Assembly (NCBI GenBank): GCA_902793325.1
Contig: CADBCY010000031.1
Span: 1 to 38,514, forward strand
Direction of reading: 5' to 3'
DNA: 38,514 nucleotides
Source: an uncultured Eubacteriales bacterium
Lineage (GTDB): Bacteria > Bacillota > Clostridia > Christensenellales > Aristaeellaceae
Part shown: in pieces, positions 1 to 38,514 of the stretch
How positions within the stretch are numbered: the stretch's first letter is position 1
Layout: every line of letters starts with the position of its first letter
Position numbers and translations under genes: made by a program
The notes under the pieces: generated by a model
The model's database searches: none
Told to the model about the DNA's origin: nothing
Seen by the model: the letters and a program-made list of their open reading frames with translations, nothing else

Positions 1-140
1 TTCACGCTGCCCGCGGGATTGAAGTACTCCAGCTTCGCCAGCACGCGGGCGTTGAGGTTTTCTTCCTTTTCGATATGGGTCAGCTCCAGCAGGGGGGTCC
101 TGCCGATCAGCTCGTCGGCGCTCTGATAGATGTTCGACAT
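1..140 (-). CDS. cysK: cysteine synthase (O-acetylserine sulfhydrylase), N-terminal fragment cut by the window edge
   Basis: The first 46 codons are present, starting MSNIYQSADELIGRTPLLEL and reaching NPAGSV just before the lysine that binds pyridoxal phosphate in this family (the next two bases, AA, begin that Lys codon). GRTPLLEL and the LEYFNPAGSVK-type loop are typical of CysK/CysM, which make cysteine from O-acetylserine and sulfide in the cytoplasm. An AGGAGG ribosome site lies 8 bases before the ATG (plus-strand cctcct near 150). The gene follows ppdK in the same direction but is separated by 349 bp of hairpins, so it is probably an independent unit; I found no clear sigma-70 promoter for it. 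CysK versus CysM cannot be settled from the fragment. Confidence 0.88.
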   Translation of the reverse strand, partial: MSNIYQSADELIGRTPLLELTHIEKEENLNARVLAKLEYFNPAGSV

Positions 141-170
141 GGATGCGGTCCTCCTGTATGCTCATGCTGA

Positions 171-268
171 AGAGTGGCGAGAAAGGCCGGCGCAAAGCTT
201 CGAATTTCAATTCGAACCTTTGCGGTTTTCAGCTTCGCTGAAAACTGGAAATCCTTTCGGGATTTCCA
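171..268. repeat. 98-bp interspersed repeat, copy 1 (three tandem hairpins)
   Basis: Identical to 38417-38514 except for one base (T at 255 against C at 38501). It holds three adjacent stem-loops: 191-224 (CGCAAAG outer stem enclosing the palindrome TTCGAATT-TC-AATTCGAA, with one C-C mismatch), 225-245 (GTTTTCAGC, loop TTC) and 246-268 (TGGAAATCC, loop TTTCG). It sits between ppdK and cysK, 31 bases before the cysK start. It has no coding capacity of note. It resembles REP/MITE-like intergenic elements in form; I do not recognise a named family. Confidence 0.85.
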
Positions 269-427
269 CCTCCGCAAGGCAAGGAAGGCCGTCCTGCGGA
301 TGCGGGAGCTTACCCAATCGTAAGTGACCAAATCCGCAGGGCGGCCTGACGCAGCAAGCGGAGATTCCTACGGCGTCAGCGGTCTTTCAGGGAATCTCCG
401 CGGTTGCGGCCTTTATCGACGCTCTGC

Positions 428-456
428 GGGCTGCGAGGCGATACGCCTCGCAGCCC
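428..456 (-). terminator. hairpin downstream of ppdK
   Basis: Perfect 13-bp GC-rich stem with an ATA loop, 34 bases after the ppdK stop. It lacks a clear U-run, so it is either a weak intrinsic terminator or a 3'-end-protecting structure. Confidence 0.45.
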
Positions 457-489
457 TTGGGGATTTTACCCGGGTATGCCGGTCCTGGC

Positions 490-3067
<2,578 letters not shown>

Positions 3068-3131
3068 GGTGGTTCATCCTCCTGCTTATGATATTCGGTG
3101 CGATCAAAGACATTGTCCTTGGAAACAATTT

Positions 3132-3160
3132 ATTATAGCCCGAAAACGCCGTTTTCGCAA
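3132..3160 (-). promoter_or_regulatory. sigma-70 promoter for ppdK
   Basis: On the minus strand TTGCGA (3155-3160), 17-base spacer, TATAAT (3132-3137), about 65 bases before the ppdK start. Near-consensus, so the gene was built for strong expression. Confidence 0.75.
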
Positions 3161-3254
3161 GGGTTTTTCAGTTAATAAATGCCATTTCGTACAATTATGG
3201 TTGGATTTTTTCCGCGCGGCCGGGCGGATGGCGCCGGGTTTTACGCAACGCATG

Positions 3255-3283
3255 TTGACGCGGCGGCTTTTTTGCGGCATAAT
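3255..3283 (+). promoter_or_regulatory. sigma-70 promoter for the DUF512-der-plsY operon
   Basis: TTGACG (3255-3260), 17-base spacer, CATAAT (3278-3283), 36 bases before the DUF512 start. It lies back to back with the ppdK promoter in a 252-bp divergent intergenic region. Confidence 0.75.
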
Positions 3284-3319
3284 AGATACTGGAATGATTT
3301 TGAAACCACGGAGGCCGCC

Positions 3320-4687
3320 ATGTCCCACCTGATTACCGCCGTCGATCCGGGCAGTCCCGCCGAACGGGAAGGCATTCGCCCCGGCGACCGGCTGGCGCGG
3401 CTGAACGGCGCGGTGGTGGTGGACTTCATCGACTACCAGGCCCTCACCGCACAGCGGCGGCTGACGGTGGAGGTGCGGCGGGACGGAAAGCCCCTGGCCT
3501 TCAACGTCTTGAAGGAGGAGTACGAGCCCCTGGGGCTGAACTTTACCACGCCCATGATGTCCGGCACCCGGCTGTGCTGCAACAAGTGCCTGTTCTGCTT
3601 CGTGGACCAGTTGCCGGGAAACGTGCGCGACACCATGCGCGTGAAGGACGACGACTGGCGCATGAGCCTGATAATGGGCAGCTACGTGACCCTGACCAAC
3701 GTGTCGGACCGGGAGCTGCAGCGCATCATCGACCGGCACTGTTCGCCGCTGTACGTGTCCGTGCACTGCGTGGACCCCGACCTTCGGACCCGCGTGCTGG
3801 GCACGCCCCGCGCGCGGCGGCTGATGCCCCAGTTGAAGGCGCTCTCGGACGGCGGCATTGAATTCCACTGCCAGTGCGTGCTCTGCCCCGGCATCAACGA
3901 CGGGCCGTACCTGGACGAGACCATCCGGGAGCTGTCCAGGCTGCCCGGCGCGCGCTCGCTGGCGCTGGTGCCCGTGGGGCTGACCGGCCACCGGGACGGG
4001 CTCTGCGCGCTGCGGCCCTACACCCCGGAAGAGGCCCGCGCGGTGGTGGAGATCGCCGAACGGTGGCGGCCCCGGCTACTGGAGGAGCGCGGCACGCGGT
4101 TCGTGTTCCCGTCGGACGAGTTCTACCTGCAGGCCCGTTGGCCCATCCCCCCGGACGAGGCCTACGAGGGCTACGAGCAGATCGACGACGGCGTGGGCCT
4201 GCTGCGCCTCCTGGACGCGGAGTACCGCGAAGCCTGGGGCGAGCTGCCTATGGAGCGCCGCCGTCCCGCCCCCGGCGGGCGCCGGCTGGCCATCGCCTGC
4301 GGCTTCTCCGCCGCGGAGTTCCTGCGGAACCTGCTGGCGGAATGCCCCGTGGCGGGCGCCGACGTGACCGTGCACGCGATCGAGAACACCTTTTTCGGCG
4401 CCACGGTGACCGTGTCCGGGCTCATCACCGGCGGCGACCTCACCCGGCAGATGTCGGGCGTGGACTGCGACGCGGTGCTGATCACCGGCGTGATGCTCCG
4501 GCAGAACGAGGACCGCTTCCTGGACGACATGACGCTCGACGAAGCGATCCGCCGCCTGGGCAGGCCCGTCGTTCCGGTCGGCCGCCGCGGCGAAGACCTG
4601 CTGAACACGCTCCTGGAATGGGCAGGGCCGGGACCTTCCCCCTCGGAAGCGCCGCCCCTCCCCCGTTCCCCGCGCAAGGATTCCTGA
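3320..4687 (+). CDS. DUF512 protein: PDZ domain followed by a radical-SAM-like domain
   Basis: 455 residues from the ATG at 3320, chosen because GGAGG stands just upstream. The N-terminus is a PDZ domain (DPGSPAEREGIRPGDRLARL, about residues 9-65). A Cys cluster follows in LCCNKCLFCFVDQLPG, the CxxxCxxC pattern expected to hold a 4Fe-4S cluster, then an elongated barrel-like region and the DUF512 C-terminus. The family is widely conserved in Clostridia next to der; its substrate is not known to me. It begins an operon: der starts 16 bases after its stop. Confident on family, no claim on reaction. Confidence 0.88.
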   Translation: MSHLITAVDPGSPAEREGIRPGDRLARLNGAVVVDFIDYQALTAQRRLTVEVRRDGKPLAFNVLKEEYEPLGLNFTTPMMSGTRLCCNKCLFCFVDQLPGNVRDTMRVKDDDWRMSLIMGSYVTLTNVSDRELQRIIDRHCSPLYVSVHCVDPDLRTRVLGTPRARRLMPQLKALSDGGIEFHCQCVLCPGINDGPYLDETIRELSRLPGARSLALVPVGLTGHRDGLCALRPYTPEEARAVVEIAERWRPRLLEERGTRFVFPSDEFYLQARWPIPPDEAYEGYEQIDDGVGLLRLLDAEYREAWGELPMERRRPAPGGRRLAIACGFSAAEFLRNLLAECPVAGADVTVHAIENTFFGATVTVSGLITGGDLTRQMSGVDCDAVLITGVMLRQNEDRFLDDMTLDEAIRRLGRPVVPVGRRGEDLLNTLLEWAGPGPSPSEAPPLPRSPRKDS

Positions 4688-4703
4688 ACCAACGGAGGTA
4701 ACC

Positions 4704-6032
4704 ATGTCCAAACCCCTCGTCGCCGTCGTCGGCCGGCCCAACGTCGGCAAGTCCACCTTCTTCAACCAGATGGCGGGCAGGCGCATCGCCATCGTGGAGG
4801 ACACGCCCGGCGTGACCCGCGACCGCGTGTACGCCGACTGCGAATGGCAAAACTACAAATTCACACTGATCGATACCGGCGGCATCGATCCCAACAGCGA
4901 CGACCCGCTGCTCAGCCAGATGCGGCGGCAGGCGGAGATCGCCATCGAGACCTGCGACGTCATACTGTTCTTCGTGGACGGCAAGGCCGGGCTCACCGCC
5001 GACGACCAGGACGTGGCCGACATGCTGCGCAAGAGCCGCAAGCCGGTGATGCTGGTGGTCAACAAGGTGGACAACGTCAAGGCACTGGACGGCGTGTACG
5101 AGTTCTACAACCTGGGCATCGGCGACCCCATCGGCATCTCCAGCGTCAACCTGCTGAACTTCGGCGACCTGCTGGAAGCGCTGTGCGCCCACTTCCCCGA
5201 CCCGGAGGAGCAGGGCGAGGAGGACGGGGCCATCCAGATCGCCGTGGTGGGCAAGCCCAACGTGGGCAAGTCCAGCCTGGTGAACCGCATCCTGGGCGAG
5301 GATCGCGTGATGGTCTCCGACATCGCGGGCACCACGCGCGACGCCATCGACACCCGCTTCACCGACGCCGACGGGCAGGACTACGTGATCATCGACACCG
5401 CGGGCATCCGCCGCAAGCGGGCCATCGAGTACCAGTCGCTGGAGCGCTACTCCATCGTGCGCGCGCTGGCGGCCATCGACCGCTGCGACGTGGCGCTGGT
5501 GCTGATCGACGCCACGCAGGGCGTCACCGAGCAGGACAGCAAGATCGCCGGCTACGTGGACGAGCAGGGCAAGGCCGCCGTCATCGTCGTCAACAAGTGG
5601 GACGCCGTGGAGAAGGACACCGGCACCATGAACGAATTCGTCCGTGAGATCCGGGAGAACCTGAAGTTCATGGCCTATGCGCCGGTGGTGTTCATCTCCG
5701 CGCTCACCGGCCAGCGCGTGAACAAGGTGCTGGAAGCGGTGCGCGGCGCCTACGCCGAGGCCACCCGCCGGGTGACCACGGGCCTGTTGAACGACATCCT
5801 GGCGGACGCCCAGGCGGCGCTGCAGCCCCCGGCCACCTCGGGGCGGCGGCTCAAGATCTACTACGCCACGCAGCAGGCCGTGCAGCCGCCCACCTTCGTC
5901 ATGTTCGTCAACGACCAGAACCTGATGCACTTCTCCTACGAGCGCTACCTGGAGGGCCAGTTCCGCAAGGCCTTCGGCTTCAACGGCACGCCGCTGAAGT
6001 TCATCCTCAGGGAGCGGAAAAAGGAAGAGTAA
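4704..6032 (+). CDS. der: ribosome biogenesis GTPase Der (EngA)
   Basis: 442 residues, the usual length. Two GTPase domains in tandem: first P-loop GRPNVGKS (residues 10-17) with DTPG, second GKPNVGKS with DTAG, each followed by NKxD (NKVD and NKWD), then the KH-like C-terminal domain ending FILRERKKEE. Der is essential for 50S subunit maturation. RBS GGAGGT lies 6 bases before ATG. The order DUF512-der-plsY is a recognised Firmicutes arrangement. Confidence 0.97.
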   Translation: MSKPLVAVVGRPNVGKSTFFNQMAGRRIAIVEDTPGVTRDRVYADCEWQNYKFTLIDTGGIDPNSDDPLLSQMRRQAEIAIETCDVILFFVDGKAGLTADDQDVADMLRKSRKPVMLVVNKVDNVKALDGVYEFYNLGIGDPIGISSVNLLNFGDLLEALCAHFPDPEEQGEEDGAIQIAVVGKPNVGKSSLVNRILGEDRVMVSDIAGTTRDAIDTRFTDADGQDYVIIDTAGIRRKRAIEYQSLERYSIVRALAAIDRCDVALVLIDATQGVTEQDSKIAGYVDEQGKAAVIVVNKWDAVEKDTGTMNEFVREIRENLKFMAYAPVVFISALTGQRVNKVLEAVRGAYAEATRRVTTGLLNDILADAQAALQPPATSGRRLKIYYATQQAVQPPTFVMFVNDQNLMHFSYERYLEGQFRKAFGFNGTPLKFILRERKKEE

Positions 6033-6068
6033 ACGATTGGCCAATCGCACAAATGGAGGTATCCGACC

Positions 6069-6722
6069 ATGCTCATCGCCCGTTACCTCATCGCCGCCGT
6101 GATCGGCTACCTGCTGGGCTGCATCTCCTCGGGGGTGCTGATCGGCAAGGCGTTCGGGCTCAAGGACATCCGCAAGGTGGGCAGCGGCAACGCCGGCACC
6201 ACCAACGTATTGCGCAACCTGGGCTGGCTGCCGAGCGTTTTGACGCTGCTCTGCGACTGCCTGAAGGGCTACGTGGCCTGCCTGATCGGCAAGCGCCTGG
6301 GCGGCGACGCGGGCATGCTCATCGGCGGCGTGGCGGCCATACTGGGCCACGACTTCCCCGTGTTCTTCGGCTTCAAGGGCGGCAAGGGCATCGCGACGTC
6401 GCTGGGCGTCATCATCGCCATCCACCCGCTGCTGGCGCTGGCGCTGCTGGCGGTGCAGATCCTCGCCGTGGCGCTGACGCGCACCATGTCCGTGGCCTCG
6501 CTGATCACCACCGTGGCCTTCCCGGTGCTGACGGCGCTGCTGTTCCGGCAACGCGAGAGCTACGCGCTGCTGGTGGTCACGTCCCTCGTCATGTCCGCGC
6601 TGTCGCTGTACGGCCACCGCGGCAACATCGCGCGGCTCCTCCGCGGCGAGGAGAACAAGCTGGACTTCCGCAAGATCGCCGAGAAGTCCCGGCGCGGGAA
6701 GCGGAACGGCGGGAATCCGTGA
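6069..6722 (+). CDS. plsY: glycerol-3-phosphate acyltransferase PlsY
   Basis: 217 residues, mostly hydrophobic with several membrane segments. It transfers the acyl group of acyl-phosphate to glycerol-3-phosphate, the first step of phospholipid synthesis in bacteria lacking PlsB. Family motifs are visible: GSGNAGTTNVLRNLG (residues about 38-52) and GHDFPVFFGFKGGKGIATSLG (about 97-117), both on the active face. RBS GGAGGT; 36 bases after der. In many Clostridia gpsA, which supplies glycerol-3-phosphate, follows; here xylB does instead. Confidence 0.96.
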   Translation: MLIARYLIAAVIGYLLGCISSGVLIGKAFGLKDIRKVGSGNAGTTNVLRNLGWLPSVLTLLCDCLKGYVACLIGKRLGGDAGMLIGGVAAILGHDFPVFFGFKGGKGIATSLGVIIAIHPLLALALLAVQILAVALTRTMSVASLITTVAFPVLTALLFRQRESYALLVVTSLVMSALSLYGHRGNIARLLRGEENKLDFRKIAEKSRRGKRNGGNP

Positions 6723-6766
6723 CCGGCGCGGGTCGGCCGCGGGCGGCACAGGGCATCGGTTTCTGA

Positions 6767-6787
6767 TTTGAAATCCCAAATTTCAAA
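6767..6787. repeat. AT-rich hairpin between plsY and xylB
   Basis: TTTGAAAT (6767-6774), loop CCCAA, ATTTCAAA (6780-6787): a perfect 8-bp stem 44 bases after plsY. No U-run follows on either strand, so a terminator role is doubtful. It could be an operator for xylB, but there is no regulator beside it. Confidence 0.45.
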
Positions 6788-6832
6788 AGAACGGATAACG
6801 TCTCCGCAACACCATCGAAAGGAAGGATTCTC

Positions 6833-8368
6833 ATGAGCAAGCGTTACCTGATCGGGCTGGACGTGGGCACGTCCGGCGCAAAGTGCATCCTGGTGGACGA
6901 CGAGGGCACGGTGCTGGCCTCCTCCACGCAGGAGTACCCCCTCTACACGCCCAAGCCCGGCTGGGCGGAGCAGGACCCCGAGGACTGGTGGCAGGCGTGC
7001 GTGCGCGGCCTGAAGGCGATCCTGGCGAAGGCCGCCGTGAACCCCGCGGACATCGTCGGCGTCAGCTATTCCGGCCAGATGCACGGCCTGGTGGCCCTGG
7101 ACGGGGACTGCAACGTCATCCGGCCCTCCATCCTGTGGTGCGACCAGCGCACGCAGGCCCAGTGCGACTGGATCACCGAGAAGGCGGGCGGCCTGGAGAA
7201 GCTGCTGAGCTACACCAACAACCGCATGCTCACCGGCTACACCGGCGGCAAGATCCTGTGGCTGAGGGACGAGGAGCCGGAGAACTTCGCGAAGATGGTC
7301 ACCTTCGTCTGCCCGAAGGACTACATCCGCTACCGCATGACCGGGACGCTGGGCATCGACGTGTCCGACGCCTCCGGCACGGGCTTCTACGATACGAAGA
7401 ACCGCCGCTGGTCCGACGAGCTCATCGCCATCGCGGGCCTGGACAAGGCCATCTTCCCCGAGGCGCACGAGTCCATCGAGCTGGCCGGCAGGGTCACCGC
7501 GGCGGTGGCGGCGGAGACGGGCCTGCCCGAGGGCCTGGCCTGCTACTACGGCGGCGGCGACGCGGTCATACAGACCGTGGGCGCGGGCCTGGTGAAGCCC
7601 GGCATACTGGGCGTGGTCATCGGCACCAGCGGCAACGTCTCCATGGGCCTGGACCGCTATCAGCCCAACCCCAACGGCGACCTGCAGATGTTCTGCAGCA
7701 ACGAGCCCGGCGCGTGGATGGCCTTCGGCTGCACCCTGACCGCCGGCGGCAGCTACCGCTGGTACCGCGACGAGCTGTGCAAGGCGGAGGGCATCGAGGC
7801 GAAAGAGAGCGGCCGGAACGTCTACGACGTGATGGGCTCCTACGCCGAGCAGTCCGTGCCCGGCGCGAACGGCGTGGTGTTCACCCCCTACCTGACCGGC
7901 GAGCGCTGCCCCTACCCGGACCCGAACGCCCGCGGCAGCTTCTACGGCCTGACCCTGTCCACCACGAAGGGCGACATCACCCGCAGCGTGATGGAGGGCG
8001 TCACCTACTCCCTCAAGCAGCTCGTGGACATCATGGGCGGCTTTGCCGAGAACGAGAAGGTCTACACCTCCGGCGGCGGCAGCGCCAGCGCGCTGTGGCG
8101 GCAGATGCAGGCCGACATCTTCGACCTGCCGGTGTACACCATGTCCGCGGCCAGCGAGGGCGGCGCCTACGGCGCCATCATGGTGGCCGGCGTGGGCGCG
8201 GGCATCTGGAAGAACCTGAGCGAGGCGACGAAGATCATCAAGCCCGAGACCGAGACCCGGCCCATCCCCGAGAACCAGCCCGCCTACGAAAAGACCTACA
8301 GGATCTACGAGAAGCTCTACCACGCGCTGAAGCCCGTGTACGACACCAGCGCGGAGCTCGGGTATTGA
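6833..8368 (+). CDS. xylB: xylulokinase (FGGY carbohydrate kinase)
   Basis: 511 residues, normal for XylB. N-terminal ATPase fold begins LIGLDVGTSGAKCILVD with the conserved Asp and phosphate loop; GVSYSGQMHGLV is the substrate-binding motif typical of xylulokinases rather than glycerol kinases; WCDQRT and GGGDAVIQTVGAGLV follow, and the C-terminal FGGY signature region reads SGGGSASALWRQMQADIF. It phosphorylates D-xylulose to xylulose-5-phosphate for the pentose phosphate pathway. RBS AAGGAAGG; ends in a strong terminator. There is no xylose isomerase, transporter or regulator nearby, so exact sugar specificity rests on homology alone. Confidence 0.9.
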   Translation: MSKRYLIGLDVGTSGAKCILVDDEGTVLASSTQEYPLYTPKPGWAEQDPEDWWQACVRGLKAILAKAAVNPADIVGVSYSGQMHGLVALDGDCNVIRPSILWCDQRTQAQCDWITEKAGGLEKLLSYTNNRMLTGYTGGKILWLRDEEPENFAKMVTFVCPKDYIRYRMTGTLGIDVSDASGTGFYDTKNRRWSDELIAIAGLDKAIFPEAHESIELAGRVTAAVAAETGLPEGLACYYGGGDAVIQTVGAGLVKPGILGVVIGTSGNVSMGLDRYQPNPNGDLQMFCSNEPGAWMAFGCTLTAGGSYRWYRDELCKAEGIEAKESGRNVYDVMGSYAEQSVPGANGVVFTPYLTGERCPYPDPNARGSFYGLTLSTTKGDITRSVMEGVTYSLKQLVDIMGGFAENEKVYTSGGGSASALWRQMQADIFDLPVYTMSAASEGGAYGAIMVAGVGAGIWKNLSEATKIIKPETETRPIPENQPAYEKTYRIYEKLYHALKPVYDTSAELGY

Positions 8369-8415
8369 TCCCGGGCGGCGCGATAAAGCCCCGTCAGAAC
8401 AATTCGACCACATAA

Positions 8416-8446
8416 CCCGAGGGGCGGCCAACGGCCGCCCCTCGGG
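8416..8446 (+). terminator. intrinsic terminator after xylB
   Basis: Perfect 14-bp stem CCCGAGGGGCGGCC with an AAC loop, followed by ttgtctgt, 48 bases after the xylB stop. It also separates xylB from the convergent SDR gene. Confidence 0.88.
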
Positions 8447-8495
8447 TTGTCTGTAAAGCCGACATGTGCAGAACGCGGAGAAAGGCCGCCCTTCC

Positions 8496-9209
8496 TCACT
8501 CCTCCAGCCGCCAGCCGCAGTCGCCGTGGTAGATCATCAGGTGGGTCATGCCGCCGTCGACGCAGATGTTTTCGCCGGTGATGAACCCCGCGCGGTCGGA
8601 GCACAGGTACAGCGCCAGGTCGGCGATGTCCTCGGGCCGACCTACCCGCCCGGCGGGATGCTGGGCGGCGTCGGGGCCGGCGTAATCCGCGCCCGCGGTG
8701 TCGATCCAGCCCGGGGAGATGCTGTTCACCCGCGCCTGGCCCGCGAGGCTCGCGGCCAGCGCGTGGGTCAGCGCGGCGATGCCGCCCTTGGCCGCGGTGT
8801 AGCTCTCGGTCTGGGGCTGGCTCATGCGGTCGCGGGAGGAGGAGATGTTCACGATGCCCGCCCCCGGAGCGAGGTGGTCCTTCAGCAGCTTCGTGAGGTA
8901 GAACGGCGCGCTGACGCCCACCCGCAGGGCGTAGTTGAAATCCTCCCAGGAGCAGTCGTCGATGCCGCGCATGGGCGGAAGGGCGTTGTGCACCAGGCAG
9001 TCCACCTGCCCGGCCTCGCGGACGACCGTCGCCGCGAACGCCTCCAGCGCCGCGGGGTCGGCCACGTCGCCGACGAAACCGCCCTCGCAGGGCAGCAGGT
9101 CGATGGTGAACACCCGCGCGCCCTCCGCCCGGAACGCCCGGCAGATCGCCCTTCCGATGCCCTTCGCCCCGCCGGTCACGACGGCGGTCCTGCCTTCAAA
9201 CATGCCCAT
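8496..9209 (-). CDS. short-chain dehydrogenase/reductase (SDR family)
   Basis: 237 residues, a classical SDR. Dinucleotide motif TGGAKGIG at 12-19, Asp37 after the second strand (suggests NAD(H) preference), active-site Ser at 123-125 (NISSS), Tyr137 and Lys141 (YTAAK), and SPGWIDT after strand 6. The usual NNAG motif is altered to HNAL. GGGAGGGA stands before the first ATG; a second in-frame ATG two codons later is possible. Substrate unknown; FabG-like and sugar-dehydrogenase-like members share these motifs. It lies downstream of the alarmone synthetase but past a hairpin, and I see no promoter of its own. Confidence 0.87.
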   Translation of the reverse strand: MGMFEGRTAVVTGGAKGIGRAICRAFRAEGARVFTIDLLPCEGGFVGDVADPAALEAFAATVVREAGQVDCLVHNALPPMRGIDDCSWEDFNYALRVGVSAPFYLTKLLKDHLAPGAGIVNISSSRDRMSQPQTESYTAAKGGIAALTHALAASLAGQARVNSISPGWIDTAGADYAGPDAAQHPAGRVGRPEDIADLALYLCSDRAGFITGENICVDGGMTHLMIYHGDCGWRLEE

Positions 9210-9249
9210 GATCGTCCCTCCCGTCTCCCGGTCGTCGCCTGCGCGAAAA

Positions 9250-9302
9250 GGGCAGCCCCGGAAGCCGCGCCGCCGTCGGCGGCATGCCTCCCGGGGCTGC
9301 CC
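9250..9302 (-). terminator. hairpin terminator after the alarmone synthetase gene
   Basis: GGGCAGCCCCGG (9250-9261) pairs with CCGGGGCTGCCC (9291-9302), enclosing a second GCCGCC/GGCGGC stem. On the minus strand the stem is followed by CTTTTCG. It lies 12 bases after the synthetase stop. Confidence 0.75.
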
Positions 9303-9314
9303 GTCGCCGCGCGT

Positions 9315-10079
9315 TCAGCTCCGCGCCCCTGGGCCTGCCTTGCCGTCCTCGGCCACGATGCTCTCCGGGCTGGCGTCGACCACGTCGTTGACCTGCTGCA
9401 GGGTCTGGAAGATGCGCTGCATCTTGTAGTCCGTCTCGGTGATCACGTCGGCGCAGGCGCGCAGCTCCTCCACCACGGACTGGGGCACCTCGTCGGGAGA
9501 CTTGTAGCGGATGCCGTGCTCCAGCGTGGCCCAGAAGTCCATGGCGACGGTGCGGATCTGGATCTCCACCGGGATGAACAGCTTGCCCTGGGACATGTAC
9601 ACCGGCACGTCCACCACGATGTGCAGGCTGCGGTAGCCGTTGGGCTTGGGGTTCTCGATGTAGTTCTTTTCGAGGATCAGCGAGATGTCGTCCTGCCCCA
9701 GCAGCAGCTCCGCGATGCGGTAGATGTCGTCCACGTAGCAGCAGACCACCCGCACGCCGGCGATGTCGTGCAGGCTCTTCTTGGCGTTGGAAATGGAGAT
9801 GGGCGCGCCGATGTCGTGCAGCTTCTTGATGATGCTGTTCAGGCTCTTGACGCGGCTCTCGATGTGGTGGATGGGGTTGTGGCGGTGGCGATAGGAGAAC
9901 TCGCTGTCCAGCGTCTGCAGCCGGGCGTTGATCTCCCGGATGGCAGCGTTGTACACGCCCACGATCTGCGCGTATTCCCGCTGCAGGTTCTCCAGGCTGT
10001 CGTTGCCGCCCACGGGGTTGGCCTCCAGCGGGCGCACCTGTATCTTGATCGCCCGCACAGCCGGGCCGTTTCGATCCAT
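9315..10079 (-). CDS. small alarmone synthetase, RelA/SpoT synthetase domain (RelQ/YjbM-like)
   Basis: 254 residues from the ATG at 10079, chosen because GGAGGG lies 7 bases before it; an ATG at 10098-10100 overlapping the previous stop is less likely. Synthetase motifs: IESRVKSLNSIIKKL, DIAGVRVVCCYVDD, NPKPNGYRSLHIVV and VEIQIRTVAMDFWATLEH, with the Glu of the QIRT region used in catalysis. No HD hydrolase, TGS or ACT domain, so it should make (p)ppGpp from ATP and GDP/GTP but not degrade it. It follows the CBS-domain gene by 13 bases and is almost certainly co-expressed with it. Regulation by that partner is an inference. Confidence 0.92.
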   Translation of the reverse strand: MDRNGPAVRAIKIQVRPLEANPVGGNDSLENLQREYAQIVGVYNAAIREINARLQTLDSEFSYRHRHNPIHHIESRVKSLNSIIKKLHDIGAPISISNAKKSLHDIAGVRVVCCYVDDIYRIAELLLGQDDISLILEKNYIENPKPNGYRSLHIVVDVPVYMSQGKLFIPVEIQIRTVAMDFWATLEHGIRYKSPDEVPQSVVEELRACADVITETDYKMQRIFQTLQQVNDVVDASPESIVAEDGKAGPGARS

Positions 10080-10092
10080 TGAAATCCCTCCG

Positions 10093-10806
10093 TTAAGCAT
10101 CCCGCAGCACGTCCCACGGGGTCAGCATGGCGAGTATGCGCGTGTCCGGCGTGCCGTCCTCGGTGACGAACACGGCGGCCAGGCGGCTGTTTCGCTCCTC
10201 GTGCGATTCAAAGGCGTCCCGCACCGTCAGCAGCGTGGCGTCGGCGGGCAGGAAGCGGTACTTCTCGCTGCGCTCGTCGGTGAAGCCCAGCGCCCCCTTC
10301 AGGTCGCCCACGCGCAGGTCGTCCGACACGCTCTCCAGTCCCTTGCGCCCCAGAAAGACGAACAGGCTCCCGGCGCTGAACACCCCCACCAGCCCGGTGC
10401 GGTCGCGCACCGGCACGTGGGAATACCCCAGCCGCGCCATGCGGCGCATCAGGTCCAGGGCGGAATCGTTGGGATGGGCGAACAGTATGCGCTCGCCCGG
10501 CGTGCCGAAGTCCACGGCCAGGCGCGGGCGCTCCACGTGCTCCACGATGGCGCGCAGGTCGTCCAGCACGGCGCGGGAGGGCGTGACCACCGGCTCCCCG
10601 GCGTCGTCGACGTTGTGGGTGAGCAGGTTGCGAATCTCGCGGCACAGGTCCAGCTCGGTGCGGCACGGCTCGCTGTCCGGGTCGCGCAGGTACTCCATCA
10701 CCACGCTGCCGGAGGAGAGCTTTCGCCCCACGTAGCGCTTCTCCAGGATGCTCTCCAGCCTGCGGTACTCCCGCAGGAACAGCTCCGCGTTCGCCAGTGC
10801 GCTCAC
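10093..10806 (-). CDS. CBS-domain protein, first gene of the alarmone synthetase operon
   Basis: 237 residues from a GTG at 10806 preceded by AAAGAGGTGAGG. The N-terminal 90 residues are charged and helical (LFLREYRRLESILEKRY). Two CBS repeats follow: about residues 103-150 (RILFAHPNDSALDLMRRMA, HVPVRDRTGLVGVFSAGSLF) and about 185-237 (KYRFLPADATLLTVRDAF, ILAMLTPWDVLR). CBS pairs commonly bind adenine nucleotides, so an energy-sensing role beside the synthetase is plausible. No catalytic domain is recognisable. Confidence 0.82.
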   Translation of the reverse strand: MSALANAELFLREYRRLESILEKRYVGRKLSSGSVVMEYLRDPDSEPCRTELDLCREIRNLLTHNVDDAGEPVVTPSRAVLDDLRAIVEHVERPRLAVDFGTPGERILFAHPNDSALDLMRRMARLGYSHVPVRDRTGLVGVFSAGSLFVFLGRKGLESVSDDLRVGDLKGALGFTDERSEKYRFLPADATLLTVRDAFESHEERNSRLAAVFVTEDGTPDTRILAMLTPWDVLRDA

Positions 10807-10827
10807 CGACCTCACCTCTTTAATCTT

Positions 10828-10856
10828 ATCATAACACAAACACGCGGGAAATGCAA
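10828..10856 (-). promoter_or_regulatory. sigma-70 promoter for the CBS-alarmone synthetase operon
   Basis: Minus strand TTGCAT (10851-10856), 17-base spacer, TATGAT (10828-10833), 21 bases before the GTG start. Confidence 0.75.
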
Positions 10857-10863
10857 TAAAGGC

Positions 10864-10894
10864 TCCGGGAGAATTTCTTCCCCAGAAGCCCGGA
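10864..10894 (-). terminator. probable terminator after the NYN-LOTUS gene
   Basis: TCCGGG/CCCGGA outer stem with an inner TTCT/AGAA pairing, followed on the minus strand by GCCTTTATTG. Modest strength; it abuts the -35 of the next promoter. Confidence 0.5.
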
Positions 10895-10950
10895 TACGAT
10901 GCGATGCCAACGCCGGCGGGCGGCGAAGGGGCGCGGCCCCGTTCCCGTCC

Positions 10951-11937
10951 TCAGCAGATGCGCAGCAGCATCGTGTGCGCCTCGTCCATTTCGATTTGCA
11001 GCAGGCCCTGCTTCTCCAGCTCCTTCATCACGTCGCTGAAGCGCTTGAAGCCGATCTGCTTTTCCTCGAAACCGGGGTAGTCCTGCTGGATGGTGGCCTT
11101 GAGGATGGAGGGGTTCACGCGGTCGAAGCCGTCGGCCTTGAAGTGCTCCAGCGCCAGGCGGAAGGCGGGCAGCCAGTTGTTGCGGTCCAGCTTGCCGTCC
11201 TCGTCGTCCTCGCCGGACAGGCCCAGCATCAGCGCGGAGTTCTCCATCCAGGAGGTCAGCTTGTCGGAGTTGCGGGTGATCTGCGTCACTAGCCTGCCGA
11301 AGGTGGCGCAGCCGTAGCTCTTCTCGGAGAAGTCCGGGCGCAGGCGGGTGAGCGTGTCCTTCAGCTCGCTGGCGTACATCTGCTCCTCGTCCTGGTCGCC
11401 CACGATGGTCTCCACCTGGGCGACCAGCTCGTGGATGTCCACGACCTCGCTCTCGCTGGACGCGCGCTCCTCCTTCTTCACCTTCTTGGGCTGGCGCTTG
11501 GCCACGGACTCCAGGAACACGAACTCGTTGCAGGCGTTGATGAAGATGTTGGACGCCGCCTCGGAGCGCGAGATGCCCAGCACGTGCTTGCCCATGCCCT
11601 TCAGGTGGCCCACCAGCGGCGTGTAGTCGCTGTCGCCGGACACGATGCAGAAGCTGTCGATGAGGGGGTTGGTGTAGGCGACCTCCATGGCGTCGATCAC
11701 CAGCTTGATGTCCAGGTTGTTCTTCTGTACCTTGCCCCAGCGAAGGCTCGGCACCACGGCGAAGGTATTGGAGAGCAGCACCTGCTTCAGGTCGCTGTAG
11801 CGGTCGGTATAACCGTACACCCTTCCCAGCAGGATGTCCCCCCGGATCTTCACCTTTTCAATGATCGAGAGCAGCATGGACTCCTTCGCGCCCACGTTCT
11901 CCAGATCCACAAATACCGCAAAATTCGATTTGCCCAC
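10951..11937 (-). CDS. NYN (PIN-like) ribonuclease-domain protein with C-terminal OST-HTH/LOTUS-like domains
   Basis: 328 residues from a GTG at 11937 with AAGGAGAG upstream. Residues 1-150 form a NYN domain: FAVFVDLENVG with Asp11, NNLDIKLVIDA with Asp76, and IVSGDSDYTPLV with Asp102 and Asp104, the acidic set that binds metal in this fold. A charged linker (KRQPKKVKKEERASSESE) leads to EEQMYASELKDTLTRLRP...YGCATFGRLV and later DYPGFEEKQIGFKRFSDVM, both shaped like OST-HTH/LOTUS winged helices that bind RNA. Predicted cytoplasmic RNase or RNA-binding protein; its target is unknown. It lies between a large hairpin and the alarmone operon. Confidence 0.85.
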   Translation of the reverse strand: MGKSNFAVFVDLENVGAKESMLLSIIEKVKIRGDILLGRVYGYTDRYSDLKQVLLSNTFAVVPSLRWGKVQKNNLDIKLVIDAMEVAYTNPLIDSFCIVSGDSDYTPLVGHLKGMGKHVLGISRSEAASNIFINACNEFVFLESVAKRQPKKVKKEERASSESEVVDIHELVAQVETIVGDQDEEQMYASELKDTLTRLRPDFSEKSYGCATFGRLVTQITRNSDKLTSWMENSALMLGLSGEDDEDGKLDRNNWLPAFRLALEHFKADGFDRVNPSILKATIQQDYPGFEEKQIGFKRFSDVMKELEKQGLLQIEMDEAHTMLLRIC

Positions 11938-11961
11938 GATGTCTCTCCTTATCCTGTAAAC

Positions 11962-12040
11962 GCGAAATTGGGAACGGGACGGGATCCCCCGCGCCGCGGC
12001 CGGCGTGCGCGGTATCCCCGATTCCCCATTCCCAATTCGC
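11962..12040. repeat. large imperfect hairpin between htrA and the NYN gene
   Basis: The left arm GCGAAATTGGGAA (11962-11974) matches the complement of TTCCCAATTCGC (12029-12040), and pairing continues with gaps through the GC-rich centre, about 35 bp per arm. It starts 10 bases after the htrA stop and may end that transcript, but its size and imperfect arms suggest a decayed palindromic element. Confidence 0.55.
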
Positions 12041-12049
12041 AGTATGGGT

Positions 12050-13177
12050 TCAGTCCAGAATCTCCAGCTCCAGGTCCATCTCCAGCTCCTCGAAGCTGCT
12101 GCCCGCGACCACGTTGTCGTCGGCATCGAACTTGTAGCGGTAGACCTTCAGCTTCACGCCGTCGCCCTCGGCGCACTGGTCGATGACGGACACCAGGTCC
12201 TGCGAGGACTTGACGCGGTCGCCGTTGGCCTCGGTGATGATGTCCTTCTCCTTCAGGCCCGCGCGGTCGGCGGGGGTGTTGGGCTCCACCGAGTACACCT
12301 GGGCGCCCGCGGGCGGATAGCGGCGCATGGCCTCGTCGGGGCCGTCGATGGTCACCACGGTGACGCCCATGCGCGGGCGCACCACGGAGCCGTTGTCGAT
12401 GATCTGCTCGATGTACCCCTTCACGAAGCTGATGGGGATGCAGAAGCTCAGGCCCTCGTACACGGTGGTGTAGCCAACGCCCATCTTCAGCGTGGGGATG
12501 CCCACCAGCTCGCCCTCGGCGTTCAGCAGCGCGCCGCCGGAATTGCCGTTGTTGATGGGCGCGTCGGTCTGGATGACGGAGACCTTGTGGCTGAAGTTGT
12601 TGGCGTTGATGTCCTCGCGCTGCAGGCCCGAGATGATGCCCGCGGTCACGGTGCCGAACAGCACCTGCTCGCCGGAGCCGGGGTTGCCCACGATGATGGC
12701 CAGCTCGCCGATGCTCAGCGCGTCGGAATCGCCCAGCGGCACGGGCTCGGTGCCCTCGGGCGCGGGGTCGGTGAAGCGCAGCACGGCGATGTCGCTGCCG
12801 TCGTCATAGCCGACCACCTCGGCGGGCGTCTTGGTGCCGTCCAGCCACAGCAGCTCGAACACGTCGCCGTCCTGCACCACGTGGTAGTTGGTCAGCACGT
12901 AGCCGCCCTTGCCGTCGTCCGCCTCGCGGAAGTAGGTGGCGGAGCCGTAGCCCTCGGGCTCCACGGAGGCCTTGCGGGTCGCGGGATCCCAGATCTCCAC
13001 GCTGCTGGTGATCTGCACCACGGCGGGCCGCACCCGCGCCGCGATGGCGGGGATGGGGTTGTTCACGGAATAGACGATATCATAGGTGGGGGCCGGCTCC
13101 GCCAGCGCGGCGGCGACCAGCAGCAGCGCCAGCGCCAGCAGCGCGGCGCGCAGCCCGGTTCCGATGTTTCGATTCAT
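12050..13177 (-). CDS. HtrA/DegP-family serine protease with PDZ domain
   Basis: 375 residues from ATG 13177 (GAGGT upstream). A signal peptide or anchor (RAALLALALLLVAAALA, residues 10-26) sends it across the membrane. The trypsin-like domain has His99 (LTNYHVVQ), Asp129 (DDGSDIAVLRF) and Ser213 (NNGNSGGALLN). One PDZ domain follows, about residues 275-365 (AGLKEKDIITEANGDRV). It handles misfolded extracytoplasmic proteins. It has its own promoter directly after the histidine kinase stop, so the two-component system upstream may or may not control it. Confidence 0.93.
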   Translation of the reverse strand: MNRNIGTGLRAALLALALLLVAAALAEPAPTYDIVYSVNNPIPAIAARVRPAVVQITSSVEIWDPATRKASVEPEGYGSATYFREADDGKGGYVLTNYHVVQDGDVFELLWLDGTKTPAEVVGYDDGSDIAVLRFTDPAPEGTEPVPLGDSDALSIGELAIIVGNPGSGEQVLFGTVTAGIISGLQREDINANNFSHKVSVIQTDAPINNGNSGGALLNAEGELVGIPTLKMGVGYTTVYEGLSFCIPISFVKGYIEQIIDNGSVVRPRMGVTVVTIDGPDEAMRRYPPAGAQVYSVEPNTPADRAGLKEKDIITEANGDRVKSSQDLVSVIDQCAEGDGVKLKVYRYKFDADDNVVAGSSFEELEMDLELEILD

Positions 13178-13231
13178 GGCACTAACCTCGCTTCCCGGCG
13201 GCGCGATGCGCCCGCCGATACTCCGTTCACC

Positions 13232-13259
13232 ATTATACATGATTGCCCCGGAATTGCAA
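13232..13259 (-). promoter_or_regulatory. sigma-70 promoter for htrA
   Basis: Minus strand TTGCAA (13254-13259), 16-base spacer, TATAAT (13232-13237), 55 bases before the ATG. A small GCCCC/GGGGC hairpin overlaps the -35 and may terminate the kinase transcript. Confidence 0.72.
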
Positions 13260-13270
13260 TGGGGCGAATG

Positions 13271-14746
13271 TTACGTTTCAGGGGCAGTCCCCGCGCTTCC
13301 CGGGGCGGAGGGCGCCTCCGCGGCGGGCAGCGTGAACTCGAAGGCCGTCTCGCCGCCGCCGGAGCGGCAGGTGATCAGCGAGCCGTGCTGCTTCATGATG
13401 CGCTGGCAGATGGACAGCCCCAGCCCCGTGCCCTGGCCGGCGGTATGCGCCTTGTCGGCCTTGTAGAAGCGCTCGAAGATATAGGGCAGGTCCTTCTGGG
13501 CGATGTCCTCGCCGTTGTTCAGGATGGTCACCCGCACGTCCTTCCCCGCCGCTTCGGCGCGCAGCGTGAGCCGGTTCGCCGGGCCGTTCATGAACTTGAT
13601 GGCGTTGTCGATGATGTTGGACACCACCTGGTTGATGCGGTTGGCGTCCGCCATCACGTAGAGCGGCGCGTCGCCCAGCTCCGCCGCCACCTCGATGTGC
13701 TTCTCGTCGATGCGCGGCTCGAAGTTGATGAGGTTGCGCCGGAGCAGCTCGTTCATGTCGAACGGCGCGAGGGTCAGCGGGAACTTGCCCGACTCCAGGC
13801 GCGAGAGGTCCAGCAGGTCGCACACCAGGTCGGTCAGGCGGTTCGTCTCGTCCATCACGATGCCCAGGTAGCGCGGCATGTCCTCCGCGCCGATGGTGCC
13901 GTCCTGCATGGCCTGCACGTAGCCGCGCATGCAGGTGAGGGGCGAGCGCAGCTCGTGGGACACGTTGGCCACGAAGCTGCGGCGCGAGTCCTCCAGCCGG
14001 CTCAGCTCCTCGGCCATGCGGTTGATGGAATCGCCCAGCTCCTCCAGCTCCCCGGCGCCGCGCACGTTCACCCTGCGGGTGAGGTCGCCCTTGGAGAACT
14101 CCCGCACCGCGCCGGTGATCTCCTTGATGGGGCGGATCTGGCTGCGGGCCAGGAAGAACGCCAGCACCGTGCCCAGCGCAAGGGACAGCGCCGCCATGGG
14201 CAGGATCTGCCGCAGCACGCTGCGGATGCCGATGTGCAGGTCCTTCATCGGGATGTGCAGCAGCACCGCGCCGACCACGTAGTCCTCGTCGTAGAGCCAG
14301 GGCACGCCGATGGTGACGATCTGGTCGCCCAGCTCCGGGAACAGGCCCTCCTTGCGGATCTCCTGCCCGGTCTGGATGATGGAGAGCTGCTCCTTGACCG
14401 CGTCGGTGGCGATGCTCTCGATGGTCTTCCAACTGCTGTCCAGGTACTGTACGGTGCCGGAATCGTAGCTGACGATCCAGATGTCCGCGTTGTACTTGCG
14501 GTAGATCTCCTTGATCTTGCTCAGCAGCACGTAGCGCATGGTGGTGTTGCGCTGCACGTAGCTGAGGCTCTGGAGGTTGGCCATGTACTCCGCCACCTCG
14601 CGCGCCTGCATGCGCACCTCGGCCTCGTAGCTGTCCTGCAGGCCCTGCCTGCGGGAAGCGGCGAGCACGCCGGTGAAGATGGCGATGGTGATGAGCAGCG
14701 CCGCCAGCAGCACGCCGTAGGTTCGCCAGAATAGGCTGCGCTTCAT
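13271..14746 (-). CDS. membrane sensor histidine kinase
   Basis: 491 residues. Membrane segment 1 (about 10-30), an extracytoplasmic sensor of about 150 residues with PAS-like content, segment 2 (about 181-200), HAMP (about 201-255, RPIKEITGAVREFSKGDL), then the H-box SFVANVSHELRSPL with phosphorylated His264. ATP-binding boxes: N-box NQVVSNIIDNAIKF, F-box YIFERFYKADKAH, G-box GQGTGLGLSICQRIM. It starts 4 bases after the response regulator stop, with GAGGTGAAG overlapping the regulator's last codons. Signal unknown; the neighbouring htrA hints at envelope stress, which is inference. Confidence 0.95.
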   Translation of the reverse strand: MKRSLFWRTYGVLLAALLITIAIFTGVLAASRRQGLQDSYEAEVRMQAREVAEYMANLQSLSYVQRNTTMRYVLLSKIKEIYRKYNADIWIVSYDSGTVQYLDSSWKTIESIATDAVKEQLSIIQTGQEIRKEGLFPELGDQIVTIGVPWLYDEDYVVGAVLLHIPMKDLHIGIRSVLRQILPMAALSLALGTVLAFFLARSQIRPIKEITGAVREFSKGDLTRRVNVRGAGELEELGDSINRMAEELSRLEDSRRSFVANVSHELRSPLTCMRGYVQAMQDGTIGAEDMPRYLGIVMDETNRLTDLVCDLLDLSRLESGKFPLTLAPFDMNELLRRNLINFEPRIDEKHIEVAAELGDAPLYVMADANRINQVVSNIIDNAIKFMNGPANRLTLRAEAAGKDVRVTILNNGEDIAQKDLPYIFERFYKADKAHTAGQGTGLGLSICQRIMKQHGSLITCRSGGGETAFEFTLPAAEAPSAPGSAGTAPET

Positions 14747-14750
14747 GGGC

Positions 14751-15440
14751 TCACTTCACCTCGAACTTGTACCCGACGCCCCACACGGTCTTGATCTGCC
14801 AGCCCTGCCGCTCGCCCTCGGTCAGCTTCTCGCGCAGGCGCTTCACGTGCACGTCCACGGTGCGGGAGTCGCCGTAGTAGTCGTACCCCCACACCTGCTC
14901 CAGCAGTTGTTCGCGGGTGAACACGCGGTTCGGGTGGCTCGCCAGGAAGTAGAGCAGCTCCAGCTCCTTCGGCGGCATCTCCAGCTCCTTCCCCAGATAG
15001 GACACCGCGTACTGGCTGATGTTGATCGTCAGCCCGGGGAAGGTCAGCTCCTTCTCGTCCCGGCTGTCGGGCTGCTGATAGCGGCGCAGCACCGCCTTGA
15101 TGCGGGCCACCAGCTCCTTCATGTCGAAGGGCTTGCTGATGTAGTCGTCCGCGCCCAGCTCCAGGCCCAGCACCTTGTCGAAGGTCTCGTCCTTGGCGGT
15201 GAGCATGATGATGGGGACGTTGGACGACTTGCGCACCTCCCGGCACACCTGCCAGCCGTCCATGCCGGGCAGCATGATGTCCAGCAGGATCAGGTTCGGC
15301 GGGGACGCCCTGAACTGGGCCAGGGCGTCGTCGCCCCGGTCGGCCATGGCCACCTCGAACCCCTCCTTGACCAGGTACAGGTTCACCAGCTGGCGGATGT
15401 TCGGATCGTCGTCCACCAGCAGAATCTTCGTATTCAGCAT
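14751..15440 (-). CDS. OmpR/PhoB-family response regulator
   Basis: 229 residues from ATG 15440 (GGGAGGCG upstream). Receiver domain 1-120: acidic pair at Asp10/Asp11, phosphorylation site Asp54 (LILLDIMLPG), MLTAKDE and the conserved Lys in YISKPFD. The C-terminal winged helix has RVFTREQLLEQVWGYDYYG and RTVDVHVKRLREKL, typical of PhoB/PhoP-like DNA binding. A TAGAAT -10 (15475-15480) stands upstream without a good -35, which would suit activator-dependent or autoregulated expression. Partner of the kinase immediately downstream. Confidence 0.95.
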   Translation of the reverse strand: MLNTKILLVDDDPNIRQLVNLYLVKEGFEVAMADRGDDALAQFRASPPNLILLDIMLPGMDGWQVCREVRKSSNVPIIMLTAKDETFDKVLGLELGADDYISKPFDMKELVARIKAVLRRYQQPDSRDEKELTFPGLTINISQYAVSYLGKELEMPPKELELLYFLASHPNRVFTREQLLEQVWGYDYYGDSRTVDVHVKRLREKLTEGERQGWQIKTVWGVGYKFEVK

Positions 15441-15543
15441 ACCAGCGCCTCCCGGGCGATGTTCTTTCAACGTTATTCTAGCAGAAAGGAATGAACAAAC
15501 CGTGAACGGGATGGAAATTCTGATCCGCTCGGCCGATCGGGTT

Positions 15544-17913
15544 TCACTTCAGCGTCACCACGGTCACGCCGTCCTCACCCTCGCCGTATTTGCCGAGGCG
15601 GAAGCTCTTCACGGCGGCGTGCTTCCGGAGGTGCTGCTGGATACCGCTTCGGAGGATGCCGGTGCCCTTGCCGTGGATGATGAACACCTGGCTGAGCTTG
15701 TTGAGGATCGCGCCGTCCAGGAAGATGTCCACGGCCATCAGCGCCTCCTCCAGGTTCATGCCGCGCACGTCGCACTCCATCTCCACGTCCCGCGTCGACA
15801 CGCCCACGTAGGTGCCCGTGCTGCCGCCGCGGGCGGGCTGGCGGCCCTTCTTCTCGGGCTTCTCGGGCCGGGCGGCGCGCATGTCGGCGAGGTTCGCCTT
15901 CAGCTTCAGCGCGCCCGCCTGCACGGTGCACTCGCCCTTGGCGTCCGGCGCGGTGAGCACGGTGGCCCTGGCGTTCAGGGTGGTGAGCAGCACGGTGTCC
16001 CCCACCTTGGCGGCGGTCAGCGGGCCGCCCTCGTCCTCCGCGGCGGCCAGGCGCTCGGAGTTCTCGTCGATGGCCCCCTGCAGCCGGGCGCGCATGGCGT
16101 GGAGCTCGTGCTCCTTCACGCCCGTGCCGCGCTGCTTCTTGAGGTCCGCGATGATCTGCTCGCTCTCCCGCTGGGCCTTCTGCAGCACCCTGCGGGCCTC
16201 GTCCTTGGCCTTGCGCAGCTCGGCCTCGCGCTTGCCGGAGATCTCCTTTTGCAGCTTCTCCGCCTCGTCGCGCAGTTTCTGCGTCTCGATGTGCGCCTGC
16301 TCGGCGAGCTCGCGCTCCTTCTCGGCGATCTGCCGGTGGTACTCGGCGTTGGCGATGACGTCCTCGAAGCGCACCTGGTCCTTGCTGAGCCGGCGGTTGG
16401 CGTCCTCGATCAAAAACTCGGGCAGGCCCAGCTTGCGCGAAATCTCGAAGGCGTTGCTCTTGCCCGGCACGCCGATGGACAGCCGGTAGGTGGGCCGCAG
16501 CGTCTGCACGTCGAACTCCACGCTGGCGTTCTCCACCCCCGGCGTGCCCAGAGCGAACGCCTTCAGCTCGCTGTAGTGGGTGGTGGCCATGGTGGTGACC
16601 TTCTGCTTGAGCAGGTGGTCCAGAATCGCCATCGCCAGCGCCGCGCCCTCGGTGGGGTCGGTGCCCGCGCCCAGCTCGTCGAACAGCACCAGCGAGTCCG
16701 GCGTGACCTGCTCCAGGATCGACACGATGTTGGTCATGTGGGAGGAGAAGGTGGACAGGCTCTGCTCGATCGACTGTTCGTCGCCGATGTCCGCGAACAC
16801 CTCGTCGAATATGGCGAGCTCCGAGCCGAAGGCCGCGGGAATCTGCAAGCCCGCCTGGGCCATCAGCGCGAGCAGGCCCACCGTCTTCAGCGTCACCGTC
16901 TTGCCGCCGGTGTTGGGGCCGGTGATCACCAGCGCGGTGAAGTCCTCGCCCAGCCACAGCGTGGAGGGCACCACCTTTTCCGGGTCGATCAGCGGGTGCC
17001 GGGCCTGCAGCAGCCGCACGCGGCCCTGCTCGTTCAGCTTCGGCGGCACGGCGCGCATCTGCCGGGCCAGCGCGGCCTTGGCGAAGATCACGTCCAGTTC
17101 GGAGAGTATGGCCAGGCTGCTGGCGATGAGGTCGGCGTCGGGGGCGATGCGCCCGGAGAATTCCGCCAGGATGCGGTCGATCTCCTGCCGCTCCTTCACG
17201 GCGCACTGCTTCAGCTCGTTGCCCGCCTCCACCACGCCCATGGGCTCGATGAACAGCGTGGAACCGGTGCCCGACTGGTCGTGCACGATGCCCGGGATGT
17301 TCGCCTTGCACTCCGCCTTCACCGGCACCACGTAGCGGCCGTTGCGCATGGTGATGATGGCGTCCATCAGGTACTTCTGCGTGGTCGACGAGCGGATGAT
17401 GCTGTTCAGCTTGTCCCGCACGCGCTCGTTCAATACCCGCATCTGGCGGCGGATGTCGTAGAGGGCGGGGCTGGCGTGGTCGCTGATCTCGTCCTCCGAC
17501 AGGATGGCGTCGAAGATCTCCTCCTCCAGCCCGCGGTTGGTCATGAGCCGGCTGCCCATCTCGGTGAGGATGGGCGTGTCCTCTCGGTCCGTCACCAGCG
17601 CGGCGCGCACCGTGCGGGCGGCCTTCAGCGCGTCCGCCACCTGCAACAGCGCCTTCGGGCTCAGCATGCCGCCCGCCTTGGCCAGCTTCAGGAAGGGCCG
17701 CACGTCGGTGAAGTACGCCATGGGGCTGCCGCCGTTGTAGGCCACCACGGAAGAGGCCTCTTCCGTCTGCGCCTGCATGCGGCGCACCGCGCCGGGATCG
17801 CCCGAGGGCGTCAGCGCCCGCGCCGCCTCCCGGCCGGGCTCGGTGACGGCCAGCGCCGCCAGCATGTCCAGGATCTTGGGAAATTCAAGCACCCGAAGAT
17901 TGCGTTCGTTCAT
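15544..17913 (-). CDS. mutS2: MutS2, ATPase/endonuclease with Smr domain
   Basis: 789 residues from ATG 17913, with GGGGAGTGG upstream inside the end of the previous gene. MutS-type core and ATPase: Walker A GPNTGGKT at 332-339, Walker B LVLFDELGAGTDPTEG. A long coiled coil follows (about 510-620, rich in E/K/R/Q), then the C-terminal Smr nuclease domain with CDVRGMNLEEA and VFIIHGKGTGILR. In Bacillota MutS2 acts in suppressing recombination and in rescuing collided ribosomes rather than in mismatch repair. It starts 4 bases after the U32 gene stop: translationally coupled, last gene of the zapA operon. Confidence 0.96.
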   Translation of the reverse strand: MNERNLRVLEFPKILDMLAALAVTEPGREAARALTPSGDPGAVRRMQAQTEEASSVVAYNGGSPMAYFTDVRPFLKLAKAGGMLSPKALLQVADALKAARTVRAALVTDREDTPILTEMGSRLMTNRGLEEEIFDAILSEDEISDHASPALYDIRRQMRVLNERVRDKLNSIIRSSTTQKYLMDAIITMRNGRYVVPVKAECKANIPGIVHDQSGTGSTLFIEPMGVVEAGNELKQCAVKERQEIDRILAEFSGRIAPDADLIASSLAILSELDVIFAKAALARQMRAVPPKLNEQGRVRLLQARHPLIDPEKVVPSTLWLGEDFTALVITGPNTGGKTVTLKTVGLLALMAQAGLQIPAAFGSELAIFDEVFADIGDEQSIEQSLSTFSSHMTNIVSILEQVTPDSLVLFDELGAGTDPTEGAALAMAILDHLLKQKVTTMATTHYSELKAFALGTPGVENASVEFDVQTLRPTYRLSIGVPGKSNAFEISRKLGLPEFLIEDANRRLSKDQVRFEDVIANAEYHRQIAEKERELAEQAHIETQKLRDEAEKLQKEISGKREAELRKAKDEARRVLQKAQRESEQIIADLKKQRGTGVKEHELHAMRARLQGAIDENSERLAAAEDEGGPLTAAKVGDTVLLTTLNARATVLTAPDAKGECTVQAGALKLKANLADMRAARPEKPEKKGRQPARGGSTGTYVGVSTRDVEMECDVRGMNLEEALMAVDIFLDGAILNKLSQVFIIHGKGTGILRSGIQQHLRKHAAVKSFRLGKYGEGEDGVTVVTLK

Positions 17914-17917
17914 AGAT

Positions 17918-20269
17918 TCATTCCACTCCCCGGAAGTAATGTCCGGTCGTCGTCTGCATGGCTTCAATGGTCGCCCACTCCGGCATCGCCCTGAAATCGC
18001 GCCCGTCCAGCGCCGCGCGGTAGACGCGCACGATGTCCGCCACCGGCTCGCCCGCGTTCAGCAGCAGCCGCCAGCGGCGGATCCTCGGCATCCGCTCGAG
18101 CCGCCTCAGCGGCATCAGCGCCGCGGAGTTCAGCACCCGGATCACGCACCCGCCCGGCTGGGCCAGCCGCCGAAGCGGGAAGGCGGCGTTCCTCCTGTCC
18201 ACCAGCGCCCTGCCGTTCAGGCCCTCTCCAGGCCCGCAGCGGTCGCACCGGCGGCAGGCGTCGTGGCGGCCCTTCATGCCCTCCGCCGCCCGCAGCGGAC
18301 AGTGCCTGAGGTGCATCAGCGGCAGCCGCCCCCACATCACGAGGTCCATGCTGCCGGAGAGCTCGCCGATCTGCCCGGCGTTCAGCTCCACCGAAGGGGT
18401 GTAGCCCGCGAGGCCCAGGCGCGCCAGCGTCGCGGCGGTCAGGTCGTTGCCCGCGTTCAGCATCTCGTCGCCCCGCCGCACCCCCGGCCAGCGCAGGGTC
18501 AACTGGCCCGGATTCGAGAGAAACGTCACGGCAAAATACCGCCCGCGCTCGAGCGCCCAGGCATTCAGCCCCTCCAGCGCCGCGGAGGACAGCACAGCGG
18601 GCACGGCCAGGCCGAGCCGCTGCCCTTCCCCGCAGGCCGCGGCGAGCGCCGGCAAATCCAGCGCCGACAGGGCCTCGGGGCGGACGTCCTCCGGGGCCAG
18701 CACCGCGACGTCCGCGCCGCAGGCCAGCGCCTCCCGGAGCGCCGCCGGGTCGGCGGACTGCGCGAGCAGGCAGGCGCCGCCGTCGTCCCGGTCCGGTGCA
18801 GGCATCGCCAGGGGCCGGGGAACCCGGGATACCGCCGCGCGCGCCGCCTCCAGCGCCCGCAGCGCGTCGCGGCGCAGGCCGTTCAGCAGCGAGGCCGGGC
18901 AGAACGCGTCGGCGTCGGCGTCGAATTCGATGTCCCCGATCGCGAAGGGCGTGCCGCCGGACTTGCGCAGCCGGGCCGCGGCGCGCTCCGGGTCGAAGGG
19001 CCCGCCCGTGGCCCGCGCCACGACGTCGCCGACGACCTCGACCCTGTGCGCGCCGTCGTCGGCCAGCAGCCGGGCGGGCCGACCCACGCGCAGCGTCGCG
19101 CGGCAGGACACGGTCGCCTGCCGGCGCTCCTCGCGGAAGGATTCCCGCGCCGCCCGCATCTGCGCCTCGCTGACCAGCCGGAAGAGATCGTCCCCCCGCC
19201 GGGCTTCCGGGCAGCGCGCGCGCTCCCCCGCCGAACCGGACAGCTTCACCGGCACGTCCGCGCCGCCCCGGCGCAGCGCGAGCGCGTCGGCGGGCTGCAC
19301 GTCGGCGTCCAGCGACACCTCGCCGTCGCGCAGGCAGGAACCCACCCGCACGCCGAGGTGGTTGGGCCGCCCGGGGTACATCAGCTCCGCCTCGGCGACG
19401 CCCGGGCCGTACCCGCGCGTGAAGCCGCCGCGGTTGAACATCTGCCGGAGCGCCTCCATCGGCGCCTCCGCGTCCGGCGTTTCCCCGGCGTACAGCGCGT
19501 CCAGCGCCCGCCGGTAGGCCGCCACGGTGACGGCCACGTACTCCGCCCGCTTGAGCCTGCCCTCGATCTTGAGGCTGTCCACCCCGGCGTCCCGGAACCG
19601 GGCCAGGTTCGGCAGGCCGCACAGGTCCTTCGTGGACAGCAGGTAGCCCTCGCGGCCGTCCAGCCGCCAGGGCAGGCGGCAGGGCTGGGCGCACAGGCCG
19701 CGGTTGCCGCTGCGACCGCCCACCAGGCTGGACATCAGGCACTGTCCGGAGCAGGCCACGCACAGCGCGCCGTGGACGAAGGCCTCGATCTCGATGCCCC
19801 GCCCGGCGCAGCGCGCGATCTCCTCGAAGGGCATTTCCCGCGCCAGCACGGCGCGCCGAAAGCCGTTCGCCCGCGCGAAGTCCACGCCCTGCACGTTGTG
19901 CAGGGCCATCTGCGTGCTGGCGTGCAGCTCCAGGTCCGGGGCCATCTGCCGCAGCGCCATGGCCGCGCCGAGGTCGGACACGATCACCGCGTCCGCGCCG
20001 CTTCGGCAGATGGCGTCGATCTCCCGCTCCAGCCGCGCCAGCTCGTCCTGGCGCACCAGGGTGTTGAGCGTCACGTGCACCTTCACGCCCCGGACATGGC
20101 AATAGGCCACCGCCTCGTCCAGGGCCTCGCCCTCGAAGTTGGCGGCGTTGCGGCGGGCGTTGAAGCTGCCCGCGCCGAGGTACACCGCGTCCGCGCCGTT
20201 CTGCACCGCCGCGCGCAGGGCGTCGAAGTCCCCGGCGGGGGCCAGCAGCTCCATCCTGCGCTCAGGCAT
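17918..20269 (-). CDS. U32 family peptidase / RNA-hydroxylation-type protein with DUF3656-like C-terminus
   Basis: 783 residues. The N-terminal barrel starts MELLAPAGDFDALRAAVQNG; the U32 signature is EAFVHGALCVACSGQCLMSS, followed by NRGLCAQPCR, whose cysteines are the likely iron-sulfur ligands. The long C-terminus (about 380-783) fits the larger clostridial members with a DUF3656-type region. Relatives include RlhA/TrhP, which hydroxylate cytidine or uridine in rRNA/tRNA, so an RNA-modification role is more likely than proteolysis (inference). ATG 20269 overlaps the zapA stop by 8 bases with GGAGGG upstream; an internal ATG five codons later is an alternative start. Confidence 0.9.
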   Translation of the reverse strand: MPERRMELLAPAGDFDALRAAVQNGADAVYLGAGSFNARRNAANFEGEALDEAVAYCHVRGVKVHVTLNTLVRQDELARLEREIDAICRSGADAVIVSDLGAAMALRQMAPDLELHASTQMALHNVQGVDFARANGFRRAVLAREMPFEEIARCAGRGIEIEAFVHGALCVACSGQCLMSSLVGGRSGNRGLCAQPCRLPWRLDGREGYLLSTKDLCGLPNLARFRDAGVDSLKIEGRLKRAEYVAVTVAAYRRALDALYAGETPDAEAPMEALRQMFNRGGFTRGYGPGVAEAELMYPGRPNHLGVRVGSCLRDGEVSLDADVQPADALALRRGGADVPVKLSGSAGERARCPEARRGDDLFRLVSEAQMRAARESFREERRQATVSCRATLRVGRPARLLADDGAHRVEVVGDVVARATGGPFDPERAAARLRKSGGTPFAIGDIEFDADADAFCPASLLNGLRRDALRALEAARAAVSRVPRPLAMPAPDRDDGGACLLAQSADPAALREALACGADVAVLAPEDVRPEALSALDLPALAAACGEGQRLGLAVPAVLSSAALEGLNAWALERGRYFAVTFLSNPGQLTLRWPGVRRGDEMLNAGNDLTAATLARLGLAGYTPSVELNAGQIGELSGSMDLVMWGRLPLMHLRHCPLRAAEGMKGRHDACRRCDRCGPGEGLNGRALVDRRNAAFPLRRLAQPGGCVIRVLNSAALMPLRRLERMPRIRRWRLLLNAGEPVADIVRVYRAALDGRDFRAMPEWATIEAMQTTTGHYFRGVE

Positions 20270-20537
20270 TCCCGTCCGCGCCCTCCAGCCTGGCCTCGAG
20301 CGCCTCGATGCGCTGGCGCAGGCGGCGGTTCTCGTCCCTGGACTTGAGCATGTCGTCGGTGGCGTTGACCGCCGCCAGCACGGCCAGCTGCGCCGTGGGG
20401 AGCTTCGTGGCCGCGGCCAGCTCCTCCATGCTGCGGTTCACGTGGGCCGCGACGCGGTTCACGTATTCCTCGGAATCGTAGCTGGCGATGGTGTAGTCCT
20501 TCCCGGCGATCTGCACGGTGGTTCTGATCTTCTGCAT
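20262..20537 (-). CDS. zapA: cell division protein ZapA
   Basis: 91 residues. N-terminal beta-rich head (TTVQIAGKDYTIASYDSEEY) followed by a helical region (AAVNATDDMLKSRDENRRLR) that forms the dimer/tetramer coiled coil. ZapA bundles FtsZ filaments at the division site. RBS TTGGAGGATC before ATG. It heads the zapA-U32-mutS2 operon, a familiar clostridial order, and its stop overlaps the next start. Confidence 0.92.
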   Translation of the reverse strand: MQKIRTTVQIAGKDYTIASYDSEEYVNRVAAHVNRSMEELAAATKLPTAQLAVLAAVNATDDMLKSRDENRRLRQRIEALEARLEGADGNA

Positions 20538-20569
20538 AGCGATCCTCCAATATCCATGAATCCAGAATG

Positions 20570-20598
20570 ATTATAGCACAGCGGCGGCGGATTCACAA
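20570..20598 (-). promoter_or_regulatory. sigma-70 promoter for zapA-U32-mutS2
   Basis: Minus strand TTGTGA (20593-20598), 17-base spacer, TATAAT (20570-20575), 33 bases before the zapA ATG. Confidence 0.8.
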
Positions 20599-20603
20599 GA
20601 CAA

Positions 20604-20633
20604 AACCGCCGCGGTCCTTCGACGGCGGCGGTT
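20604..20633 (-). terminator. intrinsic terminator after deoC
   Basis: AACCGCCGC/GCGGCGGTT stem (20604-20612 with 20625-20633), followed on the minus strand by TTGTCTTG. Its U-tract runs into the -35 of the zapA promoter. Confidence 0.82.
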
Positions 20634-20648
20634 CGGCGGGCGCGCGGG

Positions 20649-21302
20649 TCACCCGGTCACGATGGCGATGCCGCTGCTGGCGCCCAGGCGGTTCGCGCCG
20701 GCCTCCAGCATGGCCTCGGCCTCGGCGCGGTTGTGGATGCCACCCGCGGCCTTCACGCCCACGTCGGGGCCGACCGTCCTGCGCATCAGGGCCACGTCCC
20801 CGACCGTCGCGCCGCCCCTGGAGAAGCCCGTGGAGGTCTTGACGAAGTCGGCCTTCGCGCGCACGGCGGCGCGGCAGGCTTCGACCTTCTCCTCATCGGT
20901 GAGCAGGCAGCACTCGATGATGACCTTCAGCTTCGCCGCGTCGCCGCAGGCGGCCTTCACCGCCGCGATGTCGCGCTCGACCAGCGCCCAGTCGCCGTCC
21001 TTGGCCGCGCCGATGTTGATGACCATGTCCACCTCGCGCGCGCCGTTGCGCACGGCCACCGCGGTCTCGGCGGCCTTGCTCTCGCTGGGGATTGCGCCGA
21101 GCGGAAAGCCCACCACGCAGCAGGGCGTGACGCCGCTGCCCTCCAGCAGCTTCGCCGCCAGGGCGATGCGGCAGGGGTTCACGCACACGGAGGCAAAGCC
21201 GTACTCCCGGGCCTCGGCGCACAGCTTCTCGATCTGCGCGGCGGTGGCGTCGGGCTTCAGGTTGGTGTGGTCGATGGTGCGTGCGATGTCCCGGGGATTC
21301 AT
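20649..21302 (-). CDS. deoC: deoxyribose-phosphate aldolase
   Basis: 217 residues from ATG 21302, with AAGGAG 8 bases upstream. DERA cleaves 2-deoxyribose-5-phosphate to glyceraldehyde-3-phosphate and acetaldehyde. The Schiff-base Lys is K155 in DFVKTSTGF; Asp92 (EVDMVIN) and the Lys of GVKAAGGI complete the active site. Opening [11 protein letters not shown] is typical. Last gene of the ychF operon, 25 bases after rlmH, with a terminator 15 bases beyond its stop. No nucleoside phosphorylase or phosphopentomutase is nearby. Confidence 0.96.
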
Positions 21303-21327
21303 GTGCAACACTCCTTTGTCCAGCAGG

Positions 21328-21804
21328 CTATTTGTGATAGGGTTCGCCGGTGCGGATGCGCTCGGCGCGGTACAGCTGCTCCAGCAGGATCACCCGCATG
21401 AGGCCGTGGGGAAAGGTGAGGTTGGAGAAGGACAGCCGGACGTCGGCCCGGCGCAGCACCGCCTCGGAGAGCCCGTTGGAGCCGCCGATGACGAACACGT
21501 TCCGCCGCCCGTCCCCCGACCACTGGGTCAGTTGCCTCGACAGGGCCACGGAGTCCGGCGCGTCCGCGCGGATGCACAGGCAGATCACCCGGTCGCCGGG
21601 CTTCACGTGCCTGAGCAGCGCTTGTCCCTCCCTGTCCTTCGCCTGCTCGATCTGGGCGGGGCTGGCGCGCTCGGGGTCCTTCTCGTCGTCCACGGCCACG
21701 ATCTCGTACCGGCCGTAGCGGGACAGCCGCTTCAGGTACTCCGCGCAGCCCTCGCGCTGCCAGCTTTCCTTCAGCTTGCCCACGCAGAGTATGGTGCCGT
21801 TCAT
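21328..21804 (-). CDS. rlmH: 23S rRNA (pseudouridine1915-N3)-methyltransferase RlmH
   Basis: 158 residues, the family length. SPOUT-type fold with the SAM-binding knot [16 protein letters not shown] and the diagnostic C-terminus [19 protein letters not shown]. It methylates pseudouridine 1915 in helix 69 of 23S rRNA on the 70S ribosome. The TAG stop of the preceding CPBP gene is part of its ribosome site (TAGGAGAG), which couples the two. Confidence 0.97.
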
Positions 21805-21814
21805 GCAGTCTCTC

Positions 21815-22735
21815 CTAGATTTGCAGGATGGTGGTAATCGCCATGGCCGCCGCGGCCAGGCCCAGCCACAGCCGCTCCGACGCCGACAGCGGGCGGCGGA
21901 TGCGGGGAATGAAGACGACGCCCTCCCGCGCCGCGCGGCGACGGAAGGCGCCCAGCAGCAGCGCCGTCAGCGCCAGGTTGAACAGCAGCCGCAGCATCAC
22001 CTGCGCCAGCTCCGCGGCGGTCAGCGGCCCCGCGCCGGTCTCCCCCATGCCGGCGGCCGCGTAGGCGACGATCAGGCAGGCGGCGTTGTACACCGTGTGA
22101 AAGGTAATGCCGGCGTACAGGGAATCCAGCGTCACGGTGAGCGCCCCCGCGACCCCGCCCACCAGCAGGTAGGCCGGCCAGCCGTAGAGGTCGCCGTGCA
22201 GCAGCGCGAACAGCGCCGTGGTCGCGCCCAGCGCCAGCCGGGTGCCCCGGCTCTCCCAGGCGCTCAGCACCACGCCCCGGAACAGCAGCTCCTCGCACAC
22301 GGCGGGGAGCGCCGCCGTGCACAGGATCGCCAGGCTCAGCGCGCGCCTCGATTCCGGCGCCGCCGGCACCGGCCCCGCCTCCAGCCCCAGCCGGGACAGC
22401 AGCGCCGTCCAGCCGTAGGTGAGCGCGCTGGCCGAGTAGACGCTCATCAGCGCCAGCAGGATCACCGGCAGGAGCATGCCCCGCGGGACGGGGTTCAGCC
22501 GCAGCGACGCCGTCGCGCCGCCGCGCGCCGCGCAGAGCAGCACGGGCGCGAGCATGAAGGGCAGGTAGTACAGCGCGTTCAACACCGCCATGCCCGCCCA
22601 GCCCCGGAAGGGCAGCCGGCTCGCCAGCGCCGCGCTCAGCCACAGCCCCGCCGTCGCCAGCAGCAGCAGAAGGCCCGCGTCGCGCAGGGTCGGCCGGGGC
22701 GTCTCCCGCAGGCGGCGGTAGATGGGATCCTGCAT
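21815..22735 (-). CDS. CPBP-family intramembrane metalloprotease
   Basis: 306 residues with about eight hydrophobic segments. The CPBP (CAAX protease/Abi) motifs are present: EELLFRG (two Glu), LFALLHGD (His) and FHTVYNAA (His), the glutamate/histidine set that holds the metal. Members process prenylated or bacteriocin-type peptides or regulate membrane proteins; the substrate here is unknown. It starts 1 base after the ychF stop with no evident Shine-Dalgarno, so it is probably translated by coupling. A soluble tail follows the last conserved segment, ending in one more membrane helix (LWLGLAAAAMAITTIL). Confidence 0.9.
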   Translation of the reverse strand: MQDPIYRRLRETPRPTLRDAGLLLLLATAGLWLSAALASRLPFRGWAGMAVLNALYYLPFMLAPVLLCAARGGATASLRLNPVPRGMLLPVILLALMSVYSASALTYGWTALLSRLGLEAGPVPAAPESRRALSLAILCTAALPAVCEELLFRGVVLSAWESRGTRLALGATTALFALLHGDLYGWPAYLLVGGVAGALTVTLDSLYAGITFHTVYNAACLIVAYAAAGMGETGAGPLTAAELAQVMLRLLFNLALTALLLGAFRRRAAREGVVFIPRIRRPLSASERLWLGLAAAAMAITTILQI

Positions 22736-22736
22736 G

Positions 22737-23834
22737 CTAGACGTTAAAGCGGAACAGCGTCACGTCGCCGTCCTTCATCACGTAGTCCTTGCCCTCGCTG
22801 CGCACCAGGCCCTTCTCCTTGCAGGCGTTCATGCTGCCCTCGCGGACCAGGTCGTCGTAGGGCACGATCTCCGCGCGGATGAAGCCCCGCTCGAAGTCGG
22901 TGTGGATCTTGCCCGCCGCCTGGGGCGCCTTGGTGCCCTGGGTGATGGTCCAGGCGCGGACCTCCTTCGGCCCGGCGGTCAGGAACGATATCAGGCCCAG
23001 CAGCCGGTAGCCCAGCACCACCAGCCGGTCCAGGCCGGAGGTGCCGATGCCCATGTCCTCCAGGAACATGGCCTTCTCGTCGGGCTCCATCTGGGAGATC
23101 TCCTCCTCCGCCGACGCGCAGATGACCAGCACCTCCGCGCCCTCGGCCTCGGCGATCGCCTTCACCGGCTTCACCAGCGGCAGGCTGTCCTCGTCCTTGC
23201 CCAGGTCCTCCTCGCCGATGTTGGCGGCGTAGATGACCTTCTTGCCGGTCAGCAGGAACCAGTCCCGCACCGCCGCGGCCTGGTCCTCGTCCAGCGGCGC
23301 GGTGCGCGCGGGCCTGCCCTCGTTCAGGTGCTCCAGCAGGATCCTGCCCGCCTCGGCCTCCAGCGCGAACTTCTTCTCGCCCTTCTTCAGCATGGCGGCG
23401 GCCTTCTCCGCGCGCTTGGTGACGGTCTCGATGTCCGCCAGCACCAGCTCGGTGTTGATGACGTCGATGTCCCGCGCCGGGTCCACGCTGCCGTCCACGT
23501 GGATGACGTTGTCGTCCTCGAAGCAGCGCACCACGTGCACGATGGCGTCCACCTCGCGGATGTGGCTCAGGAACTTGTTGCCCAGGCCCTCGCCCCGGCT
23601 CGCGCCCTTCACCAGGCCCGCGATGTCCACGAACTCCAGCGTGGCGGGGGTGTACTTCTCCGGGTGGTACATCTCCGCCAGCACGTCCAGACGATGGTCC
23701 GGCACGGCCACCACGCCGGTGTTCGGCTCGATGGTGCAGAACGGATAGTTTGCCGCCTGCGCGCCCGCGCAGGTGATGGCGTTGAACAGCGTGCTCTTGC
23801 CCACGTTCGGCAGGCCTACGACGCCCAGCTTCAT
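22737..23834 (-). CDS. ychF: redox-regulated ATPase YchF (Obg-family)
   Basis: 365 residues, standard length. P-loop [15 protein letters not shown] at 7-21, [21 protein letters not shown] (G3 region), and the C-terminal TGS-like region [19 protein letters not shown]. NxxE in place of NKxD is typical and explains its preference for ATP. Interacts with ribosomes in stress adaptation. First gene of the ychF-CPBP-rlmH-deoC operon. Confidence 0.96.
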
Positions 23835-23959
23835 ACTTCCTCACATCTCCTTGGTCTTCGGGCTTCCCGGGCCTGCGCCCGCCCGTATTTCGCTGCGGCC
23901 GCGCGACCGGCGCCTCCCCTTTGAATACGCTTCCGGAAAGCGCCCCGCGCAACACTGTT

Positions 23960-23988
23960 ATTATAGCAGATGGATCCCCATTTCACAA
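23960..23988 (-). promoter_or_regulatory. sigma-70 promoter for the ychF operon
   Basis: Minus strand TTGTGA (23983-23988), 17-base spacer, TATAAT (23960-23965), giving a leader of about 120 bases. Confidence 0.8.
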
Positions 23989-24307
23989 TAGCCGATGCGA
24001 TGTCGACGGCGGATTTGGAACCGGAATTCGGTCTGTTTTTGCGGATCATCTTGATACTTCGGTCTGTTTTGAATGCGCCGCATTTTGACTTCGGTCTGTT
24101 TTTGACGCGTGTCAGCTTGGAAAACGGTTGTTTTTCGATTCCTCTCCTCGCGCAGCCTGCCCGCCGGCCCCACACGATCCGGTCGCGACGACCCGTCCAG
24201 CGCCCTTCGCACGCAACAAAAGCCGGGAAAACGCATATTCTGAAGAGAAAGATACCGTTTAAATGAAAAATTTTTCCAAAAAATAGAGTAAGACCGTGCA
24301 AATCATA
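23989..24307. other. intergenic region upstream of the adhesin, AT-richer than its surroundings
   Basis: I see no gene. It holds the triplicated TTCGGTCTGTTTT motif (24027-24104), and an AT-rich block with the palindrome GAAAAATTTTTC near 24265-24276. The change in base composition against the GC-rich neighbours marks it as regulatory or horizontally acquired DNA. Confidence 0.5.
24027..24104. repeat. three direct repeats of TTCGGTCTGTTTT(T)G, 31-32 bp apart
   Basis: Copies at 24027-24041, 24058-24071 and 24090-24104, with unrelated spacers. Start-to-start spacing of 31 and 32 bp is three helical turns, so all three face one side of the DNA. This is what a cooperative operator looks like; it lies between the divergent ychF and adhesin promoters. 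No matching regulator gene is in the window. Confidence 0.65.
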
Positions 24308-24336
24308 TTGCAATTCTTCCCTTCTTATATTATAAT
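24308..24336 (+). promoter_or_regulatory. sigma-70 promoter for the LPDTG adhesin
   Basis: TTGCAA (24308-24313), 17-base spacer, TATAAT (24331-24336). It gives a leader of about 185 bases. Confidence 0.8.
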
Positions 24337-24354
24337 AACGTTGAAATGTATTAT

Positions 24355-24406
24355 TGGGAGAGTAGGCGGCGACTCGCTTTGCGTCCGCATCGCCCGCCCG
24401 CTCCCA
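24355..24406 (+). promoter_or_regulatory. hairpin in the adhesin mRNA leader
   Basis: TGGGAG (24355-24360) pairs with CTCCCA (24401-24406), with inner GGCGG (24365-24369) to CCGCC (24394-24398). It begins near the expected transcript start. I could not match it to a known riboswitch; it may be a stabilising 5' structure. Confidence 0.45.
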
Positions 24407-24527
24407 GATGACCCACCCCGGCAGAGGCCGGACCGCACCCGATGCTCGCATAAACCGCGCCGACATATCCCGGCGCAGGGAAATGATCGATATGCTTCCG
24501 TTTTGCCCAGAGAGGAATGACCATACC

Positions 24528-27500
24528 ATGAAGACGTTGTTTGAGCGGATCGCCACCGGAAGACTTCGGCAATCCGGCGTCCTGAAGCGGACGCTGGCGC
24601 TGCTCTTTTGCCTGGCCGTCGCGGTATCGCCCGCGGGCCATCTCGGCCTGGCCTCGGAAATCGCGGCGGAGACGGTGTCGTCGCCGTCCTGCGGCATGCC
24701 GTCGCACCGTCACAGCGAGGCGTGCTACGACGATCGCAACCTGCTCGTGTGCGCGCAGGAGGAGCACGACCACGCGGACGATTGCTACGAGAGCGTCGAC
24801 ACGGGCTCGGCGATCGACAGGCCGGTGGACGAACCCGACGAGAAGTCGGAAACGCTGGAGGATTTCGAGATCGGCGCCGCCACCGCGGGCGACGCGACGT
24901 CGAAGCCCGGCGACAATACCCGGATAAAGGCCGTCTACGAGCTGGGCGGCGAACGCCTCGTGCGGCTCAGCCAGATCCTCAAGGACACCGGGCTTCCCGT
25001 GCGGATCAAGAGCGTCACGTCCGTCGAGCAGGCCAGGGATCCGAAGGGCACGGGGGACAAAATCGCCATCAAGCCGCTGGATCACGATTACGCCATCTCC
25101 GTGCCGAGCGGCTTCACCCGCGCCAAGCTGGCCGTGACCGCCGGCGAGGATCGATGGATCATCACGCTGAAGGGCGGCAACTTTACCAACTGCGTCGCCG
25201 GGGAACCCGAGGGCGCGTCCATGGAGGGCGACCCCACCGAACCGGGCGCGACGACCTCCGACACTCCTTCCGACGATCCTTCCGACTATCCTTCCGACGA
25301 TCCCTCCGACGATCCTTCCGACGATCCTTCGGATGATCCTTCCGACGATCCTTCCGACGATCCTTCCGACGATCCTTCGGATGATCCTTCTGACGATCCT
25401 TCCGACGATCCCTCTGACGATCCTTCCGACGATCCTTCCGACGATCCTTCTGACGATCCTTCTGACGATCCCTCTGACGATCCTTCCGACGATCCTTCGG
25501 ATGATCCTTCCGACGATCCTTCGGATGATCCTTCTGACAATCCTTCCGGCGACGTCATCGAGGCGATTGTGGACAATCCCGACGAGCTGCCCGGCGAGGT
25601 GTCGTCCGACGAGCCCGTTGAGGTGATTGCGGAGGACCCCGTCGCGCGCTACGCGGCGACCATCAATACCGCCGGGCTGGAAGCGCCGTACTCGCTGCGG
25701 GCGCTGATGCTGGCCGCGGCGGAGACCGCCGGCGCGGACGCGACCGAACCGGGCGACCCCGCCGGGTGGAAAATCGAATACGACGCGGCCTGCCTCGCCA
25801 TAGAAGCGGTGGACGGGGATTATACCGTGACGCCGCTCGAAGGGTTTGAAAGCGCCGCGATCACCGTGGACGACGGCATCGCCGTGTATGAAATCACGCT
25901 GACCTCCATGGCCGAGGCCGAGAGCGCGCCCATCGTGCCCGAGGTGTTCACCGAGGAGTACGACCTGAGCGCGACGCCGCTGCCGCTGTCCCTGCGGGAG
26001 ATGGTCAACCGAGCGCGCCCCGAAGCCGCGGACGACGCCACGGAAGCGGCGTGGACCCTGGAATACGACGCGGCGCTGCTGTCCATCGACGGCGACGCGG
26101 TCATGCCCATCGACGACATTGACAGGACCGTCCTCACCGTGCACATCGGGGACGAGACCTATAAGTTCACGCTGCTCAATTACGCGGGCGACATCCCCGC
26201 GCTGAAGCTGGACATCGCGGTCATCGAACCGGCGGACGAGCGCCTGACGCTGCCCGGTTCCGCCGCCGGCAACGCCGACATGCTCTCCGGCGCGGACGCG
26301 CAGGCGGAATGGGCCGATGTCCAGGCGTGGCTCCGGGATCGGTCCGCTTCGCCGAGCGAGGACGTGGCCGAGGCGAACGCGAAGAAGGCCCCCGCCGCGC
26401 GCCTGCGCAAGGCCGCCGTCCGCGGGGAAGAAGAGATCGCCGAGACCAACGCGGTCGGCGGCGAAACCGACGCGGCGGAGGATTCGGATCGCGGGACGGC
26501 CGAAGCGCCGACGGTGCGCTCGCGCATGGAGCTTCGGGCGTTTGACATCGCCCTGGAGAACGTGGACCCGGACGAATACGAGGACGGCTTCCGCGTCACG
26601 GTCACCCTGCCCTCCCCCGTGCTGGGCCGGGATTTCCACCTGTACCACATCCACCGCGACGGCGCCGGGCAGAAGGAGATCTCCGAGATCCTGCCGGGCG
26701 ACGGCTTCGCCCTCGAGTGCGGAAACGCGGTGGGCGACATGACGTCGGTCACCGGCTTCCGGTTCATCACCGACCGCTTCAGCAGCTTCATACTGGCCTA
26801 CACGGTCGACTTCGAGTTCCGCGGCTACGCCTACACGCTCGAGGGCGGCGGGGCGCTGCTGCTGTCGGAGCTGTTCTCGGCGCTGGAGATCCACGAAAAC
26901 GCCGCCGACGCCGTCAGGGTCAGCTTCTCCGATCCCTCGCTGCTGCGCGCGGAACCCGTGCAGGACGACGCCGACGCGCTGTGCGACTGGAAGCTCATCA
27001 GCCTGCAGCCCTTCACCACCGAGGAGGTCCTGACCGTCGTCCTGTCGGACGGCCGGAAGATCTGCATCCAGGTGACCGACGCGCAGATCAAGGCGCAGGT
27101 GCTGACCGCCGAAGGGGAAACCTACGAAATCACCGTCACCTATGACGAAGACGCGGGCATCCCCGACGATGCGGAGCTGATCGCCGTCGAGGCCGAGGCG
27201 GACAGCGAAGCCTACCAGGCCGCCGTGGACGGCGCCGTTCGCGCGCTGTCCGGCGCCGGGGGCGTGGCCTCGGTGGATCAGGCGCGCGTGTTCGACATCT
27301 CCATCGCGTACAACGGCGAGCGCATCGAGCCGCTGACGCCCGTGCAGGTGCAGGTGGACTACGTGGACGCCGTCTCCCTGAGGTCGGACGACCGCTTCCG
27401 CGTCGTGCACTTCGCGCAGGACGGGACGCAGGTGCTGACGCCCACGATCGCCGATGCGGCGGAGGACGAGGTTTCCTCCTTCTCCTTCGAAGCGGAATCC

Positions 27501-30500
27501 TTCTCCGTCTTTGCCTTCGCCAAGGCGAATTACATCGACGCGCTCAACAACAATTCCTTCGCCATCGTGCGGGACAACGGTAAGGACCTGGTCGCGGTCT
27601 GCGGCGCGGTTCACCCCGATTCCGACAACCGGCTGCAGGGCCAGTTCGTCAACGTGCTGCAGCCGGGCGAGCTGACGCCGGTCACCGCCGCGAACGGCAA
27701 CGAGGTGGCGGAGGCGGACATCACCGTCTGGACGTTCCGGCACGTGCGCGACAATATCTACTATATTAAAACCGACGCCGACGCGGGCACGCGGTACATG
27801 TACCTGACGCCCTCCGGCCTGACGTTGAGCGAGGATCCCTGCGAGATCGAGGTCTACCCCATCGGCAATAAGGGCAACCTGAGCGACTTCGTCCGGCTGC
27901 GCTGCGCGGACAACACCCGGTACATGATCAACCTCAAAAACGGCAACCCGGACGGCGGTTTCCAGGCCTCCACCGCGACGGACGCGAACTCCTCGTTCGC
28001 GCTGTACAGCTCCGTGGACAACATGGATCACCCGGAGCAGCGGGCGAAGAAGCTGTCCGCATCCGAGCTCGTCAGCGGCAGGTCCTACTTCATCTACCAG
28101 CGCGTCTACAACGACCGCATCGACGCCTACGAGTACTACGTGGTCGCCGGCGACGGCAGCCTGGTCTACGCCTTCGACGACGGCGACATCATCAACTTCC
28201 GCACGGACGCCTCCACGACCTGGCAGTTCATCGAATACTGCGACGAGCAAACCGGCAAGCCGACCGGCGAATACGACTTCTACAACGCGGTCAACAGGAC
28301 GTACCTCGCGCCGCAGACCGGCGGCGCGCTCGCCGACGAAGCGCGCGGCGTGCTGATGCCCGGCAGGAAACAGGGCGAGTACAGCTCCGCCATCATCGGC
28401 CGGAGCGACGCCGACAACGCCTACAGGGAGCTGCGCCTCGACGTGCAGGACGGCAAGCTGGTCCGCGGCGAGGATACGGGCAAGTCGCTCTTCCTGTTCG
28501 CCGAACCGACGGAGCTCGAGTTGGGCCGGCTCAACACGGTCAAGACGGTGAACAGCGCCGCCGCGGGCATTACCATCGAGATGTACGACTTCCCGGACCG
28601 CCTCATGATGGACCTCTACGACGACAACAACTGGTACAAAGACGGCAAGTTCAAGCAGGGCCTGCTGAAGCCGGTACTGGGCGAGGACAAGCTGCCCGTC
28701 TCGCACACGGGCACGTCCCTCTCCGGGCTCTATAACGACGAGTACTTCGTCGGCAATGCGAACCACCTGTTCCTCAAGAGCATCTACGACGGCACGGGCT
28801 ATTACGAATACAACTGCTTCAACAACTTCGCGGAGTACGACGTCGGCTCCGGCAACTTCACCGTCTACGACGCCATGGGCGTCCCGAGGAACGGCCAGGG
28901 CGGTTCCGTGTCCTCGTTCTACCGCGGCAACTTCCTGCCCTACAACCACATCGATCCCTCGCGCCCGGCCACCAACACCCGCCTGTACGATTCGCTGTAC
29001 GGCTGGGTCTCCCTGGAGAACCCGATCTTCAAGGACACGATGTACCTGATGCAGGAGGAAGTGGACTACTACTTCGGCACCATCGTCAAGGCCAACTTCC
29101 TCCAGGCGAAGGACGGCCTGGACGAGAACAAGGCGCCCATCGTCTATGAGTTCATGGGCGACGACGACCTGTGGGTGTTCATCGACGACGTGCTGGTGCT
29201 CGACCTTGGCGGCATCCACGGCACCATCTCCGGCGACATCAACTTCAAGACCGGCAAGGTGAACGCCGGCGGCCAGACCACCACGATCCGCGAGTGCTTC
29301 AAGAAGGCCAATCTCTTCCCGGACGGCACGCCCTGGGACGACGCCCTCGTCGGCGAGTACTTCAAGGGAGACACCTTCGTCGACTACTCCAGCCACAGCT
29401 TCAGGATGTTCTACCAGGAGCGCGGCGCGACCGCGTCCACGCTGAAGGTCCGCTTCAACCTGCCCGTGGTGAAGCGCGGCTCCTTCGCCGCCGAGAAGCG
29501 GCTCACCGGCACCGACCAGGGCGCCTACGCCAACGTGAGCTTCGCCTACCAGGCCTTCGTGAAGATCGACGGGGCGGACGTTCCCCTGTACCCGGGCCTC
29601 ATACTGTCCGTCGACGGGCAGGTCGTCGATCCGGAGCACGCCACGGCAGAGCAGAAGGCCAACGCCGTCCGCGTAGTCTACGAGAATACCGACGAGGACG
29701 TGCCGTTCAAGGACAAGGCCAGGATCGGCGACAACGAGTATACGAACGTATTCGAGCTGAAGCCCACGCAGGCCGCGGTGTTCTCGGGCCTCCCCGAGGG
29801 CGTGCCCTACTACGTGCAGGAGATCAACGTCAGCGGCGAATACTACGATTCCGTCATCATCAACGAGGCGGACCTCGGCAGCGAGCAGGACATCTCCGAG
29901 GATGAAACCGTCACCGCCGTCAGCACCGCCAAGACTATCCTGCAGCGGCAGCGCCTGGTGTTCTCCAACCACTGCTCGTCGGCAAACCAGCGCGACCTGC
30001 GCATCACCAAGCGCGTCGAGAACCCGCAGGACGACGGCGCGACGTTCGCGTTCCGCGTGCTCCTGGAGGGCAACGAAGGCCGGCTGATCCCCTACAGCCG
30101 CGGCGACTACTACGTGGTCAGGCCCGTCGAAACGGACGGCGGCACGGAAGAGCACTACTTCACCACCGTGGACGGCGTGCTGACCGACGGCGGCAAGGAT
30201 CCCGTGAAGTGCGGCCAGTCCGGCGAGTCCGGCGTCATCGCCGGCATTCCCGACGGCTACACCGTCGTCATCCGCGGCCTGCTGTCCGGCGTGAATTTCC
30301 GCGTGGACGAGATCCGCAACCCCGCCGGCTACCTCATGGTGTCCAACGAAACGGTCGAGGGCACCTGCGAAGCGCCGACCCTTGAAGGCGCGGCGGGCAG
30401 GCTCATGCTGCGCACGGACGCCGAAGTGATCGTCACCAACCGCGTCTACAGCACCATCGTCGCCGACAAGGTCTGGCAGAGCGGGGATGCAGTGCAAAAG

Positions 30501-31334
30501 CACGGCGACCTCCTGCTCGCGCTGTTCCGCCGCGAGGGCGACGCGCTCGTGCCGGCGGAGAAGGGCGAGGTGCTGAAGTCGGACGCCGTGCAGACCGTCG
30601 CCGCGCCGGACACGCAGGCGATCTGGTACCTGGATCTGCCGGAGGACGGCACGCTTGAAGACTACGTCGTGCGCGAGGTGCGCGTGGACGGCGATACCGT
30701 CGCGCCGGTCGAAGCGGGCGAGACCATCGCCGTGCGCAGCGAGATCGCCGCGGGCACAGAGGCGAGCGAGACGTTCGTCTACGTCGTTTCCTATGAAGCG
30801 GGCAGCGTGGAGAGCGTACCGGAGAGCGCGATCACCACGCGCACGGACACCGTGACCAACGCGCTCCCGCACGTCTCCTGGCGGAAGGTGGACGCCGATG
30901 ACGGTCGCTTCCTGGCCGGCGCGGTGTTCGACCTCTACCGCGTGACGGACGGCGAGCCGGCGGATACGCCGCTGCTCGCGGGGCTGACCTCCGGAAACGA
31001 CGGCCTGCTGCGCGACGCGGACGGTGCCTCGGACTTCCTGCTCCCGGCCGGCGACTACTGGCTGGTGGAGGTGCACGCGCCCGACGGCTATGAGCTCCCC
31101 GACGACCCCGTGGCGTTCACGTTCTCCGACGCCGGCGTCATCCGCGGCGACGAGACCTTCGCCTATGATCCGGACAGCGGGCTGTTCGCCGTGACCCTCA
31201 CCAACGTCGCCAAGCCCACGCTCCCCGATACCGGCGGCCTCGGGACCGGCGTCTTTACCGCCCTCGGCCTGCTGCTGCTCGCCGGCGCGTACATGCTGTT
31301 CGCCGCCGATCGCAGGCGGAAGGAGGGCCTGTAA
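24528..31334 (+). CDS. giant LPDTG-anchored surface adhesin with Ser-Asp-x-Pro repeats, fibro-slime domain and Cna-B-like domains
   Basis: 2268 residues from ATG 24528 (AGAGAGGAATG upstream), chosen because it places a long signal peptide at the N-terminus (KRTLALLFCLAVAVSPAG). In order: two CxxxxHxHxxxCY motifs (55-67, 75-87); a beta-rich repeat unit (about 133-220); 24 units of S-D-x-P (244-339); more copies of the unit (about 372-462, 472-555, 760-850); beta-trefoil-like regions (about 1005-1340); a fibro-slime/PA14-like domain (about 1347-1651, with GDDDLWVFIDDVLVLDLGG); three or four Cna-B-like domains (about 1652-2230; WRKVDADD and WLVEVHAPDGYEL suggest Lys-Glu isopeptide bonds). Then LPDTG at 2232-2236, a membrane helix and a RRRKEGL tail: the sortase signal. 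Likely binds host, diet or partner-cell surfaces. No sortase gene is in the window. Monocistronic, with its own promoter and terminator. Confidence 0.93.
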   Translation: MKTLFERIATGRLRQSGVLKRTLALLFCLAVAVSPAGHLGLASEIAAETVSSPSCGMPSHRHSEACYDDRNLLVCAQEEHDHADDCYESVDTGSAIDRPVDEPDEKSETLEDFEIGAATAGDATSKPGDNTRIKAVYELGGERLVRLSQILKDTGLPVRIKSVTSVEQARDPKGTGDKIAIKPLDHDYAISVPSGFTRAKLAVTAGEDRWIITLKGGNFTNCVAGEPEGASMEGDPTEPGATTSDTPSDDPSDYPSDDPSDDPSDDPSDDPSDDPSDDPSDDPSDDPSDDPSDDPSDDPSDDPSDDPSDDPSDDPSDDPSDDPSDDPSDDPSDDPSDNPSGDVIEAIVDNPDELPGEVSSDEPVEVIAEDPVARYAATINTAGLEAPYSLRALMLAAAETAGADATEPGDPAGWKIEYDAACLAIEAVDGDYTVTPLEGFESAAITVDDGIAVYEITLTSMAEAESAPIVPEVFTEEYDLSATPLPLSLREMVNRARPEAADDATEAAWTLEYDAALLSIDGDAVMPIDDIDRTVLTVHIGDETYKFTLLNYAGDIPALKLDIAVIEPADERLTLPGSAAGNADMLSGADAQAEWADVQAWLRDRSASPSEDVAEANAKKAPAARLRKAAVRGEEEIAETNAVGGETDAAEDSDRGTAEAPTVRSRMELRAFDIALENVDPDEYEDGFRVTVTLPSPVLGRDFHLYHIHRDGAGQKEISEILPGDGFALECGNAVGDMTSVTGFRFITDRFSSFILAYTVDFEFRGYAYTLEGGGALLLSELFSALEIHENAADAVRVSFSDPSLLRAEPVQDDADALCDWKLISLQPFTTEEVLTVVLSDGRKICIQVTDAQIKAQVLTAEGETYEITVTYDEDAGIPDDAELIAVEAEADSEAYQAAVDGAVRALSGAGGVASVDQARVFDISIAYNGERIEPLTPVQVQVDYVDAVSLRSDDRFRVVHFAQDGTQVLTPTIADAAEDEVSSFSFEAESFSVFAFAKANYIDALNNNSFAIVRDNGKDLVAVCGAVHPDSDNRLQGQFVNVLQPGELTPVTAANGNEVAEADITVWTFRHVRDNIYYIKTDADAGTRYMYLTPSGLTLSEDPCEIEVYPIGNKGNLSDFVRLRCADNTRYMINLKNGNPDGGFQASTATDANSSFALYSSVDNMDHPEQRAKKLSASELVSGRSYFIYQRVYNDRIDAYEYYVVAGDGSLVYAFDDGDIINFRTDASTTWQFIEYCDEQTGKPTGEYDFYNAVNRTYLAPQTGGALADEARGVLMPGRKQGEYSSAIIGRSDADNAYRELRLDVQDGKLVRGEDTGKSLFLFAEPTELELGRLNTVKTVNSAAAGITIEMYDFPDRLMMDLYDDNNWYKDGKFKQGLLKPVLGEDKLPVSHTGTSLSGLYNDEYFVGNANHLFLKSIYDGTGYYEYNCFNNFAEYDVGSGNFTVYDAMGVPRNGQGGSVSSFYRGNFLPYNHIDPSRPATNTRLYDSLYGWVSLENPIFKDTMYLMQEEVDYYFGTIVKANFLQAKDGLDENKAPIVYEFMGDDDLWVFIDDVLVLDLGGIHGTISGDINFKTGKVNAGGQTTTIRECFKKANLFPDGTPWDDALVGEYFKGDTFVDYSSHSFRMFYQERGATASTLKVRFNLPVVKRGSFAAEKRLTGTDQGAYANVSFAYQAFVKIDGADVPLYPGLILSVDGQVVDPEHATAEQKANAVRVVYENTDEDVPFKDKARIGDNEYTNVFELKPTQAAVFSGLPEGVPYYVQEINVSGEYYDSVIINEADLGSEQDISEDETVTAVSTAKTILQRQRLVFSNHCSSANQRDLRITKRVENPQDDGATFAFRVLLEGNEGRLIPYSRGDYYVVRPVETDGGTEEHYFTTVDGVLTDGGKDPVKCGQSGESGVIAGIPDGYTVVIRGLLSGVNFRVDEIRNPAGYLMVSNETVEGTCEAPTLEGAAGRLMLRTDAEVIVTNRVYSTIVADKVWQSGDAVQKHGDLLLALFRREGDALVPAEKGEVLKSDAVQTVAAPDTQAIWYLDLPEDGTLEDYVVREVRVDGDTVAPVEAGETIAVRSEIAAGTEASETFVYVVSYEAGSVESVPESAITTRTDTVTNALPHVSWRKVDADDGRFLAGAVFDLYRVTDGEPADTPLLAGLTSGNDGLLRDADGASDFLLPAGDYWLVEVHAPDGYELPDDPVAFTFSDAGVIRGDETFAYDPDSGLFAVTLTNVAKPTLPDTGGLGTGVFTALGLLLLAGAYMLFAADRRRKEGL
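25257..25544 (+). repeat. 24 tandem 12-bp units coding for Ser-Asp-x-Pro
   Basis: Twenty-four in-frame 12-bp units inside the adhesin gene; x is Asp in 21, and Thr, Tyr or Asn in the first, third and last. Synonymous changes (tcc/tct/tcg, gac/gat) separate the units, so the array is not freshly expanded. Change of copy number would keep the frame. Confidence 0.95.
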
Positions 31335-31351
31335 ACGCCCGCCGCCCCATG

Positions 31352-31385
31352 CGCCCCGCCCGTCGTTCACCGCGACGGCGGGGCG
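31352..31385 (+). terminator. intrinsic terminator after the adhesin gene
   Basis: CGCCCCGCC-c-GTCG pairs with CGACGGCGGGGCG (one bulged C), followed by tcgctttgt, 17 bases after the stop. Confidence 0.82.
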
Positions 31386-31433
31386 TCGCTTTGTCCGCCG
31401 GACGCGCCCGACGCTTCTTTCACGCGCCCGCGC

Positions 31434-31463
31434 TTGACAACACGGCCCTCCATTGGCTATAGT
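31434..31463 (+). promoter_or_regulatory. sigma-70 promoter for the C_GCAxxG-TPR-DUF4037 genes
   Basis: TTGACA (31434-31439), 18-base spacer, TATAGT (31458-31463), 33 bases before the first ATG. Confidence 0.78.
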
Positions 31464-31496
31464 GGTAGCGTGACGGTTACAAAGGAGGGTTTTCTT

Positions 31497-31883
31497 ATGG
31501 AGAGACGGGAACGCGCGGTGGCGCTGAAGCGCGGCGGGCGCAACTGCTGCCAGGCGGTGCTCGCGGCCTGCGCGGACATGCTGGACCTGCCCGAGTCGAC
31601 GCTGGACCGCCTGGGCGCGGCCTTCGGCGGCGGCATGGCCACGACGGAGGCCACCTGCGGCGCGCTGTGCGGGGCGCAGATGGCGCTCGGGCTGCTGGAA
31701 TACCAGGGGCGGCCCATCCCCGGTGCGGCGCGGGGCGTGCTCCAGGCGTTCCGGGCGCAGGCCGGCGCGACCCAGTGCCGCCAGCTCAAGGGCGTGGACA
31801 CCGGGAAGGTGCTGTGCTCCTGCGACGACTGCGTGCGCTTCGCCGTGGACGCGCTGGAGGCCGCGCGGGGCGGGCAGCGGTAA
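31497..31883 (+). CDS. C_GCAxxG_C_C family redox-type protein
   Basis: 128 residues from ATG 31497 (AAAGGAGG upstream). Conserved cysteines: Cys17/18 (NCCQAVL), Cys54 and Cys58 (CGALCGAQMALGLL, the CGxxxGA core), Cys94 (QCRQLKG), Cys107, Cys109 and Cys112 (CSCDDCVRFA). Members are small anaerobe proteins thought to be redox-active or metal-binding; no reaction is established to my knowledge. First gene of the run that continues with the TPR protein 31 bases later. Confidence 0.9.
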   Translation: MERRERAVALKRGGRNCCQAVLAACADMLDLPESTLDRLGAAFGGGMATTEATCGALCGAQMALGLLEYQGRPIPGAARGVLQAFRAQAGATQCRQLKGVDTGKVLCSCDDCVRFAVDALEAARGGQR

Positions 31884-31914
31884 TCCCATCCCGATCAGGA
31901 AGGAGGCGCGGCGC

Positions 31915-32718
31915 GTGAACGGAAGCATCAACCGCTTCGACGAGCTGCCGGAGGGCATGGAGAGCATCCGGCCCGTCCCCCAGCAGCGGATCATCGCCCG
32001 CATGGACGAGTACATGAGCCGCCGGGACTACGCCGGCGCGGAGCGGCACCTGCTCTATTGGCTGGAGGAAGCGCGGCTGGGCCACGACCGGCGGGGCGAA
32101 CTCATGCTGCGCAACGAGCTGGTGGGCCACTACCGCAAGACCGGGGACCGGGACAGGGCGCTCGAACAGGTGGACGCGGCGCTGGCGCTGCTGGAAAAGC
32201 TGGACTTCGGCAACACCCTCAGCGCGGGCACGACCTACGTCAATTCGGCCACGGCCCTGTGCGCCTTCGGCCAGTACGAGCGCGCGCTGGCGCTGTTCCG
32301 CTGCGCGCGGAGCCTGTACGAGGGCAGCGCACTCACCGGGCCGGAGCTGCTGGGCGGGCTGTACAACAACATGGCGCTGGCCTGCGCGGCGCTGGAGCGC
32401 TGGGACGAGGCGCGCGGCCTGTACGACCTGGCCATGGCGCAGATGGGAAAGCTGCCCGCCGGGGCGCTGGAGCAGGCCATCACGTGCCTGAACCTCGCCA
32501 ACCTCGCGGAGGCCCGGGACGGCATGGAGGCCGCCGAGGCGGAGATCTACGCGCTCCTCGACCGCGCGGCCGCGCTGCTCGCGACGCCCTCCCTCCCCCA
32601 CGACGGCTACTACGCCTTCGTGTGCGAAAAGTGCGCCCCCACATTCGACTACTATGGCTGGTTCGCGCAGGCGGAACAGCTTCGGACGGAGGCCGCGGAC
32701 ATCTATGAACGGCCTTGA
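31915..32718 (+). CDS. tetratricopeptide-repeat protein, partner of DUF4037 gene
   Basis: 267 residues from a GTG at 31915 (AAGGAGG upstream). All-helical; several TPR-like units are visible (ELVGHYRKTGDRDRALEQVD, ATALCAFGQYERALALFRCA, NNMALACAALERWDEARGLY, CLNLANLAEARDGMEAAEAE). No catalytic motif or signal peptide; a cytoplasmic protein-protein scaffold. Its stop overlaps the next start by 14 bases, which implies stoichiometric production with the DUF4037 protein and probably a complex (inference). Confidence 0.85.
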   Translation: MNGSINRFDELPEGMESIRPVPQQRIIARMDEYMSRRDYAGAERHLLYWLEEARLGHDRRGELMLRNELVGHYRKTGDRDRALEQVDAALALLEKLDFGNTLSAGTTYVNSATALCAFGQYERALALFRCARSLYEGSALTGPELLGGLYNNMALACAALERWDEARGLYDLAMAQMGKLPAGALEQAITCLNLANLAEARDGMEAAEAEIYALLDRAAALLATPSLPHDGYYAFVCEKCAPTFDYYGWFAQAEQLRTEAADIYERP

Positions 32719-33646
32719 GTTGGCCCGCGCCTACTTTGACGCCTTCGGCATGCCCATGCTGCGGGAACAGTTCCCGGAGCTGCTGCCCCACGTGGCCGCG
32801 GGGCTGTTCGGCAGCGGTTCGGAGTGCTTCGGCTTCGACGACGAGATCTCCCGCGACCACGACTTCGAGCCGGGCTTCTGCCTGCTGCTGCCCGGCGAGG
32901 ACGTCGTGGATCGCCGCGCCGCCTTCCTGCTGGAGCGCGCCTACGCGAAGCTCCCCCGGGAATTCATGGGGCTCCGGCGCGGGCTGATGGCCCCGGCGGG
33001 CGGGCCGCGCCGCGGCGTGCTGCGGGCGGCGGAGTTCTTCCTGGACAAGGTCGGGTCCGGGGACGGCGTGCTGACGCTCGGCCAGTGGCTCTCCCTCCCC
33101 GCCCACGCGCTGGCGGAGGCGGTCAACGGCGCGGTGTTCTACGACGGCAGCGGCGCGGTGACGGCCGTGCGCGCGCGGCTGGCCGCCTATCCCGAGGACG
33201 TGCGGCGCAAGAAGCTGGCGGGGCACATGATGCTGATGGCCCAGTCCGGGCAGTACAACTACGCCCGCTGCCTGGCCCACGGCGAGACCGGCGCGGCCCA
33301 GCTCGCCGCCGTCGAGTTCGCCCGCCACGCCATGGCGGCGGTGTTCCTGCTGAACGGCGTCTACCAGCCCTACTACAAGTGGGCTTTCCGGGCGATGCGC
33401 GGGCTGCCCCGGCTCGCGCTGCTGGCGGAGCTGCTGGAGTACCTGCTGACCACCGACAACGACGGCGCGCTGGCCGCGGCCAAGGCGGACGTGATGGCGG
33501 GCATGGCGGCGGACATCATCGGCGAAGTGACCGCGCAGGGCCTCTCCCGGGCGACGTGCGGCGAGCTGGAGGGCCACGCCCGGTCCGTCAACGACGGCAT
33601 CGCCGACCCGCGGCTGCGCAACATGAACCTGCTGGCCGCGGTGTAA
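32705..33646 (+). CDS. DUF4037 protein, nucleotidyltransferase-like
   Basis: 313 residues from ATG 32705 (GGAGG 11 bases upstream, inside the TPR gene). The N-terminus carries a polymerase-beta-type nucleotidyltransferase signature: GLFGSGSE (Gly-Ser, 36-39) followed by Asp51-His-Asp53 (SRDHDFEPGF), the two metal-binding aspartates. The C-terminal half is helical (KLAGHMMLMAQSGQYNYARC, EFARHAMAAVFLLNGVYQPY) and resembles the helical bundles attached to such enzymes. Possible roles are nucleotide transfer to a small molecule, RNA or protein; nothing here decides which. Confidence 0.85.
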   Translation: MNGLELARAYFDAFGMPMLREQFPELLPHVAAGLFGSGSECFGFDDEISRDHDFEPGFCLLLPGEDVVDRRAAFLLERAYAKLPREFMGLRRGLMAPAGGPRRGVLRAAEFFLDKVGSGDGVLTLGQWLSLPAHALAEAVNGAVFYDGSGAVTAVRARLAAYPEDVRRKKLAGHMMLMAQSGQYNYARCLAHGETGAAQLAAVEFARHAMAAVFLLNGVYQPYYKWAFRAMRGLPRLALLAELLEYLLTTDNDGALAAAKADVMAGMAADIIGEVTAQGLSRATCGELEGHARSVNDGIADPRLRNMNLLAAV

Positions 33647-33778
33647 TCCCGTTCCCGGCGAACGCGCGGCAGGAGGCCGGACGGACGCTCTTCTTCTGGA
33701 AAGGGCCGGAAAGCGCGCCGGCAGGCGGTATGGATCGATTGGAGAAGCACACAGACCATCGCGAGGAGGAACCCGCTC

Positions 33779-34471
33779 ATGATGCTCCACGGACTGCAAA
33801 AGATGACCCTGCTGGACTTTCCCGGGCGCGTGGCGTGCACGGTGTTCCTGGGCGGCTGCGACTTCCGCTGCCCCTTCTGCCACAACTACCAGCTCGCGGA
33901 CGGCAGCGCCGCGCCGGTGCTGGACGACGCCGAGCTGTTCCGCTTCCTGGAGAAGCGCCGCGGGCTGCTGGACGGCGTGGCCGTCACCGGGGGCGAGCCC
34001 TGCCTGCGGCGCGACCTGCCCGAATTCCTGGGCCGGATCAGGGCCATGGGTTTCGCAGTCAAGCTGGACACCAACGGCGCGCACCCGGCGATGCTCCGGC
34101 GTGTGCTGGAGGAGGGACTCGTCGACTACGCGGCCATGGACATCAAGAACAGCCCGGCGAAGTACGCCGTGACCGCGGGGCTGGATGCGTTCGACCCGGC
34201 GCCGGTGGAAGAGAGCGTGCGGCTGCTGATGGAGGGCCGGGTCGACTACGAGTTCCGCACCACCGTGGTGGACGAGCTGCACGAGGCCGCCGACTTCGAG
34301 GCCATCGGCGCCTGGATCGCCGGGGCCAGGCGCTACTTCCTGCAGGTCTTTACCGACCGGGACACCGTGCCGTTCGGCAACCTGCACGCGCCCTCCGCGG
34401 ACCGGCTCCGGACCTACCTGGAAATCGCCCGCAAGTACGTGCCGGACACACACCTGCGCGGCGCGGACTGA
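33779..34471 (+). CDS. nrdG: radical-SAM activating protein for anaerobic ribonucleotide reductase (NrdG-like)
   Basis: 230 residues. The 4Fe-4S motif CDFRCPFCHN uses Cys27, Cys31 and Cys34; VTGGEP binds SAM. The architecture fits the longer NrdG2-type activase (TIGR02495-like), which installs the glycyl radical in NrdD. Two adjacent ATGs; the first (33779) has GAGGAGG at proper spacing. Its reductase follows 416 bases downstream. I see no promoter in the 132 bases before it, so it may be read from the DUF4037 operon. Confidence 0.9.
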   Translation: MMLHGLQKMTLLDFPGRVACTVFLGGCDFRCPFCHNYQLADGSAAPVLDDAELFRFLEKRRGLLDGVAVTGGEPCLRRDLPEFLGRIRAMGFAVKLDTNGAHPAMLRRVLEEGLVDYAAMDIKNSPAKYAVTAGLDAFDPAPVEESVRLLMEGRVDYEFRTTVVDELHEAADFEAIGAWIAGARRYFLQVFTDRDTVPFGNLHAPSADRLRTYLEIARKYVPDTHLRGAD

Positions 34472-34598
34472 TTTCGCCGCAGTTTCTCCTTCATCGCACC
34501 ACACCAGGCGGGTCAAAGGCGCCATTTGCGGCGACATTTGCCAAAATGACAGCCGTTTTCGCCTATCTTGGGGGTGAAATGAGGTTTTCCGCCCAAAA

Positions 34599-34614
34599 CC
34601 ACAATATATTGTGG
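34599..34614. promoter_or_regulatory. distal NrdR-box-like perfect palindrome
   Basis: CCACAATATATTGTGG, a perfect 16-bp palindrome that matches the NrdR consensus aCaCwAtATaTwGtGt at 14 of 16 positions. It is 142 bp upstream of the next box. Confidence 0.65.
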
Positions 34615-34740
34615 CCCGGAAATGCCATGAAAGTATCAAAATCGATCCTTTCGCGGCGAACGCGCGTCCGCGAAGGAAAGACTCGCCCTGATATGACGAG
34701 ATTTTGGCGATGTCACAATAAAGTCACAATCCTCACGCAA

Positions 34741-34756
34741 ACACAATATATGACGT
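34741..34756 (+). promoter_or_regulatory. NrdR box, promoter-proximal pair, first site
   Basis: ACACAATATATGACGT: the left half matches the NrdR consensus fully, the right half partly. It is 32 bp before the second site, the spacing typical of NrdR-box pairs (three helical turns). Confidence 0.72.
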
Positions 34757-34772
34757 TTATTTAATTTGTGAC

Positions 34773-34788
34773 ACACAATATCTAGTTG
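34773..34788 (+). promoter_or_regulatory. NrdR box, promoter-proximal pair, second site
   Basis: ACACAATATCTAGTTG; overlaps the first bases of the nrdD -35, so bound NrdR would block RNA polymerase. Confidence 0.72.
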
Positions 34789-34814
34789 ACATTCCCCGTT
34801 CTTTGTGGTAGGGT
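34786..34814 (+). promoter_or_regulatory. promoter for nrdD
   Basis: TTGACA (34786-34791), 17-base spacer, TAGGGT (34809-34814). Perfect -35, weaker -10, about 74 bases before the start codon. Confidence 0.7.
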
Positions 34815-34887
34815 AGACGTGCTCGGATTTGCTTTTGCGGCATCTGCGCCCACGATATACTCAGATTCCACAGAGGGGGATTTTTTT

Positions 34888-37359
34888 ATGTACCAGGTCG
34901 TTAAGCGCGATGGCAAGCTGGTGGATTTCAACATCGTCAAGATCAGCGACGCCATCACCAAGGCCTTCGACGCCATCGGCAAGCAGTATCATCCCAGCGT
35001 CATCGAGCTGATTGCGCTGCACGTCACTTCCGATTTCGACAGCAAGATCCACGACGGCAAGATCACCGTCGAGGACATCCAGGACAGCGTTGAGAAGGTG
35101 CTGTCCGAGTCCGGCTATGCCGACGTGGCCAAGGCCTACATCCTGTACCGCAAGCAGCGCGAGAAGGTGCGCAACATCAACTCCACCCTGCTCAACTACA
35201 AGGACCTGGTGGACAACTACCTGCAGATCAACGACTGGCGCGTGAAGGAGAACTCCACGGTGTCCTACTCTGTGGGCGGCCTGATCCTGTCCAACTCCGG
35301 CGCCATCACCGCCAACTACTGGCTGAGCGAGGTCTACGACGAAGAGGTGGCCGAGGCGCACCGCAGCGCCGCCATCCACCTGCACGACCTCAGCATGCTC
35401 ACCGGCTACTGTGCGGGCTGGAGCCTGAAGCAGCTGATCCAGGAGGGCCTGGGCGGCGTGCCGGGGAAGATCACCTCCTCCCCCGCCAGCCACCTCTCCA
35501 CGCTGTGCAACCAGATGGTCAACTTCCTGGGCATCATGCAGAACGAGTGGGCCGGCGCGCAGGCGTTCTCGTCCTTTGACACGTACCTGGCGCCCTTCGT
35601 GCGCGTGGACAACCTGTCGCAGAAGGAAGTCAAGCAGTGCGTGCAGAGCTTCATCTACGGCGTGAACACCCCCAGCCGCTGGGGCACGCAGGCGCCGTTC
35701 TCGAACGTCACGCTGGACTGGGTGGTGCCGAACGACCTGAAGAACCTGCCGGCCATCGTGGGCGGCAGGGAGATGGACTTCACCTACGGCGACTGCCAGA
35801 AGGAAATGGACATGGTGAACAAGGCGTTCATCGAAGTCATGATCGAGGGCGACGCCAACGGCCGCGGCTTCCAGTACCCCATCCCCACCTACTCCATCAC
35901 CCGCAACTTCGACTGGTCCGAGACCGAGAACAACAAGCTGCTGTTCGAGATGACCGCCAAGTACGGCACGCCCTACTTCTCCAACTACATCAACTCCGAC
36001 ATGGAGCCCAGCGACGTGCGCAGCATGTGCTGCCGCCTGCGTCTGGACCTGCGGGAGCTGCGCAAGAAGTCCGGCGGCTTCTTCGGCAGCGGCGAGAGCA
36101 CCGGCTCCATCGGCGTGGTGACCATCAACATGCCCCGCATCGCCTACCTGGCGGCGGACGAGGCGGACTTCTACAAGCGCCTGGACGCCCTCATGGACAT
36201 CTCCGCGCGCTCCCTCAAGACCAAGCGCACCGTCATCACGAAGCTGCTGGAGCAGGGCCTGTACCCCTACACCAGGCGCTACCTGGGCCACTTCAACAAC
36301 CACTTCTCCACCATCGGCCTCATCGGCATGAACGAGGTGGGCCTGAACGCCAAGTGGCTGCGCGCCGACATGACCGATCCTCGCGTGCAGCGCTTCACCC
36401 AGGATGTGCTCAACCACATGCGCGAGCGCCTGTCCGACTACCAGGAGCAGTACGGCGACCTGTACAACCTGGAGGCCACCCCGGCGGAGAGCACCACCTA
36501 CCGCTTCGCCAAGCACGACCGCGAGCTGTACCCGGACATCATCACCGCCAACATGAACGGCACCCCCTACTACACGAACTCCTCCCACCTGCCCGTGGGC
36601 TTCACCGAGGACGTGTTCTCCGCCCTGGACATCCAGGACGACCTGCAGGTGCTGTACACCTCCGGCACGGTGTTCCACGCCTTCCTGGGCGAGAAGCTGC
36701 CCGACTGGAAGGCCGCGGCCAACCTGGTGCGCAAGATCGCCGAGAACTACAAGCTGCCCTACTACACCATATCCCCCACCTACAGCGTGTGCAAGGACCA
36801 CGGCTACCTGACCGGCGAGCAGTACACCTGCCCCATCTGCGGCCAGAAGACCGAGGTGTACAGCCGCATCACCGGCTACTACCGCCCGGTGCAGAACTGG
36901 AACGACGGCAAGGCGCAGGAGTTCAAGGACCGCAAGGTGTACGACATCGGCCGCTCCCACCTGACCCACTCCGGCCCCAGGGCGATCACTAACGCCGACG
37001 CCGCCATGGAAGCCGCCTTCGAGCGCCCCTGCTGCGAGCCCGCGCAGGTGCTGATGAAGCCCGAAACCGAGCAGCCCGCCCCGGCCGCGAAGGCCGAAGT
37101 GGTGCCGATGAAGCCGGAGCTCGGCGGCGCGAAGGTCATACTGTTCAAGACCCCCACCTGCCCCAACTGCAAGGCCGCCATGGCCCTGCTGGACCGCGCG
37201 GGCGTGCAGTACGTCGCCGTGAACGCCAACGAGGAGAAGGAACTGGTCGCCAGGTACGGCGTCAAGCAGGCCCCCACCCTGGTGCTGCTGGGCACCGGCA
37301 CCTTTGAAAAGTACCGCGGCGTCAGCGACATCAAGGGCTGGCTGCTGAAGAAGGCCTGA
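34888..37359 (+). CDS. nrdD: anaerobic (class III) ribonucleoside-triphosphate reductase with fused C-terminal redoxin domain
   Basis: 823 residues from ATG 34888 (AGAGGGGG upstream). N-terminal ATP cone (about 1-95, VVKRDGKLVDFNIVKISDAI) for allosteric control. Catalytic barrel: Cys175 (LTGYCAGWS) and Cys381/382 (MCCRLRLDLRELRKKSGG) are the expected active-site cysteines. Zinc site: Cys635, then Cys648 and Cys651 (CPICG). Glycyl radical Gly663 in SRITGYYRPV. Residues about 748-823 add a thioredoxin/glutaredoxin-like domain with C758-P-N-C761 (KTPTCPNCKAAMALL), a cis-Pro (KQAPTLVLL) and a terminal helix; standard NrdD ends soon after the glycyl loop. A Pro/Ala-rich linker (EQPAPAAKAE) joins them. 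The built-in redoxin suggests disulfide-based rather than formate-based reduction. Controlled by NrdR boxes. Confidence 0.94.
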   Translation: MYQVVKRDGKLVDFNIVKISDAITKAFDAIGKQYHPSVIELIALHVTSDFDSKIHDGKITVEDIQDSVEKVLSESGYADVAKAYILYRKQREKVRNINSTLLNYKDLVDNYLQINDWRVKENSTVSYSVGGLILSNSGAITANYWLSEVYDEEVAEAHRSAAIHLHDLSMLTGYCAGWSLKQLIQEGLGGVPGKITSSPASHLSTLCNQMVNFLGIMQNEWAGAQAFSSFDTYLAPFVRVDNLSQKEVKQCVQSFIYGVNTPSRWGTQAPFSNVTLDWVVPNDLKNLPAIVGGREMDFTYGDCQKEMDMVNKAFIEVMIEGDANGRGFQYPIPTYSITRNFDWSETENNKLLFEMTAKYGTPYFSNYINSDMEPSDVRSMCCRLRLDLRELRKKSGGFFGSGESTGSIGVVTINMPRIAYLAADEADFYKRLDALMDISARSLKTKRTVITKLLEQGLYPYTRRYLGHFNNHFSTIGLIGMNEVGLNAKWLRADMTDPRVQRFTQDVLNHMRERLSDYQEQYGDLYNLEATPAESTTYRFAKHDRELYPDIITANMNGTPYYTNSSHLPVGFTEDVFSALDIQDDLQVLYTSGTVFHAFLGEKLPDWKAAANLVRKIAENYKLPYYTISPTYSVCKDHGYLTGEQYTCPICGQKTEVYSRITGYYRPVQNWNDGKAQEFKDRKVYDIGRSHLTHSGPRAITNADAAMEAAFERPCCEPAQVLMKPETEQPAPAAKAEVVPMKPELGGAKVILFKTPTCPNCKAAMALLDRAGVQYVAVNANEEKELVARYGVKQAPTLVLLGTGTFEKYRGVSDIKGWLLKKA

Positions 37360-37382
37360 TCCGAAGGGAACGGGCAACGGAA

Positions 37383-37425
37383 AACAGCGGCTGCCGCCAG
37401 GCGATTTCAGGCGGCAGCCGCTGTT
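37383..37425 (+). terminator. intrinsic terminator after nrdD
   Basis: Perfect 16-bp stem AACAGCGGCTGCCGCC, 11-base loop, followed by ctgtc; 23 bases after the nrdD stop. Confidence 0.85.
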
Positions 37426-37485
37426 CTGTCAGGCCCCGGCGACCTGTCCGATCGCCGGCATCACCACAGCAAAGGATGGTTTACC

Positions 37486-38400
37486 ATGTACGACATCATC
37501 ATCATCGGCGGCGGCCCCGCCGGCATGACGGCGGCGCTGTACGCGCTGCGCAACGGGAAGTCCGCCCTGGTGCTGGAAAAGCAGGGCTTCGGCGGGCAGA
37601 TCACCCACTCCCCCAAGGTGGAAAACTACCCCGGCACGCTGCAGATGAGCGGCAACGAATTCGCCGACCGCTGCCTGGAGCAGATCCTGGCCCAGGGCGC
37701 GGAGATCGAGCTGGAGAAGGCCGTGGGCATCGAGGACCTGGGCGACCGTAAGCGCGTCCGCACCGAGGAGGGCAGCGCCTTCGAGGGCCGCGCCGTGGTG
37801 GTCGCCACCGGCGTCAAACACCGCATGCTGGGGCTGGAGGGCGAGGACGAGCTGGTCGGCGAGGGCATCTCCTTCTGCGCCGTGTGCGACGGCGACTTCT
37901 ACAGCGGCCGCCGGGTATGCGTGGCGGGCGGCGGCAACTCCGCACTGCAAGAGGCCATCCTGCTGGCGGAGAAGTGCAGCGAGGTCGTCATACTGCAGGA
38001 CCTGCCGCAGCTCACCGGCGAGCAGAAGCTGCAGGACGTGCTGGCCGCGAAGGGCAACGTGCGGGTCATCGCGAACACGCGGATCACCCGGCTGCGCACC
38101 GCGGACGGCGAACTGACCGGTGTGGAGCTGGAGGACCGCACCACCGGCGCCACACAGGCGGTGGACTGCGACGGCCTGTTCGTGGCCATCGGGCTGATCC
38201 CCGAGAACGAGCCCTTCGCGCCGCTGGCGGAGCTCAACGACTGGGGCTACTTCGATTCCGACGAGCGCTGCCTGACGAAGACGCCGGGCGTGTACGTGGC
38301 CGGGGACTGCCGGAGCAAGGCCGTGCGCCAGCTCGCCACCGCCATCGCCGACGGCGCCACCGCGGCCCTCGCGGCGTGCAGGTACATCAACGAGGGCTGA
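37486..38400 (+). CDS. trxB: thioredoxin-reductase-like FAD protein
   Basis: 304 residues, TrxB length. FAD-binding GGGPAGMTAA (8-17), redox-active disulfide C131-A-V-C134 (ISFCAVCDGDF), second dinucleotide motif GGGNSALQEA (148-157), and C-terminal GVYVAGDCRSKAVRQLATA for FAD. The usual NADPH 2'-phosphate motif HRRxxxR after the second nucleotide fold is replaced by LQDLPQLTGEQKLQD, so NADPH use is doubtful; NADH, ferredoxin or flavin are alternatives. AAAGGATGG upstream of ATG. Placed right after nrdD with its CPNC redoxin, it is a candidate reductant, though a terminator separates them. Confidence 0.9.
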   Translation: MYDIIIIGGGPAGMTAALYALRNGKSALVLEKQGFGGQITHSPKVENYPGTLQMSGNEFADRCLEQILAQGAEIELEKAVGIEDLGDRKRVRTEEGSAFEGRAVVVATGVKHRMLGLEGEDELVGEGISFCAVCDGDFYSGRRVCVAGGGNSALQEAILLAEKCSEVVILQDLPQLTGEQKLQDVLAAKGNVRVIANTRITRLRTADGELTGVELEDRTTGATQAVDCDGLFVAIGLIPENEPFAPLAELNDWGYFDSDERCLTKTPGVYVAGDCRSKAVRQLATAIADGATAALAACRYINEG

Positions 38401-38416
38401 ACCCGCAAGAAAGATC

Positions 38417-38514
38417 AGAGTGGCGAGAAAGGCCGGCGCAAAGCTTCGAATTTCAATTCGAACCTTTGCGGTTTTCAGCTTCGCTGAAAACTGGAAATCC
38501 CTTCGGGATTTCCA
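38417..38514. repeat. 98-bp interspersed repeat, copy 2, truncated or ending at the window edge
   Basis: Matches 171-268 at 97 of 98 positions, in the same orientation. The third hairpin is here 10 bp (TGGAAATCCC, loop TTC). It starts 16 bases after the trxB stop. Whether the match goes on past the edge cannot be seen. Confidence 0.88.

Follow-up and report, generated by a model that had tools for sequence, protein, structure and literature searches.

The window analysed here, a 38,514-nucleotide stretch of DNA from an uncultured Eubacteriales bacterium, encodes a class III ribonucleotide reductase (RNR), NrdD, with a redoxin domain fused to its C-terminus, and a TrxB-like flavoprotein just downstream. 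The best model that we can infer is an NrdD2-type enzyme whose electron donor, the redoxin, is held in cis and recharged by the neighbouring TrxB, likely from NADH; we give this reading a probability of roughly two in three. In class III RNRs the glycyl radical, which here would sit at G663, is made by NrdG. Each reduction would then oxidise C175 and one finger-loop Cys to a disulfide, as has been shown for Neisseria bacilliformis. The CPNC redoxin on its flexible tail would reduce this active-site disulfide, in its own or in the partner subunit, and the tethered domain would stand in for the cysteine-bearing C-terminus of class I/II RNRs. Finally, TrxB would recharge the redoxin by reducing its CPNC disulfide, with NADH as the most likely source of electrons. 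Formate may stay usable for NrdD, because Met380 is kept.

The class III core and its fused redoxin

The nrdD gene (34888..37359, + strand; ATG at 34888, stop ending at 37359) encodes 823 residues and scores 1154 bits against NF006126 (cut-off 548). Its product contains an ATP cone (residues 3-92; 34894..35163, +; PF03477, 7.9e-23) and an NRDD catalytic core (residues 121-685; 35248..36942, +; PF13597, 4.2e-191), and together with TIGR02487 (524.7 bits vs 326.35) the core match places it among the class III RNRs. It is the only RNR found in its own genome (~95% complete), where there is a single NrdD and no match to PF02867. Relatives were compared in 157 rows with a readable C-terminus, representing 146 distinct genes: 122 rows are fused, and 35 have tails of 2-21 residues. 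‘Fused’ denotes a tail with a CxxC and a cis-Pro motif, so that the CxxC count among fused rows holds by construction; a long tail lacking these motifs occurs in none of the 157 rows. Among loci L001-L110, two with a truncated 5′ end (L045 and L068) were excluded from the alignments, and the truncated L074 from the fused/unfused count.

Row conservation and Pfam matches bear out the initial annotation of an ATP cone and its placement of the catalytic residues Cys175, Cys381/382 and Gly663. Cys175 (35410..35412, +), the expected cysteine of the reductive half-reaction, is kept in 122/122 fused and 35/35 unfused rows, and Gly663, the glycyl-radical site in RITGY (36874..36876, +), in all 157. 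The conserved finger-loop motif M380-C381-C382-R383 lies at 36025..36036 (+), its meaning being taken from PMC9669993. The proposed zinc site needed amending: three of its ligands are indeed cysteines (Cys635, Cys648 and Cys651), but the fourth is the conserved His638 and not a fourth Cys. All four residues are present in every one of the 122 fused rows, and His638 in 34 of the 35 unfused ones.

The redoxin domain (residues 748-823; 37129..37356, +) matches Glutaredoxin PF00462 at residues 750-799 (E 1.4e-8; 35.2 bits, gathering score 22.9), and AlphaFold2 predicts a b-a-b-a-b-b-a fold with pLDDT block means of 90-94 over 751-820. The redox motif C758-P-N-C761 (37159..37170, +) reads CPNC in 104/107 rows and CPKC in the other 3, while Pro796 of ‘APT’, at the cis-Pro position (37273..37275, +), is invariant across 48 aligned rows. 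Predicted fold, CxxC and cis-Pro are those of a dithiol redoxin of the Grx/Trx fold, in agreement with the C-terminal redoxin-like domain proposed at the outset. Taken alone, the domain reaches none of the NrdH, Grx3, YruB and mycoredoxin equivalogs (best 28.7 bits vs 88.55, TIGR02196).

The domain is joined to the core by a flexible linker (residues 686-747; 36943..37128, +; pLDDT <50 over 702-747), and among fused rows the distance from 686 to the CxxC ranges from 24 to 116 (median 46). The linker holds Cys715-Cys716, which we considered as a general relay like the C-terminal cysteines of class I/II RNRs; since Cys occurs there in only 29/108 and 40/108 rows, the pair is lineage-specific and this role was rejected. 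Docking of the redoxin on NrdD was likewise dropped as a reading of the AlphaFold2 model, whose core (mean pLDDT 68.9) is too poorly modelled to show it.

Formate or a protein thiol as reductant

Glu529 (36472..36474, +), the equivalent of T. maritima Glu495, is kept in 157/157 rows; the match was made by hand-counting columns of a phmmer alignment, with reference numbering from PMC9669993. Together with a third active-site Cys (C381/C382), it places the enzyme in the NrdD2 subtype of Wei, as the definition is quoted in PMC4493059. The formate-dependent NrdD1 type has MGCR, no third Cys and no Glu, as opposed to the MCCR and Glu529 found here; MGCR was seen in 8/8 control NrdDs read. Nor does the enzyme belong to the thioredoxin-only type, defined by Glu and by a finger motif that does not begin with Met (PMC9669993) and represented by the N. 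bacilliformis/T. maritima group with SCCR (PMC9669993), given that M380 is present in 157/157 rows. Met-containing (MCCR) NrdD2 enzymes have the components for either formate or thioredoxin (PMC9669993). We also considered whether redoxin dependence could be read off the active site, and rejected this: MCCR and Glu are the same in 35/35 unfused relatives and in the fused rows, and hence do not predict it.

The window enzyme had been described as formate-independent. This is too strong as it stands, since Met380 is kept in 122/122 fused rows, which leaves room for formate use, and the genome contains a formate-THF ligase. What favours the claim is that this genome (~95% complete) has no true pyruvate formate-lyase (PFL; best TIGR01255 score 168 bits vs a cut-off of 994) and no match to the Mo-oxidoreductase family PF00384. 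PFL was further scored in a set of 80 genomes: 36 fused (>=90% completeness), 29 unfused and 15 hand-picked with a distant NrdD (8 of these 15 NrdDs were read, all MGCR); four further unfused genomes were left out. Within the organism's own family, a true PFL occurs in 1/26 fused vs 7/15 other genomes. Across the set the figures are 4/36 fused vs 8/29 unfused, a difference that is not significant (p 0.11, Fisher, relatedness ignored).

These data bear on the reading in which turnover is driven mainly by formate, through a Met380-C175 thiosulfuranyl like that of E. coli NrdD, with the redoxin as a back-up donor when formate is scarce. The invariance of Met380 (122/122 fused plus 35/35 unfused rows), the equipment of MCCR enzymes for either reductant, the formate-THF ligase and the PFL of four fused genomes all speak for it. 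However, it sits poorly with an own genome lacking both TIGR01255 above cut-off and PF00384 and with the rarity of PFL among fused genomes of the same family, and it leaves the conserved CxxC and the co-varying TrxB (see below) unexplained. We regard it as unlikely.

The neighbouring flavoprotein

The gene that follows nrdD (37486..38400, +) encodes a TrxB-like flavoprotein of 304 residues, as initially annotated, with a CAVC redox motif at residues 131-134 (37876..37887, +). It matches PF07992 but, at 291.2 bits, does not reach the TIGR01292 cut-off for canonical thioredoxin reductase (343.45). The closest solved TrxR chain by Foldseek is 7jyp (Thermosipho), which has the same kind of 2′-phosphate site. 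At that site (37984..38034, +), TrxB reads VVILQDLPQLTGEQKLQ, without HRR; the NADPH-dependent TrxR motif VxxxHRRDx[F/L]R, as given in PMC5627308, is absent and is replaced by VVILQDLPQLTGEQ. The pyrophosphate motif of NAD(P)H-using TrxRs, GGGxxAxE, here reads GGGNSALQ, in which GGGxxA is kept and the final Glu is Gln. The related T. maritima TrxR prefers NADH, according to PMC5627308. The missing 2′-phosphate motif thus makes NADH the likelier electron donor of TrxB. In addition, the Trx-binding G[R/K]G reads GEG, with Glu at this position in 37/62 non-HRR relatives, which suggests a partner other than standard thioredoxin. The HRR-less TrxRs described in PMC5627308 (T. maritima TR, D. vulgaris TR3 and clostridial dcTR1) share with the window protein the TrxB fold, GGGxxA and the lack of HRR, whereas the window TrxB is linked to nrdD rather than to a free thioredoxin gene and carries GEG.

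nrdD and trxB lie on the same strand, separated by 126 nt that hold a stable hairpin: a 16-bp perfect inverted repeat (37383..37425, +; fold z -3.58; 1/200 shuffles as stable) with no clear U-run on the + strand. Because of this hairpin, co-transcription is not certain. Among loci of the window's wider clade with >=1300 nt downstream, trxB starts <=400 nt downstream on the same strand in 65/93 fused vs 0/20 unfused loci, and the gap is <=20 nt in 22 of the 93. The activase gene is also placed differently, being upstream in 87/104 fused vs 0/18 unfused loci and downstream in 21/28 unfused loci. In the window it is nrdG2 (33779..34471, +; 230 aa; TIGR02495 NrdG2, 197.6 bits vs cut-off 131.15). 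It forms the same unit as nrdD with NrdR-box-like sites: a palindrome, CCACAATATATTGTGG, at 34599..34614, and two sites at 34741..34756 and 34773..34788 that are 32 bp apart, start to start. The pattern used in the search, which we take to be the NrdR-box consensus, has 7 matches in the window, all within 34599-34788, with 0.47 expected.

Beyond the window's clade the linkage thins out. When the phylum was sampled evenly, 109/299 genomes had an NF006126 match above its cut-off. We read 44 genes, made up of the 30 top-scoring ones plus 14 whose frame length was uncertain; here trxB stands beside 2/11 fused genes, one of the two being the window itself. Among 35 phage-labelled loci with a fused nrdD (flanks <=3 kb), trxB was found beside none. 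The proposed linkage to this type of trxB is thus recurrent within the clade, but not across the phylum sample.

The divergence of TrxB nevertheless tracks that of the redoxin. Given the NrdD core, the partial correlation between the two is 0.62 (n=65); it is 0.60 without HRR types (n=50), 0.66 after thinning (n=33) and 0.63 given both core and NrdG. The corresponding values are 0.07-0.12 for NrdG and redoxin, and 0.10-0.16 for TrxB and the adjacent core. The test was computed without a tree-based null, its controls (the slow-evolving core and the C-terminal part of the core) are weaker than a fast neighbour would be, and, as the redoxin abuts trxB, recombination that passes the two on together could raise the correlation.

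Could TrxB be a general housekeeping reductase that merely lies beside nrdD, with the redoxin reduced by other TrxBs or small thiols? The lack of trxB beside 9/11 fused genes of the phylum sample and 35/35 phage-labelled loci points that way, as does the organism's own genome, which encodes another TrxB-like protein, of 277 aa, and a thioredoxin that adjoins a TrxB-like fragment. The same facts make the earlier description of the system as self-contained too strong. Against this reading stand the recurrent linkage in the window's clade, the correlation of 0.63 given core and NrdG, and the GEG loop with its hint of a non-standard partner, and we find it improbable. The redoxin might, alternatively, serve activation or repair, keeping the NrdD cysteines reduced while NrdG installs the radical. 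According to PMC4390871, thioredoxin helps to activate the class III enzyme of E. coli, and the redoxin of the window joins on just after the glycyl-radical/zinc region. The NrdD2-type active-site residues, however, fit a direct role in turnover, and the correlation of NrdG with the redoxin given the core is only 0.07; this role is quite improbable. Of the proposed cis donor recharged by TrxB, what stands is a redoxin that is conserved, fused and confined to a single clade; that it reduces the active site is presumed. Recharging by the neighbour, likewise presumed, is favoured by a TrxB that is linked in the clade and co-varies with the redoxin far above NrdG.

Distribution of the fusion and comparison with known systems

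The fusion is real. A survey of NrdD homologues for the same architecture found it in 113 of the 146 distinct related genes read, the remaining 33 stopping <=21 residues past the core; an artefact of annotation, assembly or chance is refuted by this recurrence in independent assemblies and by the single open frame of nrdD in the window. The fusion is confined to a single clade, with two changes on the tree (in which one gene was counted twice) vs ~31 in shuffles. The 80 survey loci are the best 80 of at least 595 stretches, ranked by likeness to the fused query; loci L120-L149 comprise 10 fused and 20 unfused. Isolate genomes, such as that of Butyrivibrio sp. FCS014, carry the fusion as well. 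One relative (L146/L164), 81% identical in the core, lacks the redoxin domain and has two PFL genes in its genome, showing that an NrdD core can do without the redoxin. An apparent case in Betaproteobacteria was discarded: the tblastn match to an Azospira plasmid covered 3-822, but beneath it lay separate nrdD and nrdG genes with no redoxin.

The NrdD2 enzymes of N. bacilliformis and T. maritima share with the window NrdD the class III core, the third active-site Cys and the Glu; they use a separate thioredoxin or another extract protein as donor, whereas the window enzyme has MCCR in place of SCCR, an ATP cone and a fused redoxin. In Methanosarcina barkeri, NrdD3 is served by NrdH, with a ferredoxin-disulfide reductase. 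There too a glutaredoxin-like donor serves a class III RNR, but NrdH is separate and the NrdD3 active site lacks the Glu. The NrdD3-NrdH pairing is listed in PMC9176816. A further parallel is grx::nrdD of Lachnospiraceae bacterium TWA4 (PMC6187632), a Grx fused to NrdD in a clostridium; it is a single case given one line, and the accessible text holds no biochemistry, neighbourhood or phylogeny. The same text describes a Grx-ATP cone-NrdB of Facklamia ignava, again an RNR subunit with its own redoxin. That fusion differs in belonging to class I and in having its Grx at the N-terminus of the subunit that generates the radical, where glutathione recharges it. This Grx is an efficient reductant of the F. 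ignava enzyme (PMC6187632).

A fused redoxin is therefore a proven reductant in class I; for class III, we found no laboratory test in the open-access literature. To judge from the genes compared, a kind of fusion in print from one NrdD (PMC6187632) is a widespread variant that marks a whole large clade, of which it is the rule. For the common MCCR class III RNRs, a capacity to use formate or thioredoxin has been inferred (PMC9669993). Here the fusion, together with the reductase that co-varies with it, points to a specific route for the electrons, testable with three proteins. More tentatively, and at somewhat less than even odds, the clade as a whole may possess an NADH-driven class III RNR. 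In it, the redoxin would have become permanent and replaced the C-terminal cysteine shuttle, and TrxB would have been re-specialised through loss of the NADPH site, an altered docking loop and co-variation. DNA-precursor synthesis would have been taken off formate and tied to NADH, and phages would have acquired this NrdD, some without the ATP cone, the redoxin being kept. If true, the dNTP supply of gut and rumen fermenters would be tied to a flavoprotein.

Domains and locus of the window NrdD

The window, contig 31 of a 67-contig genome of 3.23 Mb (~95% complete), carries nrdG2 (33779-34471), nrdD (34888-37359) and a trxB-like gene (37486-38400) in this order on the plus strand. In NrdD, the NRDD core is preceded by an ATP cone and followed by a domain of the Glutaredoxin family that scores above the gathering score; its key residues are C175, M380-C381-C382-R383, E529, C635/H638/C648/C651, G663, C758-P-N-C761 and P796. 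AlphaFold2 gives a confident fold for the terminal redoxin domain (block means 90-94 over residues 751-820), a disordered tail (702-747) and a poor core (overall mean 68.9; 48 close relatives); since the core is poorly modelled, the model is uninformative on redoxin docking. A Cys-Cys pair in the linker (residues 715-716, within 36943-37128) occurs in close relatives only, in 29/108 and 40/108 rows, respectively.

The stretch between nrdG and nrdD contains three NrdR-box-like sites (34599-34788), two of which are spaced by 32 bp. A pattern search of the whole window with the NrdR-box consensus gave seven matches, all in this stretch, where 0.47 were expected. Judging from these sites, nrdD is probably controlled by NrdR from a promoter of its own, separate from nrdG. 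Between nrdD and trxB, a perfect 16-bp inverted repeat (37383-37425; z -3.58) shows no clear plus-strand U-run and is a possible attenuator or mRNA-stability element. Upstream of nrdG is a gene for a DUF4037 protein (32654-33646), and 24408-31334 encodes a surface protein of 2308 aa with an LPXTG anchor and SpaA-type folds; a 2554-aa frame on the opposite strand had no match in a Pfam search.

Distribution of the redoxin fusion

The best 80 of at least 595 loci in the genome contigs set nearly all align from residue 1 to ~820 of the window NrdD, and the named carriers among them include isolates of Butyrivibrio and numerous Clostridia MAGs from rumen and gut. Together with the family and phylum samples, 157 rows have a readable C-terminus: 122 end in the CxxC/cis-Pro tail, and the tails of the other 35 are 2-21 residues long. 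Counted as distinct genes there are 146, of which 113 are fused and 33 unfused. This proportion is shaped by sampling close to the window; of the 44 NrdD genes read in the phylum sample, 11 are fused. The survey of homologues proposed in the initial annotation bears out its claim of a redoxin fused to NrdD: the fusion is real and conserved, and functionally suggestive.

In a FastTree of NrdD cores, two changes account for the fused state, versus ~31 in shuffles; details of the tree are unsure, since it has many open inner branches and brings two long rows together. The fused NrdDs form one clade with a single exception inside, an unfused relative (L146/L164) whose core is 81% identical to the window's and whose sequence stops just past that core, without tail or redoxin; neither trxB nor nrdG was found on its 8-kb contig.

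On viral-labelled contigs, some of which may be bacterial, at least 15 of 35 loci carry the redoxin tail. Four of these (L201-L204) lack the ATP cone, as confirmed by Pfam for L201, and no trxB was found in the flanks (3 kb or less) of the 35 loci. One GenBank record labelled phage (L189), which may be bacterial, has the full nrdG-nrdD-trxB order. One fused NrdD (L159) has MYCR, with Tyr for the first finger Cys, and a CVNC redoxin, which hints that C382 is the essential finger Cys; its genome has a second NrdD in a shorter frame. In some NrdD frames of ~860-1650 aa (L217, L219, L221-L224, G284, G203, G211, G340 and G364) the match is interrupted close to the CC motif of the finger loop, possibly by inteins at that site.

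The formate question

Double-Cys class III enzymes carry the Met in 83% of cases, for which use of formate or thioredoxin is inferred to be possible, and Trx-only status is given only to Met-less, Glu-bearing groups (PMC9669993). M380 and E529 are present in 122/122 fused and 35/35 unfused rows. In the window's own genome (~95% complete), searches for PF00384 and for class I/II RNR found none, and one glycyl-radical enzyme of the PFL2-3 family is seen (TIGR01255, 168 bits vs. a cut-off of 994); formate-THF ligase is present. True PFL occurs in 4/36 fused, 8/29 unfused and 7/15 distant-NrdD genomes, the fused-unfused difference being not significant (p 0.11), while within the own family the counts are 1/26 fused vs. 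7/15 others (Fisher p 0.0018, relatedness ignored). The genome of the unfused L146/L164 relative has two PFL genes, a suggestive coincidence with redoxin loss in a single case. The proposed formate independence therefore stands as plausible, not established: the own genome gave no true-PFL match above cut-off and none to PF00384, but M380 is kept throughout.

The adjacent TrxB as a probable partner

Among loci with at least 1300 nt downstream of nrdD, a same-strand trxB begins no more than 400 nt away in 65/93 fused vs. 0/20 unfused genes (within 1300 nt in 73/93 fused), a contrast confounded with ancestry. nrdG lies upstream in 87/104 fused vs. 0/18 unfused genes, and downstream in 0/106 vs. 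21/28. In the phylum sample trxB adjoins only 2/11 fused genes, one being the window's, and is absent from the 4-7 kb downstream of four; the suggested linkage thus characterises the wider clade to which the window belongs and is not a universal rule.

Pairwise distances at 65 loci having all three genes, with the NrdD core removed, correlate at 0.62 for TrxB and redoxin, 0.07 for NrdG and redoxin and 0.19 for TrxB and NrdG. When the first two values are further conditioned on the remaining gene, they differ by 0.68 in the bootstrap (0.53-0.82). The TrxB-redoxin value is 0.60 without HRR-type TrxBs (n=50) and 0.66 after thinning (n=33), against 0.10-0.16 for TrxB and the core part nearest the redoxin; a first version on 78 loci gave 0.52, matched in 0/1000 permutations. 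Recombination of the adjoining redoxin-trxB stretch could contribute.

The window TrxB has the fold and sequence of thioredoxin reductases, the nearest being 7jyp of Thermosipho africanus, and does not reach the TIGR01292 threshold. It keeps GGGxxA, with the next Glu replaced by Gln, and has GEG for the Trx-docking G[R/K]G. HRR is absent, its NADPH 2'-phosphate site reading LQDLPQLTGE (VQNLPYLTAA in 7jyp); 65 linked TrxBs are similarly HRR-less and 16 have HRR. The own genome's second TrxB-like protein (L112 744-1577; 277 aa, 36% identical over the first part) lacks the nucleotide-binding motifs and resembles ferredoxin-type TrxRs. NADPH use is tied to HRR, HRR-less enzymes having NADH, ferredoxin, F420 or unknown donors, and the T. 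maritima enzyme is cited as preferring NADH (PMC5627308). Given these precedents, NADH is the likelier donor of the window TrxB.

PMC6187632 describes fusions of Grx to every RNR component, among them one grx::nrdD (Lachnospiraceae bacterium TWA4), and shows that the F. ignava Grx-NrdB works, so RNR-redoxin fusion as a kind is already known. In the open-access literature, we found no report of the clade-wide extent of the NrdD fusion, the nrdG-nrdD(redoxin)-trxB linkage or the TrxB-redoxin co-variation, and no test of a class III redoxin fusion. Taken together, the window enzyme is best read as a class III RNR with a redoxin tethered in cis, which a dedicated TrxB, probably NADH-using, would recharge.
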